A DNA stretch of 58,139 bases from Rhodobacter sp. NTK016B (GTDB lineage Bacteria > Pseudomonadota > Alphaproteobacteria > Rhodobacterales > Rhodobacteraceae): contig NZ_JAFKOK010000021.1 of assembly GCF_017303295.1 (NCBI RefSeq), positions 1 through 58,139 of the forward strand, in the 5' to 3' direction. Shown piece by piece: positions 1 to 58,139 of the stretch. Positions within the stretch are counted from its first letter, which is position 1. The number at the start of each line of letters is the position of its first letter. The notes below the pieces were generated by a model. It ran no database searches. It was not told where the DNA came from and saw only the letters and a list, made by a program, of their open reading frames with translations. The translations under genes were made by a program, and so were the position numbers.

Positions 1-70
1 GAGCCCCCTCGGCCCGGCGGGCTGCCGCCCGCACCCGCCCGGAGGGGACGCACGCGCCCCCTCCGGACCT

Positions 71-190
71 CCCCCGTGGATATTTCTGGATCAAAGATAA
101 GGGTAAAGGGCGCGTTAACGGCCCATCTTTAATCCGGAAGTATCCTTGGGGGTGAATTGGCCGCAGGCCAAGAGGGGGCAGACAGCCCCC
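71..190. repeat. Dispersed intergenic repeat, copy A (two facing arms)
   Basis: Two facing arms surround a short centre. The left arm (71-98) reads C-run, GGATAT, TGGATCAAAGAT. The right arm (125-190) on the minus strand reads a G-run/C-run hairpin, a second GC-rich palindrome, then CACCCCCAAGGATACTTCC and GGATTAAAGATG. The same module order recurs at 34550-34669 and 47141-47205. It lies downstream of rpmB. Function is unknown; it could form structured RNA or bind a protein. Confidence 0.6.
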
Positions 191-218
191 TTTCTTCGTG
201 TCCGCGGTGCACAACGCG

Positions 219-242
219 AAAGACCCCGCCGAAGCGGGGCCT
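219..242 (-). terminator. Rho-independent terminator after rpmB
   Basis: Read on the minus strand, an 8-bp GC stem (GGCCCCGC / GCGGGGTC) with a TTCG tetraloop is followed by a short T-run. It sits about 28 bp after the rpmB stop codon. Confidence 0.65.
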
Positions 243-269
243 TCCGAAAACGATCGGGAAGCGCGTGGA

Positions 270-551
270 TCAGGCCGCGGCCTTGGCCAGCTCTTTCTTA
301 ACCGCGAGCATGCGGTCCGAAAGCTCGACATCCTTCGCCTTGGCGAGGAACGCGTCGAGGCCACCGCGGTGGTCGACCGAACGCAGGGCCGAGGCCGAGA
401 TACGCATCTTGAAGCTTTTGCCAAGGGTTTCCGACGCCAGGGTCACATCGACCAGGTTCGGCAGAAAGCGCCGTCTGGTCCTGTTGTTGGCGTGGCTCAC
501 ATTGTTGCCCGACATCGGGCCCTTACCGGTCAGTTCGCAGCGGCGCGACAT
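270..551 (-). CDS. rpmB: 50S ribosomal protein L28
   Basis: A 93-residue protein starting [12 protein letters not shown], the standard alphaproteobacterial bL28 N-terminus, with the following [15 protein letters not shown] segment typical of the family. It is a structural protein of the large ribosomal subunit. An in-frame ATG exists 72 bp upstream, but the internal start at 551 fits the family length and N-terminus. A terminator hairpin follows at 219-242. Nothing unusual was seen. Confidence 0.97.
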
Positions 552-656
552 GGTGTCATCCTCGTCATTATCAGGCGGGCGCCGGGTTGCGAAAGCGGGG
601 GCGCCGTCAACGTCAGAGGCCACTGCATGGCAGGGCCCGGAAACTCGTGGGGCGTA

Positions 657-1676
657 TTAGGCGGAATTGGCACCCTCGTCAAGGGATTCGCGCAAACCGG
701 GCAGCGCGGCGACCATCTCGCGGGCTGCGGCCGCTGCAGCGGTATCGCCCTGGGCCACCGCATCGGCCAGTTCGGCCATTTTCGCGCGCGCAGCCGGGCG
801 GTCGAGACCGGCGAGAAGCGCCTGTTTTACCTCTTCATTGAACCAGTGGCGTGCCTGTTCGTCGCGGCGCGACTGCCAGAACCCGCTGTCCTTGCGCCAT
901 TCGGCCAGCTCGGTGATCTGCTGCCAGACGTTTTCGAGCCCTTCCTCGTTCAGCGCCGAGGCGGTCATCGCCTTGGGGAAACCCGGCGCGTCCTGCGGGC
1001 GTTTGCGCAGCAGTCTGAGCGCGCCCGCGTAATCGGCGCAGGTCCGGGTCGCGGTGGCTTTGAGGTCGCCGTCGGCCTTGTTGATCACGATCAGGTCGGC
1101 GGCTTCCATGATGCCGCGCTTGACGCCCTGCAATTCGTCCCCGCCTGCCGGGGCGAGCAGCAGCGCGAACACGTCGCTGAGCTCGGCGACCACGGTTTCC
1201 GACTGGCCCACGCCCACGGTTTCGATCAGCACCACGTCAAAGCCCGCGGCCTCGCACAGGGCCACGGCCTCACGCGTGCGCCGCGCGACGCCGCCCAGAT
1301 GCGACTGGCTGGGCGAGGGGCGGATGAAGGCGTTGGGGTTGCGCGACAGGCGCTCCATCCGTGTCTTGTCGCCCAGAATCGAGCCGCCGGTGCGTGCGCT
1401 CGACGGGTCGACGGCGAGGACGGCGATCTTCAGCCCCTTGTCGGCCAGCAGCGTGCCGAAGCTTTCGATGAAAGTGGATTTGCCGACGCCCGGCGTGCCC
1501 GAGAGACCGATTCGCAGCGCTTGACGGCCATGGCCGGCCAGTTCCGTCAGCAGCGCGGTGGCTTGCTCGCGGTGATCGGGGCGGGTCGATTCGACCAGCG
1601 TGATCGCGCGGGCAAGGGCACGGCGGTCGGTGGCTAGGATGCGCGCGGCGAGGTCGGAAGGGGGGCTGTCGCTCAT
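657..1676 (-). CDS. meaB: Methylmalonyl-CoA mutase-associated GTPase MeaB (ArgK family)
   Basis: A 339-aa SIMIBI-class G-protein. The Walker A motif GTPGVGKS is at about residues 60-67, followed by the family segment [20 protein letters not shown], an ETVGVGQSE switch region and an NKAD guanine-specificity motif. MeaB proteins protect and load methylmalonyl-CoA mutase (or a related acyl-CoA mutase) with adenosylcobalamin. No mutase gene is in the window, so the partner must lie elsewhere. Length is normal. A strong hairpin lies downstream at 1720-1741, but on the 5' side of this minus-strand gene, so it more likely ends the neighbouring minus-strand gene at 1767-2144. Confidence 0.95.
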
Positions 1677-1719
1677 ACCCCTTCCTTGCCCGCTGGGGCG
1701 GGCTCTGTCCAGAGTGCAG

Positions 1720-1741
1720 ACAGGGGGCCGAAGCCCCCTGT
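1720..1741. terminator. Hairpin, likely terminator
   Basis: Perfect stem ACAGGGGGC / GCCCCCTGT with loop CGAA (stem core 1721-1728 and 1733-1740). It lies just beyond the 3' end of the minus-strand membrane-protein gene at 1767-2144. There is no strong T-tract, so the terminator role is tentative. Confidence 0.45.
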
Positions 1742-1766
1742 ATGCATCGTTACTGTCGTGCCGGGA

Positions 1767-2144
1767 TCAGGCGGCGGCGGTGCGGCGCTGGCGGCTGGTG
1801 ACGAGAGCGGCGAACACAGTGATCGCGGCGATCTGGGCCGAGATCACGGCAGGCCAGATCAGCGGGAACTGCGCGTCGAGATATTTCTGCGGCCCGAACG
1901 AGGCGAGCGCGGCGAGGGCGGCCAGCGCGGCAAGCACGCGCCCGGCGCGGCTGTCCAGAGGCCCGAGGATCATCGCGGCGACGGCGGCGGCCACGGCGGC
2001 GCCCAGAAATGGCCCCATGCCGAAGAGCGGGATCGTCGCGGGCGGATGCGGCGCCACGCCTGCATAGAGCGATCCCAGCATGATCACCTGCAGGATCACG
2101 AGGGCGGCGAGCGCGGCATAGGCTTGGCGATGGGTCTGGTTCAT
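1767..2144 (-). CDS. Small membrane protein of unknown function
   Basis: A 125-aa protein that is almost entirely hydrophobic: about four predicted membrane helices, at roughly residues 8-28, 42-60, 68-85 and 96-115. No family was recognised. A clear Shine-Dalgarno (AAAGGAGGC on the minus strand, about 2151-2159) precedes the ATG. It is divergent from the TetR regulator that starts at 2234, and the shared promoter interval carries two copies of an operator-like palindrome, so it is very probably the regulator's target. A transport or accessory membrane role is only a guess. Confidence 0.75.
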   Translation of the reverse strand: MNQTHRQAYAALAALVILQVIMLGSLYAGVAPHPPATIPLFGMGPFLGAAVAAAVAAMILGPLDSRAGRVLAALAALAALASFGPQKYLDAQFPLIWPAVISAQIAAITVFAALVTSRQRRTAAA

Positions 2145-2156
2145 GGGAGCCTCCTT

Positions 2157-2178
2157 TGGCGTAATTGTATGTACGGTT
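2157..2178. promoter_or_regulatory. Imperfect copy of TetR-type operator (site 1)
   Basis: This 22-bp stretch matches the perfect palindrome at 2185-2206 at 15 of 22 positions, including GTAATTGT and TACGG. The copies are offset by exactly 28 bp. It abuts the Shine-Dalgarno of the minus-strand gene, a good position for repression. Confidence 0.5.
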
Positions 2179-2184
2179 GCTAAT

Positions 2185-2206
2185 ATCCGTAATTGTGGTT
2201 ACGGAT
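2185..2206. promoter_or_regulatory. Perfect palindromic operator for the adjacent TetR regulator (site 2)
   Basis: Inverted repeat ATCCGTAA-TTGTGG-TTACGGAT: 8-bp arms with a 6-bp spacer, no mismatch. It lies in the 89-bp interval between divergent genes, 28 bp upstream of the regulator's start codon. TetR-family regulators commonly bind such palindromes in divergent promoters. Confidence 0.65.
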
Positions 2207-2233
2207 TCTGTCAACGGTTTTCCGGAGGGGTTC

Positions 2234-2860
2234 ATGCGCGACGAGACACGCGAGGCGCGGCAGGCGCAGATCGAGGCGGCAGCCTATGCCGTGTTGGAAG
2301 AAAAAGGGTATGCCGGGGCGTCGATGCTGGCCATTGCGCGGCGGGCGAAAGCGTCGAACGAGACGCTTTACAATTGGTACGGTGACAAGACAGGCCTGTT
2401 CCACGCGCTGGTGCGGCGCAATGCGGACGAGGTGCGCGCCATGCTGGGGGCGCAGATAGCCGGTGGCGGCGATGCGCTGGCGACGCTGGGGCGCGTGGGA
2501 CCTGCCTTGCTGGCAGTCCTGACAGGCGAGCGGGCCGTGGCGCTGAACCGGGCGGCGGCGGCGGACCCGACCGGCGAGCTGGGGCGCGCCATCGGTCAGG
2601 AGGGACGCGAGACGATAGCCCCGCTGATCGGACAATTGCTGGAGCAGGCGCGGGCGCAGGGGGCGCTGGCTTTCGGCGATCTCGAGGCCGTGCGCGAGGT
2701 CTATCTGGGGCTTCTGGTGGGGGACACGCAGATCCGCCGGGTGATCGGGCGCATGGAGGCGCCGGACGAGGCCGCGCGCACCGCGCGCGGGCGGCTGGCA
2801 CTGGACCTGCTGGGGCGGCTCTACGCGCCGGGGAAGCGGGTGCTGGCCGGGGATCGGTAG
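2234..2860 (+). CDS. TetR/AcrR-family transcriptional regulator
   Basis: A 208-aa protein with an N-terminal TetR helix-turn-helix at about residues 10-56, containing a GYAGASMLAIARRA-type helix and the characteristic LYNWYGDKTGLF segment. The C-terminal half is an all-helical ligand/dimerisation domain, probably of the AefR-like TetR_C type. I chose the ATG at 2234 because GGAGG sits 6-10 nt upstream; an earlier in-frame ATG at 2165 would overlap the operator palindromes. It is divergent from a small membrane-protein gene and probably controls both genes through the paired operators at 2157-2206. The ligand cannot be told. Confidence 0.92.
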   Translation: MRDETREARQAQIEAAAYAVLEEKGYAGASMLAIARRAKASNETLYNWYGDKTGLFHALVRRNADEVRAMLGAQIAGGGDALATLGRVGPALLAVLTGERAVALNRAAAADPTGELGRAIGQEGRETIAPLIGQLLEQARAQGALAFGDLEAVREVYLGLLVGDTQIRRVIGRMEAPDEAARTARGRLALDLLGRLYAPGKRVLAGDR

Positions 2861-2884
2861 GGCAGGGGCCCAAGGCCCCCGCCC
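2861..2884. terminator. Hairpin between convergent genes
   Basis: Near-perfect stem GGGC(A)GGGGCC / GGCCCC(C)GCCC with a CAA loop, starting at the last base of the TetR stop codon and ending 7 bp before the PCuAC stop. It may serve both strands. No T-tract. Confidence 0.4.
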
Positions 2885-2890
2885 AAGCGC

Positions 2891-3373
2891 TTAATGGTCG
2901 TGGCCGTTCATCGCCGCGCCTTCGGGCATCTGGCCGGGCATCCGTTCGTTGTCGACGGTCACCGGGAAGGTGCTTTCGCTGCCATCGGCGAAGATCAGCG
3001 TCAGGTCGAAGGTCTCGCCCTGCTCAAGCGGGCTGTTCAGGCCCATCAGCATGACATGGTCGCCGCCGCGCTGAAGCACCAGCTCGCCATCGGCGGGCAG
3101 CGGAAAGCCCTCTTCGACATGGATCATGCGGGCGACGCCGTTCTCGCCGATCTCATGCGTGTGCAGTTCGGTGCGCTGGGCCACGTCACTGCGCGCGCCG
3201 GTGATGTGGCAGTCTTCGGTGCCGTGGTTGTGCAGCACCATGAAGGCCGCGCCCGATTGCGACATTGAGGTCGAGAAGCGGGCATAGGCGTCATGCGCCC
3301 CGAAGCCGTCGCAGGCGAGGGCGGGCATGGCGAAAAGGGCCGCGGTGGCGGCAAGCGGAAGGATGCGGATCAT
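2891..3373 (-). CDS. Periplasmic copper chaperone, PCu(A)C family
   Basis: A 160-aa protein with a signal peptide (about residues 1-20, ending ALA-C). The PCuAC copper site pattern is visible: His/Met ligands in the ELHTHEIGENGVARM stretch, then GGDHVMLMGL about 22 residues later. Family members bind Cu(I)/Cu(II) in the periplasm and help assemble the CuA centre of cytochrome c oxidase. A His-rich C-terminus (NGHDH) may bind extra copper. An upstream in-frame ATG would add a non-signal extension, so 3373 is preferred. It lies downstream of, and in the same direction as, a secreted CxxC protein. Confidence 0.9.
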   Translation of the reverse strand: MIRILPLAATAALFAMPALACDGFGAHDAYARFSTSMSQSGAAFMVLHNHGTEDCHITGARSDVAQRTELHTHEIGENGVARMIHVEEGFPLPADGELVLQRGGDHVMLMGLNSPLEQGETFDLTLIFADGSESTFPVTVDNERMPGQMPEGAAMNGHDH

Positions 3374-3411
3374 TGGCTTGTCCTGTCTTGAAAGGGTCTG
3401 AAACGAAGGGG

Positions 3412-3768
3412 TCAGACCGGGACAGGGGGCGCGCGGGAATGGCGGTGAACCGGCGCTTCGGGCGCGGGCATGGGGATGTCGCGGCGCACATAGGTCACGG
3501 GCGTCAGCGTGCCCGTCAGGACCGGCAGCGGCGTCGTGGTTTCGGTCAGCGCGGCCAGCGCGGGCGTGCATTCGGGGCACAGGATGCGCTTGTCGTCGAC
3601 CGGGTTGCCATTGGCGTCCAGCGTGATCGTCGTGGCACCGAAACCCGTGCAGATGACGATCTGTCCGGCGCCGCGCATCTGGTAATGCGCCGAGGCCATC
3701 GCCACCGATCCGGTGACGAAGCCCAGCACAAGGCCGATCAGAAGAAGGCTGCGGATCAGGGCGCGCAT
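3412..3768 (-). CDS. Secreted CxxC protein of unknown function, upstream of PCuAC
   Basis: A 118-aa protein with a clear signal peptide or N-terminal membrane helix (residues 1-27, ending ASA). The mature part has Cys in an ICTGFG segment and a CPEC motif, resembling small DUF2946-like proteins seen near copper genes. The 38-bp gap to the copper chaperone and the same strand suggest one operon. The start at 3768 puts the signal peptide at the N-terminus; an earlier ATG would add 15 non-signal residues. A role in metal handling is inferred from the neighbour only. Confidence 0.65.
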   Translation of the reverse strand: MRALIRSLLLIGLVLGFVTGSVAMASAHYQMRGAGQIVICTGFGATTITLDANGNPVDDKRILCPECTPALAALTETTTPLPVLTGTLTPVTYVRRDIPMPAPEAPVHRHSRAPPVPV

Positions 3769-3800
3769 GGGGGATGTATAAGCGGCAGCGGGCGGGTCGG

Positions 3801-4427
3801 CTAGTGCGACCAAACGCGCGGGATCAGCGCCTTGATGCGGCCTGCATGGCCTTCGGGCGCGGCGCAGGCATCGGCACTCAGGGCGCGCGCGGCGTCGAGC
3901 AAGGCCTCGGGCGCTTCCAGCCGGTCGACAAGGCCCCAGGCCAGCGCCTCGGGTGCCTCGACCCGGGCGCCCGCCATCAGGATCAGCCGCGCGCGGCCCG
4001 GCCCGATCAGCGCGGCCATGCGCGCGGGGTCCGAGGGCTGGGGCAGAAAGCCCAGCTTCATCACCGGGTAGAAGAACTTGGCCGTGGGCACCGCAAGCCG
4101 GATGTCGCAGGCCAGCGCCATGCCGAAAGCGCCGCCCGCCAACGTTCCGTTGAGCGCGGCAATGGTCAGGCAGGGCAGCGCGGCAATCGTGCCCGACAGC
4201 TCTTCCCAGACCGGATCGGTGGCAAGACCGGCGCGCGCCTCGTCCAGATCGGCCCCGGCCGAGAACACCTTGCCCGTGCCGGTCAGGATGACGGCTTTCT
4301 GCGTTTTTCCGGCGTCGCGCAGATGGCCGATCAGGTCGAGCATCATCGCGCGCGTCAGGGAATTGGCCTTGTCGGGCCGGTCGAGCGACAGGATCGTCAG
4401 CGCGCCATCATCCTCGCGCCGGATCAT
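3801..4427 (-). CDS. Enoyl-CoA hydratase/isomerase (crotonase) family protein
   Basis: A 208-aa crotonase-fold protein, shorter than the usual ~260. It has the FSAGADLDE oxyanion-hole segment (about residues 55-63) and NGTLAGGAFG (93-102), the second oxyanion region. Both catalytic glutamates of true enoyl-CoA hydratases appear absent: the GGGCE-type Glu is Gly102, and the PE Glu is Val122. It may therefore be an isomerase, hydrolase or other crotonase rather than a hydratase. Its start overlaps the stop of the upstream SDR gene by ATGA (4424-4427), so the two are co-translated and may act on one acyl-CoA or ketone substrate. Confidence 0.85.
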   Translation of the reverse strand: MIRREDDGALTILSLDRPDKANSLTRAMMLDLIGHLRDAGKTQKAVILTGTGKVFSAGADLDEARAGLATDPVWEELSGTIAALPCLTIAALNGTLAGGAFGMALACDIRLAVPTAKFFYPVMKLGFLPQPSDPARMAALIGPGRARLILMAGARVEAPEALAWGLVDRLEAPEALLDAARALSADACAAPEGHAGRIKALIPRVWSH

Positions 4428-5191
4428 CGGGCAAGCCCGATGCGGTTGCGCACGCTTTCGTCGCGCAGGGACACTTCGGCGCCAAGGAAATCGTCAGCGT
4501 CGGGCGTGCACATCCACAACAGCGCTTCGGCGGGCCATTCGGGCGGGATATGCGTCTCCCAGTCGATCTGGCTGACCGCGTTGACGCCCGAATCGCGGAT
4601 CGCGCGCTGCATGTCGGTGGCGACGGTGCCGGGTGACAGCGACAGCACGCGGACACGGTCGCCTGCCTCAAGATGTGCGGCCCGCGTCAGCATCATCGCG
4701 CCCGCTTTCGACGCGCAATACCCGCTCCAGCCTTCAAGCGGGTTATAGGCCGCGCCCGACCCCACGGTCAGGATCGTGCCCGCGCCCTCGGCTTGCATCA
4801 CCGGCAGGGCGGCCCACATGCCGTGGAACACGCCCTTCAGGTTGACGTCGATCTGCTGGCCCCATTCCGCCGGGTCCGCTCCGGCCATCAGCGCGATCGG
4901 GTCGATCGTACCGGCATTGTTGATCAGCACATCAAGCCGCCCATGGTCGCGCACCATATGCTCGACCGCGTCCTTGACCTGACCGGCATCGGCGACGTTG
5001 CAGGTCAGTTGCGTGGCGCCGGTTTCCTGAGCGACCGCCTTCAGCCCGGCCGAGGGGCGGCCAGCCAGCCCGAGGATCGCCCCGGCCCGGGCGAAACGCC
5101 GCGCGGCGGCAGCGCCGATGCCACGGCTGGCGCCGGTGATCAGCACCACCTTGCCGCGGAGCTGAGCGTCGCGGTCGGTCGTGTCGGTCAT
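4424..5191 (-). CDS. SDR-family NAD(P)-dependent oxidoreductase
   Basis: A 255-aa classical short-chain dehydrogenase. The cofactor motif TGASRGIG is at residues 19-26, NNAG at 91-94, and the catalytic Ser145, Tyr158 and Lys162 (GYCASK) are all present. An Asp after beta-2 is not obvious, and the GRP at that position leaves the NAD versus NADP choice open. The C-terminus is slightly longer than FabG. It overlaps the downstream crotonase gene by 4 nt, suggesting joint action in fatty-acid or acyl-CoA metabolism. The substrate cannot be assigned. Confidence 0.88.
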   Translation of the reverse strand: MTDTTDRDAQLRGKVVLITGASRGIGAAAARRFARAGAILGLAGRPSAGLKAVAQETGATQLTCNVADAGQVKDAVEHMVRDHGRLDVLINNAGTIDPIALMAGADPAEWGQQIDVNLKGVFHGMWAALPVMQAEGAGTILTVGSGAAYNPLEGWSGYCASKAGAMMLTRAAHLEAGDRVRVLSLSPGTVATDMQRAIRDSGVNAVSQIDWETHIPPEWPAEALLWMCTPDADDFLGAEVSLRDESVRNRIGLAR

Positions 5192-5348
5192 GTCGGATCT
5201 CCCTGTGCAGGTCCTGCATCGTCCGAACTTAGGTAACGCGCAGTTTTACGCCTGACCATCCCCGGAGGGTGGCTTTTCGCTTGACCATCCGGGGCCGGAC
5301 GCCAGAATCCGGGCAATTCGCCGCGAGGCCAAAGGGAGTTTTTCAACC

Positions 5349-6860
5349 ATGCAAACCGTTTCCAAACCGATGCGGGCCGTTGCGCGCGGGGCCATGGCGC
5401 CCGCGCTGGTCGCGACCATCGCTCTGTGCGGGCCGGCGGTAGCCCAGTCGATGAGCGCGAGCGAGGCCTGGGACGGTCTGCAGACGCTGGCGGGCGAGGC
5501 CGGGCTGTCGATCAGCACCACCGGCGTGAACGAAGCAGGCGGCGTCGTGACGCTGTCGGGCGTGCGGATCTTTCCGACCAACGACCCCAACGAGGTGGTC
5601 GTCAGCATGGATCAGATGCGCATCGAGGCGCGCGGCGATCAGGTCGCGCTGATCCCCGCACCCACCGTCTCGGTCGCGGTGCAGACCGGGCGCGGCGTTA
5701 CACGCGAATTCGAAGTCACGCATTCGGGCGAGATCGTCGGTATGGTGGATGACGAAAACGCCGTGCTGGACATGGATTTCGCCAGCCTCGCCGCACGGAT
5801 GCTGCCCACGCTCAGCGCCAAGGGCGCGCCGATGCCGGGCCGTTTCGCGATGGATTTCGACGCGTTCGACGCCTCGCTGCGGGCCACCAGCGAAGGCTCG
5901 CTCGATTTCAGTCTCGGCGCCGACAGCGTGACCTATGACATCGAATACGTCGATCCGTCGCGCAGTAACGGCGCAACGGTCACGCAGACGGGCACCATGG
6001 ACGCACCGCGCATCACCTTTGCCGGCACCGAGTTGGACATGCTCTCGGACGAGCCGGGCATGATGGCGCGGGCGTTCGACGCGGGCTTCTCGGCGGTGCT
6101 GGACTTCACGACCGCCGGGTCCGAGCAGAGCTCGAGCCAGACGCTGGACGATGTGCCGCTGCTGATGAACACGCAAGGCGCGCAGAGCACGATGCGGATC
6201 GCCGCACTGGACGGACGGGTGGATCTGACCGGCTCTGCCGGCAGCGCCGAGATTTCGGGCAGCTATGGCCCGATGCAGGGCGCCGCCACCTTTGGCGGTG
6301 CCGATGTCGCCTTCGGCTTCCCGCTGATCGTGACGCCGGATGATCAGCAATTCCGCTACATGTTCGCGCTCAACGATATCGAGATCTCGCAGGACTTGCT
6401 GACGATGATGGGCGCGGGTTCGTTCGCGGGCGATAGCCTGTCGGTGGTGCTCGATCTGGGCGCGATGGGGCGCCTGACGCAGGAACTGGGTCCGGAATGG
6501 GCCGACTCCGACGTGCCGCCGCTGGATATCAGCAGCGTCAGTCTTGATGATCTGCGACTTGCCGTGGGCGACAGCGTGCTGACCGGCTCGGGCGCGGTCG
6601 AGCTGATCGGCGGGCTGATGGCGCAGATGGGACGGCCGATGCCCGAGGCGAACGGCGATTTCACCTTCGATCTGGTGGGCGGCGAGCGACTGCTGACCCG
6701 CCTGCAGGCGATGGGCGTCATCCCGCAGGATCAGCTTTTCGTCGTGCGCATGATGATGAACGGCTTCGCGCGTTCGGTGGGCGAGGATCACCTGCGCTCG
6801 GACGTGGCGATCCGCCCCGGCGCTCAGATCACCGTGAATGGCGCGCCGCTGCCGTTCTGA
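5349..6860 (+). CDS. DUF2125-type exported protein
   Basis: A 503-aa protein with a signal peptide (about residues 10-33, ending PAVAQS). The rest is beta-rich with repeated short hydrophobic strands and amphipathic AGDSLSVVLDLG-like segments, as in DUF2125 proteins of Rhodobacteraceae. The fold hints at envelope proteins of the AsmA/YdgA-like kind, but this is a family recollection and no function is established. GGGAG lies upstream of the ATG. It stands alone; a strong hairpin follows at 6881-6910. Confidence 0.7.
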   Translation: MQTVSKPMRAVARGAMAPALVATIALCGPAVAQSMSASEAWDGLQTLAGEAGLSISTTGVNEAGGVVTLSGVRIFPTNDPNEVVVSMDQMRIEARGDQVALIPAPTVSVAVQTGRGVTREFEVTHSGEIVGMVDDENAVLDMDFASLAARMLPTLSAKGAPMPGRFAMDFDAFDASLRATSEGSLDFSLGADSVTYDIEYVDPSRSNGATVTQTGTMDAPRITFAGTELDMLSDEPGMMARAFDAGFSAVLDFTTAGSEQSSSQTLDDVPLLMNTQGAQSTMRIAALDGRVDLTGSAGSAEISGSYGPMQGAATFGGADVAFGFPLIVTPDDQQFRYMFALNDIEISQDLLTMMGAGSFAGDSLSVVLDLGAMGRLTQELGPEWADSDVPPLDISSVSLDDLRLAVGDSVLTGSGAVELIGGLMAQMGRPMPEANGDFTFDLVGGERLLTRLQAMGVIPQDQLFVVRMMMNGFARSVGEDHLRSDVAIRPGAQITVNGAPLPF

Positions 6861-6880
6861 TCACCGCTTCAAGACTTTCG

Positions 6881-6914
6881 ACGGCGCGCGGGCAGGTCCC
6901 CGCGCGCCGTTTGC
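6881..6914 (+). terminator. Rho-independent-like terminator after DUF2125 gene
   Basis: Perfect 12-bp stem ACGGCGCGCGGG / CCCGCGCGCCGT (6881-6892 and 6899-6910) with a 6-nt loop, followed by TTTG. It begins 20 bp after the stop codon. Confidence 0.65.
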
Positions 6915-7142
6915 GTATCGATCCCGCCAACAAGCCCCTTGATCGGTCTGCGCGGCGGTGCTACCTGCCCCGTCATGTTCACGCAATCGACCCTCAAGCG
7001 CACCATTATGACCACCGCTCCGGCGGGGGTGCTTCGGGTGTGCGCGGTCGACAGATCGAACTGACATTCCCGACAAGCCCCGCCGGAAACCGGACGGGGC
7101 GCGCAGGGAAAGAGCGGTCTCGTCCTTCGTAACAGGAAGACG

Positions 7143-8252
7143 ATGATGACCGACCTTCTCGATCCCCTTGCTTCGTTGCAGCCCGCTCAAGAGGCGCCCG
7201 CGCCATCCGCCGCGCGGCCTCAGATCAACCGCCGCCTGCCCGCGCATCCCGTCGTCGCCATCGTCGGCGCGACCGGGGCAGTGGGCATCGAGCTGATCGA
7301 AAGCCTGACCGCGCGCGATTTCCCGGTAGCGCGGCTGAAGCTGCTGGCCTCGGCCCGCTCGGCGGGGATCCGGCTGCCGTTCCGGGGCCGCGAGATCGTC
7401 GTCGAAGAACTGACCGAGGACAGTTTCGAGGGCGTCGATGTCGCGTTCTTCTCGGCGGGCGCGACGATCTCGCGCCGGTTCGCGCCGCTGGCGGTGAAGG
7501 CGGGCGCAGTGGTGGTCGACAATTCCTCGGCCTACCGGATGGACCCCGCCGTGCCGCTGGTCGTGCCCGAAGTGAACGCCCCCGCGATGGCGGCGCATGA
7601 GGGCGTCATTGCCAATCCCAATTGCGTGGCGGCGATCCTGACCGTGGCGCTGGCGCCGCTGGCGCAGGCGGCGCGGATCCGGCGGCTGAACGTCGCGACC
7701 TATCAGGCGGCCTCGGGCGCCGGGGCGGCGGCGATGGAGGAACTGCGCGCGGCGACCGGCGCCTATCTGGAAGGCCAGCCCTTCGAGCCCAAGGTGCTGC
7801 CCTATCCCTATGCGTTCAACTTCTTCAGCCATAACGCGGCGGTCGATCCCGAGAGCGGCTATAACGGCGAGGAACAGAAGGTCGTGGCCGAAACCCGGCG
7901 GATCATGGGGCGCCCGGATCTGCCGGTGGGGATCACCTGTATCCGCGTGCCGGTGCTGCGCGCGCATGGCATGGCGGTGAGTGTCGAGTTCGATCGTCCC
8001 ATCTCTCTCGAAGAAGCGCGCCAGCTTATCGGCGTGGCACCGGGGCTGCGGCTGGTCGACGACCGCGTCGGCAACCACTTCCCAATGCCGGTCGAGGCCA
8101 CCGGGCAAGAGGCCGTTCTGGTCGGCCGGCTGCGCGAGGATCTGGGCGATCCCTCGGGGCGGACGCTGGCGTTGTTTGTCGTGGGCGACCAGCTGCTCAA
8201 AGGGGCTGCGCTGAACGCGGTGCAGATCGCCGAGACCCTGTTGCCGCGCTGA
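7143..8252 (+). CDS. asd: Aspartate-semialdehyde dehydrogenase
   Basis: A 369-aa enzyme reducing L-aspartyl-4-phosphate to the semialdehyde with NADPH, feeding lysine/diaminopimelate, threonine and methionine synthesis. Visible motifs: the Rossmann VGATGAVG (about 41-48), the catalytic Cys161 in NPNC, the active-site Gln in TYQAASGAG, and the substrate-binding Arg/His segment CIRVPVLRAHG. About 35 N-terminal residues precede the Rossmann strand, longer than most family members. Either of two consecutive ATGs (7143 or 7146) could be used; AGGAAG lies just upstream. It is a single gene with no operon partner, followed by a REP-like pair. Confidence 0.93.
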   Translation: MMTDLLDPLASLQPAQEAPAPSAARPQINRRLPAHPVVAIVGATGAVGIELIESLTARDFPVARLKLLASARSAGIRLPFRGREIVVEELTEDSFEGVDVAFFSAGATISRRFAPLAVKAGAVVVDNSSAYRMDPAVPLVVPEVNAPAMAAHEGVIANPNCVAAILTVALAPLAQAARIRRLNVATYQAASGAGAAAMEELRAATGAYLEGQPFEPKVLPYPYAFNFFSHNAAVDPESGYNGEEQKVVAETRRIMGRPDLPVGITCIRVPVLRAHGMAVSVEFDRPISLEEARQLIGVAPGLRLVDDRVGNHFPMPVEATGQEAVLVGRLREDLGDPSGRTLALFVVGDQLLKGAALNAVQIAETLLPR

Positions 8253-8264
8253 CTGCACCGGGGG

Positions 8265-8406
8265 CCGGTGCGTGCAAGCACGCACCCTACAGCGGGGTGA
8301 CCAGACCGACTGTCGCCGCGTCGTGCCGAACGGGGAAACGCGCTGGACCTGCAAGCGAAGCCAGCCATCCCGTGCGGGCTTGTAGGGTGCGTGCTTGCAC
8401 GCACCG
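8265..8406. repeat. REP-like inverted pair of palindromes
   Basis: The 26-bp sequence at 8266-8291 is the exact reverse complement of 8381-8406, with 89 bp between. Each arm contains its own near-perfect palindrome, GGTGCGTGC-AA-GCACGCACC in arm 1 and the TT version in arm 2, next to a CCCTACA/TGTAGGG tail. This is the layout of REP/BIME elements mobilised by RAYT-type transposases. It lies between the convergent asd and pnp genes. Confidence 0.7.
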
Positions 8407-8420
8407 CCCCCGGTAACGAA

Positions 8421-8456
8421 AAAGGGCCCCGGCAGCGATGCCGGGGCCCTTTCCTT
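8421..8456. terminator. Bidirectional rho-independent terminator (asd/pnp)
   Basis: A 14-bp stem AAAGGGCCCCGGCA / TGCCGGGGCCCTTT (8421-8434, 8439-8452) with a 4-nt loop and A/T tracts on both sides. It can stop transcription of pnp on the minus strand and read-through from asd. Confidence 0.8.
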
Positions 8457-8476
8457 TCCCTGAGCGGAACGACCGA

Positions 8477-10612
8477 TTACTCGGAATCGTCCTTGCTCTC
8501 GGTGATTTCTTCGCCGGTTTCCTGATCGACCATCTTCATCGCCAGACGCACCTTGCCGCGATCGTCGAAGCCCAGAAGCTTGACCTTCACTTCCTGACCT
8601 TCCTTCAGCATGTCCGACGGATGGTTCAGGCGCTTGTTGGCGATCTGCGACACATGGACAAGGCCGTCCCGCTTGCCGAAGAAGTTCACGAAGGCGCCGA
8701 AATCGACGATCTTCACCACGGTGCCGGTGTAGATCTTGCCCGCTTCCGGCTCGGCCACGATCGAATAGATCATGTCGTGGGCCTTCTTGATGGCCTCGGC
8801 ATCCGACGAGGCGATCTTGATCACGCCGTCATCGTTGATGTCGACCTTGGCGCCCGAGGTTTCGACGATCTCACGGATGACCTTGCCGCCCGACCCGATC
8901 ACTTCACGGATCTTGTCGGTGGGGATGGTCATCGTTTCGATCTTCGGCGCGTACTGGCTGAAGCCCGATGGGGCCGACAGGGATTTGCCCATCTCGCCGA
9001 GGATGTGCATCCGGCCGTCCTTGGCTTGCGCCAGGGCCTGCTCCATGATCTCGAAGGTGATCCCCGAAACCTTGATGTCCATCTGCAGCGAGGTGATGCC
9101 CGATTCCGTGCCCGCGACCTTGAAGTCCATGTCGCCGAGGTGATCCTCGTCGCCGAGGATGTCGGTCAGCACCGCGAAACGGCCGTCGTCTTCCAGGATC
9201 AGGCCCATCGCCACGCCGGCGACCGGCGCTTTCAGCGGCACGCCCGCATCCATCATCGACAGCGAACCGCCGCAGACGGTGGCCATCGAGGACGAGCCGT
9301 TCGACTCGGTGATCTCGGACACCATGCGGATCGTGTAGGGGAAGTCGGTCGCGGCGGGCAGGACGGCCTGCAGCGCGCGCCACGCGAGTTTCCCGTGGCC
9401 GATCTCGCGGCGGCCCGGCGAGCCCATACGGCCCACTTCGCCGACCGAATACGGCGGGAAGTTGTAGTGCAGCAGGAAGTTCGACTTGTAGGTACCGGTC
9501 AGGGCATCCACGAACTGCTCATCGTCGCCGGTGCCCAGCGTCGCCACGCAGAGCGACTGCGTTTCGCCCCGGGTGAACAGCGCCGAACCGTGGGTCCGCG
9601 GCAGGACCGAGGTTTCCGACACGATCGGACGGATATCGGTGGTCGAGCGGCCATCGATACGCGGGGCGCCGTTGATCACGTCGCCACGCAGGATCGACGC
9701 TTCCAGCTTCTTCATCGCGGTGTCGAGTTGCGGATCGGCCAGCTCGTCTTCGGACAGCTGCGCCTTGATGGCGGCGCGGGCTTCCGAGATCGCGTTGACG
9801 CGCTGTTGCTTGTCCTTGATCCCGAAGGCGGCGCGCATCTGCGTTTCGCCCAGATCCTTGATGCGGGACAGGATGGCCGCGTAATCGGGCGCTTCGAAGT
9901 CGAAGGGCTCTTTCGCGCATTCCTCGGCGAAGTCGATGATCAGGCCGATCACCGGCTGATAGCTTTCATGCGCGAATTTCACCGCGCCCAGCATCTCGGC
10001 TTCCGACAGCTCGTAGGCTTCGGATTCGACCATCATCACCGCGTCGGCGGTGCCGGCCACGACCAGATCGAGGCGCTGCTCGGGATTCTCGCGCAGCTTG
10101 ACCATGTCGTCGCATTCGGGGTTCAGCACATAGTCGCCATCGACGAAGCCCACGCGCGCGGCGGCGATCGGGCCCATGAAGGGCACGCCCGAGATCGTCA
10201 GCGCGGCCGAGGCGGCGATCATCGCGACGATGTCGGGTTCGTTCACCAGGTCATGCGACAGCACGGTGGTGACGACCAGCACTTCGTGCTTGAAGCCTTC
10301 GACGAAGAGCGGACGGATCGGACGGTCGATCAGGCGCGAGGTCAGCGTCTCTTTTTCCGAGGGACGGCCTTCACGCTTGAAGAAGCCGCCGGGGATCTTG
10401 CCGGCGGCATAGGTGCGTTCCTGATAATGGACGGTCAGCGGGAAGAAATCCTGACCCGGCTTCGGCGCCTTGGCGAAGGTCACGTTGGCCATGACCGAGG
10501 TCTCGCCCAGCGTGGCGATGACCGAGCCGTCAGCCTGACGGGCAACACGCCCGGTTTCCAGCGTGAGCGTTTCTTGGCCCCACTGGATCGATTTCTTGGT
10601 GATATTGAACAT
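8477..10612 (-). CDS. pnp: Polyribonucleotide nucleotidyltransferase (PNPase)
   Basis: A 711-aa 3'-5' phosphorolytic exoribonuclease of the RNA degradosome. It shows two RNase PH-like halves (about residues 10-230 and 310-540), the second containing [15 protein letters not shown], then a KH domain around 555-610 with [10 protein letters not shown], and an S1 domain (about 620-690) with [15 protein letters not shown]. Length is standard. In many bacteria pnp follows rpsO directly; here rpsO lies about 5.9 kb upstream with six genes between, so pnp must have its own promoter in the 10613-10987 interval. Confidence 0.98.
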
Positions 10613-10987
10613 TCAGTTTCCTCAAGGGAGCAAACCCGCCCCTGCGGGGCTCCCGTTTCTATGGCGGCCCCATTGCCGCCGACCCCTATCTCTCTGCATC
10701 ACGCCGGGGTCGATGCGTCACGTCACAGATGGCGGGGCCATACAGGAAAACGGCGATCTTGGAAAGCCGTCGCGTGCGATAGGGTGTCGCAAGAGCGGCC
10801 CCGGCTTCACCATAGCCGTTGATTGGCGCGGGGCGCCGAGTTAGCCTTTTGCGGCTGGCCCCGGGGTGATGGCGTCACCCCCTCGACCGGGCCGGCGCTC
10901 ATCGTTCCGATGAGGGATTGTCCTGCACGCCCGGATGAGACGCCGGGCGCCTCTCATCGCGTCCGGTCCTTTGACGAGGATGACCCG
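10613..10987. other. Divergent intergenic region (pnp / creatinase)
   Basis: This 375-bp interval has no convincing gene. It must hold the promoters of pnp (minus) and creatinase (plus). A short GC hairpin (about 10636-10655, core GCCCC/GGGGC) lies in the pnp leader, where autoregulatory stem-loops processed by RNase III occur in other bacteria. Overlapping short ORFs here look like noise. Confidence 0.5.
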
Positions 10988-12220
10988 ATGACGCCGATAG
11001 CTCCGCCTTCCATGGCCCGGCGACCCGAAGCCTTCACCTGCCATAACGGCGACAAGGTGGCCCTGCCGTTCAGCGACAGCGAATATGCCCGCCGCCTTTC
11101 CGGCCTGCGGGCGATCATGGTCCGGATGGACCTGCCCGCCGTGCTGCTGACCTCGATGCACAACATCGCCTATTACTCGGGCTTTCTGTATTGCAGCTTC
11201 GGTCGGCCCTATGGGCTGGTCGTCACGCAGCAGGCCTGCACGCTGGTCAGCGCCAATATCGACGGCGGCCAGCCGTGGCGGCGAAGTCATTGCGACAACG
11301 TGATCTATACCGACTGGCAGCGCGATAATTACTGGCGCGCGGTGGGGGCCCTGACCGGCGCCACAAGGCGGCTGGGGATCGAGCGCGATCACCTCACGCT
11401 CAGCGCGCGCGAGACGCTCGACACGATGCTGGACGCGCCGGACCTGATCGACGTGGCACCCGCGACGATGGCCGCGCGCATGGTGAAATCGCCCGGCGAG
11501 ATCGCGCTGATCCGCGAGGGTGCGCGCATCGCCGATCTGGGCGGCGCGGCGATCCGCGCCGCGATTGCCGAGGGCGTGCGCGAGATCGATGTGGCCATGG
11601 CGGGACGCGACGCGATGGAGCTTGAAATCGCCCGCGCCCATCCCGGCAGCGAGCTGCGCGACAGCTGGGTGTGGTTCCAGTCAGGGCTGAACACCGACGG
11701 CGCGCATAACCCGGTGACGACACGGGTCCTGCGGCGCGGGGATCTGCTGAGCCTGAACGCCTTTCCGATGATCTCGGGCTATTACACCGCGCTGGAGCGC
11801 ACGCTGTTTCTGGGCGAGCCGGATACCGATACCCTTCGGCTGTGGCGCGCGAATGTGGCCGCGCATGAACTGGGCCTGTCGCTGATTCGACCGGGAGTTT
11901 CGTGTTCGGCCATCTGCGACGAACTCAACCGGTTCTTCGCCGATGAGGGGCTCTTGCAATACCGCTCGTTCGGCTACGGCCATTCCTTTGGCATCCTGAG
12001 CCATTACTATGGGCGCGAGGCCGGGCTGGAATTGCGCGAGGATGTCGACACGGTGCTGGAACCCGGCATGGTCGTGTCGATGGAGCCGATGCTCTGGCTG
12101 CCCGAGGGCACGCCCGGCGCGGGCGGCTACCGCGAGCACGACATTCTGGTCGTGCACAGCGCGGGGGCCGAGAACATCACCGGCTTCCCCTATGGCCCTG
12201 AGGCCAACGTCATCGCCTGA
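10988..12220 (+). CDS. Creatinase (creatine amidinohydrolase), M24 pita-bread fold
   Basis: A 410-aa enzyme predicted to hydrolyse creatine to sarcosine and urea. Segments recalled from Pseudomonas creatinase are nearly unchanged: FLYCSFGRPYGLVVT, NIDGGQPWRR, YTDWQRDNY, FQSGLNTDGAHNPVTTR with the putative catalytic His240, FGYGHSFGILSHYYGREAGL and EPGMVVSMEPM. Length matches the family (about 403 aa). The start at 10988 is the first in-frame ATG after a GAGGA-like ribosome site; an open frame upstream lacks homology. No sarcosine oxidase, creatininase or urease is adjacent, so the catabolic context is missing. A related substrate is possible. Confidence 0.9.
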   Translation: MTPIAPPSMARRPEAFTCHNGDKVALPFSDSEYARRLSGLRAIMVRMDLPAVLLTSMHNIAYYSGFLYCSFGRPYGLVVTQQACTLVSANIDGGQPWRRSHCDNVIYTDWQRDNYWRAVGALTGATRRLGIERDHLTLSARETLDTMLDAPDLIDVAPATMAARMVKSPGEIALIREGARIADLGGAAIRAAIAEGVREIDVAMAGRDAMELEIARAHPGSELRDSWVWFQSGLNTDGAHNPVTTRVLRRGDLLSLNAFPMISGYYTALERTLFLGEPDTDTLRLWRANVAAHELGLSLIRPGVSCSAICDELNRFFADEGLLQYRSFGYGHSFGILSHYYGREAGLELREDVDTVLEPGMVVSMEPMLWLPEGTPGAGGYREHDILVVHSAGAENITGFPYGPEANVIA

Positions 12221-12333
12221 GCGCGGCAGGGACGGGGCGGGGCTGATGCCGCCCTGCGCCCCGTCCCAACCGGGCGCTTTATCCGTTGCGCGACTTGCCC
12301 TAGCCTACGCCCGACAGGGCAGGAGAGAGACGA

Positions 12334-12957
12334 ATGAGCGATACCGATACCCTCGCCGACAAGCTGGCGATCCGGGAGCTGGTCGATCAGTGGATCATCG
12401 CCAGTGACAGCGGGCTGTGGGACCTTTTCGCCGAGGTCTGGCACGACGACGGCGTGATGGCGGCGACGTGGTTTCAGGCCTCGGGCGCGGATTTTCTGGC
12501 CGCGCGGCGCAAGGGCTTTGAAAACGGCGTCTCGATCATCCACGCCAATCTGGGCCATATCAGCACTATTCGTGGTGCGCGGGCCATCGCGCAGACAAAG
12601 ATGACCATAAGCCAGCGCGCCGAGGTGCATGGCGTGATGGTCGATGTCACCGCGACGGGGCGGTTCTATGACTTCCTCGAAAAGCGGGCGGGGAATTGGG
12701 GTTTCGTGCGCCGTCAGCCGATCTACGAGAAGGATCGCATGGACCCGGTCGAACCCGGCGCCTCGGTCACGCTGGACGCTGCGCTGCTGGCGCGGTTCCC
12801 GGTGGGCTACCGGCATCTGGGCTACCTGCAAACTCAGGCCGGTTTCAAGGTCAAGGAGAAGGGCATGCCGGGCCTGACGGGCCCCGAGGTCGAGCGACTC
12901 TATGCGCAGGGTGATGCTTGGTTGTCAGGTGCCGAGCCTGCCGGACTGGTCGAGTAA
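12334..12957 (+). CDS. SnoaL/NTF2-like fold protein
   Basis: A 207-aa protein with an N-terminal cone-fold (NTF2/SnoaL-like) domain at about residues 5-135: an initial helix pair DKLAIRELVDQWIIASD, then WHDDGVMAATWF. The C-terminal 60 residues are an extension with a charged KVKEKGMPG segment. Such folds serve as small dehydratases, isomerases or binding subunits. AGGAGAGA precedes the ATG. It is 113 bp downstream of creatinase on the same strand and might share its transcript, but no specific function can be assigned. Confidence 0.75.
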   Translation: MSDTDTLADKLAIRELVDQWIIASDSGLWDLFAEVWHDDGVMAATWFQASGADFLAARRKGFENGVSIIHANLGHISTIRGARAIAQTKMTISQRAEVHGVMVDVTATGRFYDFLEKRAGNWGFVRRQPIYEKDRMDPVEPGASVTLDAALLARFPVGYRHLGYLQTQAGFKVKEKGMPGLTGPEVERLYAQGDAWLSGAEPAGLVE

Positions 12958-12964
12958 AGTGGCC

Positions 12965-14131
12965 TCAGCGCGCGAGCACGTCGCGCGGCAGGGTCAGCCG
13001 GTGCGTGAGCCGGTCGCCGTCGCGCGTCGTCTCGATCCGGCCCGAAAGCTGCGCGCTGACCGTCATCGCCAGCAGTTTCGAGCCGAAGCCATGATGCCGC
13101 GGCGCCGGGATGTCGCCTTCGGTCGTGTCGTCGGGCAGGTTCTGTTCGACCCAGTCGATGACGATATCCGCGCCCTCGGCGTGCCATGTCACCTTGAGCA
13201 GACCGTTCGGCGCGCGGTATGACAGCGCGCCGTATTTCGCGGCATTCGTCGTCAGTTCGTGCAGCGCCAGCGTCATCGCGTTCGAGGATTTCGGCCCCAG
13301 CATCAGCTCGGGGCCGGACAGCACGATCCGCTCGGGCCCGCTGGCATGGGGCGACAGCAGCGTGTCGAGCAGCGTCGCAAGATCCGTGCCTTGCTCGGCC
13401 GGGCGGTCGGCATGGATGGCCGGGGCGATCAGGTCATGCGCGCGCGACAGCGACAGAAGGCGCTGGTGCAGGTCGGCGGGGGATTCGCCCTGCGACTGGC
13501 TCATGCGGACAATGCCGGTGACGACCGAGAACAGGTTCTTCACGCGGTGGTTCAGCTCGTCGATCAGCAACTGGCGTTCGTCCAGCGAATGGCGCAGCGC
13601 GATCTCGGTCTCGACGATGGCGGCAAGGTCGCGCAGATCGGCGAGTTGTTGCTCGGTCCAGTAATGCGGCTGGGTGTCGATCGCGCAGAACGATCCCAGC
13701 ACCGCGCCATCGGGCGCATGAACCGGCACGCCAAGATAGGCGATCACGTCCAGATCCCCGACCGCGCCATTCGCTCTCAAGAGCGGATGCGTGCGCGCGT
13801 CATCGACGGCAAGGGCGCTGTCCACCGAGATGACATATTGGCAAAAGCTGTGGCTGAGCGGCGTTTCCGTCAGGCGTTCGTCCAGCCCGGTGGCGGATTT
13901 GAAGAATTGCCGGCTTGAATCGACCAGCGACAGAAGCGAAATCGGAACGCCCAGAAGGCGGCTGGCAAGGCGCGAGGCACGGTCGAAGACGTCCTCGGGC
14001 AGGCTGTCCATCAGGCCGCTATTGGCCAGCGATGTCAGGCGCTCTTCATCGGCAAGCGCGGCGTCGTGCTCGGAGCCCACCGAGGCGGGAAACTTGTGCT
14101 GCGCCGAAATAATGCGGTCGGACGTGGTCAT
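12965..14131 (-). CDS. GAF-domain sensor histidine kinase (HisKA_2/HWE type)
   Basis: A 388-aa soluble kinase. A GAF domain spans about residues 30-180 (YLGVPVHAPDGAVLGSFCAID is typical). Next comes a HisKA_2-type dimerisation helix LIDELNHRVKNLFSVV with the phosphoacceptor His195, then a HATPase domain with LALHELTTNAAKYGAL and a G-box GFGSKLL. The HisKA_2 type commonly works in light, stress or PhyR-sigma-EcfG general stress signalling in alphaproteobacteria. No membrane segment and no response regulator nearby. The start is uncertain: an in-frame ATG at 14233 would add 34 low-complexity residues. Confidence 0.88.
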   Translation of the reverse strand: MTTSDRIISAQHKFPASVGSEHDAALADEERLTSLANSGLMDSLPEDVFDRASRLASRLLGVPISLLSLVDSSRQFFKSATGLDERLTETPLSHSFCQYVISVDSALAVDDARTHPLLRANGAVGDLDVIAYLGVPVHAPDGAVLGSFCAIDTQPHYWTEQQLADLRDLAAIVETEIALRHSLDERQLLIDELNHRVKNLFSVVTGIVRMSQSQGESPADLHQRLLSLSRAHDLIAPAIHADRPAEQGTDLATLLDTLLSPHASGPERIVLSGPELMLGPKSSNAMTLALHELTTNAAKYGALSYRAPNGLLKVTWHAEGADIVIDWVEQNLPDDTTEGDIPAPRHHGFGSKLLAMTVSAQLSGRIETTRDGDRLTHRLTLPRDVLAR

Positions 14132-14270
14132 GGAGCTTGGTCTAGCAGGCGCGGCAACCGGCGAAAAGAGACGGCACAACGGCCATGCTGGAAAGAGACG
14201 ATGAAACATGCCGAAACGGGCGGAAAGGGGCAATCATTCTCGCCGAAGGGCGCCCGGTCAAGCCACACGC

Positions 14271-15707
14271 TCAACCCAGATGGATCGTCGCCTCGGGGTA
14301 GCGCAGGCGCGGCACGCTGCGGGTGGCCAGGAAAAAGCCCAGCGTCAGCGGCCCGACGCGGCCAAGGAACATGACGAGGATGATCACCGCCCGTCCGAAA
14401 TCGTTGATCTCGCCGGTAAAGCCGCGCGACAGGCCGACCGTACCGAAGGCCGATGCGACCTCGAACGCGATGTCGAGGAAATGCCCGTCATGCGAGGCCG
14501 TCATCAGGAACACGGCGGTAAAGATTACCAGCACCGAAATCGCCGTCAGCGCCATGACCTTGAGCACCTGTTCCAGCCCGATCGAGCGGCCAAAGGCGTG
14601 AAGCTGGGTTTGGCGGCGGAAGAAGGCGATGGTGGCCAGAAGCATGACCACGAAGGTCGTGACCTTGATCCCGCCCGCGGTCGAGGCCGGGCCGCCGCCC
14701 ACCAGCATCAGCGAGATGAACAGCATCGACGTGCTGTCATGGATCGCGCCAATATCGGTGGTGTTGAAGCCCGCCGTCCGCGTGGTGACGCCCTGAAACC
14801 AGCTGACCACCAGCTTTGCGGCCACGCTGTCGAACTGGCCCAGCGTGCCGGGATTGTTCCATTCCAGCACCGCGAAACAGGCGACCGACCACGGGATCAG
14901 GATGCCGGTGCCCAGCAGCATGACCTTGGTATGCAACGTCCATGCGCGGGCCGGACGCGGACCCAACACGTCTTGCAGCACCACATAGCCGATGCCGCCG
15001 ATGATGAAGAGTGCGGGGATGAAGAGGTTGACCACAGGGTCGGTGGCATAGCCGACCAGACCATCGGCGAACGTCGAGAATCCGGCATTGTTGAAGGCCG
15101 AGATCGAGTGGAACAGCGCCGCCCATGCGCCCTCCAGAAGCCCCAGCCGCGGCACGAAGGTCAGCGACAGAAACAGCGCACCGGCCAGTTCGCAGACCAC
15201 GACGACGCGCAGGATAACCGCGACCAGCCGTGTCAGGTGATGCATGGTGTTGTGGTTGAGATCCTCGCGCAGAAAGACCTGCCCGGTAATGCCCAACGGC
15301 ATCCCCAGCGCGGCCAGAACCAGCACCGCGAAGGTCATCAGCCCCAGCCCGCCCAGCTGGATCAGCGCCATGATCACCGCCTGTCCGAACCAAGTCATCG
15401 TGGTGCCCACGTCGAACACGACCAGCCCGGTCACGGTGACGGCCGAGGTGGCGGTGAAAATCGCGTCCTCCCACGAGATCGGCGCATTGCGCGAGATGGG
15501 CAGCATCAGCAGCGCCGCGCCGACGGCGATCAACAGCGCATAGAGCAGCGCAAGGATCAGCGGCGGCGGGAAGCGGCCCAGCCACAGCGTCACCGCCCGC
15601 CACATCCGCCGTGTTTGCGGGCCATGCAGCCGACACCAGAGGGCGCGCAGGGGGCCGGGGCGGCGCGCCTGCTCGCCATCGCGCCCGCTAGAATTGCTGG
15701 ATTTCAC
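14271..15707 (-). CDS. Trk/Ktr-type potassium uptake transmembrane subunit
   Basis: A 478-aa integral membrane protein with ten or so helices and four pore-loop-like signatures: TSAVTVTGL (about residue 88), SISAFNNAGFS (about 205), GVTTRTAGFNTTD (about 325) and EVASAFGTVGLS (about 430). The Gly in each is the selectivity-filter residue in TrkH/KtrB. It forms the ion-conducting part of a K+ uptake system with the cytoplasmic RCK protein encoded immediately upstream (4-nt overlap). Length favours the Trk/KtrB class. Confidence 0.93.
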   Translation of the reverse strand: MKSSNSSGRDGEQARRPGPLRALWCRLHGPQTRRMWRAVTLWLGRFPPPLILALLYALLIAVGAALLMLPISRNAPISWEDAIFTATSAVTVTGLVVFDVGTTMTWFGQAVIMALIQLGGLGLMTFAVLVLAALGMPLGITGQVFLREDLNHNTMHHLTRLVAVILRVVVVCELAGALFLSLTFVPRLGLLEGAWAALFHSISAFNNAGFSTFADGLVGYATDPVVNLFIPALFIIGGIGYVVLQDVLGPRPARAWTLHTKVMLLGTGILIPWSVACFAVLEWNNPGTLGQFDSVAAKLVVSWFQGVTTRTAGFNTTDIGAIHDSTSMLFISLMLVGGGPASTAGGIKVTTFVVMLLATIAFFRRQTQLHAFGRSIGLEQVLKVMALTAISVLVIFTAVFLMTASHDGHFLDIAFEVASAFGTVGLSRGFTGEINDFGRAVIILVMFLGRVGPLTLGFFLATRSVPRLRYPEATIHLG

Positions 15708-16363
15708 AGCGAATCCCCGAACTTGCGCAAATCATGCCGCTTGCCCAGCACGATCAGCTTGTCGTCGGTTTCCAGAAGCGAATCCTCGGCCGCGTGGCGG
15801 AATTCCGAGCCGCGCATCACCCCCAGAAGCCGCAGGTCATAGGTCGTGCCCAGACCCAGCGCGGTCATGTGGCGCCCGGCCAGATGCTCGGGGACGACGA
15901 TATTCACCACGCTATAGCCATTGCCGAGGCTTACGTAATCCTGCAGCGCCGGGTTGTTGAGCATCTGGGCGATATGGCGGCCCATCTCCTGTTCGGGCTG
16001 AATGACGCGGTCGACGCCCAGCTTGGACAGGATGCGGTGATGGGCCTTGTTCGCGGCCTTGACCCAGATTTCGCTCAGGCCCATCAGCTTGAGGTTCATC
16101 ACCGTCAGGATGCTGGATTCCAGATCGTCGCCGATCGCCACCAGCGCCACGTCGTAGCGGTCGATCCCCGCCTCGCGCAGCGCACCCTCGTCGGTGGTGT
16201 CAAGAATCACCGCGCTCGACAGCGTGGCGGTCATCTGGCTGACCCTTCGATCATCGAGGTCGAGCCCGATCACCCGGTTGCCGAACCGTGTCAGTTCGGT
16301 AGCCACCGTGCTGCCGAAAGCGCCCAGTCCGATCACGGCGAAACTGCGTGTTCCCCCGGCCAT
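15704..16363 (-). CDS. TrkA/KtrA-type potassium channel regulatory protein
   Basis: A 219-aa cytoplasmic RCK protein. The RCK_N Rossmann motif GLGAFGSTVA is at about residues 12-21, with an acidic LDLDD end of beta-2, and an RCK_C domain occupies about residues 135-215. The single RCK unit is KtrA-like, unlike the doubled TrkA of E. coli. It gates the adjacent membrane subunit in response to nucleotide binding. The stop overlaps the start of that gene by 4 nt, giving coupled translation. Confidence 0.92.
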   Translation of the reverse strand: MAGGTRSFAVIGLGAFGSTVATELTRFGNRVIGLDLDDRRVSQMTATLSSAVILDTTDEGALREAGIDRYDVALVAIGDDLESSILTVMNLKLMGLSEIWVKAANKAHHRILSKLGVDRVIQPEQEMGRHIAQMLNNPALQDYVSLGNGYSVVNIVVPEHLAGRHMTALGLGTTYDLRLLGVMRGSEFRHAAEDSLLETDDKLIVLGKRHDLRKFGDSL

Positions 16364-16463
16364 GTGTTCTCTCCGTTGCGGAAACGAGGCGCACGCTGCG
16401 CCGCAGAAGCCCGCGTGTCAAGTCGCGTGTCAAGTCCGGGATTAGAGCGGGCCACAAACGAAA

Positions 16464-16485
16464 ACGCCCGCCGGAGGGCGGGCGT
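16464..16485 (-). terminator. Rho-independent terminator after rpsO
   Basis: Perfect 9-bp stem ACGCCCGCC / GGCGGGCGT with a 4-nt loop; on the minus strand it is followed by TTTTCGTTT. It lies 20 bp after the rpsO stop codon. Confidence 0.8.
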
Positions 16486-16505
16486 TCGGTCGTTCGGTCG
16501 GGGGC

Positions 16506-16775
16506 TCAGCGGCGGATGCCGAGGCGGCCGATCAGGTCCTGGTAACGAGCGACCTCTTTCGCCTTGAGGTAGTCCAGCAGCTTGCGGCGCTGGGCCACGA
16601 GCATCAGAAGGCCACGACGCGAGTGGTTGTCCTTCTTGTGGGTCTTGAAGTGCTCGGTCAGGGTGGTGATGCGCGAGGTCAGGATGGCAACTTGCACTTC
16701 GGGCGAACCGGTGTCGCCTTCCTTGGTGCCGAATTCCTTGATCAGACGCTGTTTTTCTTCGACGGTAATCGACAT
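16506..16775 (-). CDS. rpsO: 30S ribosomal protein S15
   Basis: An 89-residue protein beginning [15 protein letters not shown], with the conserved [13 protein letters not shown] and [22 protein letters not shown] segments that contact 16S rRNA. Exactly family length. AGGAGACCCC precedes the ATG. An upstream in-frame ATG exists but would add 34 unrelated residues. It has its own terminator at 16464-16485, so it is monocistronic rather than joined to pnp. Confidence 0.98.
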
Positions 16776-17071
16776 CGGGGTCTCCTGTGTCAAAAGGTTA
16801 AGGCGCAGGCCGGGATGTCGTCCAGCACAGGCCCATGGAGGCTCCTGACCCCGGAAGCGGGGCGAGGATGCGCGCATATAGGCGATTGCCGGTCAGAGCG
16901 CAAACGGATTCCACGTTTGGGCCGCGTCGGGGCGCGGCGGCGCCGATGCCGGCGCGGCGTTAACCAGCTTCTCAGTTTTCCGATGCGTCCGTCCCGAAAA
17001 TCGCGTTTTGTTCAGCGTTCCCGGTTTGACTGCACCCTGTCGGGTGTCGGCGGTGGTGTAAGGGGTGTGCG

Positions 17072-18148
17072 ATGTGGATGCTGTTGGGATTGCTGGGCGT
17101 CGCGGTTGCCGCGGGCGTGACCGACATGATGGTGCGTCCAGCGGACTTGGACGAAACCGATCCCGATGCCGATGCTGGCCCCGATGATGCCGCGACGGCA
17201 CCGGAAGGGCAGGGCGATCTGCTGCTCTCAGCGCTGGAGGATGACGTCGGCGATTTTCCCATGGACGATCCGTTCACGGATGAGACCGGCGGCGCCCCGG
17301 CCGGTCCCGATGCGGCTGGCGGGCAGGCGGATCCCGGCACCTCGGAAGGATTCTCCGGTCCTGGCGCCGAAGGGGAATTCATCAGTTCCGACGACCCGCC
17401 GATCCCCCCCGCCGGCGCCTATCTCCCGCTCGGCGACGAGGGTGAAACCGTCACCGGGGGCGACGGGCAGGACACGATCCTTGGCGGCGCGGGCGACGAC
17501 TGGCTGGACGGGTTGGGCGATGATGACACGCTCGACGGCGGCGCGGGGGCCGATACGCTTCTGGGCGGCGGCGGTGACGACACGCTGACCGGCGATGACG
17601 GTGCGGATGATCTGCGCGGCGAGGGGGGCGACGATATCCTCGACGGCGGATCGGGCGCGGATTCTCTGACCGGTGGCGAAGGCGCGGATACCCTCAATGG
17701 CGGCGAGGGCGACGACACGCTGGAAGGCGGCGCGGGCAATGATGCGCTCGACGGCGGCGAGGGCGGCGACCTGTTGATGGGCGGTTCCGGCGACGACGAT
17801 CTCGACGGCGGCTACGATCACGGCGAGCGGGACTATCTGAATGGCGGCGATGGCGACGATACTCTGCATCTGGGCGGCAATGACTGGGCCAGCGGCGGCG
17901 CAGGTCACGACACCTTCGCGCTGGACCACTGGCTGGACGGCGCCAACCCGGCGGTGATCACCGATTTCGAACCGGGCACCGACCAGATCGCGATCGCCTG
18001 GGACGGGCAGGGCGACCCGCCTGCGGTAACCACCCGCTATGACGCGGTGGACGGCCTCTTGCGCGTGTTCGTCAATGGTGAAGCCGTGGCGTTGCTACAT
18101 GGGATCGAGACACTGGGCGCAGACGATATCGTGCTCACGCAGCGATAG
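17072..18148 (+). CDS. RTX-type calcium-binding protein with N-terminal hydrophobic segment
   Basis: A 358-aa acidic protein. Residues 2-20 form one hydrophobic helix. Residues 30-125 are a low-complexity Asp/Glu/Gly/Pro linker. About 13 RTX nonapeptides of GGxGxDxLx type occupy roughly residues 128-250. A C-terminal beta segment (from about 285) contains [11 protein letters not shown], as at the end of other RTX proteins. RTX repeats bind Ca2+ and fold outside the cell; export is usually by type I secretion. A type I ABC/HlyD pair sits at 31.5-34.5 kb but is not adjacent. The N-terminal helix is unusual for a type I substrate and suggests membrane attachment. Confidence 0.85.
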
Positions 18149-18571
18149 GTGCCACCGATCCAAACGCCAGCAGACACCGAATGGTGGTCAGAGACAATCA
18201 CGTCTCGGGCGAGCGGCAGAGGAGGACCCGTTGCGGTCCTGTCAGCGCTTAGCAGCCTTAAGCCTTTGCTTTGAGACCGCGCGCAGCGAAACGGTGTCAC
18301 AGCATGGGCATCATGGGCAGACAGGCGATTGGCAAACCCGGCGCGTTGACATAGTATGCCCTGGTTGTCGTGTATTTGTATTTGCTTACAAAACCCTCGC
18401 TCCACCGCTCGCCCTAGGTAAGTTTGTTTGTTCCTCGAATTGGGAACGGGAACATGACTGGCGGCGCGATGGAAAAGTTGGGCTGCGCAGACTTCAGCCG
18501 CGTTCCGATGATGCCAACGGATGGGCGGTGATGTCGGGTGCAGGCCACCGTTCACGGTCAATGGCTCTCAG
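18149..18571. other. Intergenic region at the left edge of the P450 locus
   Basis: This 423-bp stretch has no convincing gene. AT content rises here relative to the flanks. A TTGACA hexamer at 18346-18351 could be a -35 element for the downstream hydrolase, though no good -10 at 17 bp follows. A short inverted repeat GTTCC-N8-GGAAC is at 18430-18447. No copy of the tRNA-Arg 3' end was found that would mark an attachment site. Confidence 0.5.
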
Positions 18572-19558
18572 ATGAACCCGCTCGATAGAAAAATACGATT
18601 GCTGCGGAACTTCGTGCGCAACTGGGATGGCGAGGTTGTCGATACCGACGAGGGACTGATTCGCCTTCTGAACAAAGACGGCACACGGCCTCCTCTTATC
18701 TGGTGCTTCAACGCTGAACACGAACCCGCCGCCCTGGCGCGGGCCTTGGGGCCGGATCAGCCGCTGATCGCCTTACGTTCCCTCAACATCGTTTCGGACC
18801 ACAACAAGAAGGCGATCGCAGAAGATACGGAAGTCGCACAGCATTATGTAAGGGGGCTGTTGAGCCACTTTGATCTGTCCACCTGCTGGGTTGGTGGAAA
18901 CTGCCAAGGTGCCACAATCGCGGTGGACATCGCCAGATTGCTGTTGTCCGAGGGAAAGAACGTCCGCGCCTATTTCTGCCTTGAGTGGACGCCCTTCATG
19001 CCCCTGCCAACGCGCTGTGTGCTTTTGTTTGGCGAAACAAGCGAACACTACAACCCGTTCCTGCGCGGAGAAAATCCCTGGCCGCAATGGCGCTGCATGT
19101 ACGAGAGCATTCGCTGCAAGATCATCCCGGGCGGTCACGGGACGTATTTTCGAGAGAATTCCGTCGGAAATCTCGCGGCAGTCCTAATCGAAGAAATGTC
19201 GTCAGAAGAAAGACTGCCTGTCCCGAGTCTGGAAACGGGACCGGTCTGGTCTATGGGCCCGGGTGAAACTATCCTTGCAAATCAGACGATAGCGGTCCAG
19301 CTGACCTGTCCCGATAACTTGAGTGCAGACACCAAAATCTATGCGTTGTGGCTCCCCCTGACACCGGGCGGTATCCAGAAAACCGTCGTGCATGATCTGC
19401 GCAAGGCGCAACGAACCTGTTCGGTTTCCCTGACTGCCCCGGAAGAGCCGGGAAACTGGACACTACAGCTGTTTCTGTGCCGGCCGGATGACGGGCCGCT
19501 GAGCTGGCAAAGTGATCTGTCGCAGGTGCGGAGGGCTGAGATTGTCGCTGAACGCTGA
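18572..19558 (+). CDS. Thioesterase-like alpha/beta hydrolase with Cys nucleophile
   Basis: A 328-aa protein. Residues 38-240 resemble NRPS/PKS-type thioesterases: LARALGPDQPLIAL near the start, then a nucleophile elbow WVGGNCQGATIAVDIARLL in which Cys111 occupies the usual Ser position. GGHGTYF with His189 supplies the catalytic His, and the acid is probably within LLFGETSEHY. The last ~100 residues form an extra beta-rich domain. It precedes the P450-ACP-carbamoyltransferase operon by 237 bp on the same strand, so it probably releases or edits the ACP-bound product. GC is visibly lower than in flanking genes. An in-frame ATG at 18521 is an alternative start. Confidence 0.75.
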   Translation: MNPLDRKIRLLRNFVRNWDGEVVDTDEGLIRLLNKDGTRPPLIWCFNAEHEPAALARALGPDQPLIALRSLNIVSDHNKKAIAEDTEVAQHYVRGLLSHFDLSTCWVGGNCQGATIAVDIARLLLSEGKNVRAYFCLEWTPFMPLPTRCVLLFGETSEHYNPFLRGENPWPQWRCMYESIRCKIIPGGHGTYFRENSVGNLAAVLIEEMSSEERLPVPSLETGPVWSMGPGETILANQTIAVQLTCPDNLSADTKIYALWLPLTPGGIQKTVVHDLRKAQRTCSVSLTAPEEPGNWTLQLFLCRPDDGPLSWQSDLSQVRRAEIVAER

Positions 19559-19795
19559 CGATATAAGGGCAGATGGCCCGGCGGGCAGATCAACTCAGGA
19601 CAGGCCCTCGGGCCGCCAGATGGGCGAGCATCTTCGTGCGACCAAGCACACGGTTGGCGGGGCACGGGGGTGATCTGCCTGCGGTTGAACTCGCGCACCG
19701 TTGCGCGCTACAACCGCCCGTAAGCTGGAGAATCCGGCAGTGTGTCATTACCGCGCCTTATCGCTTGCTACCCCCCAAATGAGAGCGGATTTCTG

Positions 19796-21994
19796 ATGGC
19801 ACTCGCTGATTTTCAGGCCCTGGATGACCGGGAAAAGTTCCTGACCGACCCGTCCGTCGCAACCAGTCTGCTGCGCAATGCCGACGACTTTGTCATCGCG
19901 GCAATGGGCGATTATCTGGATATCCTGCAGACGCGGACGGGCGAGGATTTCGGCGCGCTGCGGCGACTGGTCGAAAACTCGCTGATGTTTCAAGATCAGC
20001 AGCCCCATCTGGTGATGCGCCGCCTGTTCGCGCCCTTCTTTGCCAACAAAGCGATTGACCAATGGCAGGGCTGCGTTGATGAGGCCGTGGCGATCGGGCT
20101 TGAACATCTGGCGCAGGCCAGCGACCCCGATCTGATCGGCGACTTCGTCCGCCCCGCGCTGATGTCTTTCATGACCCGTTTCATCGGCTGTGCCCCCGAT
20201 GCGACGGACCAATTGTATGACAGCATGCGCCGGGTAAACAGCGTGGTTTCCCATCCGCTGCTATCTCTGTCGGAGCTGCGCAGGATCAATGCCGCCTGCG
20301 AGTATATTCTTGAGAAGGTTGAACAAGACGAGCCGGCGGGCGATCAGCATCCGCCGTCTTTCAAACGCTTCCTGAAGGAAAATTCCGGCCCCGGCAGCAG
20401 TATCGAGATTCAGCACGCGCAGGCGGCCTTCGTTCTGGTCAGCGGGATTACCATGGCGCAATCGCTCGGGCTTGCGCTTTACGGTTTGCTGCGCCGCCCC
20501 AAGGAGACCTGGCAACAGGTCGCGCAGCCGGGATGGGTCGATGACAATCTCGACCAGTTGTTCTCGAGCTATCCGTCGGCGCTGACCATGGTGCGGGTGC
20601 CGACCCGCGACACCGAGATAGGCGGTTGCCCGTTTCACAAGGGCGTCCCCGCCGTCGTGGATGTCGCCAGTTGCAACAACGCGCTGCGCGACAGCCGGGG
20701 GGAACATGCCCGACTGGGTCTCTTGTCATTTGGCGCAGGGGCGCACAAATGCCCGGGTGAAGCCCTGTCGCGCATGGTCTTCAAATCGGCCCTGACGGCA
20801 CTTGCGCGGCGGTTCCCGAACCTGTGCCTGCATGTTGACCGCGCACAGTTTCAGGTGTCGCCGATGATGCACGCGCTGCTGGCCCTGCCCTGTGAACGCG
20901 ACGGCCAATCGGTTCAGGTCACGGCCCGCTTGGTGGATATCAAATCGCTGGAGGCCGCGCGTAATGTGGTCAATCGCGATGCCGATTTCATGCCCCCGGC
21001 GATGGAAACGCATTTGAAGGCGCTGGGCGAACGCGTCGATCTTGACCTCGATCCGGCGATCACCATCGCGCGCAACGCGATGTTCTTCATGTCGGGCGAG
21101 CGCCACGCAGTGTTGCGCCGCGTCGTCGCCGGGCATCTGGGGAACAACCGGCTGGACAGATGGCAACCCCGGATCGAGACGGCGATCGACGCCGGGTTGG
21201 CGCAGCTGGCGCAGGCGCAGGTACCCGACCTGATCCGCGATTTTGCCGATCCGGTCTTTCATGGATCGACGCAGGACATGCTGGGCATAGCGCCCCGTGA
21301 CAGCGCCCGCTTCAACGAACTCGCGCCCGTGTTGCAGGATGTGCTGGAACCCTGGCTGCCGCTTCGGGAATTGCGCAGGCTTCAGGGCGTGTTCACCGAA
21401 TTGCTGGACACGATGGAGATCCCCGAAGGGGCGGCGAACCCGTCTCTCCTGCAGGTCATGGCCGAGCAGGAAATGCCGGATTTCACGCTGCGCGACAAGA
21501 AAGCGCTGGTTCTGGTCCTGTATGGCGCCAGCTTCAATCTGGCCCATACGCTGGGCAACATGGCGCATTGGGTTCTGACCCAGTCCAGTGACGGCAGCGG
21601 CGATCCCGCCGATCCGGTCTGGATCGATCAGAATTTCGAACAGCTTATGTCGATTTGCGCCTCGCCCAAATACATCTACCGGATGGCGCGAAACGCGGGC
21701 ACGGTGGATGGCGTGCCCGTGGCCAAGAACGATACGCTGCGTCTGCAATTGCTGTCGATCAACCGCGGCACGGCGGTCGGGAATCTCGCCTTCGGGCATG
21801 GATTGCATCGCTGTGTGGGGGCCGCATTGTCGCGGCGCGTGCTGAAATCCGCGCTGCCGCGATTGTTCCAGCGGTTCCCCGACATCACCCTTCTGCCTCA
21901 ACAGCAGCGTTACTTTGCCATGTCACAGACAGTGGCCATGTCCGCGCTACCCTGTCGTATTTCTCGCACAGCTCAGAACCAGGAAAACACATGA
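19796..21994 (+). CDS. Tandem double cytochrome P450 lacking ExxR and acid-alcohol motifs
   Basis: A 732-aa protein built of two P450-fold halves (about 1-365 and 375-732). Each has a C-helix motif (PHLVMRRLFAPFF, RHAVLRRVVAGHL) and a full heme-thiolate loop: FGAGAHKCPG with Cys319 and FGHGLHRCVG with Cys673. The I-helix in both lacks the [AG]Gx[DE]T pair (SGITMA, YGASFN), and the K-helix ExxR reads QLFS and QLMS. This argues against normal O2/NAD(P)H monooxygenation and for peroxide use, a non-oxidative role or a scaffold. It overlaps the ACP start by ATGA, so the substrate is probably ACP-bound. GTG at 19742 is an alternative start. Confidence 0.85.
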   Translation: MALADFQALDDREKFLTDPSVATSLLRNADDFVIAAMGDYLDILQTRTGEDFGALRRLVENSLMFQDQQPHLVMRRLFAPFFANKAIDQWQGCVDEAVAIGLEHLAQASDPDLIGDFVRPALMSFMTRFIGCAPDATDQLYDSMRRVNSVVSHPLLSLSELRRINAACEYILEKVEQDEPAGDQHPPSFKRFLKENSGPGSSIEIQHAQAAFVLVSGITMAQSLGLALYGLLRRPKETWQQVAQPGWVDDNLDQLFSSYPSALTMVRVPTRDTEIGGCPFHKGVPAVVDVASCNNALRDSRGEHARLGLLSFGAGAHKCPGEALSRMVFKSALTALARRFPNLCLHVDRAQFQVSPMMHALLALPCERDGQSVQVTARLVDIKSLEAARNVVNRDADFMPPAMETHLKALGERVDLDLDPAITIARNAMFFMSGERHAVLRRVVAGHLGNNRLDRWQPRIETAIDAGLAQLAQAQVPDLIRDFADPVFHGSTQDMLGIAPRDSARFNELAPVLQDVLEPWLPLRELRRLQGVFTELLDTMEIPEGAANPSLLQVMAEQEMPDFTLRDKKALVLVLYGASFNLAHTLGNMAHWVLTQSSDGSGDPADPVWIDQNFEQLMSICASPKYIYRMARNAGTVDGVPVAKNDTLRLQLLSINRGTAVGNLAFGHGLHRCVGAALSRRVLKSALPRLFQRFPDITLLPQQQRYFAMSQTVAMSALPCRISRTAQNQENT

Positions 21995-22248
21995 CGACCA
22001 AAACGACCCTGTCCGACATTCAGGATTTTCTTCAGGCACGGATCGCCAAATTCACCGGCACCGAGGCCTCGCAGCTCGGCGCCGACTCGGTTCTGCTGGA
22101 CCTCGGTCTGCAATCCATCGACGCCGTCATCCTGTCCGGCGAAGTCGAGGACGAGTTTCAAACCGAAATCAACCCGTCCATGATTTTTGAACATGAAACG
22201 CTGGGGAGCTTTTCGCAGGCTGTTCTGGACGGTCTTTCCACGAAATGA
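21991..22248 (+). CDS. Free-standing acyl carrier protein
   Basis: An 85-aa acidic helical protein. The phosphopantetheine site is Ser42 in LDLGLQSIDAV, the usual DSL-like loop with Gln in place of Asp. Residues 58-72 (EINPSMIFEHETLGSF) match helix III/IV of peptidyl or acyl carrier proteins of secondary metabolism rather than primary FabACP. Translation is coupled on both sides: its ATG overlaps the P450 stop and its stop overlaps the carbamoyltransferase start. No adenylation, ketosynthase or acyltransferase gene is in the window, so loading must come from elsewhere. Confidence 0.9.
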   Translation: MTTKTTLSDIQDFLQARIAKFTGTEASQLGADSVLLDLGLQSIDAVILSGEVEDEFQTEINPSMIFEHETLGSFSQAVLDGLSTK

Positions 22249-23933
22249 CCACATGGTATCTGGGATTGTCGACCTCGGGGCATGATCCGGCGCTGGCGCT
22301 GGTCAATGCCGAGGGGCAGGTTGTTTTTGCCGAGGCGACGGAGCGCTTCCTGCAGGACAAACGCGCCTGGGGGTTGGCCCCGGACCATGTGTCCCATCTG
22401 TCGGCAGCCCTGAACCAGTGCGGTTTCGACTCGGCCGCAGACAGGCTTGTCGTTGCCAGCAGCTGGACCTTCATCAAGGGCGATCTGCCGGTGCAGGTGT
22501 CCAACACGCTTCTTCCGGCGACCGACGGTCTGTGGCTGCGCAGCCTGCAAGCCACGGCGCAATCCAATGCCGGGGCTACCCTGTTGCGGCTGGGCCTGAG
22601 CGCCGAAATGCCCGAGGTGATGCGGTTCGATCACCACCTGTGCCACGCGGCCGCGGCGGCCTATCAGTCGCCGTTTTCCGATGCCCTCTGCGTGGTGATG
22701 GATGGCGAGGGCGAGGCCGGATCGGTATCCGTCTTCGACATGAAGGCCCGCGTGCTCAAGCGCCGGTGGCGATCCTGGGGGCCGGGCAGTCTGGGTACGT
22801 TCTATGCCTGGATCACCGGCGCATGCGGGTTCGACTGGCGGCTGGGGGAAGAATGGAAGGTGATGGGGCTGGCGGCTTTTGGTCAGCCCATCCCCGAACT
22901 GGTCGACAGCCTGTCCAGCCTGCTGCTCGTGGATCGGGGGCGGTTACAGTTCGGCGACGAGACCCGCCTTGCCGAGGTTCAGGCCAAGGTGGCCCGCCAC
23001 GCACGCACGCCCTCGGATCCGATCATGCAAGCAGCCGATCTTGCGGCATCGGGTCAGGCCGCGTTTGCGCGGGTGGCGGATCAGGTTCTGGCCGCGTGCG
23101 CCGCTGAAACACCGGGCGCGGCGAACCTGATCCTGACAGGGGGCTGCGCGCTCAATTCGTCCTATAATGGCACGATCGCAGAGCGGCACGGGTTTGACAG
23201 CGTGTTTGTCCCTTCGGCCCCTGCGGATGACGGCAACGCGGTCGGCGCGGCGCTTCTGGCCCGGGCCAAGGATCAGGGTCACGACGCCCTGCCGATGGGG
23301 ACCGGATCGGCCTATCTGGGCACAAGGGCGCCCGACACGTCCCTTGCCAAGGCCCGACACGGGGCCGGGCCGCTGATTGCCACCGACCTGACCGGCCAAT
23401 CGGCGCCGAGCATTGCCGGGCGGTTGGCTCAGGGTAAGATCCTGGGGGTCTTCCGGGGGCAGGCCGAATTCGGGCCGAGGGCGCTGGGCAACCGATCGAT
23501 CCTCGCCGATCCGCGCCCCGCCAATATGAAGGACCGTCTCAACCGCGACATCAAGGGACGCGAGGCCTATCGTCCTTTTGCGCCGATCATTCAGAACGCC
23601 AACGCGGACGAATGGTTCGAAAACGCCCAGCCGTCGCCCTACATGTCCTTTACCAAACGCTGGCGCCCGTCTCGCCGCGATCAGGTTCCTGCGGTTGTGC
23701 ATGAGGATGGCACCGGCCGGCTGCAAACGGTCAGCGCCGACAGCAACCCGTGGCTCGACGATCTGGTCGACACCTTTGGCCGCCTCACAGGCGTGCCGGT
23801 GGTTCTGAACACCAGTTTCAACATCATGGGCAAGCCGATCGTGCATTCCGTTGAAGACGCGATTGCGGTGCTGATGACCTCGGGGATGGATGGTATCGTG
23901 CTTGAAGACACTCTTTTCGAGAAAGAGACCTGA
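22245..23933 (+). CDS. NodU/CmcH/TobZ-type O-carbamoyltransferase
   Basis: A 562-aa enzyme transferring a carbamoyl group from carbamoyl phosphate, via carbamoyl-AMP, to a hydroxyl. The N-terminal Kae1-like domain starts YLGLSTSGHDPALAL and carries the metal/nucleotide HHLCHA (His130, His134); GGCALNSSYNG and a later DDGNAVGAAL complete it. The C-terminal YrdC-like part has GEFGPRALGNRSIL-type residues (EFGPRALGNRSILADPR), then EAYRPFAPII and VVLNTSFNIMGKPI. Relatives decorate antibiotics and Nod factors. As last gene of the coupled operon it probably carbamoylates the finished product or an ACP-bound hydroxyacyl. Confidence 0.92.
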   Translation: MTTWYLGLSTSGHDPALALVNAEGQVVFAEATERFLQDKRAWGLAPDHVSHLSAALNQCGFDSAADRLVVASSWTFIKGDLPVQVSNTLLPATDGLWLRSLQATAQSNAGATLLRLGLSAEMPEVMRFDHHLCHAAAAAYQSPFSDALCVVMDGEGEAGSVSVFDMKARVLKRRWRSWGPGSLGTFYAWITGACGFDWRLGEEWKVMGLAAFGQPIPELVDSLSSLLLVDRGRLQFGDETRLAEVQAKVARHARTPSDPIMQAADLAASGQAAFARVADQVLAACAAETPGAANLILTGGCALNSSYNGTIAERHGFDSVFVPSAPADDGNAVGAALLARAKDQGHDALPMGTGSAYLGTRAPDTSLAKARHGAGPLIATDLTGQSAPSIAGRLAQGKILGVFRGQAEFGPRALGNRSILADPRPANMKDRLNRDIKGREAYRPFAPIIQNANADEWFENAQPSPYMSFTKRWRPSRRDQVPAVVHEDGTGRLQTVSADSNPWLDDLVDTFGRLTGVPVVLNTSFNIMGKPIVHSVEDAIAVLMTSGMDGIVLEDTLFEKET

Positions 23934-23954
23934 CGACAGAGGGCAGAGCGCGGT

Positions 23955-23986
23955 CCTGAACCGGCCGGGGATCGCCGGTCTTCAGG
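23955..23986 (+). terminator. Hairpin after the carbamoyltransferase gene
   Basis: Interrupted stem CCTGAA-CCGGC / GCCGG-TC-TTCAGG with an 8-nt loop, 22 bp after the stop codon. No T-tract, so probably a weak or Rho-assisted end of the operon. Confidence 0.4.
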
Positions 23987-24232
23987 ATCGCTCTCTCTGG
24001 TGCGTTTGGATCATGCCCACAAATGTCGCTGCCGTCTCTGCCGGACCCTCCGACCCGCCATTCTCCGCCCATGATCTCGCCTGAAACCCGCCCCTCGATA
24101 ACATGCTCGACCGAAACGCGAGTCTCACCAGGCATTGCGCGTCACACTTTGGCGGCTGACGAAATAGACAGGTCTGCTTCGCGTCGTTGAACCAGACGGA
24201 AAACACGGAAGGCCCGAATTAGCCAAAATTCC

Positions 24233-24309
24233 TGGTGACCCCGACAGGATTCGAACCTGTAACCTGCCCCTTAGGAGGGGGCTGCTCTATCCAGTTGAGC
24301 CACGGGGCC
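24233..24309 (-). tRNA. tRNA-Arg (anticodon CCT)
   Basis: A 77-nt cloverleaf on the minus strand: acceptor GGCCCCG/CGGGGTC, D arm with GGATAGAGC, anticodon stem GCCCC/GGGGC around loop CTCCTAA (anticodon CCT, decoding AGG), T arm GTTCGAATCC, and an encoded CCA end. Its 3' end points toward the P450 locus at 18.6-23.9 kb. tRNA 3' ends are common integration sites. Confidence 0.95.
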
Positions 24310-24559
24310 GCCACGTTCTCTATTGCGGCTTGAGGCGGGCAAGGCAAGGGGGCGGGCGGAAAATGGCGGTGTCGCCGGGTTGGCGGGGCACGCAGTGGCC
24401 CTGTGCGGGCGGATCCGCAGCGGAGCGCGGCGATTGTGTGCGCTATCAGCCGTGCATTCAAGGCTTTGACACCGTCGTTCCGGGCGTTCTACAAGAATTG
24501 TATGTATGTTGGCGATAGGGGGATGCTGGCGACGGTATCCCGACAGGGGATCAGAACTC

Positions 24560-25594
24560 ATGGCAATTCCACGTTCCAGCGACAACCGCCGTCCCCTGAC
24601 ACTGCGCGATGTGTCCGAAGCCTGCGGTGTGTCCGAAATGACGGTGAGCCGCGTTTTGCGCAATCGCGAGGATGTCTCGCCCGCCACGCGCGAGAAGGTC
24701 ATCGCCGCCGCGCGCTCGCTGGGATACGTGCCCAACAAGATCGCCGGGGGGCTGGCCTCGCAGCAGGTGAACCTTGTCGCGGTGATCGTGCCGTCGCTGT
24801 CGAACATGGTGTTTCCCGATGTGTTGAGCGGTGTGTCCAAGGCGCTGGAAGATAGCGGTCTGCAGCCGGTCTTCGGGGTGACGAATTACTCACCCGAGAA
24901 AGAGGAAGAGGTGCTCTACGAGATGCTGTCGTGGCGACCCTCGGGGGTGATCATCGCCGGGCTCGAGCATACCGAGGCTGCGCGCGCGATGCTCGAGAAT
25001 GCGGGCATTCCGATCGTCGAGATCATGGATTCCGATGGCGAGCCTATCGACAGCGTGGTGGGTATCTCGCATCGCAATGCCGGGCGGCAGATGGCCGAGG
25101 CGATCGTCGCCGCCGGCTATCGCAAGATCGGTTTCCTTGGCACCAAGATGGCCGACGACCACCGCGCGCGCAAACGGTTCGACGGTCTGACCGAGGGGTT
25201 GGCCGAGCACGGGATCGAGATCGCGGATACCGAATTCTATTCGGGCGGGTCCGCGCTGAAGAAGGGGCGCGAGCTGACCGAGACGATCCTGACGCGCTCG
25301 CCGGATCTGGATTTCCTGTATTATTCGAACGACATGATCGGCGCGGGCGGACTGCTTTACTGTCTTGATAAGGGCTATGACATTCCCGGCAAGCTGGGTC
25401 TTGCGGGCTTCAACGGCACCGATTTTCTGGACGGGCTGCCGATGCAGCTGGCCACGATCGACGCCTGCCGGCATGAGATCGGCGAACGGGCGGCCTCGAT
25501 CATTGCGGGTAAGGGGTTCGAGGATGGCGTGATCGGCGGTCACCGCATCGAACTGACGCCGCGGCTTGAAGCGGGGGATACGATCCGCCGCTGA
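24560..25594 (+). CDS. LacI/GalR-family transcriptional regulator
   Basis: A 344-aa repressor-type protein. The N-terminal LacI helix-turn-helix is at about residues 15-60 (TLRDVSEACGVSEMTVSRVLRNRE), with hinge helix IAGGLASQQ. A periplasmic-binding-protein-like effector domain fills the rest (VAVIVPSLSNMVFPDVLSG; GFLGTKMADD; GLAGFNGTDF). The layout resembles gluconate-type GntR regulators. GGGGA lies 9-13 nt before the ATG. No sugar transporter or catabolic gene is adjacent, so the regulon is not visible. It ends in a strong terminator at 25618. Confidence 0.92.
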   Translation: MAIPRSSDNRRPLTLRDVSEACGVSEMTVSRVLRNREDVSPATREKVIAAARSLGYVPNKIAGGLASQQVNLVAVIVPSLSNMVFPDVLSGVSKALEDSGLQPVFGVTNYSPEKEEEVLYEMLSWRPSGVIIAGLEHTEAARAMLENAGIPIVEIMDSDGEPIDSVVGISHRNAGRQMAEAIVAAGYRKIGFLGTKMADDHRARKRFDGLTEGLAEHGIEIADTEFYSGGSALKKGRELTETILTRSPDLDFLYYSNDMIGAGGLLYCLDKGYDIPGKLGLAGFNGTDFLDGLPMQLATIDACRHEIGERAASIIAGKGFEDGVIGGHRIELTPRLEAGDTIRR

Positions 25595-25617
25595 TCGCCC
25601 GAAGCCGGACCGAAACA

Positions 25618-25645
25618 AACGCGCCCCTTGCCGGGCGCGTTTTTC
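25618..25645 (+). terminator. Rho-independent terminator after lacI-type gene
   Basis: GC stem AACGCGCCC(C) / (C)GGGCGCGTT with a TTGC loop followed by TTTT, 23 bp after the stop codon. Confidence 0.75.
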
Positions 25646-25688
25646 GTTGGGCGATGGGCGGTAGGCGGAGGGCGGGGCGCAAAAGGAA

Positions 25689-25712
25689 ACCCCCGGGCCG
25701 TGGCCCGGGGGT
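25689..25712 (-). terminator. Terminator after amtB
   Basis: Perfect 11-bp stem ACCCCCGGGCC / GGCCCGGGGGT with a 2-base loop; TTTCCTTTT follows on the minus strand. It is 26 bp beyond the amtB stop. Confidence 0.7.
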
Positions 25713-25737
25713 CGGTATCATGCGGATGAGGAGAGGA

Positions 25738-27090
25738 TCAGCCGCGGTAGAATTCGGGATAGGCTTCCATCCCCAGCTCGGCCTTGTCGAGACCCATGAT
25801 CTCGTCTTCTTCCGAGACGCGCAGACCCATGGTCGCTTTCAGGATCAGCCAGACGATGCCCGAAACCACGAAGACGAACACGCCGACGACGATGATCGAG
25901 AAGATCTGACCGAAGAGCGTGGCGTCGGGGTTGGTGATCACCACCGCGAGCGTGCCCCAGATACCGCAGACGAGGTGCACCGGGATGGCGCCGACAACGT
26001 CGTCGATCTTCAGCTTGTCGAGCAGCGGAACGGTCAGCACGACCAGAACACCACCGAAGGCGCCGATCAGCGTGGCCGAACCCAGCGTCGGGGTCAGCGG
26101 TTCGGCGGTGATCGACACCAGACCCGCCAGAGCGCCGTTCAGCACCATGGTAAGGTCAGGCTTCTTGTAGATGAGCTGCGTCAGGATCAGCGCGGCGATG
26201 GCGCCACCGGCAGCGGCCGTGTTGGTGTTCGAGAAGATGCGCGAGATGTCGGCGACGTTGGCGGCGGTGTCCATGTAGAGCTGCGAACCACCGTTGAAGC
26301 CAAACCAGCCGAGCCACAGGATGAACGTACCCAGCGTGGCGAGGGTCAGGTTCGAGCCCGGCATCGGGTTGATCTTGCCGTCCTTGTACTTGCCCAGACG
26401 CGGACCGAGGATCAGCGCACCGGCCAGAGCCGCCCAGCCGCCGACCGAGTGCACGACGGTCGAACCGGCGAAGTCGAGGAAGCCGTAATCGGCGTCAAGG
26501 AAGCCACCGCCCCATTTCCACGACGCCTGGATCGGGTAGATGAAGCCCGTCAGGATGATCGTGAAGATCAGGAACGGCCACAGCTTGATCCGCTCGGCCA
26601 GCGTGCCCGAAACGATCGAGGCCGTGGTGGCGCAGAACATCAGCTGGAAGAAGAAGTCCGAGCCGACCGAGGCATAGGTCAGGTCGGTATCGGTCTCGGC
26701 GAGGCCGACAGGCTCAAGCCCGGTCAGGCCGAAAGCGCCCAGCATCCCCGGGATGGTCCAGGCGTCGCCCGGATACATCAGGTTATAGCCGACGAGATAG
26801 TACATGACGGCGGCGAAAGCGAAGAGCGACACGTTCTTGAGCGACTGCATCGTGACGTTCTTCGAGCGCACGAGGCCCGCTTCGAGCATCGAGAAGCCCG
26901 CCGCCATCCACATGACCAGGAAACCGGCCACGAGGAACATGAAGGTGGTCAAGATATAGCCGATTTCCTCGTTCGGCGGTGTCATGTCGACCTCGACGGC
27001 GACATCCGCCACGGTCGTGTCCTGAGCGTAGAGCGCAAGCGGCACAGAAGCCACCAGCGCCGCCAGGGGAAGGATTTTCTTAAAGTCCAT
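25738..27090 (-). CDS. amtB: Ammonium transporter AmtB
   Basis: A 450-aa membrane channel with a cleavable signal (residues 1-22, ending ALYAQ) and 11 expected helices. Recognisable family segments: AGFSMLEAGLVRSKN, DFAGSTVVHSVGGWAALAG with the first pore His, and GAIPVHLVCGIWG with the second. It conducts NH3/NH4+ under nitrogen limitation. The C-terminal tail EEDEIMGLDKAELGMEAYPEF is the region that binds GlnK. The ATG at 27090 follows a GTG by one codon. It lies 28 bp downstream of glnK, the classical operon order. Confidence 0.97.
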   Translation of the reverse strand: MDFKKILPLAALVASVPLALYAQDTTVADVAVEVDMTPPNEEIGYILTTFMFLVAGFLVMWMAAGFSMLEAGLVRSKNVTMQSLKNVSLFAFAAVMYYLVGYNLMYPGDAWTIPGMLGAFGLTGLEPVGLAETDTDLTYASVGSDFFFQLMFCATTASIVSGTLAERIKLWPFLIFTIILTGFIYPIQASWKWGGGFLDADYGFLDFAGSTVVHSVGGWAALAGALILGPRLGKYKDGKINPMPGSNLTLATLGTFILWLGWFGFNGGSQLYMDTAANVADISRIFSNTNTAAAGGAIAALILTQLIYKKPDLTMVLNGALAGLVSITAEPLTPTLGSATLIGAFGGVLVVLTVPLLDKLKIDDVVGAIPVHLVCGIWGTLAVVITNPDATLFGQIFSIIVVGVFVFVVSGIVWLILKATMGLRVSEEDEIMGLDKAELGMEAYPEFYRG

Positions 27091-27118
27091 CACGGTGTGT
27101 TCCCTTGTTCCCTACCAC

Positions 27119-27457
27119 TTAAAGCGCGTCGTCGCCGGCTTCGCCGGTGCGCACGCGTGTCGCTTGCTGCAGATCCAGCACGAAGACCTTGCCGTCGCCG
27201 ATCTTTCCGGTGCGCGCCGTGCGCGACAGGGTCTCGACGACTTCGTCAGCCAGGCTGTCCGGAACGGCGATTTCCAGTTTGACCTTCGGAACGAAGTTCA
27301 CGGCGTATTCCGCACCGCGATAGATCTCGGTGTGACCCGACTGCGTTCCAAAGCCCTTGATCTCGGTGACCATCAGGCCGCGGACGCCGATGGCGGTGAG
27401 CGCCTCGCGCACCTCCTCCAGCTTGAACGGCTTGATCGCTGCAATGATATACTTCAC
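27119..27457 (-). CDS. glnK: Nitrogen regulatory protein PII (GlnK)
   Basis: A 112-aa PII protein, exactly family length, starting with GTG (VKYIIAAIKPFKLEEVREAL). The T-loop HTEIYRGAEY contains Tyr51, the uridylylation site, and the C-terminal TGKIGDGKVFV nucleotide loop is intact. It senses 2-oxoglutarate and ATP/ADP and blocks AmtB when nitrogen is plentiful. AAGGGGG lies 5-11 nt before the GTG. An upstream in-frame ATG would add 33 non-homologous residues. No well-spaced sigma-54 promoter was found in its leader. Confidence 0.97.
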   Translation of the reverse strand: MKYIIAAIKPFKLEEVREALTAIGVRGLMVTEIKGFGTQSGHTEIYRGAEYAVNFVPKVKLEIAVPDSLADEVVETLSRTARTGKIGDGKVFVLDLQQATRVRTGEAGDDAL

Positions 27458-27739
27458 GTGTGCCCCCTTATTGCGGTCCCGGTGCGCCCTGAACGGGGCG
27501 CGTCCTGCGCTCATAGCGCTCAGAAAGTGGGCCGGGCGCAACGCATCGATGGGCAAGAAGTCGCCGTGAATCCGGCAAAACTGCTCAAAAAATGAACAAA
27601 TGGGCGCGCGTGATTAAAAAATGTGCGTATCACGAAGGCGAATCGCAGTGTTTCCGCACGCTGACAATCCTCTTGTCGGGGGGTATGTTACGCGACACGA
27701 AGAAGCGGAACATAAGACGGAACACGGGCAGGCTCGCGC

Positions 27740-29968
27740 ATGGCATCGAACGGAACTCGGCGTCCTCCATTGGTCGCGGACAGGCGAACGCCTGCCGCGC
27801 GGCCCCAGGCCACGGCCCGCAGAGCGACGGGCAGCGGGAAAAGCGGTGGCTCTGGCGGCGGCAAGGGTGGCGGGCGCGGGCGCAGCGGCGGTGGCGGCGG
27901 ACGCCCCCCGCGCAAGCCCGGCAATCCGATCCTGCGGTTCCTGCGCAACATCCTGAGATTCATCTGGCGGATCGTCTGGGGCTTCACCTGGCGGATGACG
28001 CTGGTGGTCACGCTCGTGATGGCGGTGGCGACGGGGTATTTCTATACCACGCTGCCTGACAACGTGAACGCGCTGCTCGACGGGCGCGCGCGCGGCTCGG
28101 TGACGATGCGCGACGCCGATGGCGAAGTCTTCGCGTGGCGCGGCGAGTCCTTTGGTGGCTTTACCCATGCGTCCGAGGTCTCCGAGCATCTGCGCAACGC
28201 CGTGGTCGCGTCGGAAGACCGGCGCTTCTATTGGCATTTCGGCGTCAGCCCGCGCGGTATCGCCGGTGCGATTGCCTCGAATATCGCGGCCGGGCGGGGG
28301 CCGTTCCGGGGCGCGGGCGGTTCGACGCTGACGCAGCAGGTGGCCAAGCTTCTGTGTCTGGGTCAGGATTTCGACCCCGATCAATGGGCCGACGAGGCCG
28401 CGTACGAGGCCGATTGCCGCGAGGGCACGATCTGGCGGAAGATCCAGGAGCTGCCCTATGCCTTCGCGCTCGAGCTGCATTACAGCAAGAACGAAATCCT
28501 CTCGATCTATCTGAACCGCGCCTTCCTCGGCGCCAGCTCGCGCGGGTTCGAAGCCGCAGCCGAGCGCTATTTCGGTGTCTCGGCGCATGATCTGAACCCG
28601 CAGCAATCGGCGATGCTGGCGGGCCTTTTGCCCGCGCCCAGCTATTACGCACCGACCCGCAACCTGCAGCGCGCGCAGAACCGCGCCGCCGTGGTGCTGG
28701 GGCTGATGCACGATCAGGGCTACCTGACGGACGAGCAATACGACCGCGCGCGCGCCAACCCGGCAACGCTGCACGAAGCGGCGGAAAGCCATATCGGCGG
28801 CTATTTCGCCGATTGGGTGATGCAGACCGGCCCGGCCTATCTGACGCGCGACACGACCGAGGACGTGGTTATCCAGACGACGCTGGACCAGCGCATCCAG
28901 CAGGCGGCCGAGGACGCGGTCGCGGCCGTGTTCGACGCGCAGGTGCGCGACGATTCCGAAGCCGAAGCGGCGGTGGTGGTGATGTCCGCCGACGGTGCCG
29001 TGCGGGCGATGGTCGGCGGGCGCAGCTATACGGTGGGCGGCTTCAACCGGGCCTTCATGGCGCGGCGACAGACGGGCTCGGCCTTCAAGCCCTTCGTTTA
29101 TGCGCTGGCAATGGATGACGGCTACCAGCCCTTCGACATGGTCGAGGACGCGCCACTGACGATCACCGTGCCCGGATCGGGCCCGTGGTCGCCGCGCAAT
29201 TACAGCAACAACTTCCTTGGCATGATGACCCTGGCCGAGGCGCTGGCACGCTCGCAGAACATTCCCGCCGTGCGGATTTCCGAAGCGATGGGGCGCGAAA
29301 GGGTGCGGCAGGCCGCGAATGCGTTCGGGCTGGATTCGGACATGGCCGAAGGGCCTGCGCTGGCGCTCGGGGCGTCGGAATCGACGCTTCTGGACATGAC
29401 GGCGGCCTATGCAGGGATCCTGAACGGCGGCAGTTCGGTGCGGCCTTACGGTTTCACCTCGCTCACGCTCGCCGGGGAATCGGCGCCGCTGATGACGATC
29501 GGTTCGGGCATCGGCGAGCGGGTGATCTCCGAGGACGCGGCGCAGCGGCTGATCTGGATGATGCATCAGGTGATCGTTGCCGATTACGGCACCGGCCGTC
29601 GTGCACGTCTGCCCGACGGACGCGAGGCGGCGGGCAAGACCGGCACCACGACCAGCGCGCGCGATGCGTGGTTCGTGGGCTTCACGGCGGATTTCGTCGT
29701 CGGTGTCTGGATGGGCAATGACGACAACGCGCCGCTGACCGGGGTCACCGGGGGCGGGCTGCCCGCCGAGATCTGGCGCGAGACGATGGTGCGGATCAAT
29801 CAGAACGTGCCGCTGCACCCGCTGCCGATGATCGTGCCACGCCAGCCCAACGCCGATCTCGAACCGCCGACCACGCGCGGCACGCCGGGTACGCAGGTCA
29901 GGGGCAGCGGCGGCTCGCTGGGTGACGCGATCAGCGATCTTCTGGGCGGTATTCTGGGCGGCAACTGA
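27740..29968 (+). CDS. Class A penicillin-binding protein (transglycosylase-transpeptidase)
   Basis: A 742-aa bifunctional peptidoglycan synthase. Residues 1-60 are a basic Gly/Ser/Arg-rich cytoplasmic tail, and 83-103 the single membrane anchor. The GT51 transglycosylase follows with catalytic Glu159 (ASEDRRFYWHFG) and GGSTLTQQVAK (193-203). The transpeptidase domain has Ser447-x-x-Lys450 (GSAFKPF), SQN (505-507) and KTG (633-635). It polymerises and crosslinks cell wall in the periplasm. Length fits a compact PBP1a/1b-type. The C-terminus ends in a short Gly-rich tail. A strong terminator follows. Confidence 0.95.
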   Translation: MASNGTRRPPLVADRRTPAARPQATARRATGSGKSGGSGGGKGGGRGRSGGGGGRPPRKPGNPILRFLRNILRFIWRIVWGFTWRMTLVVTLVMAVATGYFYTTLPDNVNALLDGRARGSVTMRDADGEVFAWRGESFGGFTHASEVSEHLRNAVVASEDRRFYWHFGVSPRGIAGAIASNIAAGRGPFRGAGGSTLTQQVAKLLCLGQDFDPDQWADEAAYEADCREGTIWRKIQELPYAFALELHYSKNEILSIYLNRAFLGASSRGFEAAAERYFGVSAHDLNPQQSAMLAGLLPAPSYYAPTRNLQRAQNRAAVVLGLMHDQGYLTDEQYDRARANPATLHEAAESHIGGYFADWVMQTGPAYLTRDTTEDVVIQTTLDQRIQQAAEDAVAAVFDAQVRDDSEAEAAVVVMSADGAVRAMVGGRSYTVGGFNRAFMARRQTGSAFKPFVYALAMDDGYQPFDMVEDAPLTITVPGSGPWSPRNYSNNFLGMMTLAEALARSQNIPAVRISEAMGRERVRQAANAFGLDSDMAEGPALALGASESTLLDMTAAYAGILNGGSSVRPYGFTSLTLAGESAPLMTIGSGIGERVISEDAAQRLIWMMHQVIVADYGTGRRARLPDGREAAGKTGTTTSARDAWFVGFTADFVVGVWMGNDDNAPLTGVTGGGLPAEIWRETMVRINQNVPLHPLPMIVPRQPNADLEPPTTRGTPGTQVRGSGGSLGDAISDLLGGILGGN

Positions 29969-29969
29969 C

Positions 29970-30008
29970 AAAAAGGCCCGCACCGGGAAACGGTGCGGGC
30001 CTTTTTTT
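29970..30008 (+). terminator. Rho-independent terminator after PBP gene
   Basis: Stem AAAAGGCCCGCACCG / CGGTGCGGGCCTTTT with a GGAAA loop and a run of seven or more T, just after the stop codon. The A-run also allows use from the minus strand. Confidence 0.88.
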
Positions 30009-30073
30009 CGTTCAGAGGATGCATCACGCGGAGGCGGCTCAGTCAGAACCGGCATCGCCAGACCGGCGCAGGG

Positions 30074-30691
30074 CTATCCCGCTCTACGCAGGTCCTGAAT
30101 CATCGCGTCGATATTGCCGCCGCGCCGTTCCAGCAGCGTGCCGATTTCCTGCCGTTCGGCGGCCAGCACGTTCACCCCGTCAATGATGATATTGACGAAA
30201 AGGGGGCGCCCTGAGCGATCCGAGACGTGCCAGAGCACGGTAAACGGCGCCTCGCCGCGCATCAGCATGGTCGAGCGCACCTCGATCACCGACTGCACCT
30301 GACGCGCGCCTTCGACTTGCGTGGTGGCACCGATGAAGCTGCGGAATTGGCGGCCGTATTTGCGCGCCAGATAGCTGCGGAAAGCGTCGGTAAAGGCCGA
30401 AAGCTGCGCTGCGGAAGCCGCGCGCGCGGGCGGCCCCAGCGCCGAGCGTGCGATCACCGGCACATCGGCATAGCGGCTGAACAGCGTCTCGAACCGCGCG
30501 ATCATCTGCGGCTCGGAGCCGCCGGAATTGATGATGCTCTGCACCTCGGCCATCACCTCGCCGATCAGCGACGATGCCTGGCCCTGGCTCAGCGCTCGGG
30601 CGGGGTTGGGGATCAGAGGCAGCGCGGCAGTGGCGGCAAAACCGGCCAGAAGCGCGCGGCGGGTCGGGTCAGAAATCGGCGTATGGGTCAA
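30074..30691 (-). CDS. mlaC: MlaC-type phospholipid-binding ABC substrate protein
   Basis: A 205-aa periplasmic protein of the MlaC/Ttg2D family, which shuttles phospholipids between the outer-membrane lipoprotein MlaA and an inner-membrane MlaFEDB importer. A twin-arginine-like signal (TRRALLAGFAATAALPLIP) is at the N-terminus. The core has FTDAFRSYLARKYGRQF and a later LFVNIIIDGVN strand. I chose the TTG at 30691: GGAGGA lies 5-10 nt upstream and the Tat-like signal is then N-terminal. It overlaps the mlaA 3' end by 23 nt in another frame. No mlaFEDB genes are nearby. Confidence 0.85.
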   Translation of the reverse strand: MTHTPISDPTRRALLAGFAATAALPLIPNPARALSQGQASSLIGEVMAEVQSIINSGGSEPQMIARFETLFSRYADVPVIARSALGPPARAASAAQLSAFTDAFRSYLARKYGRQFRSFIGATTQVEGARQVQSVIEVRSTMLMRGEAPFTVLWHVSDRSGRPLFVNIIIDGVNVLAAERQEIGTLLERRGGNIDAMIQDLRRAG

Positions 30692-31406
30692 TGAAGTCCT
30701 CCTCGGCGTCGCTGCCCAGATGATAGCGCCTCGTCTGCAGATAGAGGAGACGCGCCTGCGCATAAGGATCGGCCGTGTTGATCACATTCGCGTCGAGCAG
30801 CTCGGAATATTCGCCCGCTTCGGCCACGCGACCGGCCAGCCTTGCCGCCGTGGCATAGGCCGCCTCGTCGGGTGCAAGCGCGTAGCGCAACGGATTTATG
30901 GCGATATCGACGATACGCCCGAAGGCGTCGCGCTGGGTGGTCGGGCCGATCACCGGCAGCACCATGTAGGGACCCTCGGCCGCGCCCCAGCGATACATCG
31001 TCTCGCCGAAATCGGTGCGCCGTCCATAGACGCCGGCGCGGGTTGCCGGGTCGAACAGACCGCCCAGACCCACCGTGGTATTGATCACCAGACGCACGGT
31101 ATTCTCGGCCGCGCGATCCGGGCGGATCTGCAGCAAGTCATTGAGAATGACCGAAGGCAGCCCGAGATTGGCGCCGAAATTGCTGACCATCCGGCGCACC
31201 GGGCCGGGCTGCGCGGGGGCCTCGGCCTCGTCTTCCGCATCGCCCGGCGTGATCGCCTGAGCCAGCGCGAGATTGTTGTCGAACCACGCGCGGTTGGTCG
31301 ATTCGTACGGGTCGCTGTAGCCGCTCTCGGACGGCCCGAGCGGGCTGCATCCGGCCAGAAGCAAAACAGTGATCGCAACCGCTGCACCAAGTCTGGGTCT
31401 GGTCAT
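30669..31406 (-). CDS. mlaA: MlaA (VacJ) outer-membrane lipoprotein
   Basis: A 245-aa lipoprotein. The lipobox LLAGC places the lipidated Cys at residue 20. Family segments YESTNRAWFDNN, INTTVGLGGLFDPA, DFGETMYRWG and YMVLPVIGPTTQRD are clear. MlaA removes misplaced phospholipids from the outer leaflet. The gene precedes and overlaps the MlaC gene, a common partial mla arrangement in alphaproteobacteria. The mature N-terminal region carries an acidic insertion (AEDEAEAPAQPG). Confidence 0.93.
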   Translation of the reverse strand: MTRPRLGAAVAITVLLLAGCSPLGPSESGYSDPYESTNRAWFDNNLALAQAITPGDAEDEAEAPAQPGPVRRMVSNFGANLGLPSVILNDLLQIRPDRAAENTVRLVINTTVGLGGLFDPATRAGVYGRRTDFGETMYRWGAAEGPYMVLPVIGPTTQRDAFGRIVDIAINPLRYALAPDEAAYATAARLAGRVAEAGEYSELLDANVINTADPYAQARLLYLQTRRYHLGSDAEEDFIDPYADF

Positions 31407-31473
31407 GTCGTTCCTCCTGGGAATTTACCGGATGCGAACATCTTCCGCTTAGAGGTGTCTTAAAAGGGGAAGG

Positions 31474-31485
31474 TTACAAGTGTAA
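31474..31485. promoter_or_regulatory. Palindrome in divergent mlaA / type I secretion promoter
   Basis: TTACA-AG-TGTAA, perfect 5-bp arms, inside the 106-bp divergent interval and 28 bp before the ABC gene start. It could bind a dimeric regulator; no regulator gene is adjacent. Confidence 0.3.
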
Positions 31486-31512
31486 ACGCACTTTCCCACG
31501 TGTTGGGGTACC

Positions 31513-33219
31513 ATGATGCCGAACAGTATCACGGCAGGCAACTGGACGTCGAAAACGCGCGCCTTGTGGGGCGCGGCGCTGGGTTTTGGGGCGGTTTCGA
31601 ACCTTCTTGTCCTGACCGGGCCTATTTTCATGCTGCAGGTCTATGACCGGGTCCTGACCGGACGCTCGGCGGCGACGCTGCTGGTGCTGTTCACGCTGGT
31701 CGCCTTCCTGTTCGCGATGATGGCCGGGATCGATACGGCCCGCTCGCAATTGCTGGCCCGGGTCGGTGCGCGCATCCGTCACGAACTGGAAGAACGGGTC
31801 TTCGAAGCCAGCCTGCGTGCCCGGCTGCGCGATCCGCCCGATCCGCGCGCGGCGGTGGCGATGCAGGATCTCGACACGATCCAGCGGGTGCTGGGCTCGT
31901 CGCTGGCGCTGGCGCTGCTCGATCTGCCCTGGACGCTGCTGTTCCTGCTGCTTTTGTACTTCGTTCACCCTTTGCTGGGATGGCTGGCACTGGGCGGCGG
32001 CTTGGCGCTGGCGCTGATGGCGGTGTCGGGGCATCTGCAGCAACGCAAGCTTCTGGGCAATGCGCGGATGCAATCGAATGCCGCCGACCGGCTGCAGATC
32101 GCGATCGAGGCGCAGGGCGGCGACCGCGTTGCCGCGCTGACGCCCGAAGTGCTGGCGCGCTGGCGCGATTACCGGCGCGATTCGCTCTCGGCGCTGTTGC
32201 GCACCGCCGACCGCTCGGTGCGCTCGACCGCTCTGGCCCGCACGTTCCGGCTGTTCCTGCAATCGGCGACGCTGGCGCTGGGCGCGTGGCTGGTGCTGGA
32301 CGATCAGTTGTCGGCGGGCCTGATGGTGGGCTCGTCGATCCTGCTGGGCCGCGCGTTGGCACCGGTCGAACAGCTTGCCGCGCATTGGGGCTCGCTGCAC
32401 GTCGCGTTCAGCGGCTGGCGGCGGCTCGATTCCTTTCTGCGCGCCACGGGCCGCGCGGTCGAGCCGGTCGACGCCCCGGTCAGCGGGATGCTCTCGGTGC
32501 GCGGGCTGATTGTCGTACCGCAGGGCCGCCGCGAAGCGGTGCTGCGGATCAACGGCTTCTCGGTCCCGCCGGGCACGGCTTTGGGCGTGATCGGGCCAGG
32601 CGGATCGGGCAAGAGCCTGTTCGCGCGCGTGCTGGCCGGCGCGGTGCCGCCCTCGGCCGGGGTCATGCGGCTGGGCGAGGTATCGCTGGCGCGGGTGCCG
32701 ATCACCCGCATCGGCTACCTGCCCCAGCGCTTCGATCTGCTTCCCGGTACGGTCGGCGAAGCGATCTCGCGCCACGATCCCGATGCCACGCAAGACGAGA
32801 TCGAGGCCGCCGCCCGACTCGCCGGCGTGCATGGCGCGATCGTCAACCTGCCCGACGGCTACAACACATCGACTGAACCCGATGTCGCGCATATGTCAGG
32901 GGGCATGATGCAGCGCATCGGGCTGGCCCGCGCGTTCTACAAAGACCCGGTGCTGGTGGTTCTGGACGAACCCGCCGCCAATCTCGACGCTGACGGGCTG
33001 AGCGCCTTCAACGCCGCCGTGCGTGCGCTGAAAGATCGCGGGGCGGTGGTGGTGGTGACGGCTCTGCGCCCGACTTCGGTCTCGGAATGCGACGATCTTC
33101 TGGTGCTCGACAGCGGCATCCAGACCGGCTTCGGCCCGCGCGACATCATCCTGCGCGAGATGGTGCGCAATCACATGGCGGTCGTCGGGCAGGGCGGGGG
33201 GCCGCGGCGCCATGACTGA
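31513..33219 (+). CDS. Type I secretion ABC transporter (PrtD-like permease/ATPase)
   Basis: A 568-aa half-transporter. Membrane domain at residues 20-310 with VLTGPIFMLQVYDRVL, a hallmark of PrtD/HlyB-type exporters without the C39 domain. ATPase domain has Walker A GPGGSGKS (361-368), signature MSGGM (461-465, where most have LSGGQ) and Walker B VLVVLDEP. It exports RTX-type proteins in one step together with the adjacent HlyD adaptor (8-nt overlap) and an unlinked TolC. No substrate gene is adjacent; the RTX protein at 17.1 kb is one candidate. Confidence 0.9.
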   Translation: MMPNSITAGNWTSKTRALWGAALGFGAVSNLLVLTGPIFMLQVYDRVLTGRSAATLLVLFTLVAFLFAMMAGIDTARSQLLARVGARIRHELEERVFEASLRARLRDPPDPRAAVAMQDLDTIQRVLGSSLALALLDLPWTLLFLLLLYFVHPLLGWLALGGGLALALMAVSGHLQQRKLLGNARMQSNAADRLQIAIEAQGGDRVAALTPEVLARWRDYRRDSLSALLRTADRSVRSTALARTFRLFLQSATLALGAWLVLDDQLSAGLMVGSSILLGRALAPVEQLAAHWGSLHVAFSGWRRLDSFLRATGRAVEPVDAPVSGMLSVRGLIVVPQGRREAVLRINGFSVPPGTALGVIGPGGSGKSLFARVLAGAVPPSAGVMRLGEVSLARVPITRIGYLPQRFDLLPGTVGEAISRHDPDATQDEIEAAARLAGVHGAIVNLPDGYNTSTEPDVAHMSGGMMQRIGLARAFYKDPVLVVLDEPAANLDADGLSAFNAAVRALKDRGAVVVVTALRPTSVSECDDLLVLDSGIQTGFGPRDIILREMVRNHMAVVGQGGGPRRHD

Positions 33220-34510
33220 CCGACAGGACGTCGCCGAAATGGATCCGCGCGGCCCCTTCGTTCTGGGCCTGACGTCATGCGCGGTGCTTGTGCTGGGGCT
33301 GGCGGGATGGGCGGCGAAGGCCGCGATCACCTCGGCGGTGGTGGCGATCGGCACGGTCGCGGTCGCGCCCTACAGCCACCCGGTGCAGCATGTTCAGGGG
33401 GGCGTGATCGAGGCGGTCTACGTGCAAGAAGGGCAGGAGGTCGGGGCGGGCGATCTTCTGGTTCGGCTCGACGGGTCCGACTTGCGCGCGGCGCTCGACC
33501 CGGTCGAACAGCAGATCGTCGAGGCTGAGGCGCGGCTCGTTCGCCTTCGGGCCGAGCGCGACGGGCTGGATTTCCCCACCGTCACGCTCGATGAGATGCG
33601 CGACCGCGCCCGCATCGCCGCGCTGGGCGCGCAGCTTCGGCTCTATGATGCGCGCCGCGACACGTTCGAGCGCCAGCAATCGCAGCTGCACGAAAGGCGG
33701 CGGCAGGCCGAGGCGCAGCTTCAGGGCCTTATCGATCAGCGCACCGAACTCGCCGCCGAGACCGAGATCCTGCAGACCGAGCTGCGCAACCAAGAGACCC
33801 TACGCGCGCAGGGGCTGGCCGTGGCGTCGCAGGTCACCATGCTGGCCCGCGCCCGTGCCCAGCTGGCGCGCGACCGCGTGGCGCTTAACGCGCTCGAGCA
33901 GGAATTGCGCGGGCAGGTGGCCGAGATCGCCATGCAATCGGCCGCGATGATCGCTGCCAGACGCGAAAGCGCCGAACAGGATTACGCCGATACCGGGCTT
34001 GCGCTGATCGACCTCCATGCCCGCCGCGCGACGCTGCTGGCGCGGCTCGACGCGAACGATCTGCGCGCACCGACCGCAGGCGTGGTCCACCGGCTGGCGC
34101 AACTCGGCCCGCACAGCGTGCTGCGCCCGGCTGAGGAGGTGATGCAGATCGTCACCCCGCCAAGCGATCCGGTCCTGACGGTGCGCGTGCGACCCGACGA
34201 TGTGGACTATATCGGGCTAGGGCAACTGGCCTATCTGCGGTTCCCCGGACTGGCAGGACGCGACCTGCCCGATCTGACAGGGCTGGTGACCAACGTCTCG
34301 GCTGCCAGCTTCGTCGACGAGGCGACGGGCGCCCAGTATTTCCGCGCCGATATCCAGCCTTCGCCGCAGACGCTGGCCGTTCTGGGCCGCGACGCGCTCA
34401 TTCCGGGGATGAGCGTGCAGGCCTTCCTCGCCACCGGCGAACGTACGCCGCTCGCCTATCTGGTCGATCCGCTGCGCGACCATTTCGTGCGCGCCCTGCG
34501 AGAGCCGTGA
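33212..34510 (+). CDS. HlyD-family type I secretion periplasmic adaptor
   Basis: A 432-aa membrane fusion protein. A single N-terminal helix lies at about residues 13-45, followed by HPVQHVQGGVIEAVYVQEGQEV, the biotinyl-lipoyl half-motif. A long coiled-coil hairpin covers about 85-275, then DLRAPTAGVVHRLAQ returns the lipoyl domain, with a beta-barrel and the C-terminal GMSVQAFLATGERTPLAYLVDPL typical of HlyD/PrtE. It bridges the ABC exporter and an outer-membrane TolC. The gene overlaps the ABC gene by 8 nt. A dispersed repeat follows it. Confidence 0.92.
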   Translation: MTDRQDVAEMDPRGPFVLGLTSCAVLVLGLAGWAAKAAITSAVVAIGTVAVAPYSHPVQHVQGGVIEAVYVQEGQEVGAGDLLVRLDGSDLRAALDPVEQQIVEAEARLVRLRAERDGLDFPTVTLDEMRDRARIAALGAQLRLYDARRDTFERQQSQLHERRRQAEAQLQGLIDQRTELAAETEILQTELRNQETLRAQGLAVASQVTMLARARAQLARDRVALNALEQELRGQVAEIAMQSAAMIAARRESAEQDYADTGLALIDLHARRATLLARLDANDLRAPTAGVVHRLAQLGPHSVLRPAEEVMQIVTPPSDPVLTVRVRPDDVDYIGLGQLAYLRFPGLAGRDLPDLTGLVTNVSAASFVDEATGAQYFRADIQPSPQTLAVLGRDALIPGMSVQAFLATGERTPLAYLVDPLRDHFVRALREP

Positions 34511-34956
34511 TTGCCCCCCAACTCTGGCGCGCTAAAGACGCCCGGAGCAGGGGGGCTGTCTGCCCCCCTCGCGCTGACGCGCTCACCCCCCGAGGATACT
34601 TATGGATCAAAGATGCAGGGTTAACAGAGTCTTTACGCCCCATCTTTAATCTCCAAATATCCCAGGGGGTCCGGGGGAGGATCCCCCGGTCCTGTCACCG
34701 GGGTGCGCGCCATCGTCGGGCATCGGGGCGCCGCCTGTGCAGTCCATCAAGTCGCTGCCGATCGGGGGCGGGGCGGGCCAATCCGGGGCTTTTCGAAACC
34801 GGGCAAACGTGCTTTTCTCCGCCGCGACCCGGCGCATGCCGGGAGACGCGGCCGGACCCTGCGATCCGGCCATCACGACCCGCGCCGATCGCTGCCCGGC
34901 GGGCAGCGCGGCCACCCGATTTCGGCACCGTGCCGCGTGCCCAACAGGAGCCTGCC
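34511..34956. other. Intergenic region with repeat module and GC-rich hairpins
   Basis: This 446-bp interval between hlyD and the RidA gene contains repeat copy B and GGGGGATCC-type hairpins (around 34670-34700). Open frames crossing it have no family resemblance. The promoter of the RidA-GDPD pair should lie near its right end, where AGGAG (34946-34950) precedes the ATG. Confidence 0.55.
34550..34669. repeat. Dispersed intergenic repeat, copy B (two facing arms)
   Basis: The plus-oriented module (34550-34615) is GGGGGGCTGTCTGCCCCCC, then a GCGC..GCGC palindrome, CACCCCCC, GAGGATACTTATGGATCAAAGATG. A minus-oriented arm (34641-34669) reads CATCTTTAATCTCCAAATATCC then a G-run. The architecture matches 71-190. 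Confidence 0.6.
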
Positions 34957-35421
34957 ATGACCCATGCCATCGATGCCCGCCTTCAAGAGCTTGGCCTGAC
35001 GCTGCCCGATGCGCCCGCACCGGCGGCGAATTACGTGCCGTTCGTGATCTCGGGCAAGCATGTCTATGTCTCGGGGCAGGTCAGCATGGGGGCGAACGGG
35101 CTGATCACCGGCAAGCTGGGCGCCGATCTGAGCACCGAGCAGGGCGCCGAGGCCGCGCGGGCCTGCGCGCTGTCTCTGCTGGCGCAATGCAAGAAGGCGA
35201 TGGGCGGCGACTGGGCGAAGCTGGCGCGCGTCGTCAAGCTGACCGCGTTCGTCAATTGCACCGCCGATTTCACCGACCAGCCGAAAGTGGTCAACGGGGC
35301 CTCGGACCTGCTGGTCGAGTTGCTGGGAGAGGCCGGTCGCCATGCCCGCTCGGCGGTCGGTGCGCCTTCGCTTCCGCTCGGCGTAGCGGTCGAGATCGAG
35401 GCGATTTTCGAGCTCGCCTGA
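34957..35421 (+). CDS. RidA-family (YjgF/YER057c) protein
   Basis: A 154-aa protein of the RidA superfamily, whose members deaminate reactive enamine/imine intermediates or serve related hydrolytic roles. Family features are the YVPFVISGKHVYVSGQVSM segment and a C-terminal AVGAPSLPLGVAVEIEAIF strand with the conserved Glu. It belongs to the longer RidA-like subgroup (about 150 aa) rather than canonical 128-aa RidA, so the substrate is uncertain. AGGAG lies 7-11 nt before the ATG. Its stop codon overlaps the next gene's ATG by one base. Confidence 0.9.
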   Translation: MTHAIDARLQELGLTLPDAPAPAANYVPFVISGKHVYVSGQVSMGANGLITGKLGADLSTEQGAEAARACALSLLAQCKKAMGGDWAKLARVVKLTAFVNCTADFTDQPKVVNGASDLLVELLGEAGRHARSAVGAPSLPLGVAVEIEAIFELA

Positions 35422-36200
35422 TGCGCGCGCCGCTCCCTGAGGCGTTTCTCCGCCTGCCGATCGCGCATCGCGCCTATCACGATGCCACTGCCCGCCGGCC
35501 CGAGAACTCGCTGCCCGCGATCCGGGCGGCGATCCGCGCGAGCTACGGGATCGAGATCGACCTTCAGGTCTCCGCCGACGGTGAAGCGATGGTATTCCAT
35601 GACGACACTCTGGAGCGGTTGACGCTGGATACCGGCCCGGTCAATGCGCGTTCGGCCGCCGAGTTGCGGCGCATCCGCGTGCGGGCGAGCCCCGAGCCGA
35701 TCCCGACCTTCCGGCAGGTTCTGAGCGAGATCGGCGGCCGGGTGCCGCTGCTGGTCGAGATCAAGGACCAGTCGGGGGTGATGGGGCCGACCAATGGTGT
35801 GCTCGAAGCCGCCGCTGCCGCGGCGCTGCGCGGATACGAGGGGCCGGTGGCGGTGATGTCGTTCAACCCGTCTTCGGTGGCCCATCTGCAGCGGCTGGCG
35901 CCCGAGGTGCCGCGCGGCCTGACGACCTATGCCTTCCCGCGCGAACACTGGCCCGAGGATGCCGGCCCCGAGGCCGAGGCACACCGCCGGCGCTTGGCCG
36001 CAATCGCGGATTTCGACGCTGTGGAGGCAAGTTTCCTTTCGCATGACTGGCACGATCTGAACAATCCGCGCGTGGCTGAGTTGAAGGCGCAGGGTGCGGC
36101 GATCCTGTGTTGGACGGTCAAGTCGCCCGAGGATGAGGCGGTGGCGCGGCGGGTGGCCCAGAACATCACCTTCGAGGGCTACGCCGCCGAGATCGGTTGA
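35421..36200 (+). CDS. Glycerophosphodiester phosphodiesterase family protein
   Basis: A 259-aa TIM-barrel enzyme. The GDPD signature is present: AHRAYHDATARRPENS (HR..PENT-like), then EIDLQVSADGEAMVFHDDTLERLT with metal and catalytic His/Glu/Asp, and LLVEIKDQ for the third metal ligand. It hydrolyses glycerophosphodiesters to glycerol-3-phosphate and an alcohol. No signal peptide, so probably cytoplasmic. It starts at the last base of the RidA gene's stop and is co-transcribed with it. Confidence 0.92.
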   Translation: MRAPLPEAFLRLPIAHRAYHDATARRPENSLPAIRAAIRASYGIEIDLQVSADGEAMVFHDDTLERLTLDTGPVNARSAAELRRIRVRASPEPIPTFRQVLSEIGGRVPLLVEIKDQSGVMGPTNGVLEAAAAAALRGYEGPVAVMSFNPSSVAHLQRLAPEVPRGLTTYAFPREHWPEDAGPEAEAHRRRLAAIADFDAVEASFLSHDWHDLNNPRVAELKAQGAAILCWTVKSPEDEAVARRVAQNITFEGYAAEIG

Positions 36201-36269
36201 CCCGATCGGCTGTTCGGCGCGTCGGCGGGGTTGACCTGCGCCGTCCCGCGCCCAGTTTTGGGGGCAGGA

Positions 36270-37445
36270 ATGGCCGGTTTGGGGATCAGCTTGGATATCA
36301 CGCTTGTCGACGCGATCAGCGAGATCGGCGCTCCCGCATGGGACGCGCTGAGCGGGGCTGTGCCGGGCGCGCGGCCGCTCGATCCGTTCACCACCTATCG
36401 TTTTCTTCAGGCGTTGGAAGCTTCGGGCTCGGTCGGGCCGGGCACGGGCTGGGAGGCGAAGCATCTCGTCGTGCGCCACGAAGCGCAGGTGCTGGCCGCG
36501 ATGCCGCTTTACGCCAAGGGGCATAGTCAGGGCGAGTACATCTTCGACCATGCCTTTGCCGATGCGTGGCACCGGGCGGGCGGGCGCTATTACCCCAAGC
36601 TGCAGGCGGCGGTGCCGTTCACCCCCGCGACCGGGCCGCGTCTGCTGGCCCCGGCCGAGCTGAAACCCGTTCTTTTGCGCGCGCTGGCCGAGATCACCGG
36701 CTCGAACCAGCTGTCTTCGGCGCATGTCACCTTCTGCACGGCAGAAGAGGCGGCGTTGGGCGAGGAGGAGGGGTTTTTGCACCGTGTCACCCAGCAATTC
36801 CACTGGGAGGACGAGTGTTACGGCGATTTCGACGGCTTCCTGTCGGCGCTGTCTTCGCGCAAGCGCAAGACGATCCGGCGCGAGCGGCGGCAGGCGCAAG
36901 AATTCGGTGGCACGATCCATGCGCTGACCGGCGACGATCTGAAGCCCGAACACTGGGATGCGTTCTGGGCCTTTTATCAGGATACCGGCAGTCGCAAATG
37001 GGGCACGCCCTATCTGACGCGGGCCTTCTTCGACGAGGTCCACGCGACGATGCGCGACGACGTCCTGCTGGTTCTGGCCGAGCGTGAGGGCCGCTGGGTC
37101 GCGGGCGCGCTAAACTTCATCGGGGCCGAGACGCTCTACGGGCGCTATTGGGGATGCGTCGAGGATCATCCCTGCCTGCATTTCGAGCTGTGCTATTATC
37201 AGGCGATCGACTGGGCGCTGGCCAATGGCCTCAGCCGCGTCGAAGCGGGCGCGCAGGGCGAACACAAGCTGGCGCGCGGCTATCTGCCCAACGAGGTGCA
37301 TTCGCTGCACTGGTTCCCCGATACCCGTTTCCGTGCCGCGGTCGAGGACTACCTGAAGGCCGAGACAGCGGCTGTCGGCGACGAGATGCGCCTGCTCGAG
37401 GGCTTCGCGCCTTTCCGGCGGGGGCCCGAAGGCGGCGGCACCTGA
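36270..37445 (+). CDS. FemAB-like/GNAT N-acyltransferase (DUF482 type)
   Basis: A 391-aa protein of the peptidogalycan-biosynthesis/DUF482 group. The tandem GNAT-like layout is visible through DPFTTYRFLQALEASGSVG, YPKLQAAVPFTPATGPRLL, SSRKRKTIRRERRQAQ and GRYWGCVEDHPCLHFELCYYQAIDWA. The acceptor is unknown; FemAB relatives add amino acids to cell-wall or other substrates. I chose the ATG at 36270, preceded by GGGGCAGG; an earlier ATG at 36231 adds 13 residues. It lies 19 bp before the PhhB gene and probably shares its transcript. Confidence 0.82.
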   Translation: MAGLGISLDITLVDAISEIGAPAWDALSGAVPGARPLDPFTTYRFLQALEASGSVGPGTGWEAKHLVVRHEAQVLAAMPLYAKGHSQGEYIFDHAFADAWHRAGGRYYPKLQAAVPFTPATGPRLLAPAELKPVLLRALAEITGSNQLSSAHVTFCTAEEAALGEEEGFLHRVTQQFHWEDECYGDFDGFLSALSSRKRKTIRRERRQAQEFGGTIHALTGDDLKPEHWDAFWAFYQDTGSRKWGTPYLTRAFFDEVHATMRDDVLLVLAEREGRWVAGALNFIGAETLYGRYWGCVEDHPCLHFELCYYQAIDWALANGLSRVEAGAQGEHKLARGYLPNEVHSLHWFPDTRFRAAVEDYLKAETAAVGDEMRLLEGFAPFRRGPEGGGT

Positions 37446-37463
37446 TGCGAAAAGGAGCATGAC

Positions 37464-37763
37464 ATGGCACGACCTTCGAAACTGGCGGGCAGCGAACGCG
37501 ATGAGGCGCTTGAGGCACTGAAAGCGGCGGGCTGGACCCATGACGCCGAGGCGGATGCGATCCGCCGCAGCTTCAAGTTCAAGGATTTCAGCGCTGCGTT
37601 CGGCTGGATGACCCGCGCGGCGCTGGCGGCCGAAAAGCTCGACCATCACCCCGACTGGTCGAATGTCTACAACCGGGTCGAGGTGAGCCTGACCACGCAT
37701 GACGTGAAGGGCCTGACCGAGCTGGACGTGGCGCTGGCAAAGGCGATGGACGCGGCGCTTTAG
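37464..37763 (+). CDS. phhB: 4a-hydroxytetrahydrobiopterin dehydratase (PCD/DCoH)
   Basis: A 99-aa protein with the pterin dehydratase motif [18 protein letters not shown] and the following LTTHD, containing the catalytic His pair. It recycles 4a-hydroxy-tetrahydrobiopterin made by aromatic amino acid hydroxylases; in bacteria lacking them it may act on molybdopterin-related or folate metabolism. No phenylalanine hydroxylase is nearby. AAAGGAGC precedes the ATG. Confidence 0.95.
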
Positions 37764-37907
37764 GCCCGCAGGGCGCGGCCCGTCTGCCCCGACAGGCGGG
37801 CTGCGTGTGTGGTTTTGTGTGTCCCCTTGCCCCGTTAGGCGGTCGACATCCGCTGCGGGTGGGCTAAGTCGGGGGGCTGTATTGCAAGCTTAGGGGACAC
37901 CGCACTT

Positions 37908-38801
37908 ATGAATTTGTCTGATTTCATGTCTTTCCAGATCGCCGAGGGCGTGACCATCGGCGATGTGCTGACGGTGGAATTCCTGGCCTCGATCCTTGGC
38001 AACGTGCTGGCCGCCATCGCCATCCTGTTCGTGGGCATGCTGATCGGGCGCTGGGCGGCCCGGCGCATTCGCGGCCTTGGTGCGCAGCATAGCAGCCTCG
38101 ACACGACGCTGTTCAACTTCCTCGGCTCGCTGACCCGTTACGCGATCATGGCGGTGACGGTGATCTTCGTGCTCAACCGCTTCGGGCTCGAAACGACCTC
38201 GCTCGTCGCGGCTTTGGGCGCTGCGGGTCTGGCCGTCGGTCTGGCGTTGCAGGGGACATTGTCGAATGTCGCGGCGGGGGTGATGATCATCCTGTTCCGC
38301 CCGATCAAGGTCGGCGATTTTGTCGAGATCGCCGACGAGATGGGCACGGTCAAGGATATCTCGCTGAATTATACCGAGCTGGCTTCGATGGGGAACACGC
38401 AGGTGATCATTCCCAATTCCGAAGTCTGGGGTAACACGATCGAGAATTATTCGGTCTACCCGCTGCGCCGCGCGGAATGGACGTTCGGGGTGTCCTATGG
38501 CTCGGATCTGAAAAAGGCCGAGACGGTGATCCTGGATACGATCATGGCCGATGAGCGCTCGATGAAAGACCCCGAGCCGTGGATTCAGGTCAATAATCTC
38601 GGCGACAGCTCGGTCGATTTCCTGGTCCGGGTCTGGGTCGATGCGGGCGTCTATTTCTACTATCAGGCCGATATGAAGCGCCGGGTGAAAGAGGCGCTGG
38701 ACGAGGCCGGGATCGAAATCCCCTTCCCCTATCGCACGCTGGTCATGGCCGGCGGCGAAGCGCCCGCGATGCCCGAGCTTTCCGAGAAAGCCGAGAGCTG
38801 A
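37908..38801 (+). CDS. MscS-family mechanosensitive channel
   Basis: A 297-aa channel. Three membrane helices are at about residues 25-50, 68-90 and 95-120; the third is the Gly/Ala-rich pore helix VAALGAAGLAVGLALQGTLSN, followed by the conserved FRPIKVGDFVEI beta domain and YTELASMGNTQVIIPNSEVWG. It opens under membrane tension to release solutes in osmotic downshock. Size is that of small-conductance MscS. A terminator at 38825 follows. Confidence 0.95.
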   Translation: MNLSDFMSFQIAEGVTIGDVLTVEFLASILGNVLAAIAILFVGMLIGRWAARRIRGLGAQHSSLDTTLFNFLGSLTRYAIMAVTVIFVLNRFGLETTSLVAALGAAGLAVGLALQGTLSNVAAGVMIILFRPIKVGDFVEIADEMGTVKDISLNYTELASMGNTQVIIPNSEVWGNTIENYSVYPLRRAEWTFGVSYGSDLKKAETVILDTIMADERSMKDPEPWIQVNNLGDSSVDFLVRVWVDAGVYFYYQADMKRRVKEALDEAGIEIPFPYRTLVMAGGEAPAMPELSEKAES

Positions 38802-38824
38802 GCAAACCGGCCACCGACACGCAA

Positions 38825-38858
38825 AAGGGGCCGCCCGATGGTGCGGCCCCTTCGTCTT
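38825..38858 (+). terminator. Terminator after mscS-type gene
   Basis: Stem AAGGGGCCGC / GCGGCCCCTT (38825-38834, 38843-38852) with an 8-nt loop, followed by a T-rich stretch. It could also end the convergent peroxiredoxin transcript. Confidence 0.7.
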
Positions 38859-38900
38859 TTTCCACGCCACCGCGTTCAGGCGACGGCATTGGGAGCGCGC

Positions 38901-39386
38901 TCAGAGCGCCTCGACCATCGCTTCACCGCCCGAAATCTCGCAACCCGAGCCGGTTTCCGGGTGAAAGACCTTCACCACCCCGTCATCGACCATCATCGCA
39001 TAGCGCTTCGAGCGGCCCTTCAGGCCCACGGGCGGTGCGTCGAAGGACAGGCCCAGCTTCTCGGTGAATTCGCCCATCCCGTCGGCCAGCATGGTGATGC
39101 CCGCCTCGGCGGCGCCGGTGGCCTCGCCCCAGCTTTTCATCACGAAGGCGTCGTTGACCGAAACGCAGATCACCTCGTCCACACCCTTGGACTTGAGCGC
39201 ATCCATGCTGCGCACGAAGCTCGGCACATGGGCGGAGTGGCAGGTCGGCGTGAAGGCGCCCGGCACCGCGAAGATCACGACCTTGCGGCCTTCGGTCAGA
39301 TCCTTGACCGAAACCGCTTCCGGCCCCTCGGCGCCGATTTTCTGCAGGCTGGCATCGGGCAGCGTTTCGCCGGTGGAAATGGTCAT
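38901..39386 (-). CDS. Peroxiredoxin (Prx5 type)
   Basis: A 161-aa thiol peroxidase. The peroxidatic Cys49 is in PGAFTPTCH, the Prx5/AhpC-TSA motif, with the conserved Arg supplied by the later KGRSKRYAMMVDDG region. A second Cys (in GSGCEISGG, near residue 149) could be the resolving one. It reduces H2O2 and organic peroxides in the cytoplasm using glutaredoxin or thioredoxin. Divergent from the FAD reductase at 39490. Confidence 0.93.
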   Translation of the reverse strand: MTISTGETLPDASLQKIGAEGPEAVSVKDLTEGRKVVIFAVPGAFTPTCHSAHVPSFVRSMDALKSKGVDEVICVSVNDAFVMKSWGEATGAAEAGITMLADGMGEFTEKLGLSFDAPPVGLKGRSKRYAMMVDDGVVKVFHPETGSGCEISGGEAMVEAL

Positions 39387-39489
39387 GGTATGCGCTCTCC
39401 TGTTGGGTTACCTCGATGGACGGGGATATATATCCAGGAAAGTGGCGTTCCAGTGCGCCAGTCGACAACGGACAGGAAGGAAACGGGGA

Positions 39490-40695
39490 ATGGGTGGAAT
39501 CGTCGTCATCGGGGCCGGGCAGGCCGGGTCTTCGCTGGTCGCGAAACTGCGGGGGCTGGGCTATGAAGGGGCGTTGACGCTGATCGGCGACGAGCCGGTG
39601 CCCCCCTATCAGCGCCCGCCGCTGTCGAAGAAATACCTGTTGGGCGACATGGCGCTCGACCGTCTCTTCCTGCGCACCGAGGCCTATTACGCCGATAACA
39701 ACATCACCCTGCGCACCGATGCCAAGGTGACGCGGATCGACCCGGCGACCAAGCAGGTCTTTCTGGGCGACGAGGCGATCGGCTACGAACAGCTCGCGCT
39801 GACCACCGGCTCCGAGCCGCGCCGCCTGCCCGCCGCGATCGGCGGCGACCTCGACGGCGTGTTCGGCGTGCGCCGTCTGTCGGATATCGACGCGATGGCG
39901 CCCTATTTCACCGAAGGAAAACGGCTTCTGGTCGTGGGCGGGGGCTATATCGGCCTCGAAGCCGCCGCCGTCGCCGCGCTCAAGGGTCTCAAGGTCACGC
40001 TGATCGAGGCCGCGCCGCGCATCCTCGGCCGCGTCGCCTCGCCCGAGACCGCCGACGACATGCGCAAGCTGCATGCCTCGCACGGCGTCGATATCCGCGA
40101 GGGCACCGGTCTGGCCCGCCTCACCGGCGAGGGCCATGTCGATGGCGCCGAGCTTGCGGATGGCACGCATCTGGACGTGGATTTCGCGATTGTCGGCATC
40201 GGCATCATCCCGGGCGCCGAACTGGCCGAAGAGGCCGGGCTGGTGATCGAGAACGGCATCCGCACCGACGATTACGGCCGCACCTCGGATGCTTCGATCT
40301 GGGCTGCGGGCGATTGCGCCAGTCTCGAATATCGCGGTAACCGGATCCGGCTGGAAAGTGTGCAGAACGCCATCGATCAGGCCGAGGCGGTCGCGGCCAA
40401 CATGATGGGCGCGGAAAAGCCCTATGTGCCGATGCCGTGGTTCTGGTCGGATCAATACGACATGAAACTGCAGATCGCGGGCCTCAATACCGGCTATGAC
40501 CGCATCGTCACCCGCGATACCGGCGGCGCGCGCAGCCACTGGTATTACAAGGGCGATACCTTCCTCGCGGTCGACGCGATGAACGATCCGCGCGGTTACA
40601 TGGTGGGCAAGCGGCTGCTGGAAATGGCGAAAAGCCCCGACCCGGCCGCAATCGCCGATCCGGCGACCGAGCTGAAGGCGCTGCTCAAGGCATGA
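39490..40695 (+). CDS. FAD-dependent ferredoxin reductase-like oxidoreductase
   Basis: A 401-aa flavoprotein of the putidaredoxin/rubredoxin reductase family. FAD motif GAGQAG (7-12), Pro-rich PPYQRPPLSKKYL, the NAD(P)-binding GGGYIGLE near residue 155, and the second FAD motif WAAGDCASLEY are all present. C-terminal reductase domain starts near 320 (PWFWSDQYDMKLQIAG). It passes electrons from NAD(P)H to a ferredoxin serving P450s or dioxygenases. GGGGA lies just before the ATG. It might serve the P450-like protein, but that is speculation: it is 17 kb away. Confidence 0.93.
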   Translation: MGGIVVIGAGQAGSSLVAKLRGLGYEGALTLIGDEPVPPYQRPPLSKKYLLGDMALDRLFLRTEAYYADNNITLRTDAKVTRIDPATKQVFLGDEAIGYEQLALTTGSEPRRLPAAIGGDLDGVFGVRRLSDIDAMAPYFTEGKRLLVVGGGYIGLEAAAVAALKGLKVTLIEAAPRILGRVASPETADDMRKLHASHGVDIREGTGLARLTGEGHVDGAELADGTHLDVDFAIVGIGIIPGAELAEEAGLVIENGIRTDDYGRTSDASIWAAGDCASLEYRGNRIRLESVQNAIDQAEAVAANMMGAEKPYVPMPWFWSDQYDMKLQIAGLNTGYDRIVTRDTGGARSHWYYKGDTFLAVDAMNDPRGYMVGKRLLEMAKSPDPAAIADPATELKALLKA

Positions 40696-40705
40696 GGGCG
40701 TCCTG

Positions 40706-41266
40706 ATGCGCATCGTCGGCGGCGCGCGGCGCGGGTTGAAGCTGGCCGAGATCGGGGCGGGCGATGCGCAGGCGCATCTGCGCCCGACCTCGGACCGGGT
40801 GCGCGAGGCGCTCTTCAACATGCTCTGTCAGGGCAAATGGGGCGATCTGGTCAGCGGCCAGCGCGCGCTCGACCTATTTGCGGGGACCGGCGCGCTGGGG
40901 CTCGAAGCCCTGTCGCGCGGCGCCACACAGGTGACGCTGGTCGATGACGGCGCCGCCGCGCGGGCCCTCATCCGCGCCAATATCGAGGCCATGCAGGCGA
41001 TGGGAATGACCCGTCTCTATCGTCGCAACGCCACCGATCTCGGCGCCAATCGCGGCGCCACATTCGGTCTCGTCTTCATGGACCCGCCCTATGGCAAGGT
41101 GCTGGGGCAACAGGCGCTCGCCTCCGCCATGGGTGGTGGCTGGCTGGCCCCCGGGGCCATCATCGTGTGGGAAGAGAACGCCCCACAGCCCGCGCCCGAA
41201 GGCTTCGAAACCCTCGATCAGCGCCGCTACGGCGAGACCTGGATCACGCTTCTGCGCGCCCCCTGA
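40706..41266 (+). CDS. rsmD: 16S rRNA (guanine(966)-N2)-methyltransferase
   Basis: A 186-aa SAM-dependent methyltransferase. Residues 1-10 (MRIVGGARRG) and RPTSDRVREALFNML are RsmD signatures; the SAM motif LDLFAGTGALGLEALSRGA and the catalytic DPPYG (126-130) follow. It methylates G966 in the small-subunit rRNA. It starts 10 bp after the reductase stop, but the functions are unrelated. Confidence 0.95.
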   Translation: MRIVGGARRGLKLAEIGAGDAQAHLRPTSDRVREALFNMLCQGKWGDLVSGQRALDLFAGTGALGLEALSRGATQVTLVDDGAAARALIRANIEAMQAMGMTRLYRRNATDLGANRGATFGLVFMDPPYGKVLGQQALASAMGGGWLAPGAIIVWEENAPQPAPEGFETLDQRRYGETWITLLRAP

Positions 41267-41276
41267 CCCTTTCACT

Positions 41277-41365
41277 TTGCCCCAAATACTCACGGGTGGG
41301 GTCCGGGGAGGGGGCGTGTCCCCTCCCCGGGCAGGGGAGCGCGAGGGGGCGGCGGCCCCCTCGCC
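41277..41365. repeat. GC-rich intergenic repeat, variant copy D
   Basis: Begins TTTGCCCCAAATACTC then a G-run, GGTCCGGGG and several nested G-run/C-run hairpins. The start resembles the right arm of copy B (CTCCAAATATCCC, GGGGGTCCGGGG). It lacks the AAAGATG core, so it is a weaker family member. Located downstream of rsmD. Confidence 0.45.
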
Positions 41366-41519
41366 ACCCGGTCGCGAAGCGCGCGCGACCGGGTCTCACG
41401 GGGCGCGACGCAAAAGCCACAAGCGCCCGTTATCCCCATGCTTTTTCTGGACCAATCGCCCCTCACGGGTTATCGTTGAAAAAAACGGGGCGCCACGATC
41501 CCGTCGAGCAGAGGCATCC

Positions 41520-42698
41520 ATGGATTTTCCCCAGCGGTTCTCGAACCTGCCGGAATACGCATTCCCGCGCCTGCGCGCGCTTCTCGATCACCTGACCCCG
41601 GGTGGCGAGCCGATGGCGATGACCATCGGCGAACCGCGCCATCAGATGCCCGCCTTCGTGGGCGAGGTGTTGTCCGCGAATCTGGCGGGCTTCAATCGCT
41701 ATCCCACGAACGAAGGCACGCCCGAGCTTCTGTCGGCGATTTCCGGCTGGCTGAAGCGGCGCTACGGTGTCGATGTCGCGCAGGACCGGCTGATGGTGCT
41801 GAACGGCACGCGCGAGGGGTTGTTCAACGCCGCCGTCGCGCTTTCGCCCGAGCGCAAGAACGGCGCCACTCCGGTCATCCTGACGCCCAATCCGTTCTAT
41901 CAGGTCTATGCCATCGCCGCGCTGACCGTCGGCGCCGAGCCGGTCTATGTCCCCGCGACTTCGGCCACCGGGCATCTGCCCGATTACGCCTCGCTGCCTG
42001 CTGAATTGCTCGACCGGGTGACGATCGCCTATCTGTGCTCGCCCGCCAATCCGCAGGGCGCGGTCGCCAGTCAGGATTACTGGGCCGAGCTTCTGGCGCT
42101 GGCCGAGAAGCACGATTTCCGCATCTTCGCGGATGAATGCTATTCCGAGATCTACCGCGACGCCCCGCCGCCCGGCATTCTGGAAGTGGCCGCGCGGGTC
42201 GGCGCTGATCCTGAACGGGTCGTGTCCTTTCATTCGCTCTCGAAACGCTCGAACCTGCCGGGTCTGCGCGCGGGCTTTCTGGCTGCCGGGCCGAAATCCG
42301 CGCGCGCCATCCGTCAGCTTCGCGCCTATGCCGGGGCGCCGGTTCCCATGCCGATTCAGGCGGTTGCCGCCGCCGCCTGGTCGGATGAGGCGCATGTGGC
42401 CGAAAGCCGCGCGCTCTATCAGGAAAAGTACCGCATCGCCGATGAGGTCTTCGGCGGGCTTAACGCCTATATGCCGCCCGAAGCGGGCTTTTTCCTGTGG
42501 CTTCCCGTCGCCGATGGCGAAGAGGCCACGCTGAAACTGTGGCAGGAGACCGGGCTGCGCGTGCTGCCCGGCGCCTATCTGTCGCGCGATACCAAGGGCG
42601 GCAATCCCGGCAGGGGATATATCCGCGTGGCGCTCGTCAACAATGCCGACGAGACCCGTCAGGGACTGACCCTGCTGCGCAACTGTCTGTATACGTGA
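41520..42698 (+). CDS. Class I/II aminotransferase, probably succinyldiaminopimelate aminotransferase (DapC-like)
   Basis: A 392-aa PLP enzyme. The fold-type I active site is seen as SPANPQG (174-180), Asp205 and Tyr208 ([10 protein letters not shown]), and Lys242 in [15 protein letters not shown]. That lysine context (SLSKRSN) is typical of DapC, which makes N-succinyl-LL-2,6-diaminopimelate for lysine and peptidoglycan. Other aminotransferases of the AspC group are possible. The open frame extends 430 nt upstream, but homology begins at the ATG at 41520. It precedes ftsK by only 7 bp. Confidence 0.85.
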
Positions 42699-42705
42699 GG
42701 ATCCG

Positions 42706-45700
42706 ATGGCCAGCTTCCCCACTCCGAACCGCGACCCGTTGATCGACAGCCGCCTGCAGGCGATCCTGTCCCAGCGCGGCAAGGAATTGCTGGGCCTGTG
42801 CCTGATCGGCCTGGGCCTGATCCTGGCGTTGATCCTGGGCTCGTATTCGCCCGAGGACCCGACCTGGATGGCCGCGACCGACGCGCCCGTGCACAACGCG
42901 CTAGGCCGGGTCGGCGCCGCCATTGCCGCGCCGCTGACCAAGATCATCGGTCTGGGCGCGTGGGGGATCGCGCTGTCGTTCTGCGTCTGGGGCCTGCGGC
43001 TGGTCATCCATCAGGGCGAGGAATACGTGCTGCACCGCTCGTTCTTCGCGCCGGTGGCGATCGCCGTGGGTGCGGTATGGCTGTCCTCGCTGGTGCCGGG
43101 GGCGGGCTGGACCGTCGATCACGGTCAGGGCGGCATGTTCGGCGACACGGTGCTGGCGGCGGTGATGACGGCGCTGCCGATGACCGCCTTCGTGGCCAAC
43201 CTCGTCACGCTGCTCAGTTTCGCCGCGACGGTGGCGCTGTATCTCTACGTTCTGGGCTCGACCCTGCCGGAACTCAAGCGTATCGGGCAGTTCCTGTTGT
43301 CGGGGCTGATCCTCAGCTATGCGGGTCTGTGCTCGCTTCTGGGCCTGTCGGCGCGGGGCATGGGCGGTCTGGCTTTGAAAGGGCATGAAAGCTGGCAGCA
43401 TCGCCGCGAAACCCGCGCGCAGGCGCGCGCCGCCGCCGAGCAGGCGCTGGCACAGCATCAGCGCTGGAGCGAGCCGCAGGGCGGCTACGCGCCGGATTAC
43501 CCGATCGACCACGACGACGATTACCCGCTGGAATACGGGCCCGATTACGGCACCGATCCGCGTTACGACCCGCAGCCCGCGCGCATGGCGCCGCAACCCC
43601 AACCTCAGCCCCAGCCTCAGCCCCAAGGCGGTTACCGCCCGGCGCAGCCGGTGCGGGGCCGGGCTCAGGGTCACGGCATTCCGGGTCACGGCGCGCAGGG
43701 TCATGTCGAGCCGCCGCTTTCGACCCGTCAGCCCGAGCCCCATGGCCGCGATCCTTATGAGCCCATGCGCGAGGCGCCGCGCGAGCCCGTGCGGGCCGAG
43801 GGCTCTCGGGCAGAGGGCTATGGCCAGCGCTACACGCCACAGCATCGCGCGACCGCTCCTGCAGCCGCCCCGGCGCCCGAATATGCACCCGAACCGGCGC
43901 CGCAAGCCTGGGGCCAGCCGCCGCGCGGTGACGAGCGTAGCGGTTTGCTGAGCCGCGTCTCGGCACTGGGCCGCCGCACCGAGCCTGACATGCCGCCCGC
44001 GGAATGGTCGATGCCCGACGGCGAGCTGATCGAGCCACAGGGCCCTGCCGCGCTGGCCGAAGCGACCCCGCCCAGTCCCGAGGGCCTTCGCGCGCGCATC
44101 GCCGAGCTGATGGGCTCGCGCAAGCGTGCCAAGCCGGTGCTGCGGTTCGATCCGGATGCCTATCCTGCCCGCGCTGCCGCCGAGGCCGCGCGCGCTGCGC
44201 CTGAGGCCGGTGTCCAACGCCGTGAACCCGCGCTGACCGCTGCCCAAGCGGCGGCTCCCGTCGCCACGGGCATCGCGCCCGCGCCGCAGGCCGCGCCTAC
44301 CCCGCAATCGGCGCAGCAATCGGCCGCGCGAGCCGCGCCGACCCCGCCGCAGGGCTACAGCTTCAGCCATGCCTTCGGCTATCAGCCCGCCCCGGCCAGC
44401 TATCCCGGCGCCACCGCACCGGCGCCGTCGCGTTTCGCGCCGCAGCCCGACGCCGCTCCGCTGCTCGATGACGAGGACGATCCGTTCGATCCGCATCTGG
44501 ACGATGACGATTTCGACGCCTATGCCGCGTCCGTCGCGCCGCGCGCGCCTAGTGCGCCGGTTGCGGCCCCCGTGGCCAGCCGTGTGCAGCAAGCCCCGAA
44601 CCGCGCGCCCGCGCCGTCGCGCCGCGCGCAGGCCGAGGCGCAGCCCTCGCTGGCCTTCGAACCCGCCGAAGACGGGTTCGAATTGCCGCCGCTCGCGCTG
44701 TTGCGCGACCCGGCGCTGGAAAAACGGCAGATCATCTCGCATGACGCGCTCGACCAGAACGCGCGGATGCTCGAAAGCGTGCTGGAAGATTACGGCGTGC
44801 GCGGCGAGATCATCTCGTGCAAGCCGGGCCCGGTCGTGACGATGTATGAACTGGAACCCGCGCCCGGTCTCAAGGCCAGCCGGGTGATCGGTCTGGCCGA
44901 CGATATCGCGCGGTCGATGTCGGCGCTGTCGGCGCGCGTTTCGACCGTACCGGGACGCTCGGTCATCGGTATCGAACTGCCCAATGCCGACCGTCACACG
45001 GTGGTCTTGCGCGAGATCCTGGCGACCCGTGATTTCGGCGATTCGACCATGCGTCTGCCGCTGGCTCTGGGCAAGGATATCGGCGGCGAGGCGGTGGTGG
45101 CGAACCTCGCCAAGATGCCGCACCTGCTGATCGCGGGGACCACGGGCTCGGGTAAATCGGTGGCGATCAATACGATGATCCTGTCGCTGCTCTACAAGCT
45201 GACGCCCGCCGAATGCCGGTTGATCATGATCGACCCGAAGATGCTGGAACTCAGCGTCTATGACGGCATCCCGCACCTGCTCAGCCCCGTCGTCACCGAT
45301 CCCAAGAAGGCCGTCGTGGCGCTGAAATGGGTCGTGGGCGAGATGGAGGAACGCTATCGCAAGATGTCCAAAATGGGCGTGCGCAATATCGACGGCTATA
45401 ACGGCCGCGTGCGCGAGGCCTTGGACAAGGGCGAGATGTTCAAGCGCACGGTGCAGACCGGCTTCGACGACGAGACCGGCGATCCGGTCTTCGAGACCGA
45501 GGAATTCGCGCCCGAAGCGCTGCCCTTCATCGTGGTGATCGTCGACGAGATGGCCGACCTGATGATGGTTGCGGGCAAAGAGATCGAAGCCTGCATCCAG
45601 CGTCTGGCGCAGATGGCGCGGGCCTCGGGCATCCACCTGATCATGGCGACGCAGCGGCCCTCGGTCGATGTTATCACCGGCACGATCAAGGCGAACTTCC

Positions 45701-46185
45701 CTACCCGGATTTCCTTCCAGGTGACCTCGAAAATCGACAGCCGGACCATTCTGGGCGAGCAGGGGGCCGAGCAGCTTCTGGGCATGGGCGACATGCTCTA
45801 CATGGCGGGCGGTGCCAAGATCACCCGCGTGCACGGGCCCTTCGTGTCCGACAGCGAGGTCGAGGAAGTCGTTCAGCATCTCAAGAGCTTCGGCCCGCCC
45901 GACTATGTCGGCGGCGTGGTCGAAGGGCCCGAAGGCGACCGCGAGGCGGATATCGACGCGGTTCTGGGCCTGGGCGGGGATTCGGGCGGCGAGGATGCGC
46001 TTTACGATCAGGCGGTGGCGATCGTCGCCAAGGATCGCAAATGCTCGACCTCATATATCCAGCGCAAGCTGGGCATCGGCTATAACAAGGCCGCGCGGCT
46101 GGTCGAGCAGATGGAGGATCAGGGCGTGGTCAGTCAGGCCAATCATGTCGGCAAGCGCGAGATCCTGATCCCCGAGATGCAATAG
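42706..46185 (+). CDS. ftsK: DNA translocase FtsK
   Basis: A 1159-aa septal DNA pump. Four membrane helices lie within residues 25-210. A very long Pro/Gln/Ala/Arg-rich linker runs to about residue 640. The motor follows, with Walker A GTTGSGKS (811-818), Walker [14 protein letters not shown], and the arginine-finger region [12 protein letters not shown]. The C-terminal winged-helix gamma domain ([20 protein letters not shown]) reads KOPS and activates XerCD. It coordinates chromosome dimer resolution with division. Confidence 0.97.
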
Positions 46186-46270
46186 GGCCAAGCGGGGCGG
46201 CGCGCAGGCGTCGCGCCCGCCCACACACCCCGCGCGCCTGCGCGCCAGAAAGACAGCGCCAGAAATTCAG

Positions 46271-46292
46271 CGCCCGGTCGATGGACCGGGCG
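46271..46292. terminator. Hairpin between ftsK and truA
   Basis: Perfect 9-bp stem CGCCCGGTC / GACCGGGCG with a GATG loop, 85 bp after ftsK. No T-run; located between convergent genes. Confidence 0.45.
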
Positions 46293-46347
46293 TCTGGCGT
46301 TCAGGGCTTCAACGTTCAGGGTTTCGGCGTTTGGGGCTTTGAGCGTT

Positions 46348-47115
46348 TCAGGCGAACGGGTCCTGCGGATAGCCCACGCCGGTCAGCACCAGCCCCTGCG
46401 GCGGACAGACCGGCCCGCAGGCGGCGCGCTCGCGCGCCTCAAGCGCCTGTTTGACGCGATCGGGATCCCACGACCCGGCCCCCACGCGTTCCAGCGTGCC
46501 GACGATCGAGCGGACCTGATTGTGCAAGAAGCTGCGCGCGCGCAGGTGAAAGCGGATTTCTTGCCCGGCGGGATAGGGATGCTCTTCGATAGTGATCTCG
46601 TCGAGGGTCTTCACCGGCGATTTCGCCTGACACAGCGAGGCGCGGAAGGTGGTGAAATCGTGCAGGCCCAGAAGATGCGCAGCGCCCGCGCGCATCGCCG
46701 TCACGTCGAGCCGGTGGCGCACCTGCCAGACCTGCCCCGCATCGAACACGACGGGCGCCCGTCGGGCGACGAGTCGGAACGTATAGCGCCGCTCGACGGC
46801 CGAGAAACGGGCGTGGAAATCCCCGGTCACGCGGGCGCATGCGGTGATCGCCACGGGTGCGGGTTTGAGATGGTGGTTCACGGCCTTGAGCAGCCGCGCC
46901 GGATCCCAGTCGCGGTCGAGATCGGCATGCGCGACCTGTCCGGTCGCATGCACGCCGGTATCGGTGCGCCCGGCGGCGGCGATGCGCGGCTCGGACGGGT
47001 TGAGACGCGCGAGCGCCTCCTCGATGGCTTGCTGGACCGAGGGCTGACCGTCCTGACGCTGCCAACCGTTGAACGGTGTGCCGAGGTATTCGATGCGGAA
47101 AGCGAAACGGGGCAT
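46348..47115 (-). CDS. truA: tRNA pseudouridine(38-40) synthase
   Basis: A 255-aa enzyme. The catalytic Asp52 lies in GRTDTGVHA; the N-terminal [16 protein letters not shown] and the later [19 protein letters not shown] are family hallmarks. It isomerises uridines in the anticodon stem of many tRNAs. The chosen ATG at 47115 gives the canonical start; the frame extends 51 nt further without homology. Repeat copy C lies directly upstream. Confidence 0.96.
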
Positions 47116-47140
47116 GGCGGCTCTGTCGGGGAGGAGGGAA

Positions 47141-47205
47141 GGGGGGCTTTGCCCCCCTCGGCGCAATTGCGCCTCACCCCCCAGGATATTTGTGGATTAA
47201 AGATG
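47141..47205 (+). repeat. Dispersed intergenic repeat, copy C
   Basis: GGGGGGCTTTGCCCCCC, a GCGCAATTGCGC palindrome, CACCCCCC, then AGGATATTTGTGGATTAAAGATG. Same module order as copies A and B, but only one arm. It lies between the truA start and the 3' end of the epimerase-like gene. Confidence 0.6.
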
Positions 47206-47219
47206 CGGGCGGTTCGGGA

Positions 47220-48041
47220 TCAGGTTTCGCGGGCGTGGATTGCTTTGAGCCCGTCGCGATAGGTCGGATGGTTGAGCGCGAGCTTCAGCTCGGGCCCGAT
47301 CCGGCACGAGCGCAGGCGTTTGTTGTCGGCCCAGAAGCTGCGCGCCATGGGCGAGAGCGTGGCCTCTTCGAACGGGATCTCTGGCGGCGGGTCCATGCCG
47401 AGAAGGGAGGCGGCGAAGGCGATGACATCGGCATTGGGCGCGGGTTCGTCGTCCGAGACGATGAGCGGGCCGTCGAGCCGGGTTTCGGCGGCGGCGGCGG
47501 CGATGCGGCCCAGATCCTCGACATGGATGCGGTTGAAAACCTGCCCGGCTCTGACCACCCGCTGGGCGCGGCCTTCGCGCAGCGCGTCGAAGGAAGAGCG
47601 CCCCGGTCCGTAGATCCCGGCGATACGCAGCACGCAGAGCGGTTGGCGGTGTTTTTCCGCAAGGGCGCGCCAGCCCGCTTCGGCCTTCAGCCGGGCGGTG
47701 CCTCTGCCGGTATCGGGGCGGTCAGGGGCGCTTTCGTCGATCCAGGCGCCGCCGGTATCGCCGTAGAGCGAGCTGGCCGACGCATAGCCCAGCCATTCGA
47801 GCCGTGGCATCGGCTGGCTGGCGATCAGCGGCAGGATTGGATCCTCGCCGGTTTCGCGGTCGGGGGCGACCCAGCTTATCACATGGGTGGCCTCGGCCAG
47901 CGCGGTTGCGGCTTCGTCGGGCCAGTGCACGGCGGCGGCGCCCTTTGTGCGCGAGGTGCCCAGAAGGCGCCAGCCGGGACCCAGCGCGGCTTCGGTGGCG
48001 CGGCCGGCATAGCCGTGGCCGATGGAGAGAAGCGTTTTCAT
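47220..48041 (-). CDS. NAD(P)-dependent epimerase/dehydratase-like (extended/atypical SDR)
   Basis: A 273-aa Rossmann protein beginning MKTLLSIGHGYAGRATEAAL, a GxGYxG variant of the dinucleotide motif. YASASSLYGD supplies Ser and Tyr, but the usual YxxxK Lys is displaced (a later TARLKAEAGWRAL). Similar short proteins (YeeZ-like) are often called SDR oxidoreductases of unknown substrate. The segment VLRIAGIYGPGRSSFDALR and VEDLGRI are epimerase-like. Divergent from the ycjX gene. Confidence 0.8.
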   Translation of the reverse strand: MKTLLSIGHGYAGRATEAALGPGWRLLGTSRTKGAAAVHWPDEAATALAEATHVISWVAPDRETGEDPILPLIASQPMPRLEWLGYASASSLYGDTGGAWIDESAPDRPDTGRGTARLKAEAGWRALAEKHRQPLCVLRIAGIYGPGRSSFDALREGRAQRVVRAGQVFNRIHVEDLGRIAAAAAETRLDGPLIVSDDEPAPNADVIAFAASLLGMDPPPEIPFEEATLSPMARSFWADNKRLRSCRIGPELKLALNHPTYRDGLKAIHARET

Positions 48042-48143
48042 GGCGCCCAGCTAATGCCGCAGGGTGGGGTGGGGCAAGAGGCGCCCTTCAAATCCCCCCT
48101 CCGGCTGCCTATTCTTTTGACAGAACGTTTTCGGAGCACCGGC

Positions 48144-49553
48144 TTGCCCCCCTCATTGACCGATATGATCACGCGCCCCATCGAGGCCTTGGGCGATACC
48201 GTCTCCGAGGCCTTTTTCGAGCCGGTGCTGCGGCTCGGCGTGACCGGCCTGAGCCGGGCGGGCAAGACCGTGTTCATCACCGCTTTGGTGCACAACCTGA
48301 TGGAGCCGGGGCGAATGCAGCGGATGCGGGCGGTGCAGCAAGGCCTTGTGCAGGGCGCCTGGTTGCAGCCGCAGCCCGACATGACGCTGCCGCGCTTCGA
48401 TTACGAGGCGCATCTGGCCAGCCTGACGGGGGACGATCCGCGCTGGCCCGATGGCACACGGGCGGTGAGCGAGCTGCGGCTGTCCTTCCGGCTGGCGCCG
48501 ACGGGGATGTTCGGCGGGCTGACCGGGCCGCGACGGCTGCATCTGGATATCGTCGATTATCCGGGCGAATGGCTGCTGGATCTGGGCCTGATGGGCAAAA
48601 GCTATGCCGAATGGTCGGCCGAGGTGATGGCGCGTCTGCCGCACCGGCCCGAGGCCGGAGCGTTTCGCGCGTCACTCGACGGTGTCGATCCCGAGGCCCG
48701 GTTCGACGAGGCCGAGGCGCAGGGGCTGGCGCGGCGCTTCACCGATTACCTTGTGACCGCGCGCGAGAATGGCTGGTCGGATTGCACGCCCGGTCGGTTC
48801 CTGCTGCCCGGCGATCTGGCAGGTTCGCCGGTGTTGACCTTTGCACCCCTGCCCGCGAGCGAAGGGCGACGCGGCTCGCTGGCGCGCGAGATGGCGCGGC
48901 GTTTCGAGGCCTACAAGGCGCAGGTCGTGCGCCCTTTCTTCGAGACGCATTTCGCGCGGCTCGACCGGCAGGTGGTGCTGATCGACGTGCTCGAGGCCGT
49001 ACACCGGGGCCCCGCCGCGCTGGAAGATCAGCGCCGCGCGATGGCCGAGGTGCTGGCGGCCTTCCGTCCCGGCGCGAACGGTTTTTTCAGCACGCTTCTT
49101 CGTGGCAAGCGGATCGAGAAGCTGCTGTTCGCCGCGACCAAGGCCGACCATCTGCATCATTCCCAGCATGCGCGGCTGACCGCGCTGGCCGAAGCGATGC
49201 TGCGCGAGGCGCGCGACAAGGCGCGGTTCTCGGGCGCCGAGACGGCGGCGATGTCGATCGCCGCGTTGCGGGCCACGGTGGAAGAGACCCGCGCGCATGG
49301 CGGACGCGAGGTCGAGACGGTGCGCGGGCGGCTGCTGGACGGGCGGCAGGTGGCGGTGAATGCGGGTGCGTTGCCCGACGATCCGACACGGCTGCTGTCG
49401 CCTGCGCGCGAAGGGGCCGAGCGCTGGCTGCAGGGCGATTACGGCGTGATGCACTTCGCGCCGCCGGTGCAGAGCCGGCTGCCGGGGCAGGGGCTGCCGC
49501 ATATCCGGCTGGATGCGGCGGCGGAATTCCTGATTGGCGACAGGCTGGTATAG
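48144..49553 (+). CDS. YcjX-like P-loop protein (DUF463)
   Basis: A 469-aa predicted nucleotide-binding protein. The Walker A-like GLSRAGKTVF occurs about 35 residues in, with IVDYPGEWLLDL and VLIDVLEAVHRG further on and FAATKADHLHHSQH as the possible guanine-specificity region. In E. coli the relative YcjX is stress-induced and paired with YcjF; the biochemical role is unclear. The TTG at 48144 has GGAG about 8 nt upstream; the ATG at 48165 is the alternative and would give 462 aa. The next gene (ycjF-like) follows after 3 bp. Confidence 0.88.
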   Translation: MPPSLTDMITRPIEALGDTVSEAFFEPVLRLGVTGLSRAGKTVFITALVHNLMEPGRMQRMRAVQQGLVQGAWLQPQPDMTLPRFDYEAHLASLTGDDPRWPDGTRAVSELRLSFRLAPTGMFGGLTGPRRLHLDIVDYPGEWLLDLGLMGKSYAEWSAEVMARLPHRPEAGAFRASLDGVDPEARFDEAEAQGLARRFTDYLVTARENGWSDCTPGRFLLPGDLAGSPVLTFAPLPASEGRRGSLAREMARRFEAYKAQVVRPFFETHFARLDRQVVLIDVLEAVHRGPAALEDQRRAMAEVLAAFRPGANGFFSTLLRGKRIEKLLFAATKADHLHHSQHARLTALAEAMLREARDKARFSGAETAAMSIAALRATVEETRAHGGREVETVRGRLLDGRQVAVNAGALPDDPTRLLSPAREGAERWLQGDYGVMHFAPPVQSRLPGQGLPHIRLDAAAEFLIGDRLV

Positions 49554-49556
49554 AGC

Positions 49557-50510
49557 ATGAGCAACGGACCCATTCTGATTGAGCTGGACGAGGCCGAGGG
49601 ACACGCCGACGTGGCGGGCGCACCCGAGATCGACAGCCCGCCCGAAGGCGCGGCGATGCAGATGGCGGTGGCCGGCATGGCCAAAGGGCGATCCTCGGGG
49701 CCCGGGCGCTGGGTGCTGGGCGTGGGCGGTGCGCTGGTCTCGCTGATGCTGGGCGTGGCTGCGTGGGACTTCGCCGCGCGGCTGATCGAGCGGGTGCCGG
49801 TGCTGGGCTGGCTCGCTGCCGCGCTGTCGATTGCGCTGGTCGTAGCGCTGATCCTCTGGGCGGGGAAAGAGGCGCTGGGCTATCTGCGGGTGCGCAGGCT
49901 AGACGCGATCCGCATCCGTGCCGAGAAGGCCGTCGGCATGGGCGACCTGACCGAGGCGCGCGCCGTGGCGGCCTCGGTCGCGGCGCTGTACGGGGCAAAG
50001 GACCCGACCGAAGAAGCGCTGGACGCCGAGGCGGTGATCGAAGGGGCCGAGGCGCATCTGCTGATCGGTCTCGATCAGCGCGCGCAGATGGAAATTCAGG
50101 CCTCGGCCCGGCAGGTGGCCCTGGCGACCGCGCTGATCCCGCTGGCTTTCGCCGATGTCGCAGCGGCGCTGACCGCCAATCTGCGGATGATCCGGCGGAT
50201 CGCCGAGATCTATGGTGGGCGGCCCGGCACCTTCGGCAATTGGCGGTTGGCGCGGTCGGTGGCGGTGCATCTGATGGCCACGGGCATGGTCGCGGTGGGC
50301 GACGATCTGGTCGGGTCGCTGGCCGGCGGGGGCCTGCTGTCAAAGCTCTCGCGGCGCTTTGGGGAAGGCGTGGTCAACGGCGCGCTGACCGCCCGCGTGG
50401 GACTGGCCGCGATGGAGCTGTGCCGCCCGCTTCCCTTCCGCATGGGGCGTAAACCGGCGGTCACGACGGTCACGGCGAATGCGCTGCGGGGATTGTTCGA
50501 CCGGGGCTAG
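49557..50510 (+). CDS. YcjF/TIGR01620-type membrane protein (DUF697)
   Basis: A 317-aa protein with two adjacent membrane helices at about residues 58-80 and 85-108, followed by a helical cytoplasmic domain with DUF697 character near the C-terminus (GLLSKLSRRFGEGVVNGALTARVGLAAMELCRP). It is the constant partner of YcjX; the pair is 3 bp apart here. Function is unknown; some DUF697 proteins associate with small G-proteins. Confidence 0.88.
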   Translation: MSNGPILIELDEAEGHADVAGAPEIDSPPEGAAMQMAVAGMAKGRSSGPGRWVLGVGGALVSLMLGVAAWDFAARLIERVPVLGWLAAALSIALVVALILWAGKEALGYLRVRRLDAIRIRAEKAVGMGDLTEARAVAASVAALYGAKDPTEEALDAEAVIEGAEAHLLIGLDQRAQMEIQASARQVALATALIPLAFADVAAALTANLRMIRRIAEIYGGRPGTFGNWRLARSVAVHLMATGMVAVGDDLVGSLAGGGLLSKLSRRFGEGVVNGALTARVGLAAMELCRPLPFRMGRKPAVTTVTANALRGLFDRG

Positions 50511-50653
50511 GGCCGCGCTGATCGCATTGTTGCCGATTTACAAGGACACGATTGCATACTGCGCCATGGCCGGGCTGCGACGCAAAGCGGCCTTTTCTCG
50601 CGCTGTCCGAGCCGTCCTTATGGGCGAACCTTGTTCCGACAGCCGGTTTGCCT

Positions 50654-51964
50654 ATGCCCCCCGCCACGCCTCCCTTGCAGGACCACCCGCTGCGCTATGC
50701 GCTGACCAACGAGCTGCACGCCCGGCCCTCGCCGGTGGTGCCCGTGCCCTCGACCGCCGTTTTTCTGGCGGTCAAAGCCCCGCACGAGGCGGTGGCGCGC
50801 GACCGGGGCGAGGACCGGGCGCATATGCTGGATCTGCTGGACCGTCACGGGGTGTCGCATCCCCCGCCCGATGCCACGCATCATTCGGTCAAGGCCGGGC
50901 GCCACGGGCTGAAATGGGAAAACCACACCGAGATGACGACATGGATGGCGTTTTCCGAGGGGCTGACAGAGCGGCCCTTCGATCCCGCCGCCTTTGACGT
51001 TTTTCCCGCCGACTGGCTGGCGCGGGTACCGGGGATGCGCGTCACCTCTATTCTGTTTCGTATCGAGGAAATGCCGCTCAGCGGCGGCGCCTGCGACACG
51101 GCGGCGATCCGTCCGAAGCTGGACGACTGGTTCGTGGCCGAAAGCCTTGCCGCCGTCTATGTCCTTGATCGCACAGCCATCGTGGCGTCGGATTTCCGCA
51201 TTGATCCGGCCGGGCATCTGCGCATGGCGATCTTTGTCCGGCCCCAGACCGGGCAGCGCCGGGTGGGCCGGATCGTGCAGCGGCTCTGCGAGATCGAGAC
51301 TTATCGCGCGATGTCCATGCTGGGGCTGGCCCGCGCGCGGCAGGTCTCGCAACAGATGGGGGCGCTGGACCGGCGGCTGGGCGATCTGCAGGCCGAGATG
51401 GCCGGCGGCGCCAGCCATGCCGAGGCGGTTCTGGGCGCGCTGATCGCGGTCTCGGCTGAACTGGAGCGGTTGGAAATGGCCTCGTCCTTCCGGTTCGGGG
51501 CGACGCGCGCCTATGAGGCCATCGTGCATGACCGCATTGAGGTGCTGCGCGAGGACCGGCTGGAAGGGCGCCAGACGCTGGCCGAATTCATGCGCCGCCG
51601 CTGGAATCCGGCCATGCGCACGGTGCGCGCGGCGGAAAGCCGGCTGGCGCTGCTGTCGGAACGCGCGATGCGGGCGGGGCGGCTGTTGTCGACGCAGGTC
51701 GAGGTGGCGCGCTCGGCGCAAAATGCCGAATTGCTGCAAAGCATGGACCGCCGCGCTGATCTGCAACTGCGCCTGCAGCACACGGTCGAGGGACTGTCGG
51801 TCGTGGCGATCAGCTATTACGCGGTGGGGCTGGTGTCGAACATGGTGACGCCGCTGGCCGAACCCGTGGGGCTGAGCAAGACATCGGTCTATGCGCTTGT
51901 CACGCCGGTCGTGGTGCTGGCCGTCTGGCTGGCGCTGCGGCGCATCCGGTCCAAGCTGCATTGA
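50654..51964 (+). CDS. DUF3422-family membrane protein
   Basis: A 436-aa protein. The N-terminal HPLRYALTNELHARPSPVVPVPS is the DUF3422 signature, and a long helical middle (about residues 210-375) precedes two C-terminal membrane helices (about 380-400 and 410-430). No biochemical role is established for the family. The ATG at 50654 gives the canonical N-terminus; the frame extends 102 nt upstream. A strong bidirectional terminator follows. Confidence 0.88.
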   Translation: MPPATPPLQDHPLRYALTNELHARPSPVVPVPSTAVFLAVKAPHEAVARDRGEDRAHMLDLLDRHGVSHPPPDATHHSVKAGRHGLKWENHTEMTTWMAFSEGLTERPFDPAAFDVFPADWLARVPGMRVTSILFRIEEMPLSGGACDTAAIRPKLDDWFVAESLAAVYVLDRTAIVASDFRIDPAGHLRMAIFVRPQTGQRRVGRIVQRLCEIETYRAMSMLGLARARQVSQQMGALDRRLGDLQAEMAGGASHAEAVLGALIAVSAELERLEMASSFRFGATRAYEAIVHDRIEVLREDRLEGRQTLAEFMRRRWNPAMRTVRAAESRLALLSERAMRAGRLLSTQVEVARSAQNAELLQSMDRRADLQLRLQHTVEGLSVVAISYYAVGLVSNMVTPLAEPVGLSKTSVYALVTPVVVLAVWLALRRIRSKLH

Positions 51965-51967
51965 CGC

Positions 51968-51996
51968 AAAAGGGGGGCGCGAAGCCCCCCTTTTTT
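51968..51996. terminator. Bidirectional terminator between DUF3422 gene and valS
   Basis: Stem AAAAGGGGGGC / GCCCCCCTTTT with a GCGAA loop and a T6 run. A-run and T-run on either side suit both convergent transcripts. Confidence 0.85.
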
Positions 51997-52015
51997 CCGT
52001 TCCGTCACGCTCGCC

Positions 52016-54940
52016 TCAGGCCATTGCGCGCAGTTTTTCCAGCACCTCGCGCAGGCGCGCGGCTTCGTCTGACCGCTCGGCCAGATTGGCGCGCGCCTCG
52101 TCGACCACCTCTTCCGAGGCATTGGCCACGAATTTCGGATTGTTCAGCCGACCGCTCAGCCCGCCGATTTCCTTGTCGAGCTTTTGCAGCGATTTCTCCA
52201 GCCGGTCGGCCTCGGCGGTGATGTCGATCACGCCCTCGATCGGCAGCGCATAGGTCGCGCCCTCGACCGCGACGGTCAGCGCGGCTTTGGGGATCTCGGC
52301 ATCCTCATGCAGTCCGTCGAGCCGCGCAAGGCGCTCGATCAGCGTCTTGTTGCGGCCATAGGCGGTCTTGGCGGTTTCGTCCTGATCCACCACCAGCATC
52401 GGCAGCTTCATCCCCGCCGGGACCCGCATCTGCGTGCGCGACGAGCGGATGCTTTCGATCAGGCCGATGGTCCAGCCCATCTCGCGATCGGCTGCGGCAT
52501 CGGCGATATCGGTCGTGTAGTCCGGCCAGTCGGCATGGGCGCACAGCTTGTCGCGCGGGCCGGTCAGGCCCCACAGCTCTTCGGTGATGAAGGGCATGAT
52601 CGGGTGCAGCAGGACAAAGCACTGATCGAGAACCCAGCGCATCGTCGCGCGGGTCTCATCGGCCTGATCGCCGTCGAACAGCGGCTTGGCGAATTCGACA
52701 TACCAGTCGCAGACCTTGCCCCAGACGAAGACATAAAGCGCGTTCGCCGCATCGTTGAAGCGGAAATTGGCGAAGGCTTCGTTGACCACGGCCAGCGTGC
52801 GCGCGGTTTCGCCGATGATCCAGCGGTTGGCGGTGGCCTGCGGCTGCGGCACCTGCGCCGCGGGCGCGCCCTCGAACACGCCGTTCATCTCGGCGAAGCG
52901 GGTGGCGTTCCACAGCTTGGTGGTGAAGTTGCGATAGCCGGTGATGCGCTGGGTATCGAGCTTAAGCACCCCGCCAAGGCTGGCCATCGCCGCATTGGTA
53001 AAGCGCAGCGCATCGGCGCCGAACTCGTCGATGATATCCAGCGGGTCGATGACGTTGCCCACCGATTTCGACATCTTCTTGCCCTTGGCGTCGCGCACGA
53101 GGCCATGCAGATAGACGGTGTGGAACGGCACCTGATCGACGACGGCCAGCTGCATCATCATCATCCGCGCGACCCAGAAGAACAGGATGTCCTGCCCGGT
53201 AATCAGCACATCGGTGGGGAAATACTTCGCCAGTTCCGGGGTTTGCTCTGGCCAGCCCAGTGTGCCGATCGGCCAGAGGCCCGACGAGAACCACGTGTCG
53301 AGGACGTCCTCTTCACGGCGCAGCGCCTTGCCGGGCGCCATCGCCTGCGCTTCGGCTTCCGAGGGCGCGCAATACTGGTTGCCCTCGTCATCGTACCACA
53401 CCGGGATCTGGTGCCCCCACCACAGTTGGCGCGAGATGCACCAAGGCTCGATATTCTCCAGCCAGTGGTAATACACCTTCTCGCCCGATTCCGGCAGGAT
53501 GCGGGTATAGCCCGCCTCCGGGTCGAAAGTCCCGTTGCGATCGGCTTCGCAGCCCTTGCGCACGGCATCCAGCGCAGGGCCCACGATCTTCGACGTATCG
53601 ACGAACCATTGCCATGTCAGGAACGGCTCGATCACCACTTTCGAGCGGTCGCCGAAAGGCTGCATGATCGGCTTTTCCTCGACCAGTGGCTCGCGGCTCA
53701 GGTCCTCGGCCTTGGTCTCGGGGTCGATGGTTTTCTTCAGATAGGTGACTGCCAGCCCCTCGGCATTGATCGCCTCGACCACGGCCTTGCGCGCGTCGTA
53801 GCGGTCGAGACCGCGCAGCTCTTCGGGGACAAGGTTGATCTGGCTGACATCGCCCGCCGCGCGCTCGCCGCGCGCAATGGCCCCGGCGATCTGCGCGCTT
53901 TCCTCGTAGGACAGACCATCGGCCCGCATGCGCGCCTTGGTGTCCATCAGGTTGTAGAGCGGGATGTTGTTGCGCTTGGCGACGGCATAGTCGTTGAAAT
54001 CATGCGCGCCGGTGATCTTCACCGCGCCCGAGCCGAAATCGGGATCGGGATACTCGTCGGTGATGATCGGGATCAGGCGACGGTGCTCTTTCGGGCCCAC
54101 CGGGATTTCGCACAGCATTCCGACGATGGGCTTGTAGCGCTCGTCCGACGGATGCACGGCCACCGCGCCGTCGCCCAGCATGGTCTCGGGGCGGGTCGTG
54201 GCGATCGAGATGTAATTGCGAGTCTCGCGCTTGGTGACGCGACCATCCTCGTCACGCTCCACGTATTCGTAGGTCGCACCATTCGCGAGGGGGTATTTGA
54301 AGTGCCACATATGGCCCGCGACTTCGGTGTTCTCGACCTCAAGATCCGAGATCGCCGTCTCGAAATGCGGGTCCCAGTTCACCAGCCGCTGGCCGCGATA
54401 GATGTAGCCCTTGTTGTAAAGGTCGACGAAGACCTTGATCACCGCGTCGTGGAAATTGCCTTCCTCACCCGCAGGCGCTTCCGGAGCGCCGGACATGGTG
54501 AACGCGTTGCGCGACCAGTCGAGCGAGCAGCCCAGCCGCTGCAGCTGACCGATGATCGTGCCGCCCGATTGCGCTTTCCATTCCCAGATCTTCCGGGTGA
54601 ACGCCTCGCGCCCCATTTCCCGGCGGGTCGCATTCGACTTGTCCTTGGCCAGCTCACGTTCGACCACCATCTGCGTGGCGATGCCGGCATGGTCCTGTCC
54701 GGGCTGCCAGAGCGTGTCGAAGCCCCGCATCCGGTGCCAGCGCACAAGGATATCTTGCAGCGTGTTGTTGAACGCATGTCCCATATGCAGGCTGCCCGTG
54801 ACGTTGGGCGGCGGGATCATGATCGAGAAACTCTCGTCGCGGCTGGCATTGGCGCCGGCTTTGAACGCGCCACGCTCTTCCCAAAGGGCGGCGATCCGCG
54901 CCTCGGCCTCGGCGGCGTTGAAGGTCTTGTCCATCGTCAT
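52016..54940 (-). CDS. valS: Valyl-tRNA synthetase
   Basis: A 974-aa class I aminoacyl-tRNA synthetase. The HIGH-type motif is HMGH (52-55, in [12 protein letters not shown]) and KMSKS lies near residue 622 ([10 protein letters not shown]). A CP1 editing domain sits between them, with [17 protein letters not shown] and the [15 protein letters not shown] editing pocket. An anticodon-binding domain and a C-terminal coiled-coil (about 905-970) complete it. Length is normal and there is no sign of damage. Its 5' end is 237 bp from the prophage edge, so the native promoter seems to lie close to the ATG or was altered by mobile DNA. Confidence 0.97.
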
Positions 54941-55070
54941 CTTCGTCTTCCCTCACGGCGTTCGGCGGGCTTTCGCGCTGTTTAGCGGGGCCGGGCTGAA
55001 AGGGAAAGAGTGGCGCTGCGTTCCGACAGGCGCGCGGGATGGAGAGGCCGGGGGATCCACCCCAGGACCC

Positions 55071-55176
55071 CATAGGTGTTCAGTCCCGGCATCTGGTGGA
55101 TCGGACCGACATTGAGCCTGTCTGGCTCTGAAGTCCAGATTTTGCAGATGTATTCGTAGGGCGTGAGACGGCTGAG
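55071..55176 (-). pseudogene. C-terminal remnant of an IS481-type transposase
   Basis: Minus-strand translation from 55176 reads LSRLTPYEYICKIW, then TSEPDRLNVGPIHQMPGLNT, the end of IS481-family transposases as I recall it. About 34 codons survive. The usual stop after GLNT is replaced by TATGGG, and the frame runs on into flanking DNA. Upstream the gene is cut at about 55177, where prophage-end-like sequence begins. It is therefore a relic interrupted by a later insertion; the N-terminal part should lie beyond the far end of the prophage. Confidence 0.75.
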
Positions 55177-55181
55177 TGTAG

Positions 55182-55223
55182 CGTGACAAAAATTTTTTCA
55201 GGCCGTGACAGGAATAGTTTCAG
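55182..55223 (+). repeat. Two 20-bp direct repeats 22 bp apart (probable transposase end sites)
   Basis: CGTGACAAAAATTTTTTCAG (55182-55201) and CGTGACAGGAATAGTTTCAG (55204-55223) match at 16 of 20 positions. A 22-bp period is two helical turns, as between adjacent MuA-type binding sites. They lie just inside the TG dinucleotide of the proposed terminus. Confidence 0.6.
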
Positions 55224-55257
55224 CGAACGCGTTTGGTGTCAGGCCCGGAGATGAAAA

Positions 55258-55278
55258 GGCCCCGCCGTGGGCGGGGCC
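55258..55278 (-). terminator. Terminator at the end of the prophage leftward operon
   Basis: Perfect 9-bp stem GGCCCCGCC / GGCGGGGCC with a 3-nt loop; on the minus strand TTTTC follows. It lies 51 bp beyond the 66-aa gene. Confidence 0.7.
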
Positions 55279-55328
55279 GGGAAAGCCGAGACGCTGAAAA
55301 AGGCAGAGACGCTACGTCCTTGCGCCGC

Positions 55329-55529
55329 TCAGGCCGCCACCTCCCTCATATCCAACCCCGCCAGCGAGGCATGCACGAACCAGCCTTCTTCGTCATAATA
55401 GGCGATCGTGAAACCGTCCGGGTCGCGGGCCTCTTTGACGATCGAGTTTGCCTGCGACCAGGCCCAGCGGGCGTCGAAGCCTTCGGCCACTTTGCACGCG
55501 TGTCCGGGGGTGGTTTTCACGAAGGCCAT
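55329..55529 (-). CDS. 66-aa hypothetical protein near the prophage end
   Basis: A small protein with an aromatic-rich centre (FTIAYYDEEGWFVHASLAG), suggesting a short beta-meander domain, and no signal or membrane segment. No family was recognised. It is the most distal leftward gene of the prophage end, followed by a good terminator. A 134-bp gap separates it from the formyltransferase-like gene, so it may be an independent cargo gene. Confidence 0.6.
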   Translation of the reverse strand: MAFVKTTPGHACKVAEGFDARWAWSQANSIVKEARDPDGFTIAYYDEEGWFVHASLAGLDMREVAA

Positions 55530-55663
55530 GGGTGCCGCTCCTCTTCACTCTGATACCCTATAGATAATGGCCCGGAGCCGGAATTGAATGGCTCGGAGAT
55601 TGCTGTTTTCATGGCGTTCCCAGCACATTCTTATCCTTGGCGAACGCGCTTCGACGGGCATCT

Positions 55664-56230
55664 TCAAAGCAGGAGACCGAGCGCTGCTTCCTCCAGCATC
55701 TGCGCCCCGAGAGGCGCCAGCGCACGGCGCCAGAGTTGCCCGGCCGTCTCGTTGGGAAGGATTTGAACCCGGTGTTGAAGGCGCCTTGAAACCCCCTCTT
55801 TCCGGATCACGACGGGAGGCCCGCCATCGACGCTGTCGGTCAGCCAATACACCGTGCCGCCTGTCATCCGCGCGCCGGATCTCACGGTGTCTTCGACCGA
55901 GGTCCGGCCTTTGTGGGCGGGCAGGATCGACGGGTGGTAGCCGATAGCCCCAAGCCGCGACCACCAGATCGCCCAGCCCGGCACGATCCGGAAGGAATGA
56001 GCGCAGAGGATAAGATCCGGCCGCCACGGGAAATCCGACGCCATCAGGGCGATTGCATCGGGTTTCACGGTTACCGTTATCTTGAGCGCGCGTGCGGCCG
56101 AGGCGGCGCGGTCCTGGTCGCTCGTTGTCAGCAGCGCCAGGTCGAAGCCGTGCGCGTGCAGACGCGTTAGGATCTCCGCCCCGAGCCAGCGGGTCCCGAG
56201 AACGGCAATGCGCGGTGGATTACTCGACAT
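55664..56230 (-). CDS. Formyltransferase-fold protein (phage-encoded)
   Basis: A 188-aa protein with the N-terminal fold of formyl transferases: a Rossmann-like start PPRIAVLGTRWLGAEIL, LILCAHSFRIVP, then GYHPSILPAHKGRT and TGGTVYWLTDSVDGG. The catalytic His99 and Asp135 are kept, but the usual Asn of NxHPSLLP is Gly97. There is no C-terminal tRNA-binding domain, unlike Met-tRNA formyltransferase. It overlaps the upstream ATPase-GNAT gene by 11 nt, so the two should act together, perhaps on a nucleotide or DNA base. The donor and acceptor are unknown. Confidence 0.8.
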   Translation of the reverse strand: MSSNPPRIAVLGTRWLGAEILTRLHAHGFDLALLTTSDQDRAASAARALKITVTVKPDAIALMASDFPWRPDLILCAHSFRIVPGWAIWWSRLGAIGYHPSILPAHKGRTSVEDTVRSGARMTGGTVYWLTDSVDGGPPVVIRKEGVSRRLQHRVQILPNETAGQLWRRALAPLGAQMLEEAALGLLL

Positions 56231-57335
56231 AGCGAAACCCCTGTACGGCTCGGAAATGTCCCCCGTAGCCGCCTCCGGAGTTCGCGGGGCGGCCCTTGCG
56301 AAGCCGGGCGGCCGCCAGCGAAGCGGCCGATTTCGCGCGAGCCTCACCCACCAGATGCGCGGAAACCTGCGCCCAGAGCGGATCGCGCCGAAGCGCCGCG
56401 CAGAGGCCCGGGTGGGAGGTGTGGAACAGCATCGGCATTGGCTTTTCGTAACGGTTCAGACCCCGGCGCCAGAGGGCGGCGATTTCATTGAGAAAGCGCA
56501 GTCCAAGCCCGGCTCCTTGCCATTCCGGCATGATGACCAGCCGGCAGGCGCGCGCCTCTTTCAGCCCGGGGCGTGTCGAGACCGCAAGATGGGCCACCGG
56601 TGCCCCTTCGACGAACCCCGCGTAGTAGGTCGCGGCGATCATCCGGGGCAGCTTCAGGTAGTGATGCGGCTCAAAGGCGGGCCAGAGGGAGCCGTCGACG
56701 CGGTGGATGTCCATGCCGATCCGGGGCGGGCGTCGAAGGCGCCTCCAGCGGAACTCGGGCGCCCGGGTGTCGATGATCCAGTCCGGCTGGAGCCAGTCTG
56801 CCACGTCCTCGTGGCAGGTGACGGCGACAAACTGACCCTCGCCGCGACGCCATGCCTTGGCGAAGGCCGCCGCCCCAATCCGCGCGACCTGACGGTCGAT
56901 CGTCGATGTGAACTCGTCGACCACCGCAAGAGCGGGGCGTTCGGCCAGGATCCGCGCGAGGTCTGCGCGGAATTGCTCGCCGGTGGAGAGGTGGCGGTAT
57001 GCCCGCAACCAGCTCGGCACGCTGCCGAGGCCCACGGCCGCAAGCGCGCCGGTCACATCGTCGAAGTCGCCAGCGGGCGCGATGGCGTCGATCAGGGGGG
57101 CATCGGGCCATTTCTGCGGGCTGGCATCCATCGCAAACAACGCCTTCGCGATGCTGCTTTTCCCGCTGCCGGATGGTCCGACGACAAGCCCGATCTGCCA
57201 GGGCTGCGCGTCGAGATCCGCCTCGATCGAGAGCCGGAAATCCGCATCCTCGGTTACATTGAACAGGCTGGAGACGCGCGCGGCCCGGTAGCTGTCGGGG
57301 ATCGGCTGGCGGTGGTGAATACTGATCCGGGTCAT
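56220..57335 (-). CDS. ABC-type ATPase fused to a GNAT (Mom-like?) domain
   Basis: A 371-aa fusion. The N-terminal ABC ATPase has Walker A GPSGSGKS (53-60), signature LSTGE (116-120), Walker B ALAVVDE (135-141) and an H-loop CHED (His175). There is no membrane domain, so it is not a transporter. The C-terminal half (about 215-345) is GNAT-like: HHYL (224-227), CRLVIMPEWQGAGLGLRFL with the Q-x-x-G-x-G CoA loop at 273-278. It overlaps the upstream 62-aa gene by 4 nt and sits where mom follows com in Mu, so a role in DNA base modification is plausible but unproven. Confidence 0.82.
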   Translation of the reverse strand: MTRISIHHRQPIPDSYRAARVSSLFNVTEDADFRLSIEADLDAQPWQIGLVVGPSGSGKSSIAKALFAMDASPQKWPDAPLIDAIAPAGDFDDVTGALAAVGLGSVPSWLRAYRHLSTGEQFRADLARILAERPALAVVDEFTSTIDRQVARIGAAAFAKAWRRGEGQFVAVTCHEDVADWLQPDWIIDTRAPEFRWRRLRRPPRIGMDIHRVDGSLWPAFEPHHYLKLPRMIAATYYAGFVEGAPVAHLAVSTRPGLKEARACRLVIMPEWQGAGLGLRFLNEIAALWRRGLNRYEKPMPMLFHTSHPGLCAALRRDPLWAQVSAHLVGEARAKSAASLAAARLRKGRPANSGGGYGGHFRAVQGFRYVE

Positions 57336-57520
57336 GTGCAGACCACCTTGCATCCATGCCCCTGCGCACGGAATTGCTCGAACAATTCCCGCTGCGCGGC
57401 CTCGTCTTTGGCGATCACGATGACGCCGAATTGCTGGCGGTACCGGCGGCCTTTCGGCCTGCCGGGGGCACCGTCAGGAAGGTTTGGAAGGGGAACGGTC
57501 TCTGAGGTTTTCATAGCCAC
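57332..57520 (-). CDS. 62-aa hypothetical protein of the com cassette
   Basis: A small basic protein: a Pro/Gly/Arg-rich start (GAPGRPKGRRYRQQFGVIVIA) and an amphipathic helix near residues 40-52, ending in GCKVVCT. No family recognised. Its start lies inside the Com gene (47-nt overlap in another frame) and its stop overlaps the ATPase-GNAT start by ATGA, so it is tightly coupled between them and is the first gene Com could activate translationally. Confidence 0.65.
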   Translation of the reverse strand: MAMKTSETVPLPNLPDGAPGRPKGRRYRQQFGVIVIAKDEAAQRELFEQFRAQGHGCKVVCT

Positions 57521-57692
57521 TTTCCGGGTCGCGCTCGGGGCGCTGCGGTGAAGGGCTCTGGTGCGGCCTCAGAATGTTGATAGCCCGGCATCGCGGGCAC
57601 TTGATGGTCAGGACGCCGGCAAGGGCGTCCGGTTCAGAACAGAATAGCAACCTGCTGCAGGCGCAGCAACGCGTTTGGACTTGCGGGCTCAA
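57474..57692 (-). CDS. Com-like zinc-finger translational regulator
   Basis: A 72-aa protein resembling Mu Com. Residues 8-40 (TRCCACSRLLF, then LTIKCPRCRAINILRP) match the Com pattern CxxC-x(19)-CPRC, with zinc ligands C9, C12, C32 and C35. Mu Com binds the mom mRNA and opens its translation start. The C-terminal 30 residues are basic/Pro-rich and differ from Mu. The start is TTG at 57692, eight residues before the first Cys, with GGTGA just upstream. It overlaps the following 62-aa gene by 47 nt, echoing the com-mom overlap in Mu. Confidence 0.8.
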   Translation of the reverse strand: MSPQVQTRCCACSRLLFCSEPDALAGVLTIKCPRCRAINILRPHQSPSPQRPERDPESGYENLRDRSPSKPS

Positions 57693-57858
57693 GGCGAATC
57701 ACCACAGGTTGGCCGTCCCTCGCGAGGGCGGGCGCGGCCTTGAGCTTCATCGGGTCGGCGGGGTCTGGTGTGAGAGCTTTGGCCCCGTGTCGGGGGGTGT
57801 TGACGCACCCCCCGGCCGCCTGAGGCGGCGCGCTTCTTTCGCAACTCCGATAGAGCGA
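57693..57858. other. Intergenic region upstream of the com-like gene
   Basis: GC-rich hairpins occur at 57799-57820 (GGGGGGTG / CACCCCCC around a short loop) and about 57821-57833 (GCCGCC / GGCGGC). On the minus strand they follow the stop of the upstream phage gene and precede com, so they probably end the structural transcript and separate the com promoter. A minus-strand open frame of 67 codons here looks like noise. Confidence 0.5.
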
Positions 57859-58139
57859 TCAGCCCCCCCGGAACGCCATGTAATCGATCCACAGGCCATA
57901 GAGGATGTGCTCATAGAGGCCGGGGTGGTTGACGCCGCCGGCGCCCGAGAAGAGCGACGGGAACAGGCCGAGGCAGTCGGGCAGGTTGAGCGCCGGCAGC
58001 GCGAGCGGGACGAAAGCCGCACCGCGAGCGAGAGCACCCCGCATGACGTACATGTCATGCACCCGCTGGCGCTCTTCGTTGATCGGCCAGACCTTGGGTT
58101 GCCCGATCACCAACGGAACGATGCCATTGGTAATGCAGT
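57859..58139 (-). CDS. C-terminal part of a phage gene, cut by the window end
   Basis: The reading frame is open to the window edge; at least 93 residues are visible, ending in a hydrophobic and aromatic stretch (PGLYEHILYGLWIDYMAFRGG). No family was recognised. In Mu-type genomes the gene before com is usually a late structural or tail-region gene, which fits but is only positional inference. The true start lies beyond 58139. Confidence 0.6.
   Translation of the reverse strand, partial: CITNGIVPLVIGQPKVWPINEERQRVHDMYVMRGALARGAAFVPLALPALNLPDCLGLFPSLFSGAGGVNHPGLYEHILYGLWIDYMAFRGG

Follow-up and report, generated by a model that had tools for sequence, protein, structure and literature searches.

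The DNA examined here is a stretch of 58,139 nucleotides from Rhodobacter sp. NTK016B, referred to below as the window. A compact locus in this window holds four intact open reading frames, encoding a thioesterase-like protein, a double P450-like protein, an acyl carrier protein (ACP) and a carbamoyltransferase, together with the remains of a deleted fatty acyl-AMP ligase (FAAL) gene:

18572-19558, + strand: thioesterase-like alpha/beta hydrolase (Pfam match below cut-off; clusters with loci L011 and L012; motifs read by eye)
19597-19794, + strand: decayed 3' remnant of the deleted FAAL gene (alignment to the end of the FAAL gene of Phaeobacter sp. G2)
19796-20935, + strand: P450-like N half (heme Cys319 encoded at 20750-20752; QxxS in place of ExxR)
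20936-21994, + strand: P450-like C half (heme Cys673 encoded at 21812-21814; YGASFNL in the I-helix; QxxS in place of ExxR)
21991-22248, + strand: free ACP (PF00550; LGLQSIDA, with Ser42 at codon 22114-22116)
22245-23933, + strand: O-carbamoyltransferase, NodU/TobZ/GdmN kind (with both Pfam domains, PF16861 and PF02543)

The ends of the open reading frames confirmed the ATGA overlaps described in a first-pass annotation of this DNA, at 21991-21994 between the P450 and ACP genes and at 22245-22248 between the ACP and carbamoyltransferase genes. The start of the thioesterase-like protein at 18572 is the same Met at which its L011 homologue begins. The double P450 gene was placed at 19796-21994 with an ATG start. 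Its reading frame opens with GTG at 19742, and the G2 and L011 homologues begin at MALADF, which corresponds to the ATG at 19796; by this comparison, 19742-19795 is old FAAL sequence upstream of the true P450 start.

The ACP matched PF00550 with 52.7 bits, and the attachment Ser is present at all eight loci at which the gene set was found. Its best NCBIfam match was the N-terminal part (model residues 2-78) of Pks13, the partner of FadD32. Two PPTase-family (ACPS-family) genes are carried by the genome. In the carbamoyltransferase, the Carbam_trans_N and Carbam_trans_C domains scored 107.6 and 221.7 bits, and the PDB matches were to novobiocin carbamoyltransferase, GdmN and TobZ. Of the three nearest plasmid carbamoyltransferases outside the group, two lie in polyketide-type clusters and one in an oxidative cluster.

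The conserved gene order proposed beforehand as a check was found in other genomes. The core of double P450, ACP and carbamoyltransferase recurs at seven loci besides the window, including a second copy on contig C4 of the same genome, and this recurrence rules out a chance assembly of the locus. Two of the seven, L011 and L012, are near-identical. The fused P450-like protein is conserved between loci with only about 40-50% identity, and the cassette is rare (3 of 394 genomes of the family). Annotated gene orders read AMP-binding, hypothetical, ACP and carbamoyl transferase in Phaeobacter sp. G2, and fatty acyl-AMP ligase, P450, ACP and carbamoyl transferase in SC52. A FAAL gene precedes the core at all seven other loci (seven of eight in total), and the window alone lacks it. 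The first reading of the gene set as a biosynthetic locus therefore stands, but as an incomplete one: the ancestral cassette has a FAAL gene between the thioesterase and the P450. No paper on the cassette was found in the one open-access library searched. At other loci, the gene for a B12-binding radical SAM protein neighbors the cassette; the window cassette showed no such neighbor, and the gene is thus not counted as core. A hopanoid-type role suggested by this neighbor was rejected, as matches to the HpnJ, HpnR, BchE and PhpK models all fell far below cut-off.

One of three modules adjoins the core at each locus. The thioesterase-like module is found in the window, L011 and L012. The label "thioesterase" given to this intact, same-strand gene is weak: the protein is hydrolase-like, but the match to type I thioesterases (PF00975) scored 15.5 bits where the cut-off is 26.4. 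The Ser nucleophile is lacking, and a Cys that had been overlooked takes its place in the nucleophile elbow GGNCQG (window, L012 and L011; read by eye), with a His in PGGHGTYF. Four plasmid records, 29-33% identical to this protein, carry NRPS, adenylation or AMP-binding annotations. In L009, L022 and L021, the module is a TPR protein whose C-terminal domain is VexE-like, with one His and one Asp kept in all three. For this domain of L009 alone, NCBIfam gave only VexE (E 1.5e-9, far below cut-off), and Pfam and PDB sequence searches gave no match. The VexE match and the conserved His and Asp are the basis for reading the domain as a putative acyltransferase. On the far side of the TPR gene in L021 is a flavoprotein gene. 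The third module, a DltB-like MBOAT with a small partner, lies directly downstream in L013 and L020. The DltB matches, like those to VexE, lie far below the NCBIfam cut-offs.

Compared with Phaeobacter sp. G2, the window lacks about 1.7 kb. When the remnant at 19597-19794 is aligned with the last part of the G2 FAAL gene, 143 of 192 aligned bases agree and there are 10 gap blocks. No reading frame stays open as far as the end of the FAAL. An open stretch of 71 codons exists in one frame (19567-19779); its second half is still FAAL-like by eye, and the FAAL-like tail then continues in another frame. The deletion explains why no adenylation domain occurs in the window, as had been stated before and as was borne out when the G2 and C4 FAALs were compared with the full window by tblastn (best E 0.62). 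The G2 FAAL scored highest with the fatty-acid--AMP ligase model at 297.6 bits, followed by 222.6 bits for PRK07768 (named CoA ligase) and 119.7 bits for the long-chain CoA ligase model PRK06187, all below cut-off. Among the best PDB matches were a chain named polyketide synthase (7r7e, 7r7f and 7r7g), saframycin Mx1 synthetase B and FadD23/32. A FAAL-like ancestral ligase makes a fatty acyl group the most likely cargo and disfavors an aminoacyl one. Of the earlier proposal that an acyl or aminoacyl group is altered on the carrier and then carbamoylated, carrier-bound chemistry followed by carbamoylation remains likely, with the gene order conserved, and the aminoacyl option is the less likely one.

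The double P450 matched the Pfam P450 family in two stretches (38.6 bits, cut-off 22.8), and phmmer matches covered both halves. All 16 halves keep each of the F, G, H, C and G columns of the heme-Cys loop (FxxGxxxCxG), and also the C-helix His and Arg. The K-helix ExxR is found in none of the 16 halves, although in the C halves of L009, L013 and L022 an Arg stands one residue off its position; it is present in all three aligned control P450s of the same genome. These controls are three rows selected on strand and heme motif from six P450 loci, all six of which were examined for E..R; it lies 71-72 residues before the Cys in 7 of 7 P450-like open stretches. The stretch from the K-helix to the Cys is shortened. 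The I-helix core lacks Asp or Glu in all 16 halves and has an acid in all three controls. Because the MAFFT and phmmer registers differ at the I-helix, placement of the catalytic Thr is unsafe and only the absence of the acid is firm. In one register, unsure by one or two residues, the alcohol column holds Ser or Thr in the N halves and Asn in the C halves, with NEP in two of the three controls. A structure prediction from two rows gave no usable model (pLDDT 30.7). No ferredoxin or reductase was noticed within the cassette, and no bacterial P450-P450 fusion was named in the paper listings of the open-access library searched. The first-pass annotation was right to see a double P450; it overlooked the loss of ExxR and the I-helix acid in both halves, which argues against an ordinary O2-using hydroxylase.

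Gene content and order, the deletion scar, the conservation, the motif losses and the module swaps are features of the sequences themselves; with these in hand, we infer substrate, step order, heme binding, chemistry and product as follows. The FAAL would adenylate a fatty acid and load holo-ACP; for the window copy this would occur in trans, most simply by the C4 FAAL. The double P450-like heme-thiolate protein would then act on the acyl-ACP and supply or expose a hydroxyl, which the carbamoyltransferase would carbamoylate. A locus-specific module would finally remove the acyl group from the ACP. This may be the Cys-nucleophile thioesterase-like protein in the window, L011 and L012; elsewhere, the VexE-like TPR protein or the DltB-like MBOAT would pass the acyl group to a sugar or envelope acceptor. 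Taken as a whole, this best explanation is probably correct: the locus would be a copy of a cassette with a patchy distribution among roseobacter-type bacteria, and the cassette would produce an acyl group that is modified and carbamoylated while on a free carrier protein and is then passed on.

Could the cassette instead perform ordinary secondary-metabolite tailoring? The P450 would then carry out the usual O2-dependent hydroxylation of a medium-chain acyl-ACP despite its missing motifs, and the thioesterase would free a carbamoyloxy fatty acid. Tailoring cassettes with a FAAL and an ACP are known, as in JamA-JamB-JamC. CYP157 P450s also lack ExxR, but the motifs quoted for them retain the Glu and come from single P450s (PMC3599690), whereas here both ExxR and the I-helix acid are gone from two fused halves. 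Moreover, five of the eight loci have a VexE-like or MBOAT gene and no thioesterase-like gene in the stretch fetched. This account is possible though doubtful.

A further possibility is that the double P450 acts as a pseudo-enzyme, serving as a scaffold that docks or activates the ACP and the carbamoyltransferase, with the hydroxyl already on the acid selected by the FAAL (e.g., a 3-hydroxy acid). The absent ExxR and I-helix acid and the shortened K-helix-to-Cys stretch would fit such a role. The best NCBIfam match, to the P450-derived glycosyltransferase activator TIGR04515, points the same way, but its 66.6 bits lie far from the cut-off of 343. A heme-binding protein would be expected to keep the heme-Cys loop and the C-helix His and Arg, as this one does in every half, and a pseudo-enzyme seems rather unlikely.

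The window copy could also be a dying relic, its other genes idle after loss of the FAAL, whose remnant has decayed. However, all four remaining genes are open, and pairwise dN/dS, which covers the time before the deletion too, was 0.26 for the thioesterase, 0.14 for the P450, 0.16 for the ACP and 0.11 for the carbamoyltransferase. Three genes were also compared by branch with L012, which kept its FAAL. Against an outgroup consensus, changes on the window and L012 branches numbered 9 and 8 for the P450, 0 and 4 for the ACP, and 2 and 4 for the carbamoyltransferase, with no significant excess in the window; with single outgroups, the window P450 was ahead in 4 of 5 (chi-square at most 1.06). 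The remaining genes thus look maintained, so loading in trans, perhaps by the C4 FAAL, is plausible. The C4 FAAL is 49% identical to the G2 FAAL and the C4 ACP 47% identical to the window ACP, and at these identities cross-loading is putative. With a possible trans FAAL in the genome, a relic is unlikely. That the FAAL gap is an assembly error is highly improbable: the assembly is a draft of 86 contigs, but the remnant itself has diverged (74% against about 83% for neighboring genes) and carries frame-shifting indels, as expected of an old deletion and not of a misjoin.

The proposed route to a carrier-bound carbamoylated acyl group can be set beside known systems. JamA-JamB-JamC is a FAAL-desaturase-ACP cassette; the two share a free-standing FAAL and ACP around an enzyme altering the carrier-bound acyl chain, and the present cassette has the double P450 and carbamoyltransferase in place of the desaturase. 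The fetched surroundings of the G2 and SC52 cassettes contain no gene annotated as a polyketide synthase. As in the Dlt system (DltA-DltC-DltB-DltD), where DltB takes D-Ala from DltC (PMC11035591), a ligase loads a carrier and a DltB-like MBOAT with a small partner follows in L013 and L020; here a FAAL replaces DltA, two tailoring enzymes are added, and no MBOAT (PF03062) was found in the whole genome of the window's strain. VexE, the acyl-ACP-dependent hydroxyacyltransferase of Vi antigen (PMC9597891), resembles the C-terminal domain of the TPR proteins, with scores far below cut-off, and no such gene was found among the open reading frames compared beside the window copy (window 10001-34000). 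CYP157 likewise lacks ExxR (PMC3599690), but the cassette P450 consists of two fused halves that also lack the I-helix core acid. NodU, TobZ and GdmN have the same two Pfam domains as the carbamoyltransferase, which here shares an operon with a free ACP.

The window shows the outcome of losing a loading enzyme while a paralogous cassette stays in the same genome. The fixed core with its changing acyl-removal module points to a general maker of acyl donors, and the fused P450-like protein, with two heme-Cys loops and its other usual motifs gone, offers a compact, testable system. More tentatively, the fused P450 may be a new kind of heme-thiolate enzyme, perhaps peroxide-using or rearranging rather than O2-activating, that prepares carrier-bound carbamoylated acyl groups, which swappable VexE-like, DltB-like or Cys-thioesterase-like modules would attach to sugars, envelope polymers or small molecules. 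If true, roseobacter-type bacteria would have an unrecognized way of acylating their envelope or glycolipids.

The open reading frames bear out the four genes and the two ATGA overlaps (P450-ACP at 21991-21994 and ACP-carbamoyltransferase at 22245-22248) reported by the first-pass annotation:

18572-19558, forward strand: thioesterase-like (TE-like) protein
19796-21994, forward strand: double P450
21991-22248, forward strand: free acyl carrier protein (ACP)
22245-23933, forward strand: carbamoyltransferase

The carbamoyltransferase and ACP assignments are secure, as is that of the P450 in both halves; the thioesterase label is weak. The TE-like protein starts at 18572. The double P450 most likely starts at ATG 19796 and not at GTG 19742, because its homologues in Phaeobacter sp. 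G2 and in a Pseudophaeobacter contig (L011) begin at that Met.

The best matches of the cassette were in Phaeobacter and Pseudophaeobacter records, which suggests a genome of roseobacter type. With the double P450 as query, seven further loci were found:

L009: contig C4 of the window's own genome, 6129-16293; a second, complete cassette
L011: Pseudophaeobacter metagenome contig
L012: Phaeobacter sp. G2 plasmid CP104105; P450 tblastn piece 83.9% identical, 84.6% over the aligned proteins
L013: plasmid pSC52_1 of Rhodobacteraceae SC52
L020: genome G381, window's family
L021: genome G228, window's family
L022: genome G008, window's family

A gene order conserved across genomes had been proposed as support for a system, and the double P450, ACP and carbamoyltransferase keep identical order and strand at 8/8 loci. 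Counting the near-identical L011 and L012 (98.2% in the P450) as one leaves seven distinct loci. A fatty acyl-AMP ligase (FAAL) gene lies immediately 5' of the P450 in seven of the eight, and a B12-binding radical SAM protein is encoded 5' of the FAAL in L009, L013, L020 and L022. L009 encodes the radical SAM protein, FAAL, double P450, ACP, carbamoyltransferase and a TPR protein with a VexE-like C-terminus. The observation is real: the locus is a defined, conserved cassette, and this copy is damaged by loss of its ligase.

The adenylation domain, already noted as absent from the window, is missing through a deletion, as judged from the alignment break, the FAAL remnant and the absence of another ligase in the window (tblastn with two FAALs, best E 0.62). 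The DNA alignment with G2 stops at the end of the TE gene and resumes at 19597, with the 201 bases that close the FAAL gene in G2 ahead of the P450 start; compared with G2, about 1.7 kb is lacking here. Of 192 aligned bases in the remnant, 143 are identical to G2, with 10 gap blocks; across P450, ACP and carbamoyltransferase the identity is about 83%. Within the remnant, one frame stays open over 71 codons (19567-19779), its second half FAAL-like by eye; the FAAL-like tail lies in a different frame from these codons. Within the genome, the C4 cassette has the FAAL nearest to that of G2 (49%), and the other three matches reach 28-30%.

The remaining genes look maintained at the sequence level. 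Between the window and G2, dN/dS was 0.26 for the TE, 0.14 for the P450, 0.16 for the ACP and 0.11 for the carbamoyltransferase. Branch changes, counted for the last three genes at positions alike in at least four of five outgroups, were 9:8 (P450), 0:4 (ACP) and 2:4 (carbamoyltransferase), window to G2. With single outgroups the P450 counts spanned 14:15 to 20:14 (chi-square no higher than 1.06), and the only single-outgroup count above 3.84 was that of the ACP with L009 (1:8, G2 faster). Neither measure dates the FAAL deletion.

The cassette is rare. The double P450 was matched in 2/60 relatives at E 1e-60 (own genome and G008), 3/394 family genomes at E 1e-50 (own, G381 and G228) and 1/385 class genomes at E 1e-30 (own); an eight-row profile at E 1e-50 matched 1/398 phylum genomes, again its own. 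The carbamoyltransferase was matched in 2/18 genus genomes (E 1e-100) and 3/292 order genomes (E 1e-120). Among plasmids, 272 records matched the double P450 and ten covered at least 80% of its length; only G2 and SC52 did so in a single piece, the other eight being two-piece matches at no more than 28.1% identity. The 2-kb blocks of 18001-22000 have the two lowest G+C values of the window's 29 (58.6% and 62.1%; others 62.6% to 70.1%), which fits acquisition from outside.

An RTX-repeat protein is encoded just 5' of the cassette (17072-18148). About 13 kb beyond that gene, 31513-34510 encodes a type I secretion ATPase paired with an HlyD-like adaptor; these genes may together form a secretion set with no relation to the cassette. 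Downstream, on the cassette strand, is a LacI-type regulator (24506-25594) that resembles the gluconate repressor GntR models.

The closest plasmid-borne carbamoyltransferases outside the group are about 45-46% identical. They occur in a PKS/NRPS cluster (Nostoc), a PKS cluster (Eleftheria) and a cluster with P450s and Rieske proteins (Planktothrix). These settings fit an O-carbamoyltransferase of secondary metabolism.

The 16 P450 halves (14 independent ones, given the near-identity of L011 and L012) cluster together, separate from three canonical P450s of the window's genome, and divide into N and C halves, in a tree with only three outgroup rows and two flagged long end branches. All 16 halves retain the Cys loop as well as the His and Arg of the C-helix. 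ExxR was found in the K-helix segment of none of the 16 halves and in 3/3 aligned control P450s; an E..R pair also stands 71-72 residues before the Cys in 7/7 P450-like stretches of six own-genome P450 loci. Likewise, an acid in the I-helix core was found in no half and in all three controls, two of which carry an unusual NEP motif in this helix. The K-helix Arg position precedes the Cys by 54-67 residues in the halves versus 68-69 in the controls, and 64-70 residues precede the C-helix His in the N halves versus 90-93 in the controls; for the C halves this number depends on the chosen cut point. All eight C halves share an unchanged GASFN segment in the I-helix. CYP157 offers a precedent for the missing ExxR (PMC3599690), and a title in that paper's reference list states that this loss leaves a single cysteine absolute. 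We infer heme binding, and in our reading the double P450 would be a heme-thiolate protein with non-standard chemistry.

The core is adjoined by one of three modules. In the window, L011 and L012 this is the TE-like protein, with its Cys nucleophile motif (GGNCQG). In L009, L022 and L021 it is the TPR protein, with a C-terminal match to VexE that scores far below the cut-off (E 6.4e-10, 5.2e-10 and 3.8e-15, respectively); in L009 a TPR-repeat model scores slightly above VexE, over the repeats. The C-terminal parts of the L021 and L009 proteins match by BLASTP at E 6e-22, and one His and one Asp are kept in 3/3. VexE is described in PMC9597891 as an acyl-ACP-dependent hydroxyacyltransferase that requires its His and Asp. 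In L013 and L020 the module is an MBOAT-like gene followed by one for a 302-aa partner that matches nothing in Pfam or NCBIfam. The sole NCBIfam match of the MBOAT-like protein is DltB, below the cut-off (E 3e-32 and 8e-33), and its Pfam MBOAT score exceeds the cut-off in L020 only; no MBOAT was found in the window's genome. DltB receives D-Ala from the carrier DltC (PMC11035591). Downstream of the SC52 cassette, two distinct MBOAT genes, both DltB-like, lie within about 5 kb (L013, 19161-24561), each with a smaller gene behind it. The functional model of the cassette is moderately supported, and the pattern of modules suggests that the core readies an ACP-bound acyl donor whose destination is set by the neighbouring module.
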